This document shows, in pieces, positions 1-64,000 of a stretch of 64,000 bases of DNA. Each line of letters opens with the position of its first letter. Within the stretch, counting starts at the first letter, position 1. The DNA is from Simplicispira hankyongi (lineage in GTDB: Bacteria; Pseudomonadota; Gammaproteobacteria; Burkholderiales; Burkholderiaceae_C): assembly GCF_003570885.1 (NCBI RefSeq), contig NZ_QXJC01000001.1, positions 930,001-994,000 of the forward strand, written 5' to 3'. Both the position numbers and the translations under genes were made by a program. The notes beneath the pieces were generated by a model. It had not been told where the DNA came from, searched no databases, and saw only the letters and a list, made by a program, of their open reading frames with translations.

Positions 1-2
1 AA

Positions 3-896
<894 letters not shown>

Positions 897-904
897 GAAA
901 TATA

Positions 905-962
905 GGAAAAATGGCCTCTAGCGCTTATCACATAAGCGCTATAAGCTATGTTTTTAATAGTA
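905..962 (+). repeat. Dispersed palindromic repeat, copy A
   Basis: A GGCCT block is followed by the arms TAGCGCTTA (919-927) and TAAGCGCTA (933-941), a perfect 9-bp inverted repeat with a 5-nt loop, then AAGCTAT and a T-run. It sits between two convergent genes. T-runs follow the stem on both strands at 7-8 nt, so it may act as a weak bidirectional terminator. Other copies lie near 18.65, 21.0, 29.6, 32.9, 37.4, 50.95 and 57.2 kb. Confidence 0.8.
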
Positions 963-966
963 TTCG

Positions 967-1404
967 TCAGTGCAAGGTATCGCTCAGCGCTGGGGGCACT
1001 GGCATCACCAGAATGCCGTCAGACAGCAGTTCACGTGCCTGCTCCAGGCTGGCAACGCCCCGAATGGAGCGGCTGCGCTGCTCGCCTTCGTGCATGGCGC
1101 GCGCCTCAGTGGCGAAACGCTCGCCCACGTCTTCAGCCTGCGCCACCATGTCGCGGGCGCGTTGCAGCCAGTCGGCTTGTGCATTGGCACCGCTTTCTGC
1201 CTCTGCGCCTTGAGCCGCCGAAGTGGCTACTGGCGTTGCACCCCGGTTGATACGCGGCGCGCTCAAGAGCTTGTGCACCGCAGCACTGGCGCACACCGGG
1301 CACTGCAAAAACCCCTCGGACAGTTGCCGCTGGAACGCCGCTTCGTCGGCAAACCAGCCCTCAAAGACATGGGCGTTGGCACATTGAAGATCAAGAACCT
1401 TCAT
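967..1404 (-). CDS. DUF1178 family protein
   Basis: A 145-residue protein of the DUF1178 family, function unknown. The start at MKVLDLQCANAHVFEGWF is chosen because the family begins exactly there; an upstream in-frame ATG would add 31 unrelated residues. The N-terminal part looks like a zinc ribbon (C8 with an H nearby, then CPVC near residue 40), followed by an Ala/Gly-rich linker and a helical C-terminal part. It lies 25 nt after the DUF2818 gene in the same direction and is probably the last gene of the nuo transcription unit. I recall a NUDIX hydrolase between these two genes in related species; none is present here. Confidence 0.8.
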   Translation of the reverse strand: MKVLDLQCANAHVFEGWFADEAAFQRQLSEGFLQCPVCASAAVHKLLSAPRINRGATPVATSAAQGAEAESGANAQADWLQRARDMVAQAEDVGERFATEARAMHEGEQRSRSIRGVASLEQARELLSDGILVMPVPPALSDTLH

Positions 1405-1429
1405 GACTGCTTTGCCAGTGGACGCCCGT

Positions 1430-1735
1430 CTAGGTGCGATGCCGCAACAGATAGCGGTAGACAAAACCCGGAAATGCCAGGGTGATGAACAAGGCACCGG
1501 TCACGGCATAAAACTCCCATTGCTGGTGCGCAATCTGCCCGGCACGCTTCTCCAGGAGCAGACCGATGCCTCCCACCACAAAATACAGCACCAGCAGTTC
1601 GGCAAAGCGCACTACCAAAGGCTTACGCGGCTGCAGCCGAGGCCCCAGCACCAGCACCCGGTGGTTGGCGAATGGCAGGTTGGCGGCCAGGCAAGCCAGA
1701 AGGATCACGAGCCAGATGGCTCCCGTTTGTGACAC
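1430..1735 (-). CDS. DUF2818 family membrane protein
   Basis: A 101-residue membrane protein with three or four hydrophobic segments (residues about 6-22, 45-60, 75-95), matching the DUF2818 family, which I know chiefly as a companion of betaproteobacterial nuo operons. It starts 9 nt after the nuoN stop codon and is clearly co-transcribed. A role in complex I assembly or stability is a guess from location only; no catalytic motif is visible. Confidence 0.8.
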   Translation of the reverse strand: MSQTGAIWLVILLACLAANLPFANHRVLVLGPRLQPRKPLVVRFAELLVLYFVVGGIGLLLEKRAGQIAHQQWEFYAVTGALFITLAFPGFVYRYLLRHRT

Positions 1736-1744
1736 CGTAGTAGC

Positions 1745-3238
1745 TCAGGAGGCAAGCGAACGCAGGATGGCGCCACTGCACAGGGCCATGAGCCCGCCAG
1801 GCAGCAGCCCCAAGACAAACAGCAAAGCGCCGTTGAGGGTCAAGACAACGCGCACATCAAGCGGCGCCTGGATGGGGGCTGTCTGCACGGGCGCATCAAA
1901 ATACATGACTTTCACCACACGCAGATAGTAGAAAGCGCCTATGAGCGACATCATCACGGCAAAGACAGCCAAGACGATGTAGGGCGTTTCACCCGAGGCA
2001 ACCAGGGCTTGCAACACAGACAGCTTGGCGTAGAAGCCGACCAGCGGCGGTACACCGGCCATGGAGAACAGGCACACGGCCAGAATACCTGCGAACAGGG
2101 GACTGCGCTGGTTCAAGCCAGCCATGTCGGTAATCTTGTCGCTTTCGAATCCGCTGCGCGCCAACAGCATGATGACGCCGAAAGTCGCCAGCGTGGTGAG
2201 CACATAGGTCACCACATAGAACATGGAGGCGCTGTAGGCTGCCTGCACGGTGGCGGCGTCCACATTGCCATTGACCACGCCCGACATCAAACCCAGCAGC
2301 ACGAAACCCATTTGCGAGATGGTGGAGTACGCCAGCATGCGCTTGAGATTGGTCTGCGCAATGGCCGCCAGATTTCCCACCAGAATCGATCCGATAGCGA
2401 GCACGGCCAGCATCTGCTGCCAATCAATCGCCAGGGGCAACAAGCCATCGACCAGCAAGCGCATGACGATGGCAAACGCTGCCAATTTGGGTGCGCCAGC
2501 GATCAACAGGGTGATGACGGTAGGGGCCCCTTCGTACACGTCGGGCACCCACATATGGAAAGGCACTGCACCCATCTTGAACGCCAGGCCGGCCACGATA
2601 AACACCAAGCCAAACACCAGCACCTGATGGCGAATCTGGCCGGCATTGACGGCCTTGAACACCTCGCCAATGTCCAGCGAGCCCGTGGCGCCATAGAGCA
2701 TGGAGAGGCCGTACAACAAGAAACCGCTGGCCATTGCGCCGAGCACGAAGTACTTCATCGCTGCCTCGGTCGCTACCGGGTCATCGCGGCGCAGGGCGAC
2801 CAGTGCATAGCTCGATAGCGTGAGCAACTCAAGACCCAAATAGATCACCAGAAAGTTGTTGCCGCCGATCATGATGAACATGCCCAGGAGCGAAAACATA
2901 CTGAGGGTGAACAACTCGCCGCCGCGCAGCATGTCGCGGTCGCCCGCGTAGGGGCGGCCATAGACCAGCGTCACCATCAAGGCCACCGCGGCAAAGCACT
3001 TGAGCCAGTTGCCCATGGCGTCGCTGACGATCATGTTGCCGAAACCGTAGAAAGTATTGCCGCTGCTGGCGTACACGCCCTGCAGCACTGCCACCACCGC
3101 GAGCGTCAGCATCGTCAGCAAATAGGTCGCGGTGCGACGCGGGCTGTTCACGGCCAGGTCGATCAGCGCAATCACGCAGGCCATGACCAGCAGCACTACC
3201 TCGGGATAAATCGCCAGCCAGCTGATGTTGTCAATCAT
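1745..3238 (-). CDS. nuoN: NADH-quinone oxidoreductase subunit N
   Basis: A 497-residue antiporter-like membrane subunit of complex I that forms one of the proton channels in the membrane arm. It is strongly hydrophobic throughout, with about 14 predicted helices. The conserved Mrp-type core is visible, with KxGxxPFHMWVPDVYEGAP near residues 225-240 and the broken-helix region QTNLKRMLAYSTISQMG near 300. The length is close to the usual 480-500. It follows nuoM by 23 nt in the long nuo operon and is the last of its 14 structural genes. Confidence 0.97.
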   Translation of the reverse strand: MIDNISWLAIYPEVVLLVMACVIALIDLAVNSPRRTATYLLTMLTLAVVAVLQGVYASSGNTFYGFGNMIVSDAMGNWLKCFAAVALMVTLVYGRPYAGDRDMLRGGELFTLSMFSLLGMFIMIGGNNFLVIYLGLELLTLSSYALVALRRDDPVATEAAMKYFVLGAMASGFLLYGLSMLYGATGSLDIGEVFKAVNAGQIRHQVLVFGLVFIVAGLAFKMGAVPFHMWVPDVYEGAPTVITLLIAGAPKLAAFAIVMRLLVDGLLPLAIDWQQMLAVLAIGSILVGNLAAIAQTNLKRMLAYSTISQMGFVLLGLMSGVVNGNVDAATVQAAYSASMFYVVTYVLTTLATFGVIMLLARSGFESDKITDMAGLNQRSPLFAGILAVCLFSMAGVPPLVGFYAKLSVLQALVASGETPYIVLAVFAVMMSLIGAFYYLRVVKVMYFDAPVQTAPIQAPLDVRVVLTLNGALLFVLGLLPGGLMALCSGAILRSLAS

Positions 3239-3261
3239 CGGGATACTCTTTTTCGATCAGG

Positions 3262-4737
3262 TCAGTTCAGCTTGGACATGGCCACGTGCTTGAGCAGTTG
3301 GGCTACCGAAGCGTCCGTCACATCGGTCACCGGCTTTGGGTACAGGCCCATGGCAAGAATAGCCACGGCCAGCAAAGCCAGCACGAGGAACTCGCGGCGG
3401 CCAATGTCGAGCATGGCCCGCACATTGGCATTGCCCGGCGCGCCCAAATACACGCGCTTGAACATCCACAAGCTGTAGGCAGCGCCCCAGATGAGTGCGG
3501 TGGCTGCGGCCATGCCAATCCAGAAGTTGGACTTGACGGCGGCCAGAATCACCATCCACTCACCCACGAAGCCTGCGGTACCCGGCAAGCCGCAGTTGGC
3601 CATGAAAAACAAGAGCGCAAAGGCCGCAAAATTGGGCATGGTGTTGACCACGCCGCCGTAATCGGCAATGTCACGCGTGTGCAGGCGGTCGTACAGCACG
3701 CCAATCGACAGGAACATGGCGGCAGAAACGAAACCGTGCGCAATCATCTGGGCAATACCGCCCGAAACGCCCAGGTCGTTAAAGATGAAGAAACCCAGGG
3801 TGACAAAACCCATGTGTGCGACCGAGGAATAGGCCACCAGTTTCTTCATGTCCTTCTGCACCATGGCCACAAGACCGACGTAGATCACGGCAACGAGCGA
3901 CAAGGTGATCATCAGCCAGGCCCACTCGCGCGACGCATCGGGGGCAATGGGCAGCGAGAAGCGCAGAAACCCGTAGGCCCCCAGCTTGAGCATGATGGCT
4001 GCCAGCACGGCAGAGCCGCCGGTGGGCGCTTCCACGTGCACGTCCGGCAACCAGGTGTGCACCGGCCACATCGGGATCTTGACGGCGAAGGCCGCAACAA
4101 ACGCGAAGAACAGCATGGTCTGCGCATGGGCCGAGAGCGGCACGGCGTGCCAGGCCGCAATGTCGAAACTGCCACCCGCCTCGTTGTAGAGGTAGAGCAT
4201 GGCGATCAGCATCAGCAGGGAGCCAAGCAAGGTGTACAGGAAGAACTTGAAGGCTGCATAGATCTTGCGCGGGCCACCCCAGACGCCAATGATCAAATAC
4301 ATGGGAATCAGCGTGCCCTCGAAGAACACGTAGAACAGCATCCCGTCGAGTGCACAGAAGACACCGATCATGATCCCCGAGAGGATCAGAAACGCGCTCA
4401 TGTACTGGTTGACGCGTGAGGTAATCGATTGCCATGAGGCAATCACCACAATCACCGTGATGAAGGCCGTGAGGGGCACAAACCAGAACGAAATTCCATC
4501 CACGCCCACGTGGTAGAAGATATGGAAGGTGTCGATCCACGACACCTTCTCGACAAACTGCATGTCCGCGGTACCGGGAACAAAACCGGCCATCAGCGGA
4601 AAAGTCGCCACCAAACCGGCCAGCGAACCCACCAGCGCCAGCCAGCGCGACAGACCCGCGTACTTGTCGCCGCTGAACATCAGCAGCAGGGCACCAAACG
4701 CGATCGGCGTCCAGATAGCAAGACTCAACACACCCAT
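3262..4737 (-). CDS. nuoM: NADH-quinone oxidoreductase subunit M
   Basis: A 491-residue antiporter-like proton channel subunit of the complex I membrane arm. Recognisable features are the conserved glutamate in the FFEGTLIPMY stretch near residue 140, KIPMWPVHTWLPDVHVEAPTGGS near 225, and the helix-break VQKDMKKLVAYSSVAHMGF near 300. It lies between nuoL and nuoN, 13 nt after nuoL, as is normal for this operon. Length and motifs are ordinary. Confidence 0.97.
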   Translation of the reverse strand: MGVLSLAIWTPIAFGALLLMFSGDKYAGLSRWLALVGSLAGLVATFPLMAGFVPGTADMQFVEKVSWIDTFHIFYHVGVDGISFWFVPLTAFITVIVVIASWQSITSRVNQYMSAFLILSGIMIGVFCALDGMLFYVFFEGTLIPMYLIIGVWGGPRKIYAAFKFFLYTLLGSLLMLIAMLYLYNEAGGSFDIAAWHAVPLSAHAQTMLFFAFVAAFAVKIPMWPVHTWLPDVHVEAPTGGSAVLAAIMLKLGAYGFLRFSLPIAPDASREWAWLMITLSLVAVIYVGLVAMVQKDMKKLVAYSSVAHMGFVTLGFFIFNDLGVSGGIAQMIAHGFVSAAMFLSIGVLYDRLHTRDIADYGGVVNTMPNFAAFALLFFMANCGLPGTAGFVGEWMVILAAVKSNFWIGMAAATALIWGAAYSLWMFKRVYLGAPGNANVRAMLDIGRREFLVLALLAVAILAMGLYPKPVTDVTDASVAQLLKHVAMSKLN

Positions 4738-4750
4738 TTTTATTCTTCCC

Positions 4751-6787
4751 CTACTTGTTGAGCCAGACGAAGTACGTCATGAGCACGAAGACGCCCAGAA
4801 TCATGGCGAGCGCATAGTGAAAGACGTAGCCCGTCTGCACGCGCCGCACCACTCCTGCGATCCAGCCCACGAGCTTCCAGGAGCCGTTCACCATCACGCC
4901 ATCAATCACCACCTGGTCGCCGCCCTTCCACAAAGCCACGCCAAGTCCACGCGCCGCACGCGCGAGGATGTTCTCGTTGATCCAGTCCATGTAGTACTTG
5001 TTTTCCAACAAGGCGTACACCGGGTGAAAAATCCGCTTGATGGCCGCCGGCAACGCCGGGTTCACCATGTACATGTAGTAGGACGACACAACGCCAGCCA
5101 TGGCCAGCCAGAAAGGCAGCGCCGTGAAACCGTGCAGCGCCATGGCCACGGGCCCATGGAAACCGTCCACGAGCTCCGTCATAGCCGGATGCCGCGCTGC
5201 GTCCACGGCGATGACGCCCTTGAAGAAATCACCAAACAGCATGGGGCCGATAGTGAGGAAACCGATGACCACCGACGGAATCGCCAACAGGACCAAGGGA
5301 ACCGTCACCACCCAAGGTGACTCGTGCGGCTTCTTGTGATCGTCATGGTGGTGGTGCGGATCGGGCTCTTCGTCCGCAGCGTGGTGGTGCGCATCCGGGT
5401 TCTGGTCGTAACGCTCCTTGCCGTGGAACACCAGGAAATACAGCCGGAAGGAATAGAACGCCGTGATGAAAACGCCGGCAAGCACCGCAAACGAAGCGAA
5501 CCCCGCAGCCGGCAGATCGCTCGCATGGACCGCTTCGATAATGCTGTCCTTGGAGTAAAAACCTGCAAACAGCGGCGTGCCAATCAAGGCCAACGAGCCC
5601 AGCAAAAACGTGATCCAGGTGATGGGCATGTATTTGCGTACACCGCCCATCCAGCGGATGTCCTGGTTGTGGTGCATGCCGATAATCACCGAGCCAGCGC
5701 CCAAGAACAGCAGCGCCTTGAAGAAGGCATGCGTCATCAGGTGGAACACGCCCACCGAGTAAGCCGACGCACCGAGTGCTACGGTCATGTAGCCCAGCTG
5801 GGAGAGCGTGGAGTAGGCGATCACGCGCTTGATGTCGTTCTGGATAATGCCCAAAAACCCCATGAACAGGGCCGTGATGGAGCCAATCACCAGAATGAAG
5901 TTCAAGGCGGTGTCAGACAGCTCGAACAGCGGCGACATGCGCGCCACCATAAAGATGCCGGCCGTCACCATGGTAGCCGCGTGGATCAGTGCCGAGATGG
6001 GTGTCGGGCCTTCCATTGAGTCCGGGAGCCAGACGTGCAGCGGAAATTGCGCACTTTTTCCCATGGCGCCAATGAACAGGCAAATACAGATGACCGTAAT
6101 CAGCATCCACGAGGTACCAGGAAACGACAGCGCCCCCAGTTCACCCGCCTTGGCAAACACCTCGCCATAGTTCAGTGTATTGGCGTACGCCGCGATCAGA
6201 CCAATGCCCAGGATGAATCCGAAGTCGCCCACACGGTTGACCATGAAGGCCTTGAGGTTGGCAAAGATGGCCGTGGGTTTGTTAAACCAGAAACCGATCA
6301 GCAGGTACGACACCAGGCCCACCGCCTCCCAGCCGAAGAACAGCTGCAGCATGTTGTTGCTCATGACCAGCATCAACATGGAGAAGGTAAACAGCGAGAT
6401 GTAAGCGAAGAAGCGGTTGTAGCCGTCGTCTTCCTCCATATAGCCGATGGTGTAGATGTGCACCATGAGCGAGACAAAGGTCACCACGCACATCATCATG
6501 GCGGTCAGGCTGTCGACGAGAAAACCGACCTCCATCTTCATGCCGCCAACGACCATCCAGGTATAGATGGTTTCATTGAAACGGGCACCATCCATTGCGA
6601 CACTCTTGAGCGTCATGGCGGAAACGATAAAGGCAATCAAGACGCCCAGAATCGTCAGGCTGTGGCTTGCACGCCTGCCGATCCAGTTGCCGCCAAAAGT
6701 GGTGCCGAAAATACCGGCAAGCAACGCGCCAGCCAATGGCGCCAGCGGCACGATCAACAGGGTGGAAGCCGAGAGGGTTTGACTCAT
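4751..6787 (-). CDS. nuoL: NADH-quinone oxidoreductase subunit L
   Basis: A 678-residue distal membrane subunit of complex I with the antiporter-like core (FPLHVWLPDSMEGPTPISALIHAATM near residues 230-255, and the conserved QNDIKRVIAYSTLSQLGYM near 325) and the long lateral-helix C-terminal part. Between residues about 460 and 495 there is a loop very rich in His, Asp and Glu (several HHH and HHHH runs) before PHESPWVVTVPL. Such a loop is common in betaproteobacterial NuoL, though it varies in composition; metal binding is possible but not shown. It follows nuoK with a short gap. Confidence 0.97.
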   Translation of the reverse strand: MSQTLSASTLLIVPLAPLAGALLAGIFGTTFGGNWIGRRASHSLTILGVLIAFIVSAMTLKSVAMDGARFNETIYTWMVVGGMKMEVGFLVDSLTAMMMCVVTFVSLMVHIYTIGYMEEDDGYNRFFAYISLFTFSMLMLVMSNNMLQLFFGWEAVGLVSYLLIGFWFNKPTAIFANLKAFMVNRVGDFGFILGIGLIAAYANTLNYGEVFAKAGELGALSFPGTSWMLITVICICLFIGAMGKSAQFPLHVWLPDSMEGPTPISALIHAATMVTAGIFMVARMSPLFELSDTALNFILVIGSITALFMGFLGIIQNDIKRVIAYSTLSQLGYMTVALGASAYSVGVFHLMTHAFFKALLFLGAGSVIIGMHHNQDIRWMGGVRKYMPITWITFLLGSLALIGTPLFAGFYSKDSIIEAVHASDLPAAGFASFAVLAGVFITAFYSFRLYFLVFHGKERYDQNPDAHHHAADEEPDPHHHHDDHKKPHESPWVVTVPLVLLAIPSVVIGFLTIGPMLFGDFFKGVIAVDAARHPAMTELVDGFHGPVAMALHGFTALPFWLAMAGVVSSYYMYMVNPALPAAIKRIFHPVYALLENKYYMDWINENILARAARGLGVALWKGGDQVVIDGVMVNGSWKLVGWIAGVVRRVQTGYVFHYALAMILGVFVLMTYFVWLNK

Positions 6788-6814
6788 TGTGCGAAACCTT
6801 GCGTGTCTGTCGCC

Positions 6815-7129
6815 TCAACCCTGCAGGGTGTCGAGCGCGTCCGCATTGATGTTGGACTTGTTGCGGAACAAAAGCACCAGGATGGCCAGGCCAATGGCCG
6901 ACTCGGCCGCTGCCACCGTAAGAATGAAGAACACGAACACCTGTCCATGCATGTCGCCCAGATAATGGGAGAACGCGACGAAGTTCATGTTCACTGCCAA
7001 CAGCATGAGTTCGATCGCCATCAGCAAAACGATGAGGTTCTTGCGATTGAGGAAGATGCCGATCACTGCGAGCGCAAACAGCATGGCGCCCAGCGAGAGA
7101 AAATGGCCAAGGGTCAAGGTCAGGCTCAT
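6815..7129 (-). CDS. nuoK: NADH-quinone oxidoreductase subunit K
   Basis: A 104-residue membrane subunit of complex I with three transmembrane helices. It carries the conserved glutamates in helices 2 and 3 ([13 protein letters not shown] and [12 protein letters not shown]) that take part in the proton path. The start codon overlaps the nuoJ stop codon (ATGA), which points to translational coupling. Length and sequence are ordinary. Confidence 0.97.
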
Positions 7130-7791
7130 GCTTTGGTCTCCTGTGCGGCAGCGTCCACTGAGGGTTCAGGCGCCTGCACCGTGGCCGCCAGCTTGACGAT
7201 GCGCATGCGGTCTTGCGCACGCACCCGCACCTGTTGCGAAGGACTGATGGCCTTGCTGTCCTTGCGATGGCGCAGCGTCAAGGCGATGGCCGCCACCATT
7301 GCCACCAGCAAAATCACCGCAGCAATTTCCACGGGCAGCAGGTACTGCGTGTACATCAGCTCACCAAGGGCTTTGGCGTTGGAAAAAGGCACCGCCTGGC
7401 CGGCGGCATCCAGCGCAACCGCGACGGCCTTGGGCTCCTCCATGCCACGAAAACCAGACATCAGCACCCAGGCCATTTCAAGCGCAATCAAACCGCCAAT
7501 CGCAGCTCCCAGCGGAAAGTGCTTCCAGAAACCCTGACGCACGCCCGACATATCGATATCGAGCATCATGACCACGAACAGGAACAGCACCATCACCGCT
7601 CCCAGATACACAAGCACCAACACGATGGCAAGAAACTCCGCATTCAGCAGCAGCCACAACCCGGCTGCCTGAGAGAACGCCAGCATCAGGTGCAGCACCG
7701 CATGCACAGGGTTGCGCGCCGTAACCACCCGGAAGGCTGCGTACAGCAGCACGACCGAGAAAAAATAGAAAAAACCAGTCTTGGCATCCAT
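7126..7791 (-). CDS. nuoJ: NADH-quinone oxidoreductase subunit J
   Basis: A 221-residue membrane subunit of complex I with five predicted helices. The conserved third-helix region with [18 protein letters not shown] (residues about 60-77), implicated in coupling, is intact. The C-terminal 40 residues form a hydrophilic tail ([21 protein letters not shown]) of the sort seen in betaproteobacterial NuoJ. It overlaps nuoK by four bases. Confidence 0.96.
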
Positions 7792-7835
7792 GAATCGGTT
7801 CTTTTCAATAAGTCTCGCGTGGGAGCCGACCCGCT

Positions 7836-8345
7836 TCAGCGGTACGGCGCGTCTGCCGCTCGGGCAGCAGCAATATCAGCTTCGTAGCGGTCACCCACCG
7901 CCAGCAGCATGTCCTTGGTGAAATACAGGTCACCGCGTTTTTCACCGTGGTACTCAAAAATGCTGGTTTCCACGATCGAGTCAACCGGGCAGCTCTCTTC
8001 GCAAAAACCACAGAAAATGCACTTGGTCAGATCGATGTCGTAGCGTGTCGTGCGGCGTGAGCCGTCGTCGCGTATATCGGATTCGATCGTGATGGCCAGG
8101 GCAGGACACACCGCCTCGCACAATTTGCAGGCGATGCAACGCTCTTCGCCGTTCTCGTAGCGGCGCAAGGCATGCAGACCACGGAAACGGGGAGAAAGCG
8201 GAGTTTTTTCTTCAGGGAACTGGACCGTAACCTTGCGACGGAAGGTGTAGCGCCCGGTAAGCGCCATACCCTTGACCAGCTCCACCAGCATGAAGCTTTT
8301 GAAGAAATCCTTGAGTGAAAAAGATGCAGCAGAAACGGCAGCCAT
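7836..8345 (-). CDS. nuoI: NADH-quinone oxidoreductase subunit I
   Basis: A 169-residue peripheral-arm subunit with two [4Fe-4S] clusters: [12 protein letters not shown] and [12 protein letters not shown] (clusters N6a and N6b), passing electrons towards N2. The start at [15 protein letters not shown] is chosen because the longer open frame extends into nuoH coding sequence. It lies 14 nt after nuoH. Ordinary length. Confidence 0.96.
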
Positions 8346-8359
8346 AGGGAGTTCTCCGC

Positions 8360-9436
8360 TTATTTCCAGATGTTCCAGGGCGAGAGCAGCCAGCCCGCGA
8401 TCACGAGCAGCCACACGAGCGTGACCGGAATGAAGATCTTCCAGCCAAGACGCATGATCTGGTCGTAGCGAAAGCGCGGGAAGGTGGCGCGAATCCATAT
8501 GAACATGGACACCACGGCAAACGTTTTGATGCCTAGCCAAATCCAGCCGGGGATGAAATCAAGCGCGGCGAATGGCGAGAGCCAGCCACCGAGGAACATG
8601 ATCACCGCGAGGATCGACACCAGCCACATGCTCGCGTACTCAGCGAGGAAGAAGATGGCAAACCCCATGCCGGAGTACTCCACCATGTGCCCTGCGACGA
8701 TCTCGGCCTCACCCTCAACCACGTCGAACGGATGCCGGTTGGTTTCAGCGACAGCCGAAACCAGATAGACGATGAAGATGGGCAGCAATGGCAGCCAGTT
8801 CCAGGACAGGAATGACAGCCCGTGCGATGCCATCGTGCCACGCGCCTGCCCCATCACCACTTCGGTCAGGTTCATGCTGCCCGACACCATGATGACCACC
8901 AGGAAGCAAAAACCCATGGCAATCTCGTAGCTCACCATTTGCGCCGAAGCGCGCATGGCGCCAAGAAAAGCGTACTTGGAGTTGGACGCCCAGCCAGCAA
9001 TGATCACGCCGTACACCTCGATCGAGGTGATGGCCATCATCAGCAGCAAGCCAGCATTGACGTTGGTGAGCGCGACCTCGGGCCCAAAGGGAATCACCAC
9101 CCACGCGGCAAGAGCCGGCATGATGGCCATCACCGGGCCAAGAACAAATAACCCTTTGGAGGCGGCAGACGGCTGGATGATTTCCTTGGTGAGCAACTTG
9201 ACGGCATCGGCAATCGGCTGCAGCAACCCCAGAGGGCCGACCCGGTTGGGGCCGTGGCGCACCTGCATAAAACCCAGGAGCTTGCGTTCCCACAGCGTCA
9301 GGTAGGCAACCGCGCCCATCAGCGGGAGCAACACCACGACGATCTTGATCAGAATCCAAAGCACCGGCCAACCAGCGCCGGTCCACCAAGCCTGATCCAG
9401 CAGGTGCAAACCGCCGTTGTAGATTGCGTCGATCAT
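8360..9436 (-). CDS. nuoH: NADH-quinone oxidoreductase subunit H
   Basis: A 358-residue membrane subunit at the junction of the two arms of complex I, forming part of the quinone-binding chamber. Eight or nine helices are predicted. Conserved elements are [26 protein letters not shown] near residue 50 and the acidic loop [28 protein letters not shown] near 230. Its start overlaps the nuoG stop by four bases. Confidence 0.97.
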
Positions 9437-11568
9437 GGCTGGGCCTCCGCGGCGCCAGCGAGGCCGTCGCGCGTCGCTTGCAAAGAGGGCGAGCGCCGAA
9501 CCAGGCCATCGAGTTGGTAGATCGCGGCTGCGGCCGGGGCCTCCCCGGCGACACCTGCCAGATCTGACACGACTGCATCAGAGTGGTTGTTCAACTGCTC
9601 CACGGGAACTGCGCTGCTATCGCCGGTCATGCCAGTGATTTGGACAAGCACCTCCTGCGAGGTCTCGAAGTCAGTTCCAGAAAGATCCATGAGGTTCGCA
9701 AGCACCCGCAGCACCTTCCAGCCAGGGCGCGTTTCCCCCAAGGGGCGCACGACGGCATGAAAACTCTGCAAACGGCCTTCAGCGTTGACAAAACTTCCCG
9801 ACGTTTCGGTGAACGGCGCGATAGGCAGCAGCACATCGCTGAATTCCATGTTGGTCTTGAACGGGCTGAGCGTCACGACCATGTCTGCCTTGGCCAGTGC
9901 CGCACTGGCACGCTTGCCGGCCGCGCTGTCAAACTCCGGCTCGGTATTGAGCAAGAGCACGCCCTTGAGGGCGCCGCCCAGCATCTGCCCGGCGTTCAGG
10001 CCACCGGCTTCGGGCAATGCACGCACCCATTGGGCACCCACAGTATTGGCTGCTTCGGTGAGGTAACCCACCGTCGCACCTGTCTGCTCGCCAATCCAGT
10101 TGCACAGGGCAAGCAGTTGCGAGGCCTGGCTGTGGTGTGCGGCAGCATTGCCGAGCAGGATGGCCTTTTGCTCGCCCCCCAGCAAGGCCGCGGCAATAGC
10201 AGCCGCAGCCGCACTCGACTCGCCCACATTCACGGGCGCCTGCACCTGCCGCGCCTGTGCGACGGCACCGGCTACGTCGGCTAGCGTTCGCAACCAATCA
10301 GCGGCCGGCGCTACCATGGCGTGCGGCACGGGCATGGCCCAATCCTGCGCTGCCACATTGATGGAGCTGACAACGCAGCCCTTGCGCGCGGCCTGGCGAA
10401 TACGCTGCGCAAACAAAGGGTGGTCCTTGCGCACGTTCGAACCCACCACGAGCACCGAATCAAGCGTGGACAACGACGCAATGGAGCGCCCCAGCCAACG
10501 CACACCCGGCGCCGCCGTGAATTCAGCGTGGCGCAGACGGTAGTCAATGTTGCCGCTACCGATGCCGCGCATCAGAGCGCCGGCCAAATACAGCTCTTCA
10601 AGCGTGCTGTGCGGACTGACCAATGCACCGATGCTGGATGCACCGTGCTCGGCATCAATGTCCTGCAAACCATTGGCAACGTATTCCAGCGCGGTTTGCC
10701 AGTCCACTTCACGCCACTCACCGCCCTGCTTAAGCATGGGGTGTTCCAGGCGGTCGGAGCTGGAGAGCGCCTCGTACGAAAAACGGTCGCGGTCGGCGAT
10801 CCAGCACTCGTTGACGTCCTCATTCTCGAATGGAAGCACGCGCATGACGCGGTGGTTCTTGACCTGCACGACGAGGTTGGTACCCGTGGAGTCGTGCGGG
10901 CTGATCGACTTGCGGCGCGAGAGCTCCCAAGTGCGGGCGCTGTAACGGAATGGCTTGCTGGTCAGCGCACCGACCGGGCAAAGATCAATCATGTTGCCCG
11001 ACAGCTCGGAATCGATCGTGTCGCCAGCAACCGTGGTGATTTCGGAGTGCTCGCCCCGATTGATCATGCCGAGTTCCATTACGCCGCCAATTTCCTGGCC
11101 GAAGCGAATGCAGCGCGTGCAATGAATGCAGCGCGTCATCTCTTCCATGGAAATCAAGGGGCCCACGTCCTTGTGGAGGACGACACGCTTTTCTTCCTCA
11201 TAGCGCGACGCCGACGCTCCGTAGCCGACGGCAAGGTCCTGCAGTTGGCACTCACCACCCTGATCGCAAATCGGGCAATCGAGCGGGTGGTTAATGAGCA
11301 GGAACTCCATCACAGACTTTTGTGCCTTGATGGCTTTGTCACTGGTGGTGCGCACCACCATGCCCTGCGTCACCGGTGTGCAGCAGGCTGGCATGGGCTT
11401 GGGTGCCTTTTCCACGTCCACCAAGCACATGCGGCAGTTGGCCGCAATGGTCAGCTTCTTGTGGTAACAAAAGTGTGGAATATAAGTGCCCGCCTTTTCG
11501 GCAGCATGCATCACCATGCTGCCTGCGGCGATTTCAACCTTCTTCCCGTCGAGTTCGATTTCAACCAT
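9433..11568 (-). CDS. nuoG: NADH-quinone oxidoreductase subunit G
   Basis: A 711-residue electron-transfer subunit of the peripheral arm. The N-terminal ferredoxin-like domain binds a [2Fe-2S] cluster ([18 protein letters not shown], residues about 34-50). The His-Cys [4Fe-4S] site ([18 protein letters not shown], near 94-111) and a further [4Fe-4S] site ([14 protein letters not shown]) follow, and the rest is a degenerate molybdopterin oxidoreductase fold. It lies 15 nt after nuoF and overlaps nuoH. The length is typical of the shorter, non-enteric form. Confidence 0.96.
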
Positions 11569-11583
11569 ATGCTTTTCTCATGG

Positions 11584-12936
11584 TCAGGCCGAGGCCGACT
11601 TCCGGGGATTTGTCTTGGGAATCATCGCTTCGAATTCATGGCGGAAGTGCTTGAGCATGGCGCGCACCGGCATCGCGGCCGCGTCCCCCAGCGCACAAAT
11701 CGTACGTCCCATGATGTTGGCCGCCACGTCATCGAGCACGTCCATGTCGGCCTGCCGGCCTTCACCGCGGTGGATACGGTCCACAAGACGCCACAGCCAG
11801 CCCGTGCCTTCGCGGCAGGGTGTGCACTGGCCGCAAGATTCGTGCATGTAAAAATACGACAGACGCTTGAGTGATTCGACCATGCAACGGCTGTCGTCCA
11901 TGACGATGACTGCGCCAGAACCAAGCATTGAACCTGCCTTGGAGATGGAGTCGTAGTCGAGCGTGCATTCCATCATGATGGAAGCAGGCAGCACGGGCGA
12001 CGAGGATCCGCCTGGAATGACCGCCTTGAGCTGGCGCCCCTTGCGCACACCACCGGCCAACTCAAGGAGCTTGGAGAACGGCGTGCCCATGGGCACCTCG
12101 TAATTGCCAGGCAGTTCGACATCGCCCGAGACCGAGAAAATCTTGGTGCCACCGTTATTCGGTTTACCGCACGCCAAATAGGCGGCACCGCCGTTGCGGA
12201 TGATCCATGGAACTGCCGCAAAGGTCTCGGTGTTGTTGATGGTGGTCGGCTTGCCATACAGACCAAAGCTCGCGGGGAAAGGCGGCTTGAAGCGCGGTTG
12301 GCCTTTTTTGCCTTCCAGCGACTCCAGCAAAGCCGTTTCTTCACCACAGATATAGGCACCAAAGCCATGGTGCGCGTGCAACTCGAAGCTGAAGTCGCTG
12401 CCTAGAAGCTTGGAGCCGAGGAATCCGGCCGCACGCGCTTCTTCGAGAGCCGTCTCGAACCGCTCGTACTCCCGGAAAATTTCACCGTGAATGTAGTTGT
12501 ACCCGACGCTGATGCCCATGGCGTAGGCTGCGATGATCATTCCCTCGATCACGCTGTGCGGGTTGTACATAAGGATGTCACGGTCCTTGCATGTGCCCGG
12601 CTCGCCCTCGTCCGAATTGCACACCAGGTACTTCTGGCCGGGGAACTGGCGCGGCATGAAGCTCCACTTCAGACCAGTCGGGAAACCCGCCCCACCGCGT
12701 CCCCGCAAACCCGATTCCTTGACCGTGGCGATCACTTGATCCTGTGTCCAGGCCGTTCCGCCATCGGCGCCAAGGATCGTACGCAGCGCTTGATAACCTC
12801 CGCGCTTGGTATACGACTCAATGCCCCAATTCGAACCGTCAAGCTCGGCGTAAATTTGCGGATCAATATGGCGACCGTGAAAACAGGTTTCGACGCCGGC
12901 AGCCTGAAACTGCGAGAGTACCTGCGCCGCCTTCAT
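11584..12936 (-). CDS. nuoF: NADH-quinone oxidoreductase subunit F
   Basis: A 450-residue subunit carrying the NADH site, FMN and cluster N3; it accepts hydride from NADH. Visible features are the glycine-rich NADH-binding segment [16 protein letters not shown] (residues about 78-95), the FMN region ([15 protein letters not shown]), and the N3 ligands in [11 protein letters not shown] plus ICALGDA near residue 400. It overlaps nuoE by four bases. Confidence 0.97.
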
Positions 12937-13424
12937 GCCCGCCCCTCCGCCGCACGCAAACTGTCCACAAGCTGATCAAGTTTGTCGTCTGACATAAAGC
13001 TACACATGGAGCGGTCATTCACCAACATGACGGGCGCATCGGCGCAGGCGCCAAGACACTCACATTGTTGCAGCGTAAACAGGCCATCGGGCGTCGTGTC
13101 GCCCGTGGAAATTCCGAGCTTCTTTTCCAGGTATTCAAGCGCCTTGCCGCCGTCCCGCAGCAGGCACGGCAGGTTGGTGCAGACGTTAAGCTTGTACTTG
13201 CCCACCGGATGCTGGTTGTACATGTTGTAGAAGGTCGTCACTTCATGTACAGCGATCTGCGGCATGCCCAGGTACGCAGCAATATCGATTTCAGCGGTCT
13301 CGCTGATGAAGCCCTGCTCCTGCTGCACGATAGCCAGGCACGCCATCACGGCAGACTGTTTTTGCTCGGCAGGGTACTTGGCAACTTCGCGTGCAAAACG
13401 CGTGAGGGTTGCGTCAGAAATCAT
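12933..13424 (-). CDS. nuoE: NADH-quinone oxidoreductase subunit E
   Basis: A 163-residue thioredoxin-like subunit that binds the [2Fe-2S] cluster N1a through C82, C87, C123 and C127 (VCTNLPC and CLGAC). It forms the NADH-dehydrogenase tip with NuoF. It overlaps both nuoD and nuoF by four bases, so nuoD-E-F are translationally coupled. Ordinary length. Confidence 0.97.
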
Positions 13425-14674
13425 CGGTCAATCTCTCCGAACACGATGTCCATGGTGCCAATGATGGCAACCACATCCGCCAGCATGTGCCCCTTGGCCA
13501 ACTCGTCCATGGCGGCGAGATGCGGGAAGCCAGGCGCGCGAATCTTGAGACGGTAGGGCTTGTTAGCCCCATCGCTCACCAGATAAATACCAAACTCGCC
13601 CTTCGGGTGCTCCACGGCGGCATAAGCCTCCCCTTCGGGCACATGCATGCCTTCGGTGAACAGCTTGAAGTGGTGGATCAAATCCTCCATGCCGGTCTTC
13701 ATGGACTCACGACTGGGTGGCGCCACCTTGTGGTTGTCGGTGATCACCGGGCCGGGGTTCTTGCGCAGCCAGTCCACACATTGCTTGATGATGCGGTTGG
13801 ACTCACGCATCTCCTGCACGCGGACCAGATACCGGTCGTAGCAATCGCCGGTAACGCCGACTGGCACGTCGAATTCCAGGCGGTCGTAGACTTCATAAGG
13901 CTGGGTCTTGCGCAAATCCCACACCACGCCAGAGCCGCGCAACATGGGCCCGGTCATGCCCAGGTTCAGCGCCCGCTCGGCTGACACCACGCCAACGCCT
14001 ACGGTGCGCTGCTTCCAGATTCGGTTGTCGGTGAGCAAAACTTCGTATTCGTCCACGCACTTGGGGAAGCGCTGCGTGAAGTCGTCGATGAAATCGAGCA
14101 ACGAGCCTTTGCGATTTTCGTTGCGTGCTTCCAGAGACTTGGCGTTGCGCACCTTGCTCGCCTTGTACTGCGGCATGCTGTCGGGCAGATCGCGGTATAC
14201 GCCGCCCGGCCGGAAATACGCCGCATGCATGCGCGCACCCGACACAGCCTCGTACATATCGAACAGATCTTCGCGCTCGCGGAACGTGTAGATCAGGATG
14301 GTTGAGCTGCCACAGTCGTTGCCGTGCGAACCCAGCCACATGAGGTGGTTCATCAGCCGCGTGATTTCCGAGAACATCACACGGATGTACTGGGCACGCA
14401 GCGGAACCTCCACGCCCAGCAGCTTCTCGATCGCCAGGCAGTACGCGTGCTCGTTGCACATCATCGAGACGTAGTCCAGCCGGTCCATGTAGGGCAGCGA
14501 CTGGAGGAAGGTCTTGTGCTCGGCGAGCTTTTCCGTGGCGCGATGCAGCAAGCCGATATGTGGATCAGCGCGCTGCACGACTTCGCCGTCGAGTTCGAGC
14601 ACCAGACGCAACACGCCGTGTGCCGCCGGGTGCTGCGGACCCAGGTTCAGAGAGTAGTTCTTGATTTCAGCCAT
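13421..14674 (-). CDS. nuoD: NADH-quinone oxidoreductase subunit D
   Basis: A 417-residue 49-kDa-type subunit that forms the quinone pocket with NuoB. It begins with [22 protein letters not shown], the conserved hairpin of the quinone site, and has [26 protein letters not shown] near residue 270. It is a stand-alone nuoD, not the nuoCD fusion of enterobacteria. It lies 19 nt after nuoC. Confidence 0.97.
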
Positions 14675-14693
14675 GGCAATCCGTCAGCACGCC

Positions 14694-15302
14694 TCAGTGC
14701 AGGCCTCCGTATTTGTCTTCGCGGATGATCCGGGGCGTCACTTCACGCGGCTCGATGGTGACCGGCTCATAAATCACGCGACGCTGATCCGCGTCGTAGC
14801 GCATCTCAACATGGCCGGACAGTGGAAAATCCTTGCGGAAGGGGTGACCAATGAAGCCGTAATCGGTCAGGATGCGGCGCAGGTCACCATGGCCATCAAA
14901 AACCACGCCATACAGGTCAAAGGCCTCGCGCTCGTACCAGATGGCGGAGTTCCACAGGTCACTGACCGAGGCCACCACCGGAAAATCGTCGTCCGGGCAA
15001 AACACCTTGACGCGCACGCGCTGGTTGAGGCTAACGGAAAGCAATTGCGAAACCACGCTGTAACGCGCACCCTCGGTGCCGATGTCGCCATAGGTCGAAT
15101 GGTCCATGCCGCACAGATCTACCAACTGCTCGAAGCGGCAAGACGGCGCGTCGCGCAAGGTCTGCATGGCCTGGTGGTAGTGAGCGGCCGGCACCTCGGC
15201 AATCACCTGCCCCAGCGCGACGTGCACGGTGCGCGCAACATCGCCGAGCGCACTGGCAACAGCATCGCGAACAGCCTCGGGGCGCATAGCAACTGATGTC
15301 AT
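14694..15302 (-). CDS. nuoC: NADH-quinone oxidoreductase subunit C
   Basis: A 202-residue 30-kDa-type peripheral-arm subunit of complex I. The conserved signature is present ([20 protein letters not shown] and [22 protein letters not shown]). The start at [11 protein letters not shown] is preferred over one six codons upstream because GAGGGG lies at proper distance before it. It is 10 nt from nuoB. Confidence 0.96.
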
Positions 15303-15312
15303 TGGTAGCCCC

Positions 15313-15792
15313 TCAAGCACGCGCGATCGTATTGGTGCGGCGGATTTTTTGCTGCAACTGGATGATCCCGTAGATCAAGGCCTCCGCCGTGGGCGGGCAA
15401 CCAGGGACGTACACGTCCACAGGGACAATGCGGTCGCAGCCGCGCACCACGGAATAGCTGTAGTGGTAATAACCACCACCATTGGCACACGACCCCATGG
15501 ACAGCACCCAGCGCGGCTCACTCATCTGGTCGTACACCTTGCGCAGCGCAGGCGCCATCTTGTTGCACAGCGTACCAGCCACAATCATCAAATCGGACTG
15601 GCGCGGGCTGGCGCGAAACACTTCGGCACCGAAGCGACCAATGTCGTAACGCGCAGCTGCTGCATGCATCATCTCGACCGCGCAGCAGGCCAAACCGAAG
15701 GTCATTGGCCAGAGCGAACCGGTCTTGGCCCAGTTCACCACCGAGTCATAACTCGTGGTGACGAAGCCTTCTTTCATTACGCCTTCAATCAT
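15313..15792 (-). CDS. nuoB: NADH-quinone oxidoreductase subunit B
   Basis: A 159-residue PSST-type subunit that binds cluster N2, the electron donor to quinone. The four cluster ligands are C36, C37 (LACCAVEMM), C102 (SCANGGG) and C132 (VPGCPP). Length and motifs are ordinary. It lies 24 nt after nuoA. Confidence 0.97.
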
Positions 15793-15816
15793 CGCGTCAA
15801 TCCTTGTTCAGGGCAC

Positions 15817-16176
15817 TTACTCCCAATCGAGAGCACCCTTTTTCCATTCGTAGGCAAAGCCGACCACCAGAATGGCGAGAAAAACAGACACCGCGAAAAA
15901 ACCCGTCAACCCCACCTTTTGCAGCGATACCGCCCAAGGAAAGAGAAAGGCAATTTCCAGATCAAACAAGATAAAGAGGATGGCCACCAGGTAATAGCGG
16001 ACATCGAACTTCATGCGCGCATCTTCGAAGGCTTCGAAGCCGCACTCGTAGGGGGAATTTTTTTCTGGATCGGGACGGTTGGGCCCAAGAATGTAGCCCA
16101 GCGCCAGCGGCACGATGCCCACTGCGATCCCGATCAGGATGAACAAAAGAACAGGGAGATACTGATCGAGATTCAT
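15817..16176 (-). CDS. nuoA: NADH-quinone oxidoreductase subunit A
   Basis: A 119-residue membrane subunit with three helices; the conserved loop with [11 protein letters not shown] (residues about 40-50) carries the cysteine that contacts the quinone chamber. The start MNLDQYLPV is the family start; an upstream in-frame ATG adds 18 unrelated residues. It is the first gene of the operon. The 76-nt gap back to the tRNA-Leu gene must contain the nuo promoter, unless transcription reads through from secG. Confidence 0.96.
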
Positions 16177-16252
16177 CTTGTAGATGCGCTCACCGCTTGA
16201 GCCTGCTGCGCTCGCAATACCAAATGGCACCGCGGGCAGGCTTTGTTTTGTT

Positions 16253-16337
16253 TGGTGCCGTCGGCGAGACTCGAACTCGCACAGCTTTCGCCACTACCCC
16301 CTCAAGATAGCGTGTCTACCAATTTCACCACGACGGC
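16253..16337 (-). tRNA. tRNA-Leu(GAG)
   Basis: An 85-nt class II tRNA with encoded CCA. The acceptor GCCGTCG pairs with CGACGGC, the anticodon stem CTATC/GGTAG encloses the loop TTGAGGG (anticodon GAG), a variable arm is present and the T-loop is TTCGAGT. Its place next to secG is the same as in Escherichia coli (secG-leuU), an old conserved linkage. Confidence 0.95.
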
Positions 16338-16449
16338 TAAGTCTTGTCTGGGTGGCATGAGGACCACTGGGCTTTGGCTTCCCAGACAGCCTTGAATTCT
16401 ACTCCGGAAAAACCCTGCTTCGAACAAAGCGAAACAGTTTTGGGGGCCT

Positions 16450-16836
16450 TTATTTGGTGGGGATCTGCGCCGCGCCCGGCGCACTCGCAACTGGCGCCGG
16501 TGCACTTGCCGCAGCAGAACCAGCGGCGGCAGGCGTGGCTGCAGCCGGCTGCGTGACCACAGCAGCGTTCTCAAGCACGCTGCCCGTACTGGAAGGACGC
16601 AGATTGCCAAAATAGGCCAGTGCCAGGGTGCTGACAAAGAAGATCACCGCCAGCACGGCCGTGGTGCGCGAGAGAAAGTTGGCGCTACCACTGGCGCCAA
16701 ACAGGCTTCCCGAACTGCCGCTGCCAAATGCAGCCCCCATGTCGGCACCCTTGCCATGCTGGACGAGGATCAAGCCAATCATCCCCAGTGCAGACAGAAT
16801 CTGCAGCGTCAAAATCAAGTTCACAAGCACGTTCAT
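16450..16836 (-). CDS. secG: Protein translocase subunit SecG
   Basis: A 128-residue SecYEG channel subunit with two transmembrane helices (residues about 3-23 and 53-76) joined by the conserved loop VQHGKGADMGAAFG with its GSGSS/FGASG stretch. The tail after residue 85 is Ala/Pro/Ser-rich and poorly conserved, as is usual in betaproteobacteria. It is 37 nt after tpiA in the same direction and precedes tRNA-Leu(GAG). Confidence 0.95.
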   Translation of the reverse strand: MNVLVNLILTLQILSALGMIGLILVQHGKGADMGAAFGSGSSGSLFGASGSANFLSRTTAVLAVIFFVSTLALAYFGNLRPSSTGSVLENAAVVTQPAAATPAAAGSAAASAPAPVASAPGAAQIPTK

Positions 16837-16873
16837 TCTTCATTCACTCCGTTATTTGTTCTAGGGTTGGCCG

Positions 16874-17638
16874 TCACGAGCGCGAAGCTTTTGATTGCGC
16901 GGCGGCAATGATGCTGAGGAAATCAGACGCCTTCAGCGAAGCGCCCCCCACCAAGCCACCGTCGATATCCTGCTCGGCCAGCAATTGCGCGGCGTTGGCG
17001 GCGTTCATGCTTCCGCCGTACAACAAGAGCATCGCCTCTGCGTGCGCCGTGGCTGCCGCCAGTTGAGAGCGCAGCGCCGCATGCACTTCCTGCGCCTGGG
17101 CCGGTGAGGCCGTCTTTCCGGTACCAATGGCCCAGACCGGCTCGTACGCCACAACCACTTCGCTAATACAGCGGCCGTTGGCGTGGATGACCGCCGCCAG
17201 TTGGCGCCGGACGACCGCTTCGGTCTGGCCAGCTTCGCGCTCGGCCAGCGTTTCGCCCACACACACGATGGGGGTGATGCCAGCAGCCAGCGCACGCTGC
17301 GCCTTTGCTGCCACTGTGGCGTCGCTTTCACCATGAAACTGGCGCCGCTCAGAATGTCCGACCAGCACATAGCGCACGCCAAAGTCCCGCAGCATCGCAG
17401 CGGAAACTTCCCCGGTAAATGCCCCGGCCTCGTGTTGCGACACGTCTTGTGCGGCCAAGTCAATGCGGCTACCCGCACATAGCGACTGAATCTGTGCGAG
17501 ATAGGGAGCAGGCACGGCCAGCGCCACGCCACAGGCGGTCCCCTCTGCCATGCCTGCGCGCAGCGCCTGGACCAGCGATGCGTTCGCCGCCAAGGAGCCG
17601 TTCATCTTCCAGTTGCCAACAATGAGCTTCTTTTTCAT
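16874..17638 (-). CDS. tpiA: Triosephosphate isomerase
   Basis: A 254-residue glycolytic enzyme interconverting dihydroxyacetone phosphate and glyceraldehyde 3-phosphate. The substrate and catalytic residues K11 (NWKMNG), H95 (GHSERR) and E166 ([11 protein letters not shown]) are all present, as is the phosphate-binding LYGGSM near the end. The start at 17638 is chosen because its ATG overlaps the stop of the preceding oxidoreductase (ATGA); an ATG three codons upstream is also possible. Confidence 0.96.
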
Positions 17639-18627
17639 GGATTCCATGTCAGAACAATCTTTCCCACATGTTGGTTCGATTCCATCAGCGCATGGGCCTG
17701 TGCGGCTTGCGCCGCAGGAAACACGCTGTGCACCACCGGTGCCACCTTGCCCGCTGCCAGCAATGGCCAGACCTGGCTTTGCAGCGCCTGCGCGATTGCC
17801 GCCTTGAAGGACGTGGGCCGCGCGCGCAAGGTTGAGCCGGTGACCGTCAGGCGCCGCCGCAGCACCAGGCCGGCATCAAAACTGGCAGCGGTTCCGCCTT
17901 GCACGGCGATGATGACGAGTCGGCCATCTTCGGCCAGGCACTCGACCTCACGCGCCACATAGCTGCCGGCCACCATGTCGAGCACCACGTCGGCACCGCG
18001 CCCGTCCGTCAAGCGCAGCACTTCGGCGGTGAAATCCTGGTTGCGGTAGTTGATGGCGTGGTGCGCACCGAGCTTGAGGCAGGCCGCACATTTTTCTTCC
18101 GAGCCGGCCGTCACGATCACCGTGGCACCAAGCGCGCGCGCCAATTGAATGGCCGCAACGCCAATGCCACTGCTCCCACCCTGCACCAGCAAGGTTTCAC
18201 CCGCCTTGAGTTGGCCACGGTCAAAAACGTTGCTCCAGACCGTGAAGTAGGTTTCGGGCAGTGAGGCGGCCTCGACATCGGTCAAGGCGCCTGGCACCGG
18301 CAAGCATTGGCCGACAGGCACTGCGCACAGTTCCGCGTAACCCCCACCCGCCACCAAGGCGCACACACGCTGGCCAATTCGAAGACCGGCGCGCGCCAAG
18401 GCAGCTTCGTCACCCGACTCGATGGCGCCAGCCACTTCCAGGCCCGGAATGTCAGACGCCCCAGGCGGCGGCGCATAGTAGCCCTTGCGCTGCAAAACGT
18501 CCGGTCGGTTCACGCCGCTGGCGGCCACACGCACCAGCACCTCACCCGCGCCGGCTACAGGCGCCGGGCGCTCGGCCAGACGCAGAACGTCCGGGCCGCC
18601 GTACGAGGCAATTTCAATGGCTTGCAT
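17635..18627 (-). CDS. NAD(P)H quinone oxidoreductase, PIG3-type zinc-free alcohol dehydrogenase superfamily
   Basis: A 330-residue medium-chain reductase with the GroES-like N-terminal domain and a Rossmann domain (nucleotide-binding [13 protein letters not shown] near residue 150). It belongs to the quinone oxidoreductase/PIG3 group: the zinc ligands of alcohol dehydrogenases are absent, while [14 protein letters not shown] is typical. Likely NADPH-dependent reduction of quinones or enals in the cytoplasm; the true substrate is unknown. It overlaps tpiA by four bases and is the first gene of the tpiA-secG unit. Palindromic repeat copy B lies just upstream. Confidence 0.88.
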
Positions 18628-18639
18628 CAGCTAAGGCTC

Positions 18640-18706
18640 TAAATTTCAAGCGATTTAGGCCACTAGCGCTTATGGCATAAGCGTTAGCAGCTCTTAAATC
18701 AATAGC
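18640..18706 (+). repeat. Dispersed palindromic repeat, copy B
   Basis: The arms CTAGCGCTTA (18663-18672) and TAAGCGTTAG (18678-18687) form a 10-bp stem with one G-T pair and a 5-nt loop, flanked by AGGCCA on the left and CAGCTCTTAAATCAATAGC on the right. It occupies the gap between the pnp stop codon and the oxidoreductase gene, abutting the pnp stop. Confidence 0.8.
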
Positions 18707-18708
18707 AT

Positions 18709-20970
18709 TCAAGCATCTTGGCCTACAGCACCGCCCGAGGGCACGCCCTGCTGTTGCGGCTCCGCATCACGTGCGGGCTGCTCGAAACGCTCACGGCGCT
18801 CGCCCCGGTCGTGACGCTCACCCCGATCCTGGCGATCGCCGCGCTCTGCCGGCGCCTGGCGCTCGCCACCGCCGTTGCCGCGCTCCGCCAGCGCCTTCAT
18901 CGACAGCTTGACACGGCCCTTTTCGTCCGTCTCCAGCACCTTGACGCGGACGATCTGGCCCTCTTGCAGGTAATCGCTCACACGCTCGACACGCTCATGG
19001 GCGATCTGGCTGATGTGCAGCAGCCCATCCTTGCCGGGCAGCAGGTTAACGAGCGCGCCAAAGTCGAGAATCTTGGTGACTGGGCCTTCGTAGATCTTGC
19101 CGATTTCGACTTCCGCCGTGATCTGCTCGATGCGGCGCTTGGCCTCTTCGGCGCGTTCGCTGTCGGTCGACGCAATGGTGATGACACCGCTCTCGTCGAT
19201 ATTGATCTGGCAGCCCGTTTCTTCGGTCAGCGCGCGAATCACCGAACCGCCCTTGCCGATCACGTCGCGAATCTTCTCGGGGTTGATCTTCATGGTGTAG
19301 AGCTTGGGCGCGAAGCTGCTCACCTCGGTCTTGGCTTCGCCCATGGCCTTTTGCATCTCGCCCAGGATGTGCATGCGCGCTTCCTTGGCCTGCGCCAATG
19401 CGACCTGCATGATTTCCTTGGTGATCCCCTGGATCTTGATGTCCATCTGCAGCGCGGTAATGCCGGCTGTGGTGCCCGCCACCTTGAAGTCCATGTCACC
19501 CAGGTGATCTTCGTCACCCAGAATGTCGGTCAGCACCGCAAAGCGGTTGTCTTCCTTGATCAGGCCCATGGCAATGCCGGCCACATGCGCCTTCATGGGC
19601 ACGCCAGCGTCCATCAGCGACAGACAGCCGCCGCAGACCGACGCCATCGACGACGAGCCGTTGGATTCGGTGATTTCCGACACCACGCGCATGGTGTAGG
19701 GGAACTCTTCCTTGCTCGGCAGCACCGCGACCAGCGCGCGCTTGGCCAGGCGCCCGTGGCCGATTTCGCGGCGCTTGGTGGAGCCCATGCGGCCCACTTC
19801 GCCGGTGGCAAAGGGAGGCATGTTGTAGTGGAACAGGAAACGGTCTTCGTACTCGCCCATCAGCGCGTCGATGCGCTGTGCGTCGCGCTCGGTGCCCAGG
19901 GTGGACACCACCAGCGCCTGCGTCTCGCCACGCGTGAACAGCGCCGAGCCGTGGGTGCGGGGCAGCACGCTGGTGCTGATTTCGATGGGGCGCACGGTGC
20001 GCGTGTCGCGCCCGTCGATGCGCGGCTCACCCGCCAGAATCTGGCTGCGCACGATCTTGGCTTCGATGTCGAACAGCATGCCCTCGACCTTGACCGCGTC
20101 GAATTCAACGCCGGCCTCTTTCAGATCGGCCTTGACCACGGCGTAGGCTTCGCGGCACGCATGGGTGCGGGCCTGCTTGTTGCGAATCTGGTAAGCGGCG
20201 CGCAGCTTGTCTTCGGCCAGTGCACCGACCTTGGCGATCAGCGCCTCGTCCTTGGCGGGAGCCGCCCAATCCCACAGCGGCTTGCCGGCATCGCGCACCA
20301 GTTCGTGGATGGCGTTGATGGCGATCTTGCCCTGCTCATGGCCAAACACCACGGCGCCCAGCATCACGTCTTCAGGCAACTGCTGCGCTTCGGATTCGAC
20401 CATCAGCACCGCCGCTTCCGTGCCGGCAACGATCAGGTCCATCTGGCTGCTCTTGCGCGCCGTCTGGCCGGGGTTGAGCACGTATTCGCCGTTGATGTAG
20501 CCGACGCGCGCTGCACCAATCGGGCCGTTGAACGGAATGCCGGAGATAGCCAGCGCTGCACTCGATGCAATCAATGCCGCGATATCGGCATCCACCTCGG
20601 GGTTCAGCGACACCGTGTGGATCACCACATGCACTTCGTTGTAGAAGCCTTCGGGGAACAGCGGGCGAATCGGGCGGTCGATCAGGCGGCTTGTCAACGT
20701 TTCGTGCTCGCTGGGCTTGGCTTCGCGCTTGAAGAAGCTGCCGGGGATCTTGCCTGCGGCGTAGGTCTTCTCGATGTAGTCGACCGTGAGCGGGAAGAAG
20801 TCCTGCCCCGGCTTGGCCGACTTGGAGGCCACCACGGTGGCCAGCACCACGGTGTCGTCGATGTTCACCAGCACCGCGCCAGACGCCTGGCGGGCCACTT
20901 GGCCGGTTTCCATGACGACGGTCTTGTCGCCCCATTGAAACGTCTTGCTGACTTTGTTGAAAATGCTCAT
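18709..20970 (-). CDS. pnp: Polyribonucleotide nucleotidyltransferase (PNPase)
   Basis: A 753-residue 3'-to-5' phosphorolytic exoribonuclease of the RNA degradosome. Two RNase PH-like domains are followed by a KH domain ([25 protein letters not shown], near residue 570) and an S1 domain ([31 protein letters not shown], near 635). After the S1 domain comes a tail of about 50 residues rich in Arg, Asp, Glu and Gly (repeated GERxxRGER), longer than in E. coli. The start [11 protein letters not shown] is preceded by AGGAGC; a longer frame adds 24 unrelated residues. It is downstream of rpsO, as in most proteobacteria, with a terminator and a structured leader between. Confidence 0.97.
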
Positions 20971-20983
20971 GTTTGCTCCTGTT

Positions 20984-21030
20984 TGTATAGCTGACAGCGT
21001 ACCACCAGCAAGCGCTAGAGCCCTTTTAGA
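20984..21030 (-). repeat. Dispersed palindromic repeat, copy C (degenerate), in the pnp leader
   Basis: Read on the minus strand it gives GGGCTCTAGCGCTTG, then a loop, then ACGCTGTCAGCTATACA. This matches the family layout (GGCC, TAGCGCTT arm, right arm, AGCTAT), but the right arm is decayed. It lies about 15 nt upstream of the pnp start codon, within the presumed mRNA leader. Confidence 0.6.
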
Positions 21031-21039
21031 ACACGATGC

Positions 21040-21077
21040 CATTCCAGTGAAACCGCACGCGGAACTTCAGTGGAATG
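21040..21077 (-). promoter_or_regulatory. Long hairpin in the pnp leader (RNase III-type site candidate)
   Basis: CATTCCA (21040-21046) pairs with TGGAATG (21071-21077) and TGAA (21048-21051) with TTCA (21066-21069), separated by one G-G mismatch. This gives an 11-bp stem with a 14-nt loop, 70 nt upstream of the pnp start. In E. coli a stem-loop in the pnp leader is cleaved by RNase III and mediates autoregulation by PNPase; this element occupies the equivalent position. Function here is inferred. Confidence 0.5.
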
Positions 21078-21112
21078 ACACAGCTTCGATCTGCAAGGAC
21101 CGCCAGCAAAGT

Positions 21113-21151
21113 AAAAAACGCCTGAGCTAGCGTGCTAACCCAGGCGTTTTT
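21113..21151 (-). terminator. Intrinsic terminator after rpsO
   Basis: AAAAACGCCTG (21114-21124) and CAGGCGTTTTT (21141-21151) form a perfect stem with T-runs on both strands. It lies 14 nt after the rpsO stop codon and separates rpsO from pnp, so pnp expression needs read-through or its own promoter in the next 140 nt. Confidence 0.85.
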
Positions 21152-21165
21152 GCATGGCCCAGCGC

Positions 21166-21432
21166 TTACTTGCGCAGGCCCAGTTTTGCGATCAGCGCCA
21201 CATAGCGCTCGCCGTCCTTGGCCTTGAGGTAGTCAAGCAGCTTGCGGCGGCGGCTCACCATGCGCAGCAGGCCACGGCGACCATGGTGGTCCTTGGCGTG
21301 CTGTTTGAAGTGAGGCATCAGTTCATTGATGCGGGCCGTCAGCAGTGCCACTTGCACTTCTGGGCTACCGGTATCGTTGGCGGCGCGGGCATTGGCCTTG
21401 ACGACCTCGGCCTTGATGGAGGATGCGATCAT
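21166..21432 (-). CDS. rpsO: 30S ribosomal protein S15
   Basis: An 88-residue 16S rRNA-binding protein of the small-subunit platform. The conserved core [25 protein letters not shown] and the [10 protein letters not shown] segment are intact. It begins with [11 protein letters not shown] and is followed by a strong terminator and then pnp. Confidence 0.97.
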
Positions 21433-21690
21433 TGGGGAATTTCCTGAAATATGGCCGGCAATAGCTCGAACGGATCGCGCGAACGCAGAGCGGCACTGGT
21501 TTTACTTGCGCGGGCAGCTGGAAGGGTTGCCCGCGTGCGTCTTGCACCATGCAAAACCGTCCAATTGTACACGGCAGGGCACTCTACGGGAATGCTCGCA
21601 TACCCAAGGCACAGGGCGAACGGCAGCATCGCAGCTTCCGCGCCCGAGTTTTCGCCGCAATCAAACCCATGCTTGAACCGAAGGAGCCCC

Positions 21691-21981
21691 ATGCCAAGTC
21701 CATCCCAATCTCTGCGAGTCTCCGCCTCTTCAGCACGCATTGCCTCCCTTGCCACCACCGCCTTGCTCCTGTGCACTCTCGCCATGCCCCAGGACGTTCA
21801 GGCCAAAAAGCACAAAGGGCACAAAGCCACCGCCAGCCATGCCGCCTCCGGCAAGGGCAGCAAGGCCAACTCCCGCCCCAGCTCCTCCGAGGAAAGCCGC
21901 GCCGAACGTGAGCGCCGCCTGCTGCGTGAATGCCATGGCATGCCAGACGCCGGAGCGTGCCGGGGTTTCACGCGCGGGTAA
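21691..21981 (+). CDS. Small secreted basic protein, function unknown
   Basis: A 96-residue open frame with a good Shine-Dalgarno (AAGGAG at 21681-21686). The first 39 residues look like a Sec signal peptide: a polar N-terminus with two Arg, a hydrophobic stretch ATTALLLCTLAMP and a likely cut after VQA. The mature part is Lys/Ser-rich (KKHKGHKATASHAASGKGSKANS) and ends with ERERRLLRECHGMPDAGACRGF, two cysteines apart. I recognise no family. The cysteine-containing C-terminal tail looks conserved in style with small periplasmic proteins; no function is claimed. Confidence 0.6.
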   Translation: MPSPSQSLRVSASSARIASLATTALLLCTLAMPQDVQAKKHKGHKATASHAASGKGSKANSRPSSSEESRAERERRLLRECHGMPDAGACRGFTRG

Positions 21982-22076
21982 GCGCGGTCAAGTTAAGTAA
22001 AGCCGTTCGTCGCTACCGTGGCACCACTGGTCGGGTCAGCGGCGCTCTTATCGCCCCATTTGTCTAGGATGTTTCC

Positions 22077-22649
22077 ATGGCAGCTTTCACATCCATTCCT
22101 GCACCTGCAAGGCCCATGCGCAGGCATCTGAGCCATGGGTTCACCGCTATCGAATTGATGGTGGTTGTGGCTATCGTAGCCATCTTGGCAGCATTGGCCG
22201 GACCCAGTTTTCGTGACCTGATTGACGGCTGGCGCGTGCGCAGCGCAGCCGAAGAGATCACCAGCACTATTTATTACGCGCGCTCAGAGGCCATCAAGCG
22301 CGGGGGCCGCGTCTCGGTGCGCAAGAACTGTGGAACCGGCACCAACCAGGAATGGCAATGCGGCTGGATTGTGTTTACCGACGCCAATTCAAATGGCGTC
22401 GTCAACGCTGCCGCCCCAGACTTGGATACAGTCCTGCAAACATTCCCCGCCCAGACAGGGGTAAACGTCAACAACCTCGGCAACACCGCCTTCTTTACCA
22501 TGGACCGCTGGGGCCAAATCAATGCTTTGGGTGCCGCCAGCTTTTCCATTACGCCCGAGCCACTTGGCGTTTCCTCGCGCCATGCCTCTGCCCTGTGCGT
22601 CACATCGGGTGGCCGCATTAGAACCACCAAGGGGACAGTTTCATGCTGA
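22077..22649 (+). CDS. fimT: Type IV minor pilin FimT/GspH family
   Basis: A 190-residue pseudopilin. The prepilin peptidase site is HG/FTAIELMVV with the conserved glutamate at +5 (E26), followed by the single hydrophobic helix VVVAIVAILAALAGPSF. The downstream domain fits GspH/FimT (RSAAEEITSTIYYARSEAIKRGG, W..GWIVFTDAN). It is the first gene of the minor-pilin operon and overlaps pilV by seven bases. The region from here to 28.8 kb is visibly richer in A and T than the flanking genes. Confidence 0.92.
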   Translation: MAAFTSIPAPARPMRRHLSHGFTAIELMVVVAIVAILAALAGPSFRDLIDGWRVRSAAEEITSTIYYARSEAIKRGGRVSVRKNCGTGTNQEWQCGWIVFTDANSNGVVNAAAPDLDTVLQTFPAQTGVNVNNLGNTAFFTMDRWGQINALGAASFSITPEPLGVSSRHASALCVTSGGRIRTTKGTVSC

Positions 22650-23263
22650 AAAGCAAATCTGAATCAGGCTTCATACTCATTGAGTCCATGGTCGCCATTG
22701 TGGTGGTGGCACTTGGGATTCTTGGAATACTGGGCGTACAGATGCGAACCCTGGCGGATACGCAAACAGGGGTTCGCCGCGCACAAGCCATTCGCCTCAT
22801 TGAGGACTTGAGCGAACGCTTGAAGGTGAATCCCAACGCCTTGGGAAATATTGCCAGTTATGAGATTGGCGCAGGAACTCCACCGGCCCCTCCCGATTGC
22901 AAAACCGTTGCCTGCAATGCGCAAAATCTGGCTTTGGCAGACGTTCGGCAGTGGAAGCAGAACGTTCAGGCGTCGCTACCCCTGGCGGACGCGGTCGTAT
23001 TTGAAGTAGCCGACGAAACCCTTGCCAACAACCACCGGCAATTGGGCGTATTAATCAGTTGGCGGGAAAACGAACGTGCAGACGGCACTGCTGCTGAGAA
23101 TGCGGCGTACAAAGGTGTGTTTACTCCAGATGCCACCGGAGTCGCTGGTGCCACCTGCCCCGCCAACCGGATATGCCATTTGCAATATATCCAGTTAACT
23201 GCACGGTGCACACCTTATCTTTTGGGCGGCGTGGCGGCTCCCACAGTATTTTGCCCGTTGTAA
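22643..23263 (+). CDS. pilV: Type IV pilus minor pilin PilV
   Basis: A 206-residue minor pilin with a very short leader (MLKSKSESG/FILIESMVAIVVVALGILGILG; E14 is the +5 glutamate) and the typical post-helix segment TLADTQTGVRRAQAIRLIEDLSERLKVNP. Minor pilins prime pilus assembly and form the tip complex with PilY1. Its stop TAA overlaps an in-frame ATG for the next gene. Confidence 0.92.
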   Translation: MLKSKSESGFILIESMVAIVVVALGILGILGVQMRTLADTQTGVRRAQAIRLIEDLSERLKVNPNALGNIASYEIGAGTPPAPPDCKTVACNAQNLALADVRQWKQNVQASLPLADAVVFEVADETLANNHRQLGVLISWRENERADGTAAENAAYKGVFTPDATGVAGATCPANRICHLQYIQLTARCTPYLLGGVAAPTVFCPL

Positions 23264-23295
23264 TGCATTCTGGTAACTTTTGCGGACCCAGACAC

Positions 23296-24210
23296 ATGAC
23301 TACCCTTCTGCATAGTAGCCCCCCAATGTGCACAAGGCCGCTCCAGCGCGGCGTGACCCTTATTGAGTTGATGATCGGCATCGCCATTGGCCTGATGACC
23401 ATCGTGGTGGCCATGGGCGCTATGATGGTGTCGCGGGGCGTATCAGGCACGATAACCGATGCGAGCCAGTTGCAGCAGCAGGCTTCGTACGTGTTTCGCG
23501 TCATGGGCCAGCAAATCCGACAATCAGGCTCCATGCGTCTGAATCTTGCGGCCAACAAGGCCGCTACCGATCCTGTGGAAGTGGACGACGTGGTTGCTTT
23601 TTCACCCAATACGGAAATATATTCTGCATTCCCAGATATCCCACCGACTATCCCGTCTGTGGCAGGGAAGGATGCACCTAGTGCCGGAGAATACAAACTT
23701 TCCTTGGCATATCAGAACTATCAGGAACAGAGTTTTCCGAGTGGGACCAATATCTCGTTTTTCCGAGACTGCCTGGGCGACCAACCTTCTGCCACCATCA
23801 TTCAAAGTCAGTTTGTTCTGGACAATGGCGAACTCCGCTGTGCAGGGTCGGACAACGTACCACAATCCCTCATCAGAAATGTGGCGGATTTTCAGGTTCG
23901 CTATCTTGTGCAGAGCCGAGCGGCTGCAATCAGTGGATTGCCCACCATTCAGTATGTGGACGCCGCAAACGTCCCACCTATTGCAGCCGGGGGCTCTCCG
24001 GACTGGTCCAGCGTCTTTGGGGTTGAAGTCTGTCTTGTTTTGTATGGCGATGAGCCCATAGACATGCCGGCTGGAAGCACCTACATCGGTTGTGACGGCA
24101 CGGCAGTCAATATGAGCAGCACCGGTGCTCTTGCCGCTGCTCGCAAGAATCGCCTACACATGACCTTCCGATCCGTGTACCAATTGCGCAGCCAGGGTCT
24201 GGCCGGCTGA
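23296..24210 (+). CDS. pilW: Type IV pilus minor pilin PilW
   Basis: A 304-residue minor pilin with leader ending RG/VTLIELMIGIAIGLMTIVVAMG (E24 is the +5 glutamate) and a large C-terminal domain (ITDASQLQQQASYVFRVMGQQIRQSGS near the start, typical of PilW). The start is uncertain: ATG at 23296 gives an 18-residue leader; an in-frame ATG at 23263 overlaps the pilV stop (TAATG), and another ATG lies at 23326. None has a strong Shine-Dalgarno. Confidence 0.9.
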   Translation: MTTLLHSSPPMCTRPLQRGVTLIELMIGIAIGLMTIVVAMGAMMVSRGVSGTITDASQLQQQASYVFRVMGQQIRQSGSMRLNLAANKAATDPVEVDDVVAFSPNTEIYSAFPDIPPTIPSVAGKDAPSAGEYKLSLAYQNYQEQSFPSGTNISFFRDCLGDQPSATIIQSQFVLDNGELRCAGSDNVPQSLIRNVADFQVRYLVQSRAAAISGLPTIQYVDAANVPPIAAGGSPDWSSVFGVEVCLVLYGDEPIDMPAGSTYIGCDGTAVNMSSTGALAAARKNRLHMTFRSVYQLRSQGLAG

Positions 24211-24230
24211 GCACACCTAAGAGTTTATCC

Positions 24231-24980
24231 ATGCGCAGCACCCCTCCTCGACGATCATTGCGATACCAGCACGGCATATCACTTTTCGTTGTAATTGTTC
24301 TTGTCATGCTGTCCATGCTGCTTGCCCTTTGGGGTGCACGGACATCACTTTTCAATGAAATGGTTGTGGGCAACGACTCCGATTACCAGCGCGCTTTTGA
24401 GGCTGCCCAGGCGCTTATTCAGGACGCCGAATTCGATATTCGCGGCGAGCGCCCGGATGGTTTGGCCTGTGACCGCGCTATCCCGAATGTCACTGCAGAC
24501 ACATGCCGGCCCGCACCCTCCGCACCGGTCTGGTTTCCGACGGAAGACAAGGAACTTGGCGATCTCATCAGCACACTGGGCACCAAGGCCAGCACTCAGT
24601 TCTGCTTCAAAGGTCTTTGCCTCAAGCGAACCGGCAACCAAGATTTCTGGAACGACAAAACAACCCTGAATGCCATGTTGCCCGAAGGCGCCCGCTACGG
24701 CCAATATACTGGCGCTGAAACGGGTGGCACTGGCACCACTGCCAGCAACCCTATCCTCAAAAACGTCACCGCAGGTCAGGGCGGCTGGTACTGGATCGAG
24801 GTGATGCCGTACGACCCGAATGCCGGAAATTCCGGCCTAATCACCAACGGCTCCACCAACCTGCCACTCAACCTGAAGCCCAGTATCGCCTATCGGATCA
24901 CCGCGATAGCCCTTGGCATAAAACCCAGCACCCAAGTAGTTTTGCAATCTACTTTCGTACGTCAAAAAGTCAAGAACTGA
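24231..24980 (+). CDS. pilX: Type IV pilus assembly protein PilX
   Basis: A 249-residue minor pilin of the PilX family. The processing site is HG/ISLFVVIVLVMLSMLLALWG; the residue at +5 is Val rather than Glu, as is usual for PilX, which is thought to enter the tip complex differently from other pilins. The segment NEMVVGNDSDYQRAFEAAQALIQDAEFDI is the conserved PilX N-terminal region. It lies 20 nt after pilW and 12 nt before pilY1. Confidence 0.9.
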   Translation: MRSTPPRRSLRYQHGISLFVVIVLVMLSMLLALWGARTSLFNEMVVGNDSDYQRAFEAAQALIQDAEFDIRGERPDGLACDRAIPNVTADTCRPAPSAPVWFPTEDKELGDLISTLGTKASTQFCFKGLCLKRTGNQDFWNDKTTLNAMLPEGARYGQYTGAETGGTGTTASNPILKNVTAGQGGWYWIEVMPYDPNAGNSGLITNGSTNLPLNLKPSIAYRITAIALGIKPSTQVVLQSTFVRQKVKN

Positions 24981-24992
24981 TCGGAGAAACCC

Positions 24993-27900
24993 ATGAAAGA
25001 GCTTTTCGATTTCAAGAAAACCCTTTTGAGTGCTCTGGTCGCAAGCATCTGCGCACCTCAAATGGCCTATGCCGATCCCCTGGATTTTTCTAAATTACCG
25101 CCTGGGCTGGTTTCTATTCCGCCCGCACCGGATGTCGTTTTAACGGTAGATGATTCAGGAAGTATGGATGAGTCCGTTGGTGGCGGAGATACGCATTCCA
25201 AGATATACCGGTTGCGCGAAGCTTTGAGCACTGTTTTCAATGACAAGATCTTGCTGCCAGACGGTAAGATCCGGCTTGCATGGGAAGCCATGTGGAACAA
25301 TGGAAATTCACCCGGCGCTGGATCACTTACTCCAGGTGCAATCAACTCCATGAAGGTTCTTGACGCCACCCATCGAATCAATTTTCTCTCTTTTGCTTCG
25401 AGCCTGAAAGCCAATAATGGCACGCCATCCCACAAGATGATGAAGCAGACGTACGATTACATGAAGACCGGCAAGAGCATCAACAGCCCTTGGGCCTACA
25501 CGCCTGGCGTAAAAGAAACCCCTTATCTCGGGTGCCGCCGCGCTTACCATATTTTTCTGACGGATGGTGGATGGAACGGATATACCGCCAGTGTGCTACC
25601 TGGAAATGTGGATAACCAAAATATCACGCTGCCAGATGGGGCTGTCTATGACACATCGTCCAGCCAGACCAATGTGTACCGTGGAAAATCCAACAACCTA
25701 TCAAATTTATTGGCCGATTGGGCCATGAAAATGTGGTCCGAGGATTTGCAGCCGAGTATCTCCAATGACATCAAGGAGAGCACGACCGACGGGGTTCCCA
25801 GCACAGAAACCGTTGGATCTGTATCGCTCCAAAGGTACTGGAACCCTAAGCATGATCCAGCATCTTGGCAACACCTGGTTCAATACACTATCGGCTTTGG
25901 GGCAGATGCTTATACATGGCCAAGCGAGCCCAAATGGTCATCCGTTGATGACGACAATTACGGTGCTGGGGGAGACTATTCCAAGCTCGTCAATGGGACG
26001 TCCAACTGGGCTCCAACCACCTTCGGAAATCTTAATTCCAATAATCCGGCAGAACTTTGGCATATAGCCATCAACAGCCGTGGCAAGTTTTATCCTACTG
26101 GGCCAGGGCGTAAGTATGATTTGACCACCGCTTTTCAAAAAATCGTTGAAGACATCAATCTGCAAAATACTGCAGACGTCGCCAGCATGGCTGGCAGTTC
26201 GAGTACGAACATCCGCACGGACTTGAATGTGTATACCGCCGGATACGACCCCAAGCGATGGTCTGGGTATGTGAAATCCAACACTATCGACACAACAGGG
26301 AGTGTTGCGCCCAATACGGATTGGGGTACTACTGGCGGAGGCGCACCCAATACGACGGCCACGCTGCTGGATGCACGCAGTAGCCCGCGTGTAATTCTCA
26401 CCACCAACGACGAAGTTCCTAACAAAGGCGTTTCATTTGAATGGGACACCGGCACCACCAAATTAAGTGCCGCGCAAAAGACCCTGCTTGACGCCGATGG
26501 TCTTGGACAAGACCGCGTGAATTTTCTGCGTGGTGACCGTACCAAGGAAGGCGGCACTACCGGCCTGCCTTTCCGGGTGCGCGATTCTCGCCAGGGCGAC
26601 ATTGTCAATTCGAAAATCTGGTATGTAGGTGCGCCTCCCAGCAACTATTCGTTCGCCGGCTACAAGTCTTTCTCTTCTGCCCAAAGAAATCGCCTGCCCA
26701 TGATTTACGTGGGCGGCAATGACGGCATGTTGCACGGTTTTTCCGCAAAAAATGGACAAGAACAACTTGCCTACGTCCCGAAGGCAGTCATTCCAGACCT
26801 GCCCAAGCTGAGCGACCCCAGCTATACCCACCACTACTTCGTTGATGGTTCCCCGTTTACCGGAGACTTGGATGTGGCGGCGAGCGGCAATCCTCCAGAC
26901 TGGCGCACCTTCCTGGTGGGCTCACTGGGAGCGGGCGGAAAGGGTTATTTCGTTCTGGATGTCACGCAACCTGGCAGCAAGGATGGCAGCGTGGCGTCCA
27001 CCTTTACCACAACCAACGCCAGCAACCTGGTGGTGCAGGACAGAACCCTCAATCCGAGCCAGACATTGGTTTCGCCGAGCGACGACGAGGACATCGGACA
27101 TATTTTTGCCGCCCCTGTGGTGGACGACACCAATCCGTTCAAGGCAAGCCAGATCGCAAAGCTGAACGATGGCCGCTGGGCGGTAGTGATGGGCAATGGG
27201 TACAACAGCAAGAATGAACGGCCCGTGTTGCTGATTCAGTACCTTGATGACGTCAACAAAGTCAATGGTGTCAGGGAGCTCAAGCGCATCGTCGCCACGG
27301 GCACTCAGACACTAAGCAGCCCTGTCAACACCACCACTGACACGAATGTGCTCGCCAATGGGCTTTCTGCGCCAAGGCTGGTGGATATTGACAGCGACGG
27401 GCGGGTGGATGTCGCTTACGCTGGCGACCTCAAGGGAAACCTGTGGAAATTTGATCTCACCAGCACTTCTGCCTCAAATTGGGGCGTTGCGGTCTGGGGC
27501 ACAGCAAGCACCACTCCCTGCACCACAGCTGTATGCACACCTCTCTTTACTGCCAGTTATCTCGGCAAGCGCCAACCCATCACGGCCCCCCCTACGGTCA
27601 AAGCGAACGACCGGGGTGCCGGAGGAATGATGGTGGCGTTCGGCACCGGTGTTAACCTTACCGACAACGACCGCAGCAGTGCGGACGTGCAAACGGTTTA
27701 CTCCGTGCTCGACAACACCAAATACCGGTTGGATTCTGGCCATGTTGTCGTCAACACCAATACCTCCCCCAAGACTGCAGCCAATCCCGATGGTGGCGGT
27801 GCCATACCAAGCGCAGTCACAGCATCAGCCCTGGTGCAACAGGACATGACCGGCGGGCCTATTGCCGGCGCGGGCAAGAGCGCCGCACGCACCTTCTGGC

Positions 27901-28367
27901 AAATGACCCAACACGACGTCAATTACGCCGACACCACCAAGCCTTTGAACAAGGGCTGGTACTTCAACTTCCAGGTAACGGGCGAGAGGGTATTGGCACC
28001 CATGAGTTTCTTCGATGCCAGCAACAATCTGATGGTGTTTTCCACTACTCCAGCGTATGGCGGCAATGGCACTTCAGATGAATCCTGCGAACCTGCAGGC
28101 ACGCCAGAAAAAGACTACCTGACTCTCATGAACATCATGGACGGCAAGAAACCCAGCGTCCAGGTGATGGATACCAATGGGGACGGCCTTTACAACAGCG
28201 ATGCAAGCAAGGATCAGGGCGCATCACGCATGACCTTGCCGCCTGGCGCCATCAACATCGTCACTGGCAAAGATAAAATCACGATTACCGGTGGTGACGG
28301 CAAGCCCGACGAATTGGCCCGCATGCCCGAGCAACCGATGCGTCCGAGCTGGCGCCAACTGCAATGA
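24993..28367 (+). CDS. pilY1: Type IV pilus tip adhesin/assembly factor PilY1
   Basis: A 1124-residue secreted pilus-tip protein. A signal peptide (residues 1-27, ending MAYA/D) is followed by a von Willebrand A-like domain with the metal-site motif D53-x-S55-x-S57. The C-terminal half is the PilY1 beta-propeller, with a calcium loop DIDSDGRVD (D798, D800, D802, D806) and repeats such as YVGGNDGMLHGF. In Pseudomonas aeruginosa PilY1 controls pilus extension and retraction through calcium and acts as adhesin and mechanosensor. Preceded by GGAGA. Its stop codon overlaps the pilE start. Confidence 0.93.
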   Translation: MKELFDFKKTLLSALVASICAPQMAYADPLDFSKLPPGLVSIPPAPDVVLTVDDSGSMDESVGGGDTHSKIYRLREALSTVFNDKILLPDGKIRLAWEAMWNNGNSPGAGSLTPGAINSMKVLDATHRINFLSFASSLKANNGTPSHKMMKQTYDYMKTGKSINSPWAYTPGVKETPYLGCRRAYHIFLTDGGWNGYTASVLPGNVDNQNITLPDGAVYDTSSSQTNVYRGKSNNLSNLLADWAMKMWSEDLQPSISNDIKESTTDGVPSTETVGSVSLQRYWNPKHDPASWQHLVQYTIGFGADAYTWPSEPKWSSVDDDNYGAGGDYSKLVNGTSNWAPTTFGNLNSNNPAELWHIAINSRGKFYPTGPGRKYDLTTAFQKIVEDINLQNTADVASMAGSSSTNIRTDLNVYTAGYDPKRWSGYVKSNTIDTTGSVAPNTDWGTTGGGAPNTTATLLDARSSPRVILTTNDEVPNKGVSFEWDTGTTKLSAAQKTLLDADGLGQDRVNFLRGDRTKEGGTTGLPFRVRDSRQGDIVNSKIWYVGAPPSNYSFAGYKSFSSAQRNRLPMIYVGGNDGMLHGFSAKNGQEQLAYVPKAVIPDLPKLSDPSYTHHYFVDGSPFTGDLDVAASGNPPDWRTFLVGSLGAGGKGYFVLDVTQPGSKDGSVASTFTTTNASNLVVQDRTLNPSQTLVSPSDDEDIGHIFAAPVVDDTNPFKASQIAKLNDGRWAVVMGNGYNSKNERPVLLIQYLDDVNKVNGVRELKRIVATGTQTLSSPVNTTTDTNVLANGLSAPRLVDIDSDGRVDVAYAGDLKGNLWKFDLTSTSASNWGVAVWGTASTTPCTTAVCTPLFTASYLGKRQPITAPPTVKANDRGAGGMMVAFGTGVNLTDNDRSSADVQTVYSVLDNTKYRLDSGHVVVNTNTSPKTAANPDGGGAIPSAVTASALVQQDMTGGPIAGAGKSAARTFWQMTQHDVNYADTTKPLNKGWYFNFQVTGERVLAPMSFFDASNNLMVFSTTPAYGGNGTSDESCEPAGTPEKDYLTLMNIMDGKKPSVQVMDTNGDGLYNSDASKDQGASRMTLPPGAINIVTGKDKITITGGDGKPDELARMPEQPMRPSWRQLQ

Positions 28368-28825
28368 AACCGGGCTTTACCATGTCCACCGACTCAAGGT
28401 TCTCCGTACGACGCGCGCAGCGAGGTTTCACGCTGATTGAGGTCATGATCGTGGTGGCCGTCATTGGCATTCTCACGGCCATTGCGGTGCCCAGCTACAA
28501 CGAATACATCCGGCGCGGACACCGGGCCGATGCGCGTGCCGGCTTGCTGCAGGCTCAGCAGTGGCTGGAGCGTGCCGCCACAGCCACAGGAACCTACCCC
28601 ACTACCCTGCCGAGCAATATGACCTGGACCACAGATGCCAGCAAGCGCTACACCATTGCGCTCAATCCGGCGACTACGAGTTCTTTCACGCTCACGGCTA
28701 CGCCCAAGGCGGGAACACCTCAAGTCGGCGACAAATGCGGCAATTTCACCCTCACCAACACGGGAGTGCGGGACGCATCACCCTTAACCATGGGGGCCAC
28801 TGTAGACGAGTGCTGGCGCAAGTAA
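28364..28825 (+). CDS. pilE: Type IV pilin-like protein PilE
   Basis: A 153-residue pilin with leader ending RG/FTLIEVMIVVAVIGILTAIAVPSYNEYI (E26 is the +5 glutamate), the classic pilin helix, then RADARAGLLQAQQWLERAATATGTYP and two C-terminal cysteines (DKCGNF and DECWRK) that fit the pilin disulphide loop. It overlaps pilY1 (ATGA). In this operon position it is the minor pilin PilE, not the major PilA. It is followed 25 nt later by ribD. Confidence 0.9.
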   Translation: MKPGFTMSTDSRFSVRRAQRGFTLIEVMIVVAVIGILTAIAVPSYNEYIRRGHRADARAGLLQAQQWLERAATATGTYPTTLPSNMTWTTDASKRYTIALNPATTSSFTLTATPKAGTPQVGDKCGNFTLTNTGVRDASPLTMGATVDECWRK

Positions 28826-28850
28826 TCCTCGCGCTACTATCGGGGGCGCC

Positions 28851-29969
28851 ATGACAACCACCGCGCCCCTCATGAACCAAGCGCTTGGGCTCGCCGCCCA
28901 GGCGCTTTTTCTTTCCAGCCCCAATCCGCGTGTCGGCTGTGTGATTGCGACGCCCGGCGGCCAAGTGATCGGCCAGGGCTTCACCCAGCAAGCGGGCGGC
29001 CCGCATGCCGAGGTCATGGCGCTGCGCGACGCGGCGGCCGCCGGCACGGACGTACGCGGTGCCACCGCGTACGTCACCCTCGAACCCTGCGCCCACCAGG
29101 GCCGCACGGGGCCTTGTTGTGATGCACTGATTACCGCGGGGATCGCCAAGGTCGTCGCCTCGCTGGAAGACCCGAACCCCCTGGTCGCCGGCCAGGGCTT
29201 TGCTCGCCTGCGCGCTGCGGGGGTGGAGGTAGAGGTGGGGCCTGGCGCCGCCGAATCGCGTGAACTCAACCTCGGTTTTTTCAGCCGCATGCTGCGTGGC
29301 ACGCCCTGGGTGCGCATGAAGGTGGCGGCGTCGCTCGATGGCACCACTGCGCTGGCCAACGGCGCCAGCCAGTGGATTACCTCCCGCGAGGCGCGCAGCG
29401 ACGGCCACGCCTGGCGGGCGCGCGCCTGCGCGGTGCTGACCGGCATTGGCACGGTGCTGGCCGACAACCCGCGCCTGGACGTGCGCGAGGTCGCAACACA
29501 GCGCCAGCCGCAGCTGGTGGTGCTCGACAGCCGTTTGCAAACGCCTCCAGACGCTCATCTATTTGTAGCTTACCGCGCATGCACCATATGCGCTGGGGGC
29601 CTTTTTGATTCGAACTTTCCAGCCCGCTGTGCCGCGCTGGAGGCGCGTGGCGCCACGGTGCTGCATCTGCCGGGGCAGGATGGCAAGGTGGACCTGCCCA
29701 CCATGCTGCGCGCGCTGGCGCAGCGCGGCACCAACGAGCTGCATGTGGAGGCGGGGCATCGCCTCAATGGCGCCCTGCTGCAGGCGGGCCTGGTGGATGA
29801 GCTGCTGCTGTACCTCGCGCCCAAGCTGCTCGGACCAGGGCGCGGCATGGCCGAGATGGCGCCGCTTGCGGCCTTGAGCGAGGGCATAGAGCTGGAATGG
29901 CGCGACCTTCAGCGCGTGGGGCCGGACTTGCGCGTGCTCGCCCGCATGTCGGGGCACGACCAGTTCTGA
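28851..29969 (+). CDS. ribD: Riboflavin biosynthesis bifunctional deaminase/reductase RibD
   Basis: A 372-residue bifunctional enzyme of riboflavin synthesis. The N-terminal deaminase domain has the zinc site H52-A-E54 plus C80 and C89 (PCAHQGRTGPCC). The C-terminal domain is the NADPH-dependent pyrimidine reductase (MKVAASLDGTTALANGASQWITS). Around residues 234-256 the protein carries an unusual segment (LFVAYRACTICAGGLFDSNF) encoded by an in-frame copy of the local palindromic repeat. It lies in a loop between the dinucleotide-fold strands, and the downstream domain remains intact. No FMN riboswitch fits in the 25-nt gap after pilE. Confidence 0.95.
   Translation: MTTTAPLMNQALGLAAQALFLSSPNPRVGCVIATPGGQVIGQGFTQQAGGPHAEVMALRDAAAAGTDVRGATAYVTLEPCAHQGRTGPCCDALITAGIAKVVASLEDPNPLVAGQGFARLRAAGVEVEVGPGAAESRELNLGFFSRMLRGTPWVRMKVAASLDGTTALANGASQWITSREARSDGHAWRARACAVLTGIGTVLADNPRLDVREVATQRQPQLVVLDSRLQTPPDAHLFVAYRACTICAGGLFDSNFPARCAALEARGATVLHLPGQDGKVDLPTMLRALAQRGTNELHVEAGHRLNGALLQAGLVDELLLYLAPKLLGPGRGMAEMAPLAALSEGIELEWRDLQRVGPDLRVLARMSGHDQF
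29550..29618 (-). repeat. Dispersed palindromic repeat, copy D, inside ribD
   Basis: Read on the plus strand: TGTAGCTT, the arm CCGCGCAT, a 5-nt loop, the arm ATGCGCTGG, then GGGGCCTTTTTGATTCGAA. Compared with the reverse complement of copy H (CTAGCTT, arms, AGAGGCCAATTTGATTCAAA), the match extends through both flanks. It sits in frame in ribD without stops. Confidence 0.7.
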
Positions 29970-30016
29970 GGTTTCCTGATGCGCAGGGCCCACGTTCCCC
30001 TGCGACAATCGGCCCC

Positions 30017-30652
30017 ATGTTCACCGGAATCATCACCCATGTGGGCCGTATCGCCCAAATCGAGGCGCTGGGCGCCACCAGCGCCCACGGCAAGCGCCTG
30101 ACGCTGGAATGCTCTCCCGCCTTTCTTGAAGACGTGGCCTTGGGCGACAGCATTGCGCTCAACGGCGCCTGCATGACCGTCACTCGCCTGGAGGCAGGCG
30201 CAGGCCGTTTCACCATCGACATTTCGGCCGAATCGCTCGGCAAGACGGCGGGCCTGGCGGAGCCTGGCGCCGTCAACCTGGAAAAAGCCTTGCGCGCCAA
30301 CGACCGCCTGGGCGGGCATTTGGTGTCTGGCCATGTCGATGCGGTAGGCACAGTAAGCCACTTTGCACCGGTGGGCGAGAGCTGGGAGCTGCGGGTGCTG
30401 GCGCCACGCGAACTGGCGCGCTACCTGGCCTACAAGGGCTCGATCACGGTCAACGGCGTCAGCCTCACCGTGAACCGCATCAGCGACCTGGAGCAGGGCT
30501 GCGAAGCCAGCATCAACCTGATTCCGCACACGGTGGAAAACACCGCGCTGGGGCGGCTGGTGGCGGGCTCGCCGGTGAACCTGGAAGTCGATCTGATCGC
30601 TCGCTACGTAGCGCGGATGATGGATGCCCCTGCGCCTGCGCGCGACCAATAG
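30017..30652 (+). CDS. ribE: Riboflavin synthase alpha subunit
   Basis: A 211-residue riboflavin synthase that dismutates two 6,7-dimethyl-8-ribityllumazine molecules. The start MFTGIITHVG is the invariant family start. Two lumazine-binding repeats are visible (GDSIALNGACMTVT near residue 45 and GSITVNGVSLTVN near 142), with LGGHLVSGHVD between. It lies 47 nt after ribD and ends 13 nt from the convergent selD. Called ribC or ribE in different species. Confidence 0.96.
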   Translation: MFTGIITHVGRIAQIEALGATSAHGKRLTLECSPAFLEDVALGDSIALNGACMTVTRLEAGAGRFTIDISAESLGKTAGLAEPGAVNLEKALRANDRLGGHLVSGHVDAVGTVSHFAPVGESWELRVLAPRELARYLAYKGSITVNGVSLTVNRISDLEQGCEASINLIPHTVENTALGRLVAGSPVNLEVDLIARYVARMMDAPAPARDQ

Positions 30653-30665
30653 CGGCGAGCACTGC

Positions 30666-31745
30666 TCAAAGCACACACGCAAGCCGACTGCCCTGCCCGG
30701 CCGAATTGGCCTGCATCTGGCCGATGGCTGCGGCCCGCGCAAAACCCGCAGCGCGGAAGGCGCCAAGCACCACGGGCACGGCCGCTTCGCTGCAACTCAC
30801 CAGCAAGCCACCGCTGGTCTGCGGGTCGGTGAGCAGCGTACGCTGCCACTCGGGCGCCGCCTCGGGCCAGAGCACTTCCTCGCCATAGGCCGCCCAGTTG
30901 CGGGCCGAAGCACCGGTCGCGATGCCGGACTGCGCCAACTGGCGGGCTGCGTCGATCAAGGGCAGCTCGCCCAGGCGCAGTTGTGCCGAGAGGCCCGAGC
31001 CACGGCAAATTTCCAGCAAATGGCCGGCCAGCCCGAAGCCGGTGACGTCGGTCATGGCGTGCAGGCCGTCGATGGGCGCCAAGGTCTCACCCACGCGGTT
31101 GAGCTGCGTGGTATGGCGCAACATCTCGGCGTAGCCGTCCGCCTCCAGAAGGCCCTTTTTCAGGGCGGCCGAGAGCACTCCCACGCCGAGCGGCTTGCCC
31201 AATACCAGAACATCGCCCGCGCGCGCATCGGCGTTGCGGCGCACCTGATCGGGGTGGACCAGGCCCAGCGCCACCAGGCCATAAATGGGTTCGAGCACAT
31301 CAATCGAATGCCCGCCGGCGATCGGAATGCCCGCCTCGCGGCAGACGCTGGCGCCCCCTTCCAGAATGCGGCCGATGACTTCGGGCGGGAGCTTGGCGAT
31401 CGGCATGCCGACCAGGGCCAGCGCCAGAATCGGCCGCCCGCCCATGGCGTAAATATCCGAGAGCGCATTGGTCGCCGCAATGCGGCCGAAGTCGAATGGA
31501 TCGTCGACGATAGGGGTGAAGAAATCGGTGGTGGCCACCAGCGCCTGCTGGTCGTTCAGGCGGTAGACGGCGGCGTCGTCGCTGGTTTCGGTGCCGACCA
31601 TCAGCTCTGGCGGCACGATGCCTTGTGGCGCGCGTGCCAAAATCTCACGCAGCAGGCCCGGCGCTATCTTGCAGCCGCAGCCCCCACCATGTGCGAATTG
31701 GGTCAGTTTTACCGGTTCGGAGGAAGGCGGGGTTACAGCTTGCAT
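30666..31745 (-). CDS. selD: Selenide, water dikinase
   Basis: A 359-residue enzyme making selenophosphate from selenide and ATP. The catalytic pair C23 and K26 is in HGGGCGCK, so this is the cysteine form, not a selenoprotein. ATP-binding elements follow (VGTETSDDAAVYRL, TTDFFTPIVDDPFDFGRIAATNALSDIYAMGG). The start at 31745 (MQAVTPPS) has GGA at suitable distance; an ATG 11 codons upstream is also open. It is divergent from mnmH, which uses its product; no selA, selB or selC is in the window. Confidence 0.95.
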   Translation of the reverse strand: MQAVTPPSSEPVKLTQFAHGGGCGCKIAPGLLREILARAPQGIVPPELMVGTETSDDAAVYRLNDQQALVATTDFFTPIVDDPFDFGRIAATNALSDIYAMGGRPILALALVGMPIAKLPPEVIGRILEGGASVCREAGIPIAGGHSIDVLEPIYGLVALGLVHPDQVRRNADARAGDVLVLGKPLGVGVLSAALKKGLLEADGYAEMLRHTTQLNRVGETLAPIDGLHAMTDVTGFGLAGHLLEICRGSGLSAQLRLGELPLIDAARQLAQSGIATGASARNWAAYGEEVLWPEAAPEWQRTLLTDPQTSGGLLVSCSEAAVPVVLGAFRAAGFARAAAIGQMQANSAGQGSRLACVL

Positions 31746-31811
31746 AGTGCGTCCGATTGTGCCAGCCACTCCATTCACGCCTCACCTTTCACCCTTCTGG
31801 CAGGAGCCTTC

Positions 31812-32894
31812 ATGAGCCACCGCGGCCCCGTCCCCGTCTCCGAGCGCCATGCGTTCGACACCGTGATCGACGCCCGTTCACCGGCGGAATTTGCCATCGA
31901 CCACATTCCCGGCGCCATCAACTGCCCGGTGCTGGACGACGACGAGCGCCGCATCGTCGGCACGCTGTACAAGCAGCAAGGCGCGTTCGAGGCGCGGCGC
32001 ATGGGCGGCGCTTTTGTAGCGGCCAACCTGGCGCGGCATTTGCAGGGGCGTTTTGCCGAGCAGCCGGCGCGCTGGAAGCCGCTGGTGTACTGCTGGCGCG
32101 GCGGCATGCGCAGTGGCTCCATGGTGACCTGGCTGCGCATGGTGGGCTGGGACGCGCAGCAACTTGCCGGCGGCTACAAGACCTGGCGGCGCCATGTCAT
32201 GGCGCAGATTGCGGTGCTCTCGCCGCAGTTGCAGATGCGTGTGGTCTGCGGCCCCACCGGCAGCGCCAAGACGCGGGTGCTTGAGGCACTGGCAGCGCAG
32301 GGCGAGCAGGTGCTCGACCTGGAAGCTCTGGCGCGGCACCGCGGTTCGGTGCTGGGCGCGTGGCCAGGCGTGGCACAGCCCTCGCAGACGGCGTTCGAAA
32401 CGGCACTGGCGGCCGTGATGGAAACGTTTGATCTCTCCCGCCCGGTGTACGTCGAAGCCGAGAGCAGCCGCATTGGCCGCATCAGCGTGCCGCCCGAACT
32501 GCTACAGCGGCTGCGCGCCAGCCCCTGTGTGGAGATTGTGGCCAGCCCCGCTGCCCGGCTCGATTTTCTGCTGCGCGACTACGCCAACCTGGGCGACGAC
32601 CCCGAGCGGCTGGCCCAGCAACTGCATGCGCTGCGCGAGCTGCATGGCCGCGAGGTCATCGAACGCTGGCAGGCCTGGGCCCATGAGCGGGCTCTGGCGC
32701 CGCTGTTTGGCGAGCTGATGGCGCTGCACTACGACCCGCTGTATGCACGCTCGCAGAGCACGCATTTGTTCCAGTGGCCCAAGCGCCTGAGCGTGAGCGC
32801 CGAGGCGCTGGCTGCGGCGGACATTGCGCTCCTGGCGGCGGCGGTGGTGCGCCTGCCTTGGCCTGCGCAGGCTCTTGAGCGTCCACTTCCTTAA
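31812..32894 (+). CDS. mnmH: tRNA 2-selenouridine synthase
   Basis: A 360-residue enzyme (also called SelU or YbbB) that replaces sulfur with selenium in 2-thiouridine at the wobble position of Lys, Glu and Gln tRNAs. The N-terminal rhodanese domain has the catalytic C94 in YCWRGGMRSGS; a P-loop GPTGSAKT is at residues 147-154. CAGGAG precedes the ATG. It is divergent from selD across a 66-nt gap, which marks the selenouridine trait. Confidence 0.95.
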   Translation: MSHRGPVPVSERHAFDTVIDARSPAEFAIDHIPGAINCPVLDDDERRIVGTLYKQQGAFEARRMGGAFVAANLARHLQGRFAEQPARWKPLVYCWRGGMRSGSMVTWLRMVGWDAQQLAGGYKTWRRHVMAQIAVLSPQLQMRVVCGPTGSAKTRVLEALAAQGEQVLDLEALARHRGSVLGAWPGVAQPSQTAFETALAAVMETFDLSRPVYVEAESSRIGRISVPPELLQRLRASPCVEIVASPAARLDFLLRDYANLGDDPERLAQQLHALRELHGREVIERWQAWAHERALAPLFGELMALHYDPLYARSQSTHLFQWPKRLSVSAEALAAADIALLAAAVVRLPWPAQALERPLP

Positions 32895-32897
32895 CGG

Positions 32898-32965
32898 AAA
32901 ATTTCAAGCAAAAATGGCTTCTAGCGCTTATCCAGTAAGCCTTAGAAGCTCATTTATTGATAGCA
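32898..32965 (+). repeat. Dispersed palindromic repeat, copy E
   Basis: The arms CTAGCGCTTA (32921-32930) and TAAGCCTTAG (32936-32945) flank a 5-nt loop; the left flank is ATGGCTT and the right flank AAGCTCATTTATTGATAGC. It lies between the convergent mnmH and DUF2249 genes. Confidence 0.8.
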
Positions 32966-32984
32966 AGTTACGAAAAAACGTTGT

Positions 32985-33239
32985 TCACACCCGAACGAAG
33001 TCAATGACGATGGCGCCCGGCTCGCGCTGCTGGTAGGTGATCTCCACTGCAGCGCCATAACGCGCCTGCAGTTGCTGCAGCAGCGGCAGCGGATCGTGGT
33101 CGTTGACGAAGCGCATGGTCTCGCCGGGGTGCAGCGAATCGAGCGCACCAAAGATGGCGGCATGGCGAAAACGCTTGGCAACGCCGCGTGCATCGAAGGG
33201 GTAAATGGCGTCAGGCGAGGTGTGGACGTGGGCGTTCAT
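32985..33239 (-). CDS. DUF2249 domain protein
   Basis: An 84-residue protein made of one DUF2249 domain (core LHPGETMRFVNDHDPLPLLQQLQARYG, ending PGAIVIDFVRV). The family is often found near nitric oxide and denitrification genes, but the biochemical role is not settled. It is a single-gene unit. A strong inverted repeat lies just upstream (33252-33278) and may be its operator. Confidence 0.85.
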   Translation of the reverse strand: MNAHVHTSPDAIYPFDARGVAKRFRHAAIFGALDSLHPGETMRFVNDHDPLPLLQQLQARYGAAVEITYQQREPGAIVIDFVRV

Positions 33240-33251
33240 GGTGCGGGAATT

Positions 33252-33278
33252 TAAAGATTCATGAAGAAGGAATCTTTA
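33252..33278 (-). promoter_or_regulatory. Perfect 9-bp inverted repeat before the DUF2249 gene (NsrR-like operator candidate)
   Basis: TAAAGATTC (33252-33260) and GAATCTTTA (33270-33278) are perfect inverted arms 9 nt apart, 13 nt upstream of the start codon. The inner 23-mer AAGATTC-N9-GAATCTT has the length and the AAGAT/ATCTT ends of the NsrR (nitric oxide repressor) box, but its centre differs from the consensus. It could instead be an mRNA hairpin. Confidence 0.45.
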
Positions 33279-33347
33279 GTGTACCGCTGGTCGGCACCCG
33301 CGCCTGCGTTGGCCCTGCCGGCAATGGGGCCGAATGGTGCCTGGCCG

Positions 33348-34742
33348 CTACACCATGTCCTGCGGCCGCACCCAGGCGTCAAACTGCGCCCCGGTCAGAT
33401 GGCCGCTGGCCACCGCCGCCTCGCGCAGGCTAAGCCCGCCCTTGTGCGCAGCCTTGGCGATCTGCGCGGCCTTGTCGTAGCCGATGTGCGGGTTCAAGGC
33501 GGTCACCAGCATCAAGGACCGTTCCAGCAGTTCCGTGATGCGCTCGCGCCGCGGCTCTATGCCCTGCGCGCAGTGGTGGTCAAAGCTGGCCATGCCGTCG
33601 GCCAGCAGGCGCACGCTTTGCAGGAAGTTGTGGATCACCATGGGGCGAAACACATTGAGTTCGAAGTTGCCCGAAGCGCCGCCGATGTTGATCGCCACGT
33701 CGTTGCCCAGCACCTGGCAGCACAGCATGGTCATCGCCTCGCACTGCGTCGGGTTCACCTTGCCGGGCATGATGGACGAGCCTGGCTCGTTCTCGGGAAT
33801 GGCGATTTCGCCCAGCCCGCTGCGCGGCCCGCTGGCCAGCCAGCGCACGTCGTTGGCGATCTTCATCAGACTGGCGGCGAGGCCCTTGAGGGCACCGTGG
33901 GCGTTGACCAGCGCGTCGCACGTGGCCAGCGCCTCGAACTTGTTGGGCGCTGTGACGAGCGGAAGACCGGTCAGATCGGCCAGCTCCTGCGCCACGGCCT
34001 GGGCGTAGCCCTCCGGTGCATTGAGGCCAGTGCCCACGGCCGTGCCGCCTAGCGCCAGCTCGCCCAGATGCGGCAGCGCCGCGCGCACATGCTGCTCGGC
34101 GTGGTGCAACTGCGCCACCCAGCCCGAGATTTCCTGCCCAAGAGTGATGGGGGTCGCATCCTGCAAATGGGTGCGGCCGATCTTGACGATGTCGGCAAAC
34201 GCCTCGGCCTTGGCCCCCAGCGTCGTGCGCAGGGCCTGCAAAGCCGGCAGGAGTTTGCGTACCAGCGCGTGGACGGCGGCGACGTGCATGGCGGTGGGAA
34301 ACACGTCGTTGCTCGACTGGCTCTTGTTCACGTCGTCGTTCGGGTGCACCAGCCGGCCCTCGCCGCGCGCACCGCCGAGCAACTGGCTGGCGCGGTTGGC
34401 CAGCACCTCGTTCATGTTCATGTTGGTCTGCGTGCCCGAACCCGTCTGCCAGACGACGAGCGGGAATTCGCCCGCGTGCGTGCCGGCAATCACCTCGTCC
34501 GCCGCCGCGACGATGGCCGTGGCCTTGGCCGCATCGAGCAGCCCGAGCGACTGGTTCACGTAAGCGCTGGCGCGTTTGACCTGCGCCAGCGCGCGCAACA
34601 GTTCGGGCGCCATGCGCTCGCCCGAGATGTCGAAGTGCTGCAGCGAGCGTTGCGTCTGGGCGCCCCATAGCCGCTCGGCCGGGACGTCAATGGGGCCAAA
34701 GGTGTCGCGCTCGGTGCGCGTGGCCTGGAGGCGGGATTCCAT
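33348..34742 (-). CDS. fumC: Fumarate hydratase, class II
   Basis: A 464-residue oxygen-stable, iron-free fumarase of the citric acid cycle. The superfamily signature [13 protein letters not shown] is present, as are [14 protein letters not shown] and [16 protein letters not shown]. The start [16 protein letters not shown] is preceded by AAGGAG; a longer frame adds 45 unrelated residues. It is divergent from the class I fumarase, with a 186-nt gap that must hold both promoters. Confidence 0.96.
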
Positions 34743-34928
34743 GGTGAACAAACTCCTTCTCGTGGTAGGTAGGGGCCGCAGGCCTGGGGCGCAGCATAGC
34801 GCCGCAGGGGTTTCGCTGCGCGGTAGCCACTGTGCGGTGGCCGCTGCGCCGCCCGCGGGGACGACAGGACCGTGCAAGCCGGCAGCGCGATAATTTCAAC
34901 TTTTCGCGCACCCCACAACCGCCCCGCC

Positions 34929-36476
34929 ATGACCACCAGCATCCGCCAAGAAGACCTGATCGAATCCGTCGCCGCCGCGCTGCAGTACATCAGCTACTAC
35001 CACCCGGCAGACTACATCGCCCACCTGGCACGCGCCTACGAGCGCGAACAAAGCCCCGCCGCCAAGGATGCGATGGCGCAGATTCTGACCAACAGCAAGA
35101 TGAGCGCCACCGGCCACCGGCCCATCTGCCAGGACACCGGCATCGTCAACGTGTTCCTGAAAGTCGGCATGGACGTGCGCTGGGAAGGCTTTACCGGCAG
35201 CCTGGACGACGCCATCAACGAAGGCGTGCGCCGTGGCTACAACCACCCGGACAACACCTTGCGCGCCAGCATCGTGGCCGACCCGCTGTTTGCCCGCAAG
35301 AACACCAAGGACAACACGCCGGCCGTCATCGTCACCGAGATCGTGCCGGGCGGCAAACTCGACATCACCGTCGCGGCCAAGGGCGGCGGCTCGGAAAACA
35401 AAAGCAAGATGATCATGCTCAACCCCAGCGACAGCGTGATCGACTGGGTGCTCAAAACCGTGCCCACCATGGGCGCCGGCTGGTGCCCGCCGGGCATGCT
35501 GGGCATCGGCATCGGCGGCACGGCGGAAAAGGCCGTGCTGATGGCCAAGCAAAGCCTGATGGACGACCTGGACATGTACGAGCTGCAGGCCAAGTCCTCG
35601 CGCGGCGAGCCGCTGACGCAAACCGAGGAGTTGCGCCTGGAGCTGTTCACCAAGGTCAACGCCCTGGGCATTGGCGCGCAAGGCCTGGGCGGCCTGACCA
35701 CCGTGCTCGACGTGAAAATCAAGATGTACCCCACGCACGCCGCCAGCAAGCCCGTGGCCATGATCCCCAACTGCGCCGCCACGCGCCACGCGCATTTCGT
35801 CATGGACGGCTCGGGCCCGGTCTACCTCGATCCACCGTCGCTCGACCTCTGGCCCAAGGTGCAGTGGTTGCCCGACACGCAAAAAAGCCGGCGCATCGAC
35901 CTCAATGCACTGACCCCCGCCGAGGTGGCAAGCTGGAAGCCCGGTGAAACGCTGCTGCTCAACGGCAAGATGCTCACGGGGCGCGACGCCGCGCACAAAC
36001 GCATTCAGGAGATGCTGGCCAAGGGCGAGAAGCTGCCCGTCGACTTCACCAACCGCGTCATCTACTACGTGGGCCCGGTGGACCCGGTGCGCGACGAAGT
36101 CGTCGGCCCTGCGGGCCCGACCACGGCCACGCGCATGGACAAGTTCACCGAGATGATGCTGGCGCAAACCGGCCTGATCGCCATGATCGGCAAGTCCGAG
36201 CGCGGCCCGGTGGCCATCGAAGCCATCAAGAACCACAAATCGGCCTACCTCATGGCCGTGGGCGGCGCCGCCTACCTGGTCTCCAAGGCCATCAAGCACG
36301 CCAAGGTCGTGGGCTTTGAAGACCTGGGCATGGAAGCCATCTACGAGTTCGACGTGGTCGACATGCCGGTCACCGTGGCCGTCGATGCGGGTGGCACCAG
36401 CGTCCATACCACCGGCCCGGCCGCATGGCAAAAGCGCATCGCAGCCGGTGAATTCATCGAGCTGACGAGCGCCTGA
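34929..36476 (+). CDS. fumA: Fumarate hydratase, class I (iron-sulfur)
   Basis: A 515-residue [4Fe-4S] fumarase of the one-chain FumA/FumB type. The N-terminal alpha part has the cluster-ligand motif ICQDTG near residue 65 and GWCPPGMLGIGIGG near 180; NCAATRHAHF near 280 carries a further cysteine. The C-terminal beta part starts near 330 (GEVASWKPGETLLLNGKMLTGRDAAHKRIQ-like). The start at MTTSIRQEDL is chosen because the protein fold begins there. It is eight nt from murI. The oxygen-labile enzyme beside the stable one suggests switching with oxygen or iron supply. Confidence 0.95.
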   Translation: MTTSIRQEDLIESVAAALQYISYYHPADYIAHLARAYEREQSPAAKDAMAQILTNSKMSATGHRPICQDTGIVNVFLKVGMDVRWEGFTGSLDDAINEGVRRGYNHPDNTLRASIVADPLFARKNTKDNTPAVIVTEIVPGGKLDITVAAKGGGSENKSKMIMLNPSDSVIDWVLKTVPTMGAGWCPPGMLGIGIGGTAEKAVLMAKQSLMDDLDMYELQAKSSRGEPLTQTEELRLELFTKVNALGIGAQGLGGLTTVLDVKIKMYPTHAASKPVAMIPNCAATRHAHFVMDGSGPVYLDPPSLDLWPKVQWLPDTQKSRRIDLNALTPAEVASWKPGETLLLNGKMLTGRDAAHKRIQEMLAKGEKLPVDFTNRVIYYVGPVDPVRDEVVGPAGPTTATRMDKFTEMMLAQTGLIAMIGKSERGPVAIEAIKNHKSAYLMAVGGAAYLVSKAIKHAKVVGFEDLGMEAIYEFDVVDMPVTVAVDAGGTSVHTTGPAAWQKRIAAGEFIELTSA

Positions 36477-36492
36477 ACGGAGTTTGCCCGGC

Positions 36493-37371
36493 GTGTCCGC
36501 GCCCTCTTTTGCAGCCTCTGCGTCCGATGCGCCCATAGGCGTCTTCGACAGCGGCGTCGGCGGCCTCAGCGTGCTGCAAGCCCTGCGCGCCGAGCTGCCG
36601 CACGAGCGCTTCGTCTACCTGGCCGACAGCGCCAACGCGCCCTACGGCGACGCGCGCGGCGATGCCTTCGTCGCGGCGCGCACCCATGCCATCACCGCGT
36701 ACCTGAGCGCGCAGCACCACATCAAGGCGCTGGTCGTGGCCTGCAACACCGCCACCGCCGCCGCCATCCATGAAGTGCGCGCGCGCCGCCCCGATCTGCC
36801 GTTGGTCGGCGTCGAACCAGCGCTCAAGCCGGCCGTGGCGCTCAGCCAGACCGGGCACATTGGTGTCATCGGCACGCGCGGCACGCTGACCAGCGCCAAG
36901 TTCGCCAAGCTGCTGGCCTCGCTGCAGGGGCAGGCAGAGTTCACCGTGCAGCCCTGCGACGGCCTGGCCCATGCGATCGAGCGCAGCACCGCGCAAGACC
37001 CGCCCAGCGACCCACTCGCTACAGAAACAAGAGCGCTTTGCGCACGCTACACAAGCGCCATGGGGCGTTTTGGCAACAAGCCGGGCGAGATCGACACCCT
37101 GGTGCTGGGCTGCACGCACTATGTGTTCGTGCAGCACGAGCTGCGCGCGCTGCTCGGCCCGCAGGTGCAAATGATCTCCACCGGCGAACCCGTGGCGCGC
37201 CAGACGCGGCGCCTGCTTCAAGCCGCCGGCGCCCTGGCGCCGGAGAGCGCGGTGGCTGCTGCGCCCCTGCTCATGACCACCGGGCCGCTGGCACAGCTGC
37301 AAACCGCCGCAGCACGCTGGCTGCAGCTGCCGGCAGCGTGCTGCCACAGCATTGCCGTGCCCAGCGTCTAA
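36493..37371 (+). CDS. murI: Glutamate racemase
   Basis: A 292-residue enzyme making D-glutamate for peptidoglycan. The catalytic cysteines are C84 (VACNTATAA) and C207 (LGCTHY), with the substrate loop GVFDSGVGGLSV near residue 16. The start is set at GTG 36493, 10 nt after GGAG; a TTG at 36484 is too close to that Shine-Dalgarno. It follows fumA closely and is probably co-transcribed. The second-half HY is followed by Val where most family members have Pro. Confidence 0.94.
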   Translation: MSAPSFAASASDAPIGVFDSGVGGLSVLQALRAELPHERFVYLADSANAPYGDARGDAFVAARTHAITAYLSAQHHIKALVVACNTATAAAIHEVRARRPDLPLVGVEPALKPAVALSQTGHIGVIGTRGTLTSAKFAKLLASLQGQAEFTVQPCDGLAHAIERSTAQDPPSDPLATETRALCARYTSAMGRFGNKPGEIDTLVLGCTHYVFVQHELRALLGPQVQMISTGEPVARQTRRLLQAAGALAPESAVAAAPLLMTTGPLAQLQTAAARWLQLPAACCHSIAVPSV

Positions 37372-37434
37372 TTCTGGTTAAATCGACCTCAAACGCTTAC
37401 CCAGTAAGCGCTGGCAGCTATCAAAATAGAGGTT
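37372..37434 (+). repeat. Dispersed palindromic repeat, copy G
   Basis: AAACGCTTAC and GTAAGCGCT-type arms are separated by a short loop, with flank GACCTC on the left and GGCAGCTATCAAAATAG on the right. It fills the whole 61-nt gap between the convergent murI and metallopeptidase genes. Confidence 0.75.
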
Positions 37435-37957
37435 ATGCGGCCGCCCACAGGCGCTCGCCTGCGCGCTCGATGTGCGTGAGGTAGAGGCGCAGGTCCAACT
37501 CGTACTGGTGGTAGGCCGGCTCCATGTGCACGCACAGCTGGTAGAAGGCCTTGTTGTGCTCGCGCTCGCGCAGGTGGGCCAGCTCGTGGACCACGATCAT
37601 GCGCAAGAACTCGTCGGGCGCCTGCTTGAACATCGCGGCCACGCGGATCTCGTGCTTGGCCGCCAGCTTGCCGCCCTGCACGCGCGAGACGCTGGTGTGC
37701 AAGCCCAGCGCGTTGCGCACCACGTGGATCTTGTTGTCGAACAACACCTTGTTGATCGCATCGGCATTGCGCAGATAGCGGTTCTTCAGCTCGGTGGTGT
37801 AGTGGTACAGCGCCTTGTCGGTGCGCACGCCATGGGCCTGCGGGTACTTGCGCAGCAGCAGCACGGCCAGGCCGCTGCCGCCCTCACCCAGCAGACCACG
37901 CACCTGGTCCTGCAGGGCCTGCGGGTAGGCGCGCAGATAGGGCAAGTCGCTGTGCAT
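37433..37957 (-). CDS. M48/YgjP-type metallopeptidase
   Basis: A 174-residue protein with the zinc-protease motif HELAHLREREHNKAFYQL near residue 123, of the YgjP/WLM-like group (DUF45). The second part of the motif includes the downstream histidine H-N-KAFY, and a Glu lies in HMEP. Such proteins are small soluble zinc peptidases of unknown substrate. It lies 55 nt downstream of the acidic hypothetical gene in the same direction. Confidence 0.85.
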   Translation of the reverse strand: MHSDLPYLRAYPQALQDQVRGLLGEGGSGLAVLLLRKYPQAHGVRTDKALYHYTTELKNRYLRNADAINKVLFDNKIHVVRNALGLHTSVSRVQGGKLAAKHEIRVAAMFKQAPDEFLRMIVVHELAHLREREHNKAFYQLCVHMEPAYHQYELDLRLYLTHIERAGERLWAAA

Positions 37958-38011
37958 GGCCGTTCAGAGTGGCTGGCCGCAGGGCTGCGGTCAGCGCTTT
38001 CAGGGGAAGAA

Positions 38012-38644
38012 TCAGTGCAGATGGCGCGGCCGGCGGCCACCGCTGCCGCCATGGCTGCCCCCCGCGCCGCCGGGGCCGCGCGGCGGTTTGCCGATTTCGA
38101 GCGAGTTCACAAGGGCGTCAAAGCGCTGCGTGAACAACTTGTCGATCTCGGCCACAACGCCGCCCAGCTCTGCGCCGTCGAAATGGCGCTCCATGGTGTT
38201 GACCACGTCCTGCACCAGCAGGTCGCGCTGCACCTGCATGATGGCGGCCGGGGTCGGACCGACAAACACAATGGTGAAGTCGTCGCGCGAATCGCCTTCT
38301 TCCTCTTCATCGTCCTCATCGAATTCGACGTCGTAGAACGTCACTTCAAGCGCAGCCCCTTGCTCGGCCAGCTCGTTGAGGTTCATGCACATTTCGTCAA
38401 GCGACTGGCGGAAATCGTCGTCACCGCGCACCGTCCAGCACATCTGCAGCGTATGGCGCTTGGCGTCGAACTCAATGCCGGGCTCTTCTTCGTACGCGCT
38501 GGCAGCGCCATCGGCAAGCGAGCGGGCACCAGCATACTTCCAGAGGGGTTTGAGCGCCTCTTGCAGCTGCTCATAGGCCACATCTGCACGGAGCGACACG
38601 TCGCCGTGCAGGTGGATTTCGAGGGGAGCGTTGAAATTAGACAT
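38012..38644 (-). CDS. Acidic conserved hypothetical protein (DUF6806-like)
   Basis: A 210-residue cytoplasmic protein. The start MSNFNAPLEIHLHGDVSLR is chosen because the longer frame runs through the tRNA-Leu gene. It contains a run of acidic residues (EFDEDDEEEEGDSRDD) near residue 110 and a Gly-rich, basic, His-ending tail (GGAGGSHGGSGGRRPRHLH). I associate it with the DUF6806 family of Comamonadaceae; no function is known to me. It directly follows tRNA-Leu(UAA). Confidence 0.7.
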   Translation of the reverse strand: MSNFNAPLEIHLHGDVSLRADVAYEQLQEALKPLWKYAGARSLADGAASAYEEEPGIEFDAKRHTLQMCWTVRGDDDFRQSLDEMCMNLNELAEQGAALEVTFYDVEFDEDDEEEEGDSRDDFTIVFVGPTPAAIMQVQRDLLVQDVVNTMERHFDGAELGGVVAEIDKLFTQRFDALVNSLEIGKPPRGPGGAGGSHGGSGGRRPRHLH

Positions 38645-38656
38645 TGTTGATCCTGG

Positions 38657-38748
38657 TGGTGCCCCGAGCCGGGGTCGAACCGGCACGCCCTCTTGCGAGA
38701 AGCGGCGGATTTTAAGTCCGCAGTGTCTACCAATTTCACCATCGGGGC
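38657..38748 (-). tRNA. tRNA-Leu(UAA)
   Basis: A 92-nt class II tRNA with encoded CCA. The acceptor GCCCCGA pairs with TCGGGGC, the anticodon stem GCGGA/TCCGC encloses CTTAAAA (anticodon TAA), and a long variable arm follows. It is the last gene of the tRNA cluster, 12 nt before the hypothetical gene. Confidence 0.95.
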
Positions 38749-38843
38749 GCTCGATTGCCCAAGCCGACTGCAGCGTAACGCCGCAGCCACAGCCGCGCAA
38801 TGAGTCCTGCGCTCCAGATGCATTCGTTTTTGAGACAGGCAAG

Positions 38844-38874
38844 AAAAAAGGGAAGCCTTGCAGCTTCCCTTTTT
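38844..38874 (-). terminator. Intrinsic terminator after tRNA-Gly copy 2
   Basis: AAAAAAGGGAAGC (38844-38856) and GCTTCCCTTTTT (38863-38874) form a stem with T-runs on both strands and a 6-nt loop. It lies just downstream of tRNA-Gly on the minus strand. Its stem is nearly the same as that of the terminator at 39153. Confidence 0.8.
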
Positions 38875-38879
38875 GAAAT

Positions 38880-38955
38880 TGGAGCGGGAAAAGAGTCTCG
38901 AACTCTCGACCTCAACCTTGGCAAGGTTGCGCTCTACCAACTGAGCTATTCCCGC
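38880..38955 (-). tRNA. tRNA-Gly(GCC), second copy
   Basis: A 76-nt tRNA with encoded CCA. The acceptor GCGGGAA pairs with TTCCCGC and the anticodon stem CAACC/GGTTG encloses TTGCCAA (anticodon GCC). It is identical over its length to the copy at 39192-39267. Confidence 0.95.
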
Positions 38956-39062
38956 ATGACCTGCTTGACTACCGAATACCCTAAAGCTTCGAAAGTTTGA
39001 CAGCTTTCAATTATAACTCACTTTTCCACATCGACTGGAAAAACAAGAAAAAACCAGAGCCC

Positions 39063-39136
39063 TGGAGGCGCGGTCCGGAGTCGAACCGGACTAACCGGAT
39101 TTGCAATCCGGGGCATAACCGCTTTGCTACCGCGCC
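39063..39136 (-). tRNA. tRNA-Cys(GCA)
   Basis: A 74-nt tRNA with encoded CCA. The acceptor GGCGCGG pairs with CCGCGCC and the anticodon stem CCGGA/TCCGG encloses TTGCAAA (anticodon GCA). It lies between the two identical tRNA-Gly genes. Confidence 0.95.
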
Positions 39137-39152
39137 CAATTTTCGCCATCAC

Positions 39153-39181
39153 AAAAAAGGGAAGCGGACGCTTCCCTTTTT
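39153..39181 (-). terminator. Intrinsic terminator after tRNA-Gly copy 1
   Basis: AAAAAAGGGAAGCG and CGCTTCCCTTTTT form a stem with T-runs on both strands. It lies between the first tRNA-Gly and tRNA-Cys and shares the GGGAAGC stem with the terminator at 38844. Confidence 0.75.
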
Positions 39182-39191
39182 CGCCAAAACC

Positions 39192-39267
39192 TGGAGCGGG
39201 AAAAGAGTCTCGAACTCTCGACCTCAACCTTGGCAAGGTTGCGCTCTACCAACTGAGCTATTCCCGC
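39192..39267 (-). tRNA. tRNA-Gly(GCC), first copy
   Basis: A 76-nt tRNA with encoded CCA and anticodon GCC, identical to the copy at 38880-38955. It is the first gene of the four-tRNA cluster, about 87 nt downstream of the lon stop codon. Confidence 0.95.
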
Positions 39268-39353
39268 GTTTTCTGCAGCCTATTATTCTAGAACAAAAAC
39301 GCTGCGATGGGTGAAATTGTAGCGCAAGTTTTGGGCCCTGCGCCACCTCGGTA

Positions 39354-41786
39354 TCAGTGTTTTACGGCTCCCTCGGTCGGCGCCTGCGCCTGCGCCGCCC
39401 GCTCCGCCGCTACGCTGGCCGCAGCCACCTCTTCGTCCGTCAGCGGGACAGGCTTGCGCTCAAGCGCCAAATCCAGCACCTGGTCAATCCACTTCACCGG
39501 GACAATCTCGAGATCCCTCTTCACATTGGCGGGGATTTCCTGCAGATCCTTCATGTTTTCCTGCGGGATCAGCACCGTCTTGATGCCGCCGCGCAGCGCC
39601 GCAAGCAGCTTTTCCTTGAGGCCACCGATCGCCGTGATCTCCCCACGCAGCGTGATCTCGCCGGTCATGGCAACGTCGCCGCGCACCGGAATACCGGTCA
39701 GGGCCGAGACGAACGCGGTTGCCATGGCAGCGCCAGCACTCGGTCCGTCCTTGGGTGTTGCACCGTCGGGCACATGGATGTGCACGTCGCGCTTTTCAAA
39801 AACCTCGTCCTTGATGCCCAGGGCCCGTGCCCGGCTGCGCACCACGGTGCGTGCCGTCTCGACCGACTCCTTCATCACATCGCCCAGCGAACCGGTGCGC
39901 GTGATCACGCCTTTGCCGGGCATGGTGGCGGCTTCTATGGTCAACAGGTCGCCACCCACTTCGGTCCACGCCAGGCCAACCACTTGGCCCACCTGGTTCT
40001 GCTCTTCGGCTCGGCCATAGGTGTACTTGCGCACGCCCAGAAAATCAGGCAGGTTGTCGGCGTTGACAACCACGCGCGGTTCCATGTTCTTGAGCAGCAG
40101 GCCCTTGACGACCTTGCGGCACACCTTGGAGAGGTCGCGCTCCAGCGAGCGCACGCCGGCTTCGCGGGTGTAGTAGCGCACCATGTCGCGCACGGCGGAT
40201 TCCGTGATTTCGAGCTCTTCGTCCTTCACGCCATTGTTCTTCATCTGCTTGGGCAGCAGGTACTTCATGGCGATATTGATCTTCTCGTCCTCGGTGTAGC
40301 CCGAGAGGCGAATCACCTCCATGCGGTCCAGCAGGGCCGAGGGAATGTTCATGGAGTTCGACGTGGCGACGAACATCACGTCGCTCAGGTCGAAATCAAC
40401 CTCGACATAGTGGTCGCCAAAGGTGTGGTTCTGCTCGGGGTCCAGCACTTCGAGCAGCGCGCTCGATGGGTCGCCGCGGAAGTCTGTTCCGAGCTTGTCG
40501 ATCTCGTCGAGCAGGAACAGCGGGTTGCGCGTACCGACCTTGGAGAGGCTTTGCAGCACCTTGCCCGGCATGGCACCGATGTAGGTGCGCCGGTGACCGC
40601 GAATCTCCGCTTCGTCGCGCATGCCGCCGAGCGCCACGCGCACATACTTGCGCCCGGTGGCCTTGGCGATCGACTGGCCGAGCGAGGTCTTGCCCACGCC
40701 AGGTGGCCCGACCAGGCACAGGATGGGCGCCTTCACCTTGTCCACTCGCTGCTGCACAGCAAGGTATTCCAGGATGCGGTCCTTGACCTTGTCCAGGCCG
40801 TAATGGTCTTCGTTCAGCACTTCTTCGGCATTGCCCAGATCGTGCTTGATCTTGGTTTTCTTGCTCCACGGCAGCGCTGTGAGCACGTCGATGTAGTTGC
40901 GCACCACCGTAGCCTCGGCGGACATGGGCGACATCAGCCGCAACTTCTTGAGCTCGCTCTCGGCCTTCTTGCGCGCCTCGGCCGGCATCTTGGCGAGCTG
41001 GATCTTCTTCTCGACTTCGTCAAGATCGGCGCCTTCTTCGCCTTCGCCCAGTTCTTTCTGAATGGCCTTGACCTGCTCGTTCAGGTAGAAGTCGCGCTGG
41101 TTCTTTTCCATCTGGCGCTTGACACGGCCGCGGATCTTCTTGTCCACGTTGAGGATGTCCACCTCGCGGTCAAGCTGCTCGAACAGGTTTTCCAGCCGCC
41201 CTTTGATCTCGGAAAGATCCAGCACGGCCTGCTTGTTCTCCAGCTTGAGAGGCAGGTGCGCGGCAATCGTATCGGCCAGGCGACCAGGGTCGTCGATACT
41301 GGAGATCGAGGTGAGAATTTCCGGCGGAATCTTCTTGTTGAGTTTGACGTACTGGTCAAACTGCTGCATGACCGCGCGGCGCAATGCCTCGATCTCGCTG
41401 GGTTTTTCCGCGTCGTCCACGGTTTCAAGTGGCGTCACCATGGCCGTGAAGTGCGTTTCGTGGTCTTCGATTGCACCGACACTTGCGCGCTGCTGGCCCT
41501 CGACCAGCACTTTCACGGTGCCATCGGGAAGCTTGAGCATCTGCAGGATGGTCGAAACGCAGCCCACAGCAAACATGTCGTGGACCGAAGGCTCGTCCTT
41601 GGCTGCTGTCTTTTGGGCGACCAGCATGATGCGGCGGTCGCTCTCCATGGCGAGCTCCAGCGCCTTGATGCTCTTGGCGCGCCCCACGAACAGGGGAATC
41701 ACCATGTGGGGAAAGACGACCACATCGCGCAGCGGCAACAGCGGCAGCGCCAGCGCTTGTGCAGGAAGTTGGGGGTGTCCGGACAT
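39354..41786 (-). CDS. lon: ATP-dependent protease Lon
   Basis: An 810-residue LonA-type protease that degrades misfolded and regulatory proteins. The N-terminal substrate-binding domain is followed by the AAA+ module (Walker A GPPGVGKT, Walker B FLLDEIDKLG) and the serine-lysine protease domain with S683 (KDGPSAG) and K726 (GGLKEKLL). The start at 41786 (MSGHPQLPAQALALPLLPLRDVV) is preceded by AAGGA; the longer frame adds 14 residues without support. It follows clpX by 77 nt in the tig-clpP-clpX-lon order common to proteobacteria. Confidence 0.97.
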   Translation of the reverse strand: MSGHPQLPAQALALPLLPLRDVVVFPHMVIPLFVGRAKSIKALELAMESDRRIMLVAQKTAAKDEPSVHDMFAVGCVSTILQMLKLPDGTVKVLVEGQQRASVGAIEDHETHFTAMVTPLETVDDAEKPSEIEALRRAVMQQFDQYVKLNKKIPPEILTSISSIDDPGRLADTIAAHLPLKLENKQAVLDLSEIKGRLENLFEQLDREVDILNVDKKIRGRVKRQMEKNQRDFYLNEQVKAIQKELGEGEEGADLDEVEKKIQLAKMPAEARKKAESELKKLRLMSPMSAEATVVRNYIDVLTALPWSKKTKIKHDLGNAEEVLNEDHYGLDKVKDRILEYLAVQQRVDKVKAPILCLVGPPGVGKTSLGQSIAKATGRKYVRVALGGMRDEAEIRGHRRTYIGAMPGKVLQSLSKVGTRNPLFLLDEIDKLGTDFRGDPSSALLEVLDPEQNHTFGDHYVEVDFDLSDVMFVATSNSMNIPSALLDRMEVIRLSGYTEDEKINIAMKYLLPKQMKNNGVKDEELEITESAVRDMVRYYTREAGVRSLERDLSKVCRKVVKGLLLKNMEPRVVVNADNLPDFLGVRKYTYGRAEEQNQVGQVVGLAWTEVGGDLLTIEAATMPGKGVITRTGSLGDVMKESVETARTVVRSRARALGIKDEVFEKRDVHIHVPDGATPKDGPSAGAAMATAFVSALTGIPVRGDVAMTGEITLRGEITAIGGLKEKLLAALRGGIKTVLIPQENMKDLQEIPANVKRDLEIVPVKWIDQVLDLALERKPVPLTDEEVAAASVAAERAAQAQAPTEGAVKH

Positions 41787-41863
41787 CGGGTTCCTTAATA
41801 AGAGTCCTGGAATATGGTCCGCAGACACGCGTTTTCAAGCCACCCCGAGGGGCAGCCCGTGAT

Positions 41864-43129
41864 TTACGCTTTTTTTGCGGTTTCCCGATAGACCAGTAGC
41901 GGCGGCTTGTTTTCTTCGACAGTGGACTCGTCCACAACGACCTTTTCCACGTTGCTGCTGTTGGGCAGGTCGAACATGGTGCCAATGAGCGTTTGTTCGA
42001 GGATGGAGCGCAGACCGCGCGCGCCAGTCTTGCGTGCCAGGGCTTTGCGTGCGATGGCCTTGAGCGCTGCGGGCCGGATTTCCAGCTCGGCACCTTCCAT
42101 CGCCAACAACTTGCTGTACTGCTTGACGAGTGCGTTCTTGGGCTCCGTCAAAATTTGCACCAGGGCCTCTTCGTTCAGCTCGGCGAGCGCCGTGACCACG
42201 GGCATGCGGCCTACCAGTTCGGGGATCAGGCCGAACTTGATCAGGTCTTCCGGCTCGATGTCCTGAAACACCTCGGACAGCGCACGCTGCTTCTTGCTCT
42301 TGACGGCAGCGCCAAAGCCGATGCCGGACGCCTCGGTACGGTTTTCAATGACTTTTTCGAGTCCGGCAAAGGCGCCACCGCAGATGAACAGGATGTTGGT
42401 CGTGTCGATCTGCAAAAAGTCCTGGTTCGGGTGCTTGCGCCCACCCTGCGGCGGCACGCTGGCCATGGTGCCTTCAATCAGCTTGAGCAAGGCCTGCTGC
42501 ACGCCTTCGCCTGAGACGTCGCGCGTGATGCTGGGGTTGTCGGATTTCCGCGAAATCTTGTCAATTTCGTCGATGTAGACGATGCCGCGCTGGGCGCGCT
42601 CCACCTCGTAATTGCAGCTCTGCAGCAACTTTTGCACGATGTTTTCGACGTCTTCGCCCACGTAGCCGGCCTCGGTCAGCGTGGTCGCGTCCGCCATCAC
42701 GAAGGGCACGTCGAGCATCCGCGCCAGGGTCTGGGCCAGCAGCGTCTTGCCCGAACCCGTCGGGCCGATGAGCAAGATATTGCTTTTGGAGAGCTCAACG
42801 TCGTCCTTGCCTGCCTTGTCTTTGTAGCGCAGGCGCTTGTAGTGGTTGTACACCGCCACCGCCAGCGTGCGCTTGGCGACCTCCTGCCCGATCACGTAGC
42901 TGTCAAGGTTCGCCTTGATGTCAGCCGGCGTGGGCAGTTCGCTGCGGACCAGCAGCGCGGCATCGGCCGACGGCAGTTCGTCGCGGATGATCTCGTTGCA
43001 CAGGTCGATGCATTCTTCGCAAATAAAGACCGATGGTCCGGCGATCAACTTCTTCACTTCGTGCTGGCTCTTGCCGCAAAACGAGCAGTAAAGCGTTTTT
43101 TCGCTGGAGGAGCCTTTTTTCTCGGCCAT
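41864..43129 (-). CDS. clpX: ATP-dependent Clp protease ATP-binding subunit ClpX
   Basis: A 421-residue AAA+ unfoldase that feeds proteins into ClpP. The N-terminal zinc-binding domain has C15, C18, C37 and C40. Walker A is GPTGSGKT, Walker [10 protein letters not shown], the pore loop GYVGED, and the IGF-type ClpP-docking loop is in [10 protein letters not shown]. The start [15 protein letters not shown] is the family start. It is 104 nt after clpP; a hairpin lies in that gap. Confidence 0.97.
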
Positions 43130-43182
43130 GGGAACGTTGCCTTGTAGTCGGTGAAAAGTGAAAGGAATGATAACCAAATGCA

Positions 43183-43213
43183 AACGGCGCTTCCCAAGCC
43201 AGGAAACGCCGTT
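43183..43213 (-). other. Hairpin in the clpP-clpX gap
   Basis: AACGGCG (43183-43189) and CGCCGTT (43207-43213) pair, and TTCC pairs with GGAA inside after one C-A mismatch. There is no T-run directly after the stem on the minus strand. It could be a processing or partial attenuation site setting the clpP to clpX ratio. Confidence 0.4.
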
Positions 43214-43233
43214 CTAGCAGCAGGGAAAAGCGT

Positions 43234-43842
43234 TCAGGAGCGCTTGGAAATCACCTGGTCGACCAGTCCGTAGTCCTTGGCTTCGTCGGCCGTGAGGAAG
43301 TAATCGCGCTCGGTGTCTTGCTTGATCTTTTCCAGTGTCTGACCGGTGCGCTCGGCCAGGATACGGTTCATCTGGTCCTTGGTGCGCAGAATGTCGCGCG
43401 CGTGGATTTCAATATCCGTCGCCTGGCCGCGGGCGCCGCCCAGCACCTGGTGGATCATGATTTTCGAGTTCGGCAGCGACAAACGCTTGCCCTTGGCCCC
43501 GGCCGCCAGCAGAAAGGCGCCCATGCTGGCGGCAAAGCCGCAGCAAAGCGTCGAGACATCGGGTTTGATGAAGTTCATGGTGTCGAAAATTGCCATGCCC
43601 GCCGTCACGCTGCCACCCGGGGAGTTGATATAGAACGAAATGTCCTTCTCCGGGTTTTCGCTCTCCAGGAACAGCAACTGCGCCACCACCAGATTGGCTG
43701 TCTGGTCGTTGACTTCGCCAACCAGGAAAATCACGCGCTCCTTGAGCAGACGCGAATATATGTCGTAGGACCGCTCGCCACGGCCCGACTGCTCGATCAC
43801 CATGGGAATCATGCCCAGGGCTTGTGTTTCCAGTGCGCTCAT
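43234..43842 (-). CDS. clpP: ATP-dependent Clp protease proteolytic subunit
   Basis: A 202-residue serine protease subunit forming the tetradecameric barrel used by ClpX and ClpA. The catalytic triad is S106 (GFAASMGAF), H131 (MIHQ) and D180 (TERDYFL). The start is preceded by GGAGAAACA. The first 14 residues are the propeptide. It lies between tig and clpX. Confidence 0.97.
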
Positions 43843-43956
43843 TGTTTCTCCAAATCAGGCGGGTACTGTACCCAGAAACGAATTGGGGCCGGTGCCCGAA
43901 AGCACAAGCCCCTATTTACCTGACGCTCGCATTCGAGCGCCCGCAGCCGGCTGCGG

Positions 43957-45270
43957 TCAGCCCTGCTGGCCCATCAGCTCTTCGAAGCTGACGGTCTTGT
44001 CATTGACCTTGGCCTTGCCCATCACATAGTCGGCCACGTTGGTTTCGATCACCACGGCTTCGACTTCAGCCAGGCGCTGGCGATCGCCAAAGTACCAGCG
44101 CACGACATCTTCAGGCTTCTCATAGCTGGCCGCCAGTTCGTCGATGTGGGCTTTGAGCTGCTCGGGCTTGGCGTGCAGGCTGTTGGCCTTGACCAGTTCG
44201 GCCACCACCAGGCCCAGGCGCACGCGGCGCTCTGCCTGGGGGCGGAATACGTCGGCGGGGATCTCGGCCTTGTCGGCATCTTTCATGCCGCGCTGCTTGA
44301 GGTCGGCACGTGCTGCTTCACGCAGGCGATCGATCTCTGCCTCCACGCTGGCGTTGGGCAAATCAAGCTCGGCCTTGGACAGCAGCGCGTCCATGGCGGC
44401 CTGCTTGTTGCGTGCCAGCAGGCGGAACTTCACCTCGCGCTCCAGGTTGGTCTTGATGTCTGCGCGCAGGCCGGCAACCGTGCCATCGGCAATGCCGAGC
44501 GACTTGGCCAGGGCGTCGTTCACCTCAGGCAGGTGCGCCGCTTCGATCTTCTTGACCGTGACCAGGAAGTCCGCCGTCTTGCCGGCCACGTCCTTGCCGT
44601 GGTACTGCTCGGGGAAGGCCAGCGGGAAGGTCTTGCTCTCGCCCGGCTTCATGCCGCGCACGGCGTCTTCGAATTCCTTGAGCATCTGGCCTTCGCCGAC
44701 CAGGAACTGGAAGTCTTCGGCCTTGCCGCCCTCGAAGACTTCGCCATCGATCTTGCCTTCGAAATCCACCGTCACGCGGTCGCCTTCCTGGGCGGCTGCG
44801 TCCAGCGCGCGCTGGGCGAAGCTGCGGCGCTGCTTGCGCAGGATGTCCACGGTCTTGTCGATGGCGCTGTCGGTCACTTCAGCGGAGAGTTTTTCCACTT
44901 CGGCGTCCGCCAGGTCGCCAATTTTCACTTCGGGGTAGACCTCGAAGATGGCGTCAAAGGACACCTCGCCCTCGGGTGCATCCTGCTTCTCGGTGATGCG
45001 CGGCTGGCCAGCGACGCGCAGTTGCGCTTCGTTGGCGGCCTGGGCAAAGGCCTCGCCCACCTTGTCGTTGAGCACGTCGTACTGCACCGAATAGCCGTAG
45101 CGCTGCGAAACCACGTTCATCGGCACCTTGCCGGGACGGAAACCGTCCATCTTGACGGTGCGTGCCAGGCGCTTGAGGCGCGCCTCCACCTCGCCCTGGA
45201 TAGCCGACAAGGGCAGATTGAGGGTGATCTTGCGTTCGAGCTTGTCGAGGGTTTCAACGGTGACTGCCAT
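43957..45270 (-). CDS. tig: Trigger factor
   Basis: A 437-residue ribosome-associated chaperone with peptidyl-prolyl isomerase activity. The N-terminal ribosome-binding domain carries the signature [17 protein letters not shown] (near residue 44; usual form GFRxGKxP). The FKBP-like domain follows ([24 protein letters not shown] near 165), then the helical substrate-binding C-terminal domain. AGGAGC lies before the ATG. It is the first gene of the tig-clpP-clpX-lon group. Confidence 0.97.
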
Positions 45271-45348
45271 GGCTGCTCCTGTAGGAATTTCGTTCGTGCG
45301 CCGGTGTCAGCCGGCGCGTATTGCGCTCGTGCGCAAAGTTTTCAAAGA

Positions 45349-45435
45349 TGGTGCGCGGAGCCGGACTCGAACCGGCACGCCCGTGAAGGCGTCAGGACCT
45401 AAACCTGGTGCGTCTACCAATTTCGCCACCCGCGC
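45349..45435 (-). tRNA. tRNA-Leu(UAG)
   Basis: An 87-nt class II tRNA with encoded CCA. The acceptor GCGCGGG pairs with TCCGCGC (one G-T), and the anticodon loop is TTTAGGT (anticodon TAG) on the stem CCAGG/CCTGA, with one mismatch at its base. It precedes tig on the same strand, a linkage common in betaproteobacteria. Confidence 0.93.
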
Positions 45436-45524
45436 ACTTCAAACAGACAGGCGCCGAAAAATGCTCCCGGCGCCCGCTTGAAACTGGTTAGCCCGCGATT
45501 TTACCCTGCGCTGGCCCACCCATT

Positions 45525-48500
45525 TCACGCAAGCACCTCGGGCTCGGGGCGGCGCACGCGAAACCACGCTGCGTACATGGCTGGCAGCGCCAGCAAAGTA
45601 AGCACCGTGGCGACGATCAGCCCGCCCATGATGGCCACCGCCATGGGCCCCCAGAATACGCTGCGGGACAGCGGAATCATCGCCAGCACCGCTGCGGCGG
45701 CCGTCAGCACGATGGGGCGCAAGCGGCGCACGGCCGATTCGACGATGGCGTCCCACGCGGGCACGCCGCGGGCACGGTCCTGCTCGATCTGATCGATGAG
45801 GATCACCGAGTTGCGCTGGATCATGCCCATGAGCGCAATCACCCCCAGCAGCGCGACAAAGCCAAACGGCCGCCCCAAGACCAGCAGCGCCCCGGCCACG
45901 CCGGCAATCCCGAGCGGCCCGGTCAGGAACACCAGCATGGCACGGCTGAAGCTGTGCAGTTGCAGCATGAGCAGCGTGAAGGTGATGAACAGCATCACCG
46001 GCAAGCCGGCGGCAATCGAATCGGACCCCTTGGCGCTTTCTTCGACGGCGCCCGCCACCTCGATGCGGTAGGCGTTCTGGCCGGCGGCGTGCCAGCCGCT
46101 CTCGATCTTGCGCAGGCCCGGCAGCAGCGCGTTGGTCACCGTGGCGCCTTGCAGGCCCTCCATCACGTCGCCTTGAACCGTGATGGCGTAGTCGCGGTTC
46201 TCGCGCCACATCACGCCGGGTTCCCAGGTAAAGCGGGGCTTGGCGATCTGGGTCAAGGCAATCGACTGGCCCGAGGCCGTCGGCAAATAGGCGTTGGCGA
46301 TGTCGGTGATGGCGCTGCGCTCATCTGCAGGTTGGCGCAGCACGATGTCGATCAATTTGTCGCCCTCGCGGTACTGCCCCACCGGCATGCCCGACTGCAT
46401 CACACGCGACGCCTGGGCGATGGACTGGCTGGTGACGCCCAGCGCCCGCGCCTTGGCCTGGTCCACGTCAAGCCGCATGACCTTGACCGACTCGTTCCAG
46501 TTGTCGTTCACGCCGCGCATCTGGGGGGAGGCGCGCAGTGCGGCCTTGACCTCGTCGGCGCGCACGCGCAACTGCGCCGGGTCGGGGCCAATGACACGGA
46601 ACTGCACCGGGTAGGGCACGGGCGGGCCGTTGGGCAGCAGCTTGACGCGGCCGCGTACCTCGGGGAACTCGGTGGCCAAGAGCGCCGGGAAAGCGACGCG
46701 CAGCTTCTCACGCACCTTCAGGTCGCGCGCGACCACGATGAACTGCGACACATTGGTCTGCGGAAACACCTGGTCCAGCGGCAGATAGAAGCGCGGCACG
46801 CCCGAACCCACCCAGGTGCTGACGCTGGCCACCCCCGGCTCGGACCGCAGCCGCGCTTCCACGCGCTTGGTGACGGCCTCATTGCCGGCGAGCGAGGTGC
46901 CTTCGGGGAACCACACGTCGACCATGATTTCCGGCCGGCTCGAATCGGGGAAGAACTGCTGCTGCACCCGGCCCATGCCCACGATGCCCAGCGCAAAGAT
47001 CGCCAGCGTCGCGCCAATGGTGATCCAGCGGTGCTCCACGCACCAGTGCACGGCGCGCCGAAAGCTGTTGTAGAAAGCGCTGTCGAACACCTCGTGCGGG
47101 TCCAGCGACAGCTCACCGGCTGCCGAACGCGGCTGCACATGCGCCGGGGTTTTCAGCAGCAAGGTGCCCAGGTAGGGCACAAAATACACCGACACCACCC
47201 ACGAGATCACCAGCGCAATGACGGTGACGGCAAAAATGGCGAAGGTGTACTCGCCCGTCATCGACTTGGCCAGGCCAATGGGCAGAAAACCGGTGGCGGT
47301 GATCAAGGTGCCCGTCAGCATGGGCATGGCGGTGATTTCGTAGGCGAAGGTCGCGGCGCGCACCTTGTCGTAGCCCTCCTCCAGCTTGCGCACCATCATC
47401 TCGACGGCAATGATGGCGTCGTCCACCAGCAGGCCCAGCGCAATGATGAGCGAGCCCAGCGATATCTTGTGCAGGCCAATATCCCAGTAGTGCATGGCCA
47501 GGAACGTGACGGCCAGCACCAGCGGAATCGTGATGCCCACCACCAGGCCCGGCCGCGGGTCCACGTACCAGCGGCGCCACCAGCGCTGCTCACCGCTGCG
47601 TTGGTGCAGGCCCAGGCTGATGAAGCTGACGATCAGCACGATCACCACGGCTTCGACCAGCGCGCCGACAAACTCGTTCACCGAACTGGCGACCGACTTG
47701 GGCTGGTCCTCCACATTCACGAGCCGCACACCGGCGGGCAACTGCGTGTCGATGCGGGCCACGGCCGCGTGCAGGGCCTTGCCCAGCGCAATGATGTCGC
47801 CCCCCTTGGCCATGGAGATGCCAATCGCAATCACCTGCTGGCCGTCGTGCCGCACCTTCACCGTGGGCGGGTCCACATAGCCGCGCCGCACTTCGGCAAT
47901 GTCGGCCAGGCGCAATTGCCGGCCCGATGCGGCGCGAATCGGCATGGCACGCAGGTCTTCAATGGCGTGGAACTGCCCTTGCACGCGCACCTGCAGTTGG
48001 TCGGTCGGCGTCTGCACCACGCCGGCACTTTCCACTGCGTTCTGCTGGCCCAATTGCGCCAGCACCTGGTTCATGTCGAGGCCGAGCTCCGCCAGGCGCT
48101 TTTGCGAGACCTCGATGTAGAGTTTTTCGTCCTGATCGCCAAAGAGCTCCACCTTGGCCACGTCGGGCACGCGCAGCAGTTGCTGGCGCACGTCGTCGGC
48201 AAAAACCTTGGATTCGGCCATGCTGAAGCCTTCGGCCTCCAGCGCGTAGATCACGCCATAGACGTCGCCGAAATCGTCGTTGAAGAACGGCCCTTGCACG
48301 CCCTGCGGCAGGGTATAGCGCATGTCACCGATCTTCTTGCGCACCGCGTACCAGACACCCGCCACCTCGCTCGGCTTGGACGAATCCTTGATCTGAAAAA
48401 TGATCTGCGACTCGCCCGGCTTGGAGTAGCTGCGGATCTTGTCGGCATATTGCACCTCTTGCAGCGTGCGCTCGAGCTTGTCGGTCACCTGCTCGGCCAC

Positions 48501-48713
48501 CTGCTGCGCCGTGGCGCCGGGCCAGTAGGTGCGCACCACCATGGCGCGAAAGGTAAACGGCGGGTCTTCGTCCTGCCCGAGCTGAAAGTAGGCCAGCACC
48601 CCCATCAGCAACAGCACCACCATCAGGTAGCGGGTCAGCGCCGGGTGGTCCAGCGCCCATTTCGACAGGTTGAATCTGGCTGTGGGCTCGCCCGAGGGCA
48701 CGCCGGCGCTCAT
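45525..48713 (-). CDS. RND efflux pump inner-membrane permease
   Basis: A 1062-residue resistance-nodulation-division transporter of the hydrophobe/amphiphile efflux family. Twelve transmembrane helices are predicted, with two large periplasmic loops after helices 1 and 7. The proton-relay aspartate region (ALGLLVDDAIIAVEMMVRKLEEG near residue 430) has a conserved D pair. It works with the adaptor encoded immediately upstream (4-base overlap); no outer-membrane channel gene is adjacent, so it likely borrows one. The substrate is unknown. Confidence 0.93.
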   Translation of the reverse strand: MSAGVPSGEPTARFNLSKWALDHPALTRYLMVVLLLMGVLAYFQLGQDEDPPFTFRAMVVRTYWPGATAQQVAEQVTDKLERTLQEVQYADKIRSYSKPGESQIIFQIKDSSKPSEVAGVWYAVRKKIGDMRYTLPQGVQGPFFNDDFGDVYGVIYALEAEGFSMAESKVFADDVRQQLLRVPDVAKVELFGDQDEKLYIEVSQKRLAELGLDMNQVLAQLGQQNAVESAGVVQTPTDQLQVRVQGQFHAIEDLRAMPIRAASGRQLRLADIAEVRRGYVDPPTVKVRHDGQQVIAIGISMAKGGDIIALGKALHAAVARIDTQLPAGVRLVNVEDQPKSVASSVNEFVGALVEAVVIVLIVSFISLGLHQRSGEQRWWRRWYVDPRPGLVVGITIPLVLAVTFLAMHYWDIGLHKISLGSLIIALGLLVDDAIIAVEMMVRKLEEGYDKVRAATFAYEITAMPMLTGTLITATGFLPIGLAKSMTGEYTFAIFAVTVIALVISWVVSVYFVPYLGTLLLKTPAHVQPRSAAGELSLDPHEVFDSAFYNSFRRAVHWCVEHRWITIGATLAIFALGIVGMGRVQQQFFPDSSRPEIMVDVWFPEGTSLAGNEAVTKRVEARLRSEPGVASVSTWVGSGVPRFYLPLDQVFPQTNVSQFIVVARDLKVREKLRVAFPALLATEFPEVRGRVKLLPNGPPVPYPVQFRVIGPDPAQLRVRADEVKAALRASPQMRGVNDNWNESVKVMRLDVDQAKARALGVTSQSIAQASRVMQSGMPVGQYREGDKLIDIVLRQPADERSAITDIANAYLPTASGQSIALTQIAKPRFTWEPGVMWRENRDYAITVQGDVMEGLQGATVTNALLPGLRKIESGWHAAGQNAYRIEVAGAVEESAKGSDSIAAGLPVMLFITFTLLMLQLHSFSRAMLVFLTGPLGIAGVAGALLVLGRPFGFVALLGVIALMGMIQRNSVILIDQIEQDRARGVPAWDAIVESAVRRLRPIVLTAAAAVLAMIPLSRSVFWGPMAVAIMGGLIVATVLTLLALPAMYAAWFRVRRPEPEVLA

Positions 48714-49897
48714 GGCTTGGCGGCAGCGGAAGCTGCGGGCAGGGGTTGATTCACTATCACTTCAGTAGCTGCTGGCGCTTTTCGTGTCTGCGCTGGAGCG
48801 TATTTTTCCTGGTAAATCGTTACCTTCTGACCGGGCGAGAGCACATGCACCCCCGTGGCCACCACCTGCATGCCCGGCGCCAGGCCGCTGGCGATCACCG
48901 CCTGGTTGCCGTCGGCCGTGGCCACCTGCACCGGCTGCGCGCGCACCGTGCTGCTGGCGGCATCGAACACCCACACCGCCGTGCCGCCGCCGTTTTGCAT
49001 GAGCGCGGTGGTGGGCAGCAGGATGGCCTGCACCCCCTGCGCCGAAAGTGCGGGCGGAAGCACGCTGACCGTCGCCCCGAGCGGCGGAACCTTGTCGCCC
49101 GCGAGGGCCGCCTTGACGGCAAAGGTGCGCGTCGCCGGGTCGGCACTGGCCGCCACCTCGCGCACCGTGGCCGACAGTGGCTCGCCACCCGCCCAGTTGT
49201 GTACGGTGAGCACCTGACCAACCGCCAGGCGACCCACCTTGTCCTCGGGCACGGAAAACACCACGTCGCGGGCGCCGTCGCGCGCCAGGCGCACCACGCT
49301 GGCGCCTGCGGCCACGACCTGGCCGGGCTCGGCATCGATGCCGGTCACCACGCCATCGGCATCGGCCACCAACCGGGTGTACGCCGCCTGGTTGCCTTGC
49401 GACGCCGCCTGCGCCTGGGCCTGCTGGAGCGACGCCTGCGCGGCCTTGAGCGACGCTTCGCGGCGCTCAAGCTCGGCGCCGCTGATGAAGTTCTGCGCCT
49501 TGAGCGCCTCGTAGCGCCTGGCGTCGGCAGCCGTCAGATCGCGCTGCGTCTGCGCCGCGCTCACCTGCGCACGCGCCGCCGTGGCGGCGAGCTCGAAATC
49601 GCGCGGATCGAGCTGCGCCAGCAATTGCCCGGCGCGCACGCGCTGGCCCAGCTCGGCCTGGCGCTGCAATATCTTGCCGGGCACACGAAACCCCAGGCGC
49701 GACTCGGTGCGCGCCCGCACCTCGCCGGCATATTCCACCTGTGCCGTCAGCGGGCTCACCCCCACGGTCAACAACTTGACGGCACGAATCGGCTCGGGCG
49801 GTGGCTCGCTGCGCGAGCAGGCACCCAGCGCCAGCACCGACGAGAGAAGCACAAGCGCAGAAAAGCGCCCACGGTGGGTGGCGTTTGGATGCGACAT
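48710..49897 (-). CDS. RND efflux pump periplasmic adaptor (membrane fusion lipoprotein)
   Basis: A 395-residue periplasmic adaptor. The N-terminus is a lipoprotein signal with lipobox LALGAC (C27), followed by the biotinyl/lipoyl-like fold (SRLGFRVPGKILQRQAELGQRVRAGQLLAQLD), a coiled-coil hairpin rich in Ala and Gln (AATAARAQVSAAQTQRDL) and a beta-barrel. The start at 49897 (MSHPNATHRG) is set by the signal peptide; a longer frame from 49957 would begin inside the promoter. Its stop overlaps the permease start. Confidence 0.93.
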   Translation of the reverse strand: MSHPNATHRGRFSALVLLSSVLALGACSRSEPPPEPIRAVKLLTVGVSPLTAQVEYAGEVRARTESRLGFRVPGKILQRQAELGQRVRAGQLLAQLDPRDFELAATAARAQVSAAQTQRDLTAADARRYEALKAQNFISGAELERREASLKAAQASLQQAQAQAASQGNQAAYTRLVADADGVVTGIDAEPGQVVAAGASVVRLARDGARDVVFSVPEDKVGRLAVGQVLTVHNWAGGEPLSATVREVAASADPATRTFAVKAALAGDKVPPLGATVSVLPPALSAQGVQAILLPTTALMQNGGGTAVWVFDAASSTVRAQPVQVATADGNQAVIASGLAPGMQVVATGVHVLSPGQKVTIYQEKYAPAQTRKAPAATEVIVNQPLPAASAAAKP

Positions 49898-49928
49898 GGA
49901 TGGGAATGCGTGTTGTTTGAGTTGCGCA

Positions 49929-49957
49929 TTATTACTGACTGACTGGTTAGTTATCAA
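49929..49957 (-). promoter_or_regulatory. Promoter of the RND operon with a palindromic operator candidate in its spacer
   Basis: On the minus strand TTGATA (-35) is followed after exactly 17 nt by TAATAA(T) (-10). Between them lies the imperfect palindrome ACTAACCAGTCAGT (49938-49951, 10 of 14 positions symmetric), resembling TetR/AcrR-family operators. The predicted transcription start, near 49922, leaves about 25 nt before the adaptor start codon. No regulator gene is adjacent. Confidence 0.55.
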
Positions 49958-49993
49958 TACCCTTGCGCAAAAACCGCAGGCGACAATCGCCAG

Positions 49994-50881
49994 GTGCCGC
50001 TAGACCCCAGCCCCAACCCCGCCCCCGTTCCGCCCAAGCCCGCAGCGCCGCTGCCGGTGACGCACTACGAGAATTTCCCCGTCGCCTCCTGGCTGTGCCC
50101 GCCGGCGCTGCGCGCGCCCATTGCCGCGATTTACGCCTTTGCCCGCACCGCCGACGACATCGCCGACGAAGGCGATGCCGCGCCAAGCCAGCGCCTGGAG
50201 GACTTGGACGGTTTCGAAACCGAGCTGCGGGCCGTCGCCAGTGGCGTGGCGCCCGGCGCACGCTGGCCCGAGGTGTTTGCCCCCCTCGCCGCCACGATCA
50301 AAAGCCACGCCCTGCCCCTGCCCTTGCTGACCGACCTGCTCAGCGCCTTCCGCCAGGACGTGGAGCGCACGCAGTCGGCCGAGCCCTACGCCGACCGTGC
50401 CGAGCTGCTCGACTACTGCCGCCGCTCGGCCAACCCCGTGGGGCGGCTGCTGCTGCACCTGTACGGTGTGAACGACCCCCAGGCGCTGGCGCAGAGCGAC
50501 GCCATCTGCACGGCGCTGCAACTGATCAACTTCTGGCAAGACCTCAGCGTGGACCTGCCCCGCCAGCGCTGGTACGTGCCGCAAACCGACGCCACCGCGC
50601 TGGGCCTGCGGGCGGAGGACTTGCTGGCGCAGCCGCGCACCCCCGCCAGCGACCGCCTGGTGGCCGAGCTGGCCGGCTGGGCACGGCGCTGCATGGACGA
50701 AGGCGCGCCGCTGGTGCACCGCCTGCCCGGCCGCGCGGGCTGGGAGCTGCGCCTCGTCGTCCAGGGCGGCCTGCGCGTGCTGGACAAAATCGACGCACTG
50801 CACGGCGCTTGCCTCAGCCAGCGCCCACGCATCCGCGCCTGGGACGCGCCCCTGCTGCTGGTGCGCGCCATGGCGATGTAA
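49994..50881 (+). CDS. hpnC: Squalene synthase HpnC-type (trans-isoprenyl diphosphate synthase family)
   Basis: A 295-residue head-to-head prenyl synthase of the HpnC group, one of three enzymes (HpnC, HpnD, HpnE) that convert farnesyl diphosphate to squalene via hydroxysqualene for hopanoid synthesis. The first aspartate-rich motif is RTADDIADEGD near residue 50; the second region reads LINFWQDLSVDLPRQRWYVP near 175. The start is GTG with no clear Shine-Dalgarno; the first 20 residues are Pro-rich. HpnD and HpnE are not in the window. Confidence 0.88.
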   Translation: MPLDPSPNPAPVPPKPAAPLPVTHYENFPVASWLCPPALRAPIAAIYAFARTADDIADEGDAAPSQRLEDLDGFETELRAVASGVAPGARWPEVFAPLAATIKSHALPLPLLTDLLSAFRQDVERTQSAEPYADRAELLDYCRRSANPVGRLLLHLYGVNDPQALAQSDAICTALQLINFWQDLSVDLPRQRWYVPQTDATALGLRAEDLLAQPRTPASDRLVAELAGWARRCMDEGAPLVHRLPGRAGWELRLVVQGGLRVLDKIDALHGACLSQRPRIRAWDAPLLLVRAMAM

Positions 50882-50923
50882 GCAAGTTTCATGGGCAACA
50901 AGCAGACGCTGTTGACCGCCAAA

Positions 50924-50990
50924 ATTTTGAATCAAATTGGCCTCTAGCGCTTATCCTATATGCGCTAGAAGCTAGTTTTTTTATAGCGCG
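50924..50990 (+). repeat. Dispersed palindromic repeat, copy H
   Basis: TTTTGAATCAAATTGGCCT is followed by CTAGCGC (50944-50950), an 11-nt middle, GCGCTAG (50962-50968), AAGCTAG and a T-run. The flank GAATCAAATTGGCC is the best match to the flank of the copy inside ribD. It is located between hpnC and sdaA; the T-run could make it a terminator for hpnC. Confidence 0.8.
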
Positions 50991-51127
50991 CTCTGTGTCT
51001 GCATCGGCCGTTGGGGCTCGCCCAGCGCAGTGCCTCAGGGTAAGCGCGCATACCCGGCGGCGGCGGCGTGCGTACTGTGCGCGCACTGCCACTTTTTCAC
51101 GGGCCATCGTTCTGGCCCGTTCGCTTC

Positions 51128-52546
<1,419 letters not shown>

Positions 52547-52550
52547 GTTA

Positions 52551-52670
52551 GGTGCATCCCCCTGAGGCGCTTCGCGCCTTCCCCCTTCTCTTGCATCGCT
52601 GCACGATGCGGAAGGGGGACACCACCAGCGCGGCGGGGCGGCCCTTGCGCGGTGGTTGCTGGCTTCTGGC
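52551..52670 (+). repeat. Possible Comamonadaceae intergenic repeat after sdaA
   Basis: The stretch after sdaA (CCCCCTGAGGCGCTTCGCGCC, then GGAAGGGGGACACCACCAGCG and GGCCCTTGCGCGGTG) matches my memory of a longer intergenic repeat frequent in Acidovorax and Delftia genomes. It contains CTTCCCCCTTCTCTTGC paired loosely with GCGGAAGGGGGAC. Only one copy is in this window, so the call rests on recognition. Confidence 0.4.
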
Positions 52671-52724
52671 GCGCTCGCTTCATACGTCCTGGGTGGCGTA
52701 CGCTGCATTCCCATCTCTACAAGC

Positions 52725-52746
52725 GAAAAGCGCCCCAAGGGGCGCT
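52725..52746 (-). terminator. Intrinsic terminator of the binding-protein gene
   Basis: AGCGCCCC (52729-52736) and GGGGCGCT (52739-52746) form a perfect 8-bp stem; on the minus strand it is followed by TTTT. It lies 26 nt after the stop codon of the gene at 52772. Confidence 0.7.
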
Positions 52747-52771
52747 GCAATGGGCCGGTGCGGGTGTGCTT

Positions 52772-53932
52772 TTACCAGCGGTCGGAGCGCATGCGCAGCT
52801 CCCAATTGCCGCGGCGCAGTTGGTACACGCCCACGGCGGCGTAGCGCTGCTCGCCCTTTTCGTCCCACTTCATGGTGCCGGTGACGGGGGCGTAGCCGTT
52901 GATCTTGTGCAGCGCCGCCGTGATGTCTTCGGGCTTGGCCGACTTGGCCAGTTGCAGCGCTTGCGAGAGCACGTACATGCTGTCGTAGGAATAATGGCCG
53001 CCGTACGCCGGGGGCTTGCCAAAAGCGGCGCCGTATTTTTCAAGAAACTGCGGGCCGGCGGTGAATTCCTTGGCTTCCAGCACCGGCGACGTCGCGTAGA
53101 GGCCGTCGATGATGCCGTCGCCCTTGATCATGTCGGTGGTTTTGGCGGTATCGCTCCCCAACAGGCGCACGGAGGTGTAGTTGATCTTCTTGAGTGCCTG
53201 GAGCAGTGCCAGCACCTGGAAATCGTTGAGCGCCGAGATGATGACGTCGATGTTCTCAGCCTTCAGCTTGGCGGCCAGCTCATCAAAGGCCACCGTCTTG
53301 TCATCGAACGACTGGCGCAGCGCGACGCTCTTTTTCGCGGCTTCGAGGCGCTTGGCGGCGCCATTGGCCAGGTCTTTGCCATAGGGCGTTCCGTCATCGA
53401 CCGCGGCATAGCGTTTGCCACCCAACTGCTCGGCAGAGAATGACGCAATTGCTGCGGCCTGCAAGTTGTCGTTGGCCACCATGCGCAGCGTGGTCGGAAA
53501 GCCCAGCTCGGTGTACTTGGGGTTGGTCGAAATAGCAATCTGCGCAATGCCGTGGGCCGCGTAAATGGGTGCGGTCGGAATGCTGACGCCCGAGTTCAAA
53601 TGCCCGATCACCGCGACCACCCCGGCATCGACCAGCTGCTGCGCCACCTTCTTGCCCGTCTCCACGTCGGATTTGTCGTCCACCGACACCACTTCGAGCG
53701 TGACCTGCTTGCCGTCCACATTGAAACCCGCCGCATTCAGCTCTTTGACGGCCAGCGTGACGCCGTTGAGCAAATCCTGCCCCAGCGCGGCAATCGGGCC
53801 ACTCAGCGGCTGCGCCACGCCGATGCGGACCGTGTCGGGTATGCGGCTGCAGCCGGCCAGCAGACCACCTGCAGCAAAGGGTGTCAGCACAAGCCCGGCA
53901 GAAAACTGGCGGCGATTCAGGTCTTGGGTCAT
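52772..53932 (-). CDS. Branched-chain amino acid-type ABC substrate-binding protein (orphan)
   Basis: A 386-residue periplasmic binding protein of the leucine/isoleucine/valine type (type I fold; VRIGVAQPLSGPIAALGQDLLNGVTLAV, GHLNSGVSIPTAPIYA). The N-terminus combines a twin-arginine-like NRRQFS with a lipobox LLAGC (C28), so it is probably a lipoprotein. No permease or ATPase genes adjoin it. It is divergent from an ANTAR regulator gene; in the amidase system AmiC, a cytoplasmic protein of this fold, controls the ANTAR protein AmiR. This one has an export signal, so a sensor role is doubtful. Confidence 0.87.
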   Translation of the reverse strand: MTQDLNRRQFSAGLVLTPFAAGGLLAGCSRIPDTVRIGVAQPLSGPIAALGQDLLNGVTLAVKELNAAGFNVDGKQVTLEVVSVDDKSDVETGKKVAQQLVDAGVVAVIGHLNSGVSIPTAPIYAAHGIAQIAISTNPKYTELGFPTTLRMVANDNLQAAAIASFSAEQLGGKRYAAVDDGTPYGKDLANGAAKRLEAAKKSVALRQSFDDKTVAFDELAAKLKAENIDVIISALNDFQVLALLQALKKINYTSVRLLGSDTAKTTDMIKGDGIIDGLYATSPVLEAKEFTAGPQFLEKYGAAFGKPPAYGGHYSYDSMYVLSQALQLAKSAKPEDITAALHKINGYAPVTGTMKWDEKGEQRYAAVGVYQLRRGNWELRMRSDRW

Positions 53933-54091
53933 GGAGTCGGTCGGCTGAAAAATTGAATGGGGTAGGTATACGGCGTGCAGCGGCGGCTGTGCGCGGGGGT
54001 TAGCCCTTGTATTAGCAAATGTGATCAACCGTAACAAATTGCCATGCCAGTGCCTTTGCTCCAGCAGATCAAGGCATTTGTCGGCCCCGCG

Positions 54092-54107
54092 TGGCACGAC
54101 TCTTGCG
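54092..54107 (+). promoter_or_regulatory. Sigma-54 promoter of the ANTAR regulator gene
   Basis: TGGCACGACTCTTGCG has GG at 54093-54094 and GC at 54105-54106, exactly ten bases apart, and matches the consensus TGGCAC-N5-TTGC. The expected transcription start is near 54118, only about four bases before the ATG at 54122, so the message would be almost leaderless. Confidence 0.75.
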
Positions 54108-54121
54108 TCGCATTGCCCACC

Positions 54122-54757
54122 ATGAACGAACACAAACAAGCGCTGCGCATTGTGGTGATAGCCCCCGAACTCGCCGTGGCCGACCCGCGAGACCGGCACG
54201 CCCTGCGGCTGGCCGAGCGCTCGCGCATGCTGCGCATCGGTTTGCTGGAAAACAACCTCAACCTCGTCGCCGTGCTGCCGGCCGACACCTTCCTGAGCGA
54301 ACGCCTGGCGCAGCTCCAGCCCGATCTGGTCATCGTGGACGCCGAAAGCGAAGCCCGCGACGCGCTTGAACATGTGGTGATGGCCACGCGCGATGCGCCC
54401 CGCCCCATCGTGCTGTTCACCAACGACGACGACACCACCCACGTGCGCGACGCTGTGGCCGCGGGCGTGTGCGCCTACGTCGTGGCGGGCCTGGCGCCCC
54501 AGCGCATCCGCCCCATCCTCGACGTTGCCCTGGCCCGCTTCGCCCACGAACAAGCCCTGCGCAGCGAACTGGCCGACGCCAAAAGCGAATTGAAAGACCG
54601 CAAAACCATCGACCGCGCCAAAGGCCTGCTCATGCAGCGCCAGGGCCTGAGCGAACCCGCCGCCTATGAGAAGCTGCGCAAGACGGCGATGGAAAAGGGG
54701 CTGAAGCTGGGCGAGGTGGCGCGGCGGATGCTGGAGATGGTGGATTTGCTGGGGTGA
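54122..54757 (+). CDS. nasT: ANTAR-domain response regulator, NasT/AmiR family
   Basis: A 211-residue RNA-binding antiterminator. The N-terminal receiver-like domain (LRIVVIAPE, LLENNLNLVAVLPAD, QPDLVIVDAE) lacks the usual cluster of phosphorylation aspartates. A coiled-coil (ALRSELADAKSELKDRKTIDRAK) follows, then the ANTAR domain (GLLMQRQGLSEPAAYEKLRKTAMEKGLKLGEVARRML). ANTAR proteins bind paired hexaloop hairpins in nascent RNA and prevent termination; NasT does this for nitrate genes and is held by the sensor NasS. A fitting RNA lies at 55690-55821. No nasS is adjacent. The start is ATG 54122, just after a sigma-54 promoter. Confidence 0.88.
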   Translation: MNEHKQALRIVVIAPELAVADPRDRHALRLAERSRMLRIGLLENNLNLVAVLPADTFLSERLAQLQPDLVIVDAESEARDALEHVVMATRDAPRPIVLFTNDDDTTHVRDAVAAGVCAYVVAGLAPQRIRPILDVALARFAHEQALRSELADAKSELKDRKTIDRAKGLLMQRQGLSEPAAYEKLRKTAMEKGLKLGEVARRMLEMVDLLG

Positions 54758-54945
54758 GAACCACCGTGGTCAAGGGGTCGCCCCATGCCTTTGCATGCCC
54801 CCCTCACATGCCCGACGAATTGAAGCAGGGGGGGTTGTGAGCGCCGCAGGCACTGCGCTGCTGCCAACCGGGACTGTGCGCCAACACGCCGGAGCGGCGC
54901 CTTGGGTTTCCACGGGTAATATCGAACGCGCACGGAGGTGCTCTC

Positions 54946-55488
54946 ATGAAGCGGTTTGACCTGGGCAAGGCTTTCACTCTGATCGAATCGGGGCCCGTGG
55001 TCCTCGTGACAACCCATGATGGGGAGAAGCACAACGTCATGACCATTTCCTGGACCATGGTGCTGGATTTCACTCCGAGGTTCGCCATCGCCACGGGGGA
55101 GTGGAACCACTCTTTCGCGGCGTTGCGAAAAACCCGGGAATGCGTGATTGCGATCCCCACCGTTGACCTCCTGGACACGGTCGTCGGCATCGGGACATGC
55201 TCCGGGGCAGACACGGACAAGTTTTCCAAATTCGGGCTCACGCCCGTGCCGGCCAAGCACGTCAGGCCGCCCTTGATCAGGGAATGCCTCGCCAACATCG
55301 AGTGCCGGGTCGTCGACCTCATCCAGAAGCACCCCATTGTCGTGCTGAAGGCGGTGGCCGCCTACCTCGATACCGGACGCACGGAAAAGCGCACGGTTCA
55401 CGCCGTGGGGGACGGAACGTTCATCGTCGATGGCGACAGGATCGACCGAAAGAAGATGATGGCCTCCAAGCTGCCACCGGGCGTTTAG
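54946..55488 (+). CDS. Flavin reductase-like domain protein
   Basis: A 180-residue FMN-binding split-barrel protein of the flavin reductase/DIM6-NTAB family (GPVVLVTTHDGEKHNVMTISWTMVLDFTPRFAIATG, NHSFAALRKTRECVIAIP). It may supply reduced flavin to a monooxygenase or act directly on a small substrate; no partner is present. AGGAGG-like GGAGGTG precedes the ATG. It lies between the ANTAR gene and the nitrate transporter. Codon use appears slightly different, with fewer GC-rich runs than its neighbours. Confidence 0.85.
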   Translation: MKRFDLGKAFTLIESGPVVLVTTHDGEKHNVMTISWTMVLDFTPRFAIATGEWNHSFAALRKTRECVIAIPTVDLLDTVVGIGTCSGADTDKFSKFGLTPVPAKHVRPPLIRECLANIECRVVDLIQKHPIVVLKAVAAYLDTGRTEKRTVHAVGDGTFIVDGDRIDRKKMMASKLPPGV

Positions 55489-55551
55489 CCGGCCCAGCGG
55501 TTCAGGCAGGCCATTTCCGATCTTCGTCGCTCCCGCGCTCCCATGGTGCAG

Positions 55552-55568
55552 CGCACAACTCCGGTGCA
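55552..55568 (+). promoter_or_regulatory. NtrC-like enhancer site
   Basis: CGCACAACTCCGGTGCA contains GCAC-N7-GTGC (55553-55567), the core of the NtrC (NR-I) binding consensus. It is centred about 130 nt upstream of the predicted start of the nitrate operon, a usual distance for a sigma-54 enhancer. A single site is seen. Confidence 0.5.
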
Positions 55569-55663
55569 TCCCCACGCACCCGGTTCGCAAGAGGCCAGCC
55601 CCAGCGCTCTGGAGCCAAGCGCCTCGCAGTCCTTTTCCCCTGGCAAGCACTCCGCCCCCCACC

Positions 55664-55679
55664 TGGCACAAGCCTTGCA
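55664..55679 (+). promoter_or_regulatory. Sigma-54 promoter of the nitrate transporter operon
   Basis: TGGCACAAGCCTTGCA has GG at 55665-55666 and GC at 55677-55678, ten bases apart, and matches the consensus TGGCAC-N5-TTGCA fully. The expected transcription start is near 55690, giving a leader of about 158 nt before the first gene. Confidence 0.85.
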
Positions 55680-55689
55680 TTAGTGCTTA

Positions 55690-55743
55690 CAGACCCTTCT
55701 GGGTCACCCCGGCAGCCCCATCCAACGGCGGATGGAGGCTGCC
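55690..55743 (+). ncRNA. ANTAR-type leader RNA hairpins
   Basis: Hairpin 1 (GACCC 55692-55696 with GGGTC 55701-55705) has a four-base loop. Hairpin 2 pairs GGCAGCC (55711-55717) with GGCTGCC (55737-55743) and CCATCC (55718-55723) with GGATGG (55730-55735), with a single bulged A. Its loop is the hexanucleotide AACGGC, with A at position 1 and G at position 4, the hallmark of ANTAR-protein targets. A terminator follows at once. Hairpin 1 does not show the hexaloop consensus. Confidence 0.7.
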
Positions 55744-55756
55744 ACTTAACGGACAA

Positions 55757-55821
55757 AGGCGTCCCCACCCTGCGCATCTGCCGCCCCTTGCGGCGCTGCG
55801 CAGCGTGAGGACGCCTTTTTT
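55757..55821 (+). terminator. Leader terminator (attenuator) of the nitrate transporter operon
   Basis: AGGCGTCC (55757-55764) pairs with GGACGCCT (55809-55816), and within it TGCGCA (55771-55776) pairs with TGCGCA (55797-55802) and GCCGC with GCGGC. A run of six T follows. It stands between the promoter and the first gene, 26 nt before the ATG, so it must be relieved for expression; antitermination by the ANTAR protein is the likely means. Confidence 0.8.
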
Positions 55822-55847
55822 ATTGGCCCAACGCAAAAAGGAACCCC

Positions 55848-57092
55848 ATGACCGATCTTCTGACATCCCGCTTGCCCCGCCGCACCGTGCTGCAGGCCGC
55901 CGCCGTGGGCGCCGTGGGGATCAGCCCAGCGCTCCGCGCGCTGGTCCACGCCCAGGGCTCGGATGCCCCCGAGAAGAAGGAAGTGAAGATTGGCTTCATC
56001 CCGTTGACCGATTGCGCCAGCGTGGTGATGGCCTCGGTGCTGGGCTTCGACAAGAAGTACGGCGTGACCATCATCCCCAGCAAGGAGGCGAGCTGGGCCG
56101 GGGTGCGCGACAAGCTGGTCAACGGCGAGCTGGACTTTGCCCACGTGCTGTATGGCCTTGTCTACGGCGTGCACCTGGGACTGGCCGGCCCCAGGAAGGA
56201 CATGGCGGTGCTGATGACCCTCAACCGCAACGGCCAGGGGCTGACGCTCTCCAAAGCGCTGGCCGACAAGGGCGCGACCCACCTGGCAGGCCTGGCGGCG
56301 CTGATGAAGAAAGAGCCGCGCGAATACACCTTTGCGCAGACCTTCCCGACCGGCACGCACGCCATGTGGCTGTACTACTGGCTGGCGTCGGGCGGCATCG
56401 ACCCGTTCAAGGACGTCAAGTGCATCGTCGTGCCGCCGCCGCAAATGGTGGCCAACATGCGCGTGGGCAATATGGACGGCTTCAGTGTGGGCGAGCCCTG
56501 GAACGCGCGCGCCATTCAAGATGGCGTGGGCATCACGGCCGCCACCTCGCAGGACGTGTGGAAGGACCACCCCGAGAAGGTGCTGGGCACCACCGCCGAA
56601 TTTGCCCAGAAGTACCCCAACACCGCCCGCGCGGTGACGGCGGCCATACTGGAAGCCAGCCGCTGGATCGACGAGAGCGCCGCCAACAAGACGCGCATGG
56701 CGCAGACCCTTGCCGCCAAGTCGTACGTGAACACCTCGGTGAACACGATTGCGCCGCGCATCCTGGGGCGCTACGACAACGGCCTGGGCAAGACCTGGGA
56801 CGACCCCAACCACATGAAGTTCTACGACGGCGGCGCGGTCAACTTCCCCTATTTGTCGGACGGGATGTGGTTCCTGACGCAGCACAAGCGCTGGGGCCTG
56901 CTGAAAGACCACCCCGATTACACCGGCGTGGCGCGCGCCATCAACCGCATCGACCTTTACAAGCAGGCCGCTGCGGCCAGCGGCACGCCGTTGCCCAAGA
57001 GCGAGCTGCGCAGCAGCACGCTGATCGACGGCGTGGTGTGGGACGGCAAAGACCCCGCCAGGTACGCCGACAGTTTCAAGATTCACGCCTGA
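55848..57092 (+). CDS. nrtA: Nitrate-type ABC transporter substrate-binding protein (NrtA/CmpA family)
   Basis: A 414-residue binding protein of the NrtA/CmpA family for nitrate and related oxyanions. The twin-arginine signal (RLPRRTVLQAAAVGAVGISPALRALVHA, residues 8-35) directs export. Conserved family stretches are KIGFIPLTDCASVVMA, FAHVLYGLVYGVHLG, TFPTGTHAMWLYYWLASGGIDP and MRVGNMDGFSVGEPWNARAI. AAGGAA precedes the start. It is the first gene of a three-gene operon with sigma-54 promoter and attenuator. Because it is exported it is the transporter component, not the cytoplasmic sensor NasS. Confidence 0.92.
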   Translation: MTDLLTSRLPRRTVLQAAAVGAVGISPALRALVHAQGSDAPEKKEVKIGFIPLTDCASVVMASVLGFDKKYGVTIIPSKEASWAGVRDKLVNGELDFAHVLYGLVYGVHLGLAGPRKDMAVLMTLNRNGQGLTLSKALADKGATHLAGLAALMKKEPREYTFAQTFPTGTHAMWLYYWLASGGIDPFKDVKCIVVPPPQMVANMRVGNMDGFSVGEPWNARAIQDGVGITAATSQDVWKDHPEKVLGTTAEFAQKYPNTARAVTAAILEASRWIDESAANKTRMAQTLAAKSYVNTSVNTIAPRILGRYDNGLGKTWDDPNHMKFYDGGAVNFPYLSDGMWFLTQHKRWGLLKDHPDYTGVARAINRIDLYKQAAAASGTPLPKSELRSSTLIDGVVWDGKDPARYADSFKIHA

Positions 57093-57109
57093 CCCTTAGG
57101 AGCCCACCC

Positions 57110-58039
57110 ATGGTCGCCGCCGTTTTCCATTCCCCGCCCGAAGCCACCGCAGGCGCGCCTGCACACTCCGGAGCTATCAAAAATATAGCTGCTAGCGCAA
57201 TCAGCACAAGCGCTAGAGGCCCAAAAGACCTTAAAGACACCCCGCGCGGCCCGCTGCTGTCCCGCGCCTTCTGGCTGGCGGTGCTGCCGCCGCTGTGCGG
57301 CTTTGCGCTGCTTCTGGGCGTGTGGGCGCTGGTGTCGGCCGGCACGGGCGCCAGCATTCCCGGCCCGGCCGCTACCTGGCAGCAGGCGCGCGAGCTGTTT
57401 GTCGACCCGTTCTACCGCAACGGCCCCAACGACCAGGGCGTGGGCTGGAACGTGCTGGCCTCGCTCGAACGCGTGGCCGTGGGCTTTGGCTTGGCGGCGG
57501 CGGTGGGGATTCCGGCGGGCTTTGCCATCGGGCGTTTTACCTTCCTCTCGCGCATGTTCGGGCCGCTCATCAGCCTGCTGCGGCCGGTGTCGCCGCTGGC
57601 CTGGCTGCCGATTGGACTGCTGGTGTTCAAGGGCGCCAACCCGGCGGCCATCTGGACCATCTTCATCTGCTCGATCTGGCCCATGGTCATCAACACCGCC
57701 ACCGGCGTGCAGCGTGTGCCGCAGGACTACATGAACGTGGCGCGAGTATTGAACCTGTCGGAATGGAAGATCGCCACGCGCATCCTGTTCCCCGCCGTGC
57801 TGCCGTACATGCTGACCGGCGTGCGCTTGGCGGTCAGCACGGCCTGGCTGGTGATCGTGGCGGCTGAGATGTTGACCGGCGGCGTCGGCATTGGCTTTTG
57901 GGTGTGGGACGAGTGGAACAACCTGAACGTGGCCCACATCCTGATCGCCATTTTCATCATCGGCGTGGTCGGCTACGCACTGGAATCCGCCCTGGTGCGC
58001 ATCGCATCGGCCTTCACGTTTGAGGAGACACGCGCATGA
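57110..58039 (+). CDS. nrtB: Nitrate-type ABC transporter permease
   Basis: A 309-residue inner-membrane permease with about six helices; the EAA-like cytoplasmic loop is near NVARVLNLSEWKIATRILFPAVLPYML (residues about 208-235). AGGAG lies before the ATG. The first 55 residues are a hydrophilic tail; residues about 21-41 are encoded by an in-frame copy of the local palindromic repeat (copy I). The first membrane helix begins after residue 58, so the insertion is likely tolerated. Its end overlaps the ATPase gene by four bases. Confidence 0.92.
   Translation: MVAAVFHSPPEATAGAPAHSGAIKNIAASAISTSARGPKDLKDTPRGPLLSRAFWLAVLPPLCGFALLLGVWALVSAGTGASIPGPAATWQQARELFVDPFYRNGPNDQGVGWNVLASLERVAVGFGLAAAVGIPAGFAIGRFTFLSRMFGPLISLLRPVSPLAWLPIGLLVFKGANPAAIWTIFICSIWPMVINTATGVQRVPQDYMNVARVLNLSEWKIATRILFPAVLPYMLTGVRLAVSTAWLVIVAAEMLTGGVGIGFWVWDEWNNLNVAHILIAIFIIGVVGYALESALVRIASAFTFEETRA
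57168..57232 (-). repeat. Dispersed palindromic repeat, copy I, inside nrtB
   Basis: On the plus strand: GAGCTATCAAAAATATAGCTG, CTAGCGC (57192-57198), an 11-nt middle, GCGCTAG (57210-57216), AGGCCCAAAAGACCTTAAAG. This is a well-preserved copy in the minus orientation with both flanks. It is translated in frame as part of the N-terminal tail of the permease. Confidence 0.85.
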
Positions 58040-58887
58040 CCACCCACAGCGACACCGCCGCCGCCCTGCCCGCCCGCTCTGCGCCACCGGCTGCGCGCTA
58101 CCTCGACATCCAGCAGGTGGGGCAAACCTTCAAGACGGCCAAGGGCCCGTTCACTGCGTTGCAGGACATCAACTTGCAGATCGCGCAGGGCGAATTCGTC
58201 GCCCTGATCGGTCATTCGGGCTGCGGCAAATCGACGCTGCTCAATCTGATTGCCGGGCTCACCACCCCCACCAACGGCGTGCTGCTGTGCGCCAACCGCG
58301 AGATCAAAGGCCCCGGCCCGGAGCGCGCGGTGGTGTTCCAGAACCATTCGCTGCTGCCCTGGATGAGCTGCCACGACAACGTCTACCTGGCGGTGGAACG
58401 GGTTTTCGGCGCTACCGAAAGCCGCGCCCAGTTGCGCGAGCGCACGCAGGCGGCGCTGGCGCTGGTGGGGCTGTCGCACGCCGCCGGCAAACGCCCAGGC
58501 GAAATCTCCGGCGGCATGAAGCAGCGCGTCGGCATCGCCCGCGCGCTGTCCATGGAACCCCAGGTGCTGCTGATGGACGAACCCTTTGGCGCGCTCGACG
58601 CCCTCACCCGCGCCAGGCTGCAGGACGAACTGCTGGAAATCGTCCTGCGCACGCGCAGCACCGTGGTGATGGTGACGCACGATGTGGACGAAGCCGTGCT
58701 GCTGGCCGACAAGATCGTCATGCTGACCAACGGCCCCGCCGCGACGATTGGCGAGGTGCTGCACGTGCCCCTTGCGCGCCCGCGCCAGCGCGTGGCGCTG
58801 GCCGACGACCCGGTCTACCTGCGCTGCCGCAAAGCGGTGCTGGATTTTCTGTACACCCGGCAGGCGCATGTGGAAAAGGCGGCCTGA
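58036..58887 (+). CDS. nrtD: Nitrate-type ABC transporter ATP-binding protein
   Basis: A 283-residue ATPase subunit. Walker A is GHSGCGKST (near residue 60), the signature ISGGMKQRVGIARAL, Walker B VLLMDEPFGALD and the switch histidine in VTHDVDEAV. There is no C-terminal substrate-binding fusion, so it is the NrtD/NasD form rather than NrtC. It overlaps nrtB by four bases and ends the operon. No nitrate or nitrite reductase gene follows in the window. Confidence 0.92.
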   Translation: MTTHSDTAAALPARSAPPAARYLDIQQVGQTFKTAKGPFTALQDINLQIAQGEFVALIGHSGCGKSTLLNLIAGLTTPTNGVLLCANREIKGPGPERAVVFQNHSLLPWMSCHDNVYLAVERVFGATESRAQLRERTQAALALVGLSHAAGKRPGEISGGMKQRVGIARALSMEPQVLLMDEPFGALDALTRARLQDELLEIVLRTRSTVVMVTHDVDEAVLLADKIVMLTNGPAATIGEVLHVPLARPRQRVALADDPVYLRCRKAVLDFLYTRQAHVEKAA

Positions 58888-58899
58888 GCGCGAGCCTGG

Positions 58900-58923
58900 A
58901 AAAAAGGCGGCCTTGGCCGCCTT
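58900..58923 (-). terminator. Intrinsic terminator of the TRAP operon
   Basis: AAGGCGGCC (58904-58912) and GGCCGCCTT (58915-58923) form a perfect 9-bp stem with a 2-nt loop; on the minus strand it is followed by a run of T. It lies 23 nt after the TRAP binding-protein stop codon and may also serve the convergent nrt operon. Confidence 0.75.
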
Positions 58924-58946
58924 GGGTTCAGACAAGCGGGGGGCGT

Positions 58947-59966
58947 TTACTGGGCGCCGCGTGCCTTCTTCACCGCGGCCTGCACCTCGTCCCACAGCGG
59001 CTGGCCCACGTTCGCGGCAATGCCGGCGTTCACCGTGCTCAGCTTGTCGCGCATGCGGTTGGCCTCCATGGGCGAGAGCTGGTTGATCTGCATGCCCTTG
59101 GCTTTCAGATCGGCCAGCGCCTTGTCGGCTTCGGCACGCGTGTCCTGGCGCTCGAAATCGCGGCTCTTCCTGGCGGCGTCCATCAGCACTTTTTGCTCGG
59201 TCTTGGACAGGCCATCCCAGTATTTCTTGCTGACCAGCACGATCCAGGGGCTGTAGACGTGGTTGGTCACCGTGAGGTACTTCTGCACCTCATAGAACTT
59301 GCTCGACAGGATGGTGTTGAACGGGTTTTCCTGGCCATCGACCGTCTTGGTTTCCAGGGCGGTGAACAGCTCCGAGAACGGCAGCGGCACGGCGTTGGCG
59401 CCCAGCGTTTTGAAGCTGTCGATGAAGACATTGTTCTGCATCACGCGCAGCTTGATGCCGTCTAGGTCTTCAAGCTTGGCGACGGCGCGCTTGTTGTTGG
59501 TCAGGTTGCGAAAGCCGTTCTCCCAGTACACGAGGCCGACAAGGCCCTTTTCCTGCAGCTTGTCCATGATCTTCTGGCCGACGGGACCATCGAGCACGGC
59601 GTCGGCTTCCTTGCCGTTGTTGAACAGGAAGGGGGTGTCCCAGATCGCCATTTCCTTGGTGATGCCCACCAGCGTGGCCGTCGAGCCGACCATCATCTCC
59701 TGCGCGCCGCCGATGAGCGCTTGCTGCATTTGCACATCCGAGCCCAGGGCGGCACCACCAATGGCGCGCACCTTCATCTTGCCCCCCGACAGCTTCTCGA
59801 CTTCATCGGCAAAAACCTTGGTGGCGCGGCCTTGGTTGGAGATGTCGTTCAGGCCATAGCCGAAACGGATGATGCGGTGCTTCACCTCCTGCGCATGGGC
59901 AGCGCCCACGCTCATAGTGACAGCAAGGGTAAGGCTGGCGGCAAGGGCAAGTGACTTGATCTTCAT
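58947..59966 (-). CDS. dctP: TRAP transporter solute-binding protein (DctP family)
   Basis: A 339-residue periplasmic binding protein with a Sec signal (residues 1-25, ending AHA/Q). Family features are FGYGLNDISNQGRATKVFADEV, GSDVQMQQALIGGAQEMMVG and the arginine region LDGIKLRVMQNNVFIDSFKTLGANAVPLPFSELF, which binds the substrate carboxylate. AAGGAG precedes the ATG at 59966. It is the last gene of the gntK-dctQ-dctM-dctP unit; the sugar-acid kinase suggests gluconate or a related sugar acid as ligand. Confidence 0.92.
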   Translation of the reverse strand: MKIKSLALAASLTLAVTMSVGAAHAQEVKHRIIRFGYGLNDISNQGRATKVFADEVEKLSGGKMKVRAIGGAALGSDVQMQQALIGGAQEMMVGSTATLVGITKEMAIWDTPFLFNNGKEADAVLDGPVGQKIMDKLQEKGLVGLVYWENGFRNLTNNKRAVAKLEDLDGIKLRVMQNNVFIDSFKTLGANAVPLPFSELFTALETKTVDGQENPFNTILSSKFYEVQKYLTVTNHVYSPWIVLVSKKYWDGLSKTEQKVLMDAARKSRDFERQDTRAEADKALADLKAKGMQINQLSPMEANRMRDKLSTVNAGIAANVGQPLWDEVQAAVKKARGAQ

Positions 59967-60015
59967 GAAAATCTCCTTGGGGAACAGAGCAGACAAAAGG
60001 AAAAACCGCGCGGCC

Positions 60016-61293
60016 TCAAAACATCAGTTGGAGAGGCCAGAGCACGATCTGCGGGAACAGGACGAGCAGCACCAGAGTGACGAGGTACACCGCCAGAAAC
60101 GGCATCACGCCGCGAATCACCGGCTCCATGCGCAACTGGCCAACGCCGGCCACCACATTGAGCACCGTGCCCACGGGCGGCGTCAGCAGGCCCAGACAGC
60201 CGACAAAGATGAAGACGAAGCCGAAATACACCGGGTCGATGCCGGCGCGCGCCGCCAGGGGCGCCAGCACCGGGCCGAGGATGAGGATGGTGGGCGTCAG
60301 GTCCATCACCATGCCCACGGCGAGCAGAAACAGGCACACCACCACCATGAACAGCAGCGGGCTGTGCAGCAACGGCCCCATGCTCTGCGCCAGTTGGCTG
60401 GGCAGATCGGCCAGGGTGATCATGTACGACGCTGCGGTAGCCGCGCCGCACAAAAACATCACCACGCCGGTAGTGCGCGACGCGGCGACAAACACGCGGT
60501 ACACCCCGGCCAGGTTGAGTTCGCGGTACACCAGCGTGGCCACCAGCAGCGCGTAGACCGCCGCGACCACGGCTGCCTCGGTGGGCGTGAACAGCCCGGC
60601 GCGCAGCCCGCCGATGATGATCACCGGCAGGCCCAGCGCCCAGGCGCTGGAGGCAAGCGCCTGCCAACGCTCGGGCCAGGACGCGCGCTCGGCCACCGAC
60701 AGCGCCTTCGATTTCGCCACGCCACGCCAGACGAGAACCAGCGCCACGGCCATCAAAATGCCCGGCACGATGCCGGCGAGGAACAGCTTGCTGATCGAGG
60801 TGTTGGTCGTCACGCCATAGATCACCATGGGCATGGAGGGCGGCACGATGGGCGCGATGATGCCGCCCGCGCCGATCAGGCCGGCACTCGACCCGTCCGG
60901 GTAGTTCTGGCGCCGCATCATGGGCAGCAGCAGCGTGGCGAGGGCCGCAGTGTCGGCAATGGCCGACCCGCTCATCGAGGCCAGCATGAGCGAGGCGGCA
61001 ATCGCCACATAACCCAGGCCGCCCGGCACATGGCCGACAAAGCTGCGTGCCAGATCGATGATGCGCCGGCTCAGGCCGCCGGCATTCATCAGCTCGCCGG
61101 CCAGGATGAAGAAAGGCACGGCCAGCAACGGAAAACTGTCGAACCCGGCCTGGGTGTTCTGGGCCAGCAACTGCGCATCGAAAAAGTCGAGCTGCACCAT
61201 GAGCGCCAGCGCCGTGAGCAACAGCGCAAAGGCAATCGGTACGCCCACCACCATGGTGGCGAACAGCACGCCAAGAAACAGGGCGATGGTCAT
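60016..61293 (-). CDS. dctM: TRAP transporter large permease (DctM family)
   Basis: A 425-residue membrane protein with about 12 helices, driving sodium-dependent uptake. Typical stretches are LAVPFFILAGELMNAGGLSRRIIDLARSFVGHVPGGLGYVAI and SGSAIADTAALATLLLPMM. The start at 61293 overlaps the dctQ stop (ATGA). It lies 49 nt before dctP. Confidence 0.93.
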   Translation of the reverse strand: MTIALFLGVLFATMVVGVPIAFALLLTALALMVQLDFFDAQLLAQNTQAGFDSFPLLAVPFFILAGELMNAGGLSRRIIDLARSFVGHVPGGLGYVAIAASLMLASMSGSAIADTAALATLLLPMMRRQNYPDGSSAGLIGAGGIIAPIVPPSMPMVIYGVTTNTSISKLFLAGIVPGILMAVALVLVWRGVAKSKALSVAERASWPERWQALASSAWALGLPVIIIGGLRAGLFTPTEAAVVAAVYALLVATLVYRELNLAGVYRVFVAASRTTGVVMFLCGAATAASYMITLADLPSQLAQSMGPLLHSPLLFMVVVCLFLLAVGMVMDLTPTILILGPVLAPLAARAGIDPVYFGFVFIFVGCLGLLTPPVGTVLNVVAGVGQLRMEPVIRGVMPFLAVYLVTLVLLVLFPQIVLWPLQLMF

Positions 61294-61763
61294 GCTGCTC
61301 CCCCCATCCGCTGGCCGCGCAGTTCGGCCCAGCACTCGGCCACCAGAATCACCGCCATGCAGACACCCATGAAAAGAATGCCGCCCGCGCCCAGCGCCAG
61401 CGGGTAGTTCATCACCGGGCTGCGGCTGTCCATGCCGACCAGCACCTGCTGCCAGGAGCCGACGATCAGGTAATACAGCGAAACGGCGATGAGCCCGCGC
61501 GTGAGCCAGCGCGCCACCGTCGCCCGGCGCCCGTGCAGCCGCGCGGTCACCAGATCAAACCCCAGGTGCTGGCCCTCGCCATAGGCCAGCGTGGCAGCGA
61601 TGCTGACCAGCCAGACAAACAGCAGGCGCGAGAGCTCTTCGGACACCACCCAACCCGTGCCCCACAAATACCGCTGCACCACGTTGCCAAACACCGCGAT
61701 CACCATGACCAGCAGGCTGAGCGCCATCAGTGCTTCCATGGCCGTTTGAAAACCTTTGCGCAT
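61290..61763 (-). CDS. dctQ: TRAP transporter small permease (DctQ family)
   Basis: A 157-residue membrane protein with four helices (residues about 10-30, 45-65, 85-105, 125-145) and the family segment RYLWGTGWVVSEELSRLLFVWLVSIAATLAY. It forms the permease with DctM, with which it overlaps by four bases. It starts three bases after the gntK stop, so the genes form one operon. Confidence 0.92.
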   Translation of the reverse strand: MRKGFQTAMEALMALSLLVMVIAVFGNVVQRYLWGTGWVVSEELSRLLFVWLVSIAATLAYGEGQHLGFDLVTARLHGRRATVARWLTRGLIAVSLYYLIVGSWQQVLVGMDSRSPVMNYPLALGAGGILFMGVCMAVILVAECWAELRGQRMGGAA

Positions 61764-61766
61764 GCG

Positions 61767-62285
61767 CTACTCCTTTTCAGTGCCAGTGAGCCAGGCACAC
61801 ACGTCGGCAGACAAAGCTTCCAGGGGCCGCAGGGCGTCCACCGTGAGCACGCCGGGCTCGCCGCGCGGGCTCTCCAGCGTGGCGAACTGGCTGGCGACCA
61901 GGCTGACCGGGAAAACATGGCCCAGGCGCGCCGCGACGCGCGCACGCGCATCGCTCTCGCTCAGTTCCAGGAACACGAAGCGCAGGCCTGGCGACGCGCG
62001 CCGCAACTGGTCGCGGTAGGCGCGGCGCAGTGCCGAGCAGGCCAGCACGGTTCCGCCGCTCGACTCCGCCAGGCGCCTGGCCAGCACGGCAAGCCATTCC
62101 GTCCGGTCGGCGTCAGACAAGGGCACGCCGCTCTGCATCTTTTGCAGGCTGGTCTGTGAATGGAAGGCGTCGCCCTCCACCAGCGCCATGCCCAGTGCGC
62201 TGGCGCAGGCGGCACCCAGGCTGGATTTGCCGCAGCCGGCGACACCCATGACAACGAAAGAGCCTTCAAAGCGGCGAACAGACAT
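61767..62285 (-). CDS. gntK: Gluconokinase
   Basis: A 172-residue P-loop kinase making 6-phosphogluconate from gluconate. Walker A is GVAGCGKSS (residues 14-22); EGDAFHSQTSLQKMQSGVPLSDADRTEWL and LACSALRRAYRDQLR are family segments, and VFLELSESDARARVAARLGHVFPVSLVASQFATLE follows. It is the first gene of the TRAP operon. An operator-like palindrome lies immediately upstream of its start. Confidence 0.94.
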   Translation of the reverse strand: MSVRRFEGSFVVMGVAGCGKSSLGAACASALGMALVEGDAFHSQTSLQKMQSGVPLSDADRTEWLAVLARRLAESSGGTVLACSALRRAYRDQLRRASPGLRFVFLELSESDARARVAARLGHVFPVSLVASQFATLESPRGEPGVLTVDALRPLEALSADVCAWLTGTEKE

Positions 62286-62286
62286 C

Positions 62287-62300
62287 GGACAGCGCTATCC
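62287..62300 (-). promoter_or_regulatory. Operator candidate 1 (LacI-family, gntK side)
   Basis: GGACAGCGCTATCC is a palindrome with one mismatched pair, sitting one base upstream of the gntK start codon. The same 14 bases recur at 62403. Binding here would block transcription or initiation at gntK. Confidence 0.65.
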
Positions 62301-62402
62301 CAAAAGAGTTTTAAAAAGCCCGCTTCAGTCGCTCGGTGTCGGTCCTGCTGAAAGCGCACAGGGCACGCTATTTCAGGGGTTCCACGTCTTGCCGCAACTG
62401 CC

Positions 62403-62416
62403 GGACAGCGCTATCC
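62403..62416 (+). promoter_or_regulatory. Operator candidate 2 (LacI-family, regulator side)
   Basis: A second identical GGACAGCGCTATCC, 38 bases upstream of the TTG start of the regulator gene and 116 bases from the first copy (about 11 helical turns), suited to autoregulation and loop formation. Confidence 0.65.
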
Positions 62417-62454
62417 TAAACGTTCTGCTTCCTGGCCCGTTCTCGGGAAAACCC

Positions 62455-63483
62455 TTGTCCACTGCCCTTCCCCGCCGCCCGCGCGCAAGCGGTCGAACTA
62501 CGTTGGCCGATGTTGCCAGAGCCGCATCGGTCAGCCCGATCACGGCGTCGCGCGCCCTGCGCGGCGAGCGCGCCGTGGCGCCGGACCTGGTCGAGAGGGT
62601 CCGGCAGGCGGCGCAAACGCTCGGCTATGTGCCCGACCCAGCCGCGCGTGCGCTGGCCTCGCAGCGCAGCACCCTGGTGCCGGTGCTGGTGCCGCTGCTC
62701 TCGAACGCGCTGTTTGTCGATGTGCTGGAAGCCGTGCACCGCGGCCTGGCGCCGCACGGCTACCAGATCCTGATTGGCGTGACGCATTACGACCCGCAGG
62801 AAGAAGAAAAACTGCTGACCTCGTACCTGGCCATGCGGCCAGCGGGCCTGCTGCTGACCGGTTTTGACCGCACGGACGAGGCCCGCCAGCGCCTGGCGGC
62901 GAGCGGCGTGCCGTGCGTGCACCTGATGGAAACCACACGTGCACCCGATGTGTACTGCGTGGGGTTCTCGCAGCAGGATGCGGGCGAGCGCATGGTGCAG
63001 CATTTGCTTGATCGCGGTCACCGGCGCATCGCCTTTGCCGCGGCCCAACTGGACCCGCGCACCCTGCAGCGCGCCGAGGGCTACCGGCGCTGCCTGCGCG
63101 CTGCGGGCTGCTACGACGCCGGGCTGGAGCTGCTGAGTTCCGAGGCCTCATCGGTGCGCCTGGGCGGCGAACTGTTGGCGCAATTGCTCGACAAGCATCC
63201 AGACATTGACGCCATCTTTTTCTGCAACGACGACCTGGCGCAAGGCGCGCTGCTAGCGGCGCCGAGGCTGGGCATCCGCGTGCCCGATCAGGTGGCGGTC
63301 GCCGGCTTCAACGACCTGGCCGGCAGTGCCGAAATGCTGCCCTCGCTCACCACGGTACGCACGCCGCGCCAGGCCATTGGCGAGGAAAGCGCGCGCATGC
63401 TGCTGGCGCTGATGCGCGGCGAAACGCCGGCGCGCAATTGCATGGACCTTGGCTTTGAGCTGACCGTGCGCGAGAGCACCTGA
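62455..63483 (+). CDS. gntR: LacI-family transcriptional regulator, gluconate (GntR-like)
   Basis: A 342-residue repressor. The N-terminal helix-turn-helix and hinge (TTLADVARAASVSPITASRALRG then AVAPDLVERVRQAAQTLGYVPDPAARAL) are those of the LacI family; the periplasmic-binding-like effector domain follows (STLVPVLVPLLSNALFVDVLEAVHRGL, AIFFCNDDLAQGALL). No ATG fits: the in-frame TTG at 62455 gives the normal 14-residue lead before the helix-turn-helix. The open frame upstream is antisense to gntK. It is divergent from gntK, which with the twin operators indicates control by gluconate or 6-phosphogluconate. Confidence 0.9.
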   Translation: MSTALPRRPRASGRTTLADVARAASVSPITASRALRGERAVAPDLVERVRQAAQTLGYVPDPAARALASQRSTLVPVLVPLLSNALFVDVLEAVHRGLAPHGYQILIGVTHYDPQEEEKLLTSYLAMRPAGLLLTGFDRTDEARQRLAASGVPCVHLMETTRAPDVYCVGFSQQDAGERMVQHLLDRGHRRIAFAAAQLDPRTLQRAEGYRRCLRAAGCYDAGLELLSSEASSVRLGGELLAQLLDKHPDIDAIFFCNDDLAQGALLAAPRLGIRVPDQVAVAGFNDLAGSAEMLPSLTTVRTPRQAIGEESARMLLALMRGETPARNCMDLGFELTVREST

Positions 63484-63624
63484 TGCCCTTTCTCAATCAA
63501 ACGGCTACTTTGTCGGCTTCGCTTGGCCAGTACGCCGGTACTTGCGCTTCGCCTTCGCGCACCCGATTGATTGCGAAACCGAATGGCCCCACCGCGCTCA
63601 CGTTCGCGCCCGCAGGCGCGGGCC

Positions 63625-64000
63625 TCAGCGCACGTTGCCGCCGATGTAGTGCGTCATCTGCTCGATGATGAATTTCTGCTCGGAAATGATGTCGGCCACC
63701 AAATCGCCAATCGAAATGATGCCAATGAGCTGCTCGCCGTCGAGCACCGGCAGGTGGCGCAGGCGCTTGTCGGTCATGATCTGCATGCACTGCTCGCTGG
63801 TCTGGTGCGGGTGCACGAACATCACGGAGCGGGTCATGACTTCGCGCACCGGCGTATCGGCCGAGGTCCGGCCCAACAAGGCAATTTTCCGCGCGTAGTC
63901 ACGTTCCGTCAGGATGCCCTCGATCCGGCCATCCTGCACGACCAGCAGTGCGCCGATCTGCCGCTCCGCCATGATACGCAGGGCGTCCAGCACCGAGGCG
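63625..64000 (-). CDS. CBS-domain protein (5' truncated by window edge)
   Basis: At least 125 residues, open through the window edge (ASVLDALRIMAERQIG). Two CBS motifs are visible: one around GALLVVQDGRIEGILTERDYARKI and one around RHLPVLDGEQLIGIISIGDLVADII, followed by a short helical tail (SEQKFIIEQMTHYIGG). Such pairs bind adenine nucleotides and sense energy state; the partner is unknown. The 141-nt gap after gntR shows nothing recognisable. Confidence 0.9.
   Translation of the reverse strand, partial: ASVLDALRIMAERQIGALLVVQDGRIEGILTERDYARKIALLGRTSADTPVREVMTRSVMFVHPHQTSEQCMQIMTDKRLRHLPVLDGEQLIGIISIGDLVADIISEQKFIIEQMTHYIGGNVR

Follow-up and report, generated by a model that had tools for sequence, protein, structure and literature searches.

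The question raised by this locus is which hairpins in the leader of a nitrate transporter operon decide whether RNA polymerase reads into the genes. The operon lies in the window, the whole 64,000-nucleotide stretch of Simplicispira hankyongi DNA analyzed here, and includes nrtA (55848..57092, + strand; PF13379, E 1.5e-101), which encodes a nitrate-binding protein with a twin-arginine-like N-terminus, the nitrate ABC transporter permease gene nrtB (57110..58039, + strand; TIGR01183 above cut-off) and the ATPase gene nrtD (58036..58887, + strand; TIGR01184 above cut-off). Upstream, a gene at 54122..54757 (+ strand) encodes a NasT-like ANTAR protein of 211 aa with a receiver-like region and an ANTAR domain (Pfam PF03861, E 1.1e-19). 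It is separated from the leader by 1.1 kb, with a flavin-reductase-like gene (PF01613, 54946-55488) intervening; in most relatives, 200-650 bases lie between the end of the ANTAR match and nrtA. The first-pass annotation had described a sigma-54 promoter, a GCAC-N7-GTGC site, a first hairpin with a tetraloop, a hairpin with the loop AACGGC and a terminator 26 nt before nrtA, and all of these were found in the sequence. Its reading of them as an ANTAR-type attenuator that follows a sigma-54/NtrC-type promoter and has the ANTAR gene nearby is supported by conservation of the leader. Its suggestion that the hairpin pair is atypical, or that one hairpin suffices, was not borne out: it overlooked a further hairpin, H3, which gives a canonical pair with the AACGGC hairpin, H2. 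We put the probability at about 0.87 that the leader attenuates transcription under nitrogen control in the manner of the ANTAR (NasT/NasR) systems, with H2 and H3 as its antiterminator.

The leader, on the + strand, contains three hairpins followed by the terminator. The 5'-terminal hairpin H1 (55692-55705) reads GACCC-UUCU-GGGUC, or GACC-CUUCUG-GGUC in the six-base register; its loop CUUCUG, which closes to the tetraloop UUCU, lacks both A at position 1 (A1) and G at position 4 (G4), so that H1 is without the six-base A1/G4 loop of a functional ANTAR hairpin. H2 (55711-55743), the presumed recruitment hairpin, has 13 pairs with one bulged A, and its loop AACGGC (55724-55729) has A1, G4 and a C-G closing pair (55723-55730). 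H3, the antiterminator hairpin (GGAC-AAAGGC-GUCC, 55751-55764), likewise has A1, G4 and a C-G closing pair (55754-55761). The intrinsic terminator spans 55755-55818, with a U-run at 55816-55821 whose end lies 26 nt ahead of the nrtA start codon at 55848. The strand 55755-55764, which comprises the H3 loop and 3' arm, also pairs with 55809-55818 to form the terminator base, and H3 and the terminator are thus mutually exclusive. The window leader therefore has two hairpins of at least three pairs with six-base A1/G4 loops and C:G closing pairs, the latter being a rule taken from PMC7496416, and the second of them overlaps and excludes the terminator. Judged by sequence, H2 and H3 are a standard dual-hexaloop ANTAR antiterminator, and H3 corresponds to hairpin P2 in the dual-hexaloop model of the literature, where P2 is described as overlapping the terminator (PMC3369931, PMC3369936).

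Folding calculations were consistent with a switch. The folding energy of 55620-55850 gave z = -5.9, and none of 200 shuffles was as low. In a growing transcript, H1, H2 and H3 were predicted to fold in that order, and the terminator then displaced H3. The energy of H3 alone was -5.1 kcal/mol. Forcing the full transcript to keep H3 came at a cost of 13.6 kcal/mol, and the last paired base then lay at 55810 instead of 55818. A bound protein would have to pay this cost or delay it.

Related leaders were collected from 80 named loci and 30 loci of further family genomes, the window's own included, all fetched via nrtA (110 loci, L013-L122; L013 is the window's own). Removal of duplicate leaders (L069, L102, L112, L113, L117) and of L096, which had 17 bases upstream, left 104 usable leaders. 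L040 and L122 had no H3 as defined, leaving 102, and L035, L037, L041, L104 and L111 had no promoter match by pattern, leaving 97. Seventeen of these were not of the three-hairpin form, which left 80, two of which (L116 and L118) really have one hexaloop hairpin plus another hairpin.

The sigma-54 promoter TGGCACAagccTTGCA was read from the sequence at 55664-55679 (+ strand), and of the 97 leaders that matched the promoter pattern, 83 had the elements TGGCAC..TTGC. The palindrome GCAC-N7-GTGC at 55553-55567, 97-111 bases upstream of the -24 element, is what we take to be the kind of site bound by NtrC. It was exact in 68 of the 97 leaders (window's included) compared with 0.6 ± 0.7 in dinucleotide shuffles, and of the 78 sites in which seven or eight of the eight palindrome bases were present, 49 began 100-130 bases upstream of the -24 element. 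The -24/-12 promoter and the upstream palindrome together are those of a sigma-54/NtrC-controlled gene, with putative NtrC binding, and the promoter places the probable transcript start near 55690.

H3 was present in 102 of the 104 usable nrtA leaders (window's included) in a search that demanded G4, and 67 of the 102 shared the identical 14-mer GGAC-AAAGGC-GUCC. The terminator 3' arm had no mismatch with H3 in 79 of these leaders, one in 21 and two in 2. In 10 leaders the shared strand was GUUC and the H3 5' arm GAAC, and the terminator 3' arm was changed in 8 of the 10; the search pattern also allowed mismatched arms, and none turned up. One leader (L079) had GUUC with the unchanged GGAC arm, giving a G-U pair. 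The GAAC leaders occupy about four places on the nrtA tree, judged by eye. The strand common to H3 and the terminator covaries with both of its partners. Because H3 is nearly invariant, its covariation comes from few lineages.

A structural alignment was made of 42 leaders, selected by hand from 52 references. In this alignment 95.9% of cells paired, compared with 85.9% in shuffles and at most 49.1% in slid versions, and 57 cells were changed on both sides (15.7 in shuffles, at most 24 in slid versions). The covariation score, 0.319, was far over the shuffled and slid controls; two of the five covariation measures barely exceeded the slid controls (double-change pairs, 8 vs 7; further pair types, 22 vs 21). 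In the upper stem of H2, five of the six pairs were changed on both sides.

The window was searched with a covariance model (R2) built from 39 of the 42 leaders, leaving out the window and the two most window-like leaders (L084 and L092). R2 matched 55687-55768 at 65.4 bits (E 6e-14), and the next match in the window scored 11.7 bits. With a model that included the window, this was the sole site in the genome at E <= 1 among the 150 of 2014 candidates that were scored. When 44 chosen loci were searched, R2 found a match at E <= 0.01 in 34; at that threshold it gave no match in L040, L042, L116, L118, L122, L133, L145, L009, L002 and L003. In locus L040, nrtA is accompanied by an ANTAR gene with 46% identity to that in the window and by a sigma-54-like site, with no H3-type hairpin by pattern; its leader is possibly of a different kind. 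A further model, R1, gave 4 matches across 321 class genomes, own genome among them, in a survey that is weak as a negative (strict filters, 14 candidates scored per genome, and an nrtA-bearing family member, G114, missed). A pattern search of 250 order-level genomes found a match in 26, including the own genome, and nine of these 26 loci (L127, L128, L129, L136-L139, L144, L147) had two upstream A1/G4 hairpins plus H3.

The nirB gene sits just downstream of the window in the same genome (L009:1401-1486), and a sigma-54 promoter stands 85 bases ahead of its start codon. The same leader was considered there and rejected, the promoter being present and R2 giving no match, and nirB control in this genome seems, from sequence, to be free of attenuation. 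In Simplicispira lacusdiani (L084:9602-9735), nirB is preceded by a promoter, a hexaloop hairpin and a terminator.

We examined the state of the three loops across the relatives, 80 of 97 leaders having three hairpins. H2 kept A1/G4 in 76 of the 80 (76 of 78 without L116 and L118), which bears out the hexaloop conservation that the first-pass annotation had staked its reading on. H3 had G4 in all 80, as the pick required, with A1 in 74 and G1 in 6, and the H2-H3 loop spacing, 31 nt in the window, was 28-32 nt in 62 of the 80. H1 was variable: 43 had A1/G4, 3 an open G1/G4 loop and 34 neither, so that the loop was kept in 46 of 80 (44 of 78 without L116 and L118). For H1 against H2 the Fisher p was 1.6e-8, a descriptive value that treats related loci as independent. 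All three loops were found in 42 of the 80, or in 33 when A1/G4 was strictly demanded. No leader lacked both the H1 and the H2 loop. The reverse of the window's state was found in L016 (G088), in which H1 is intact (AACGCA) and H2 has no A1/G4 loop. Some leaders, such as L081 and L099, had only one upstream hexaloop plus H3. Many relatives carry H1 as GACC-AACGAN-GGUC, and by sequence the window H1 corresponds to this third hexaloop hairpin, degenerate here.

The changes were mapped on a quick nrtA tree of 101 rows (L022 left out), in which 36 of 98 inner branches were unresolved and the window row was a long branch. The H1 state required no fewer than 19 changes, of which well-supported branches force 7 or more, in a count that does not tell gain from loss. 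Shuffled labels needed 25.6 changes, indicating that the H1 state is also somewhat inherited. Loss of H1 was more frequent with the NasR type of protein (13 of 19 vs 15 of 51, p 0.005); no conclusion was drawn, since most NasR rows belong to one clade. Nine of the 26 order-level loci and the P11 locus L149 read as three loops as well, and for this reason the three loops may be older than this family.

We investigated the candidate partner protein. The window ANTAR protein shares 42% identity over 175 aa with that of a P11 locus, and its residues R160, K161, R165, Y182 and M190 align, by hand-counted positions, with EutV R142, K143, K147, Y164 and M172, the RNA contacts of EutV being those named in PMC8934654. 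Its receiver region aligns with those of Rv1626 and EutV, and phosphorylation residues appeared absent by eye only. A Pfam search of the protein gave no match to the NIT domain PF08376. Proximity and residue conservation suggest that this NasT-like protein acts on this leader. Two other candidates in the own genome were judged less likely, with gene names assigned by eye: L002, a receiver-ANTAR protein beside a kinase-like gene, and L003 (C7), an AmiR-like layout directly behind an AmiC-like solute-binding gene. Among 105 distinct loci, 92 had an ANTAR gene upstream, in 3 cases more than 1.5 kb away, and some loci were cut by contig ends. By identity, 24 of the 92 proteins matched only in or near the ANTAR domain, and the four of these put to Pfam (L063, L105, L116 and L104) all had a NIT domain. 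As judged by sequence, the same leader type goes with NasT-like proteins in some relatives and with NIT-domain NasR-like ones in others, and the protein type changed at least 4 times on the nrtA tree.

On the basis of the observed sequence, its conservation and covariation, the exclusivity of H3 and the terminator, and the ANTAR residues matching EutV contacts, the following mechanism is proposed. Under nitrogen limitation, NtrC and sigma-54 would start the transcript near 55690, and RNA polymerase would make H1, which in the window would be a plain hairpin at the 5' end, then H2 and then H3. If no active ANTAR protein is present, the downstream strand would displace H3, the terminator would form and a leader RNA of ~130 nt would be released. 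An active NasT-like protein, presumably with nitrate as the signal, would be recruited at H2 (AACGGC) and would hold H3 (AAAGGC), leaving the terminator base unpaired and allowing polymerase to read into nrtABD. Reports on other systems bear on this proposal in different ways. In Acidovorax citrulli, an ntrC deletion mutant is reported not to grow on nitrate, and in it the gene that the authors call nasS, which may be the NrtA-like gene, goes down and the gene that they call nasT goes up (PMC10052978); the failure to grow on nitrate counts for the attenuator reading, and the rise of nasT counts against it. So does the Paracoccus nasA leader as described in PMC5424462, where an HI mutation nearly abolished expression and an HII mutation hardly mattered. 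The Bradyrhizobium genes narK and bjgb carry predicted NasT hairpins and yet are reported to rise in a nasT mutant (PMC6759348), and such hairpins thus do not prove activation.

The alternative suggested in the first-pass annotation, H1 and H2 as an atypical pair or H2 acting alone, under which H3 would be just a part of the terminator, is very unlikely. H2 is the most obvious hairpin of the leader, and one hexaloop is reported to bind EutV (PMC8934654) and to bind NasR, about twelvefold more weakly than the pair (PMC7496416); for EutV, however, both hairpins are described as needed in vivo (PMC8934654). When H3 was chosen by terminator overlap with no loop rule, a pick was obtained in 88 of the 104 leaders and none in 16, 86 of the picks were the same, and the picks still had A1 in 80 of 88 and G4 in 87 of 88. 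In addition, the 5' arm of H3 takes no part in the terminator, yet it changes together with the shared strand. Least probable of all, and hardly to be expected, is a reading suggested by the name that Rfam gives P11 ('Pseudomonas sRNA'), in which the leader mainly yields a small RNA acting in trans. A terminated RNA of ~130 nt is expected and there is weak similarity to P11, but the features that are conserved belong to an attenuator; the position before nrtA is no evidence against a small RNA, the loci having been found by nrtA. The role of H1 is an evenly balanced matter. It may be kept structurally, as a 5'-terminal hairpin guarding the leader from decay and not as a protein-binding loop, which is compatible with an H2 + H3 attenuator. 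Four-base loops were found in 24 of the 34 degenerate H1 hairpins, with 9 GNRA and 2 UUCG, and 9 of the 22 distinct tetraloop hairpins were GNRA or UNCG (p 3e-9, which is no true probability, the loci being related). The EutV structure suggests that a methionine may exclude tetraloops (PMC8934654), and M190 of the window protein aligns with that methionine (M172), so the window H1 should not bind. On the other side, the 34 were chosen for a hairpin of at least four pairs, with the 17 leaders of other form uncounted; 8 of the 24 tetraloop hairpins retain G at position 4 of the six-base register, so that these loops may be weakened, not lost, and may still bind; and a redundant loop decaying by an A1-to-G change yields G-C closed tetraloops by itself.

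A further doubt concerns the signal. The attenuator may work with a NasT-like protein that is not gated by nitrate, being constitutive in the absence of NasS or answering another signal, with control mainly at the promoter; we regard this as rather unlikely. With the PF13379 profile and similarity comparisons, no separate cytoplasmic NasS was found in this genome, and that this usual partner of NasT was not found counts against the attenuator reading too. PF13379 (NMT1_2) matches in the own genome were NrtA at 342 bits, then 81, 77, 50 and 30, compared with 322 bits for a protein in the P11 genome G525 whose gene overlaps the ANTAR gene and which is presumed to be NasS from its position and the lack, by eye, of a signal peptide. 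Within their flanks (up to 5 kb), none of the 105 loci had a second NrtA-like gene, and of 120 family genomes all 78 positives had exactly one NrtA/NasS-like match at E <= 1e-80, a search that could miss a NasS whose identity to NrtA is below about 40%. In Paracoccus, a nasS mutant is reported to be deregulated (PMC5424462). Against a protein blind to nitrate, a NIT-ANTAR protein over the same leader in relatives suggests that nitrate is the signal, and a nasS gene is named in A. citrulli, possibly the NrtA-like gene (PMC10052978). A bolder proposal is that Comamonadaceae with NasT-type control have no NasS, the Tat-exported NrtA itself being the nitrate sensor that holds NasT, and H1, H2 and H3 forming a relay whose first step is optional. 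As a Tat substrate, NrtA would reach its folded state in the cytoplasm, ahead of export, and the window NrtA is 52% identical over 385 residues to the presumed NasS; twin arginines were found near the N-terminus of all 102 NrtA sequences read. We consider it improbable. If it were true, nrtA, which opens the operon, would feed back on the attenuator that controls it, and NrtA export would be coupled to NasT release.

The attenuator with an H2 + H3 antiterminator bears on a puzzle of ANTAR leaders, namely, that two hexaloops are needed though the protein grips one at a time (PMC8934654). The leader family is a natural experiment, in which close relatives have three or two A1/G4 loops and the state has changed many times. 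NasT-like or NasR-like proteins act, by this reading, over the same RNA, making the successive-binding model directly testable, and these leaders point to a further sensor of nitrate acting on NasT in a large bacterial family.

At gathering level, Rfam gave only tRNAs in the window, and no Rfam family covers the leader in the window or in the 11 Burkholderiales loci tried. In a permissive search, P11 and narK appeared below cut-off, and microRNA families and others were noise. The window was rejected as P11/NalA (RF00625; 23.5 bits vs a gathering cut-off of 70) and as narK RNA (RF03032; 22.3 bits vs 43.2). The P11 locus L149 scored 126 bits with RF00625, none of the 11 Burkholderiales loci reached gathering level, and the P11 model had 11 matches at E <= 0.001 across the 321 class genomes, 1 of them over the cut-off. 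Both the RF00625 and the RF03032 models begin with an apparent sigma-54 promoter (GGCAC..UUGC or CUGC), DNA that would not be transcribed. Like the window leader, the narK RNA model holds the promoter-like GGCAC..UUGC and a hairpin, CGAC-AAAGAC-GUCG.

Comparison with known systems places the leader among them. Among the titles and abstract openings listed by the literature searches, none named a third loop in an ANTAR leader. Like the eut, nasF and amiE leaders of Ramesh et al. 2012 (PMC3369931), the window leader has two A1/G4 hexaloop hairpins, the second overlapping the terminator, together with an ANTAR protein and nitrogen genes; that survey already reported matches in Burkholderia and ahead of nitrate transporters. 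Unlike the leaders described there, it has an extra hairpin upstream, which carries a hexaloop in roughly half of the relatives but is degenerate in the window; it also differs in having a sigma-54/NtrC-type promoter directly in front, with H1 at the probable 5' end. It resembles Pseudomonas NalA/P11 (RF00625) with NasS-NasT in the sigma-54 promoter, the H3 sequence GGAC-AAAGGC-GUCC and NasT, and L149 reads as three A1/G4 loops: AACGUG (by eye, with a three-pair top), ACAGAG (with G-C closing) and AAAGGC. It differs in preceding nrtABD, the reported target of NalA being nirBD (PMC12830290), and in that a separate NasS was not found in the window's genome. With the Klebsiella nasF leader and its NIT-ANTAR protein NasR, it shares the loop rule (PMC7496416, PMC3369936); some relatives have a NIT-ANTAR protein as Klebsiella NasR is, whereas the window protein has no NIT domain match. 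The three-hairpin architecture and the sensor wiring are a variant not found described in the accessible literature, and the mechanism is of a known kind.
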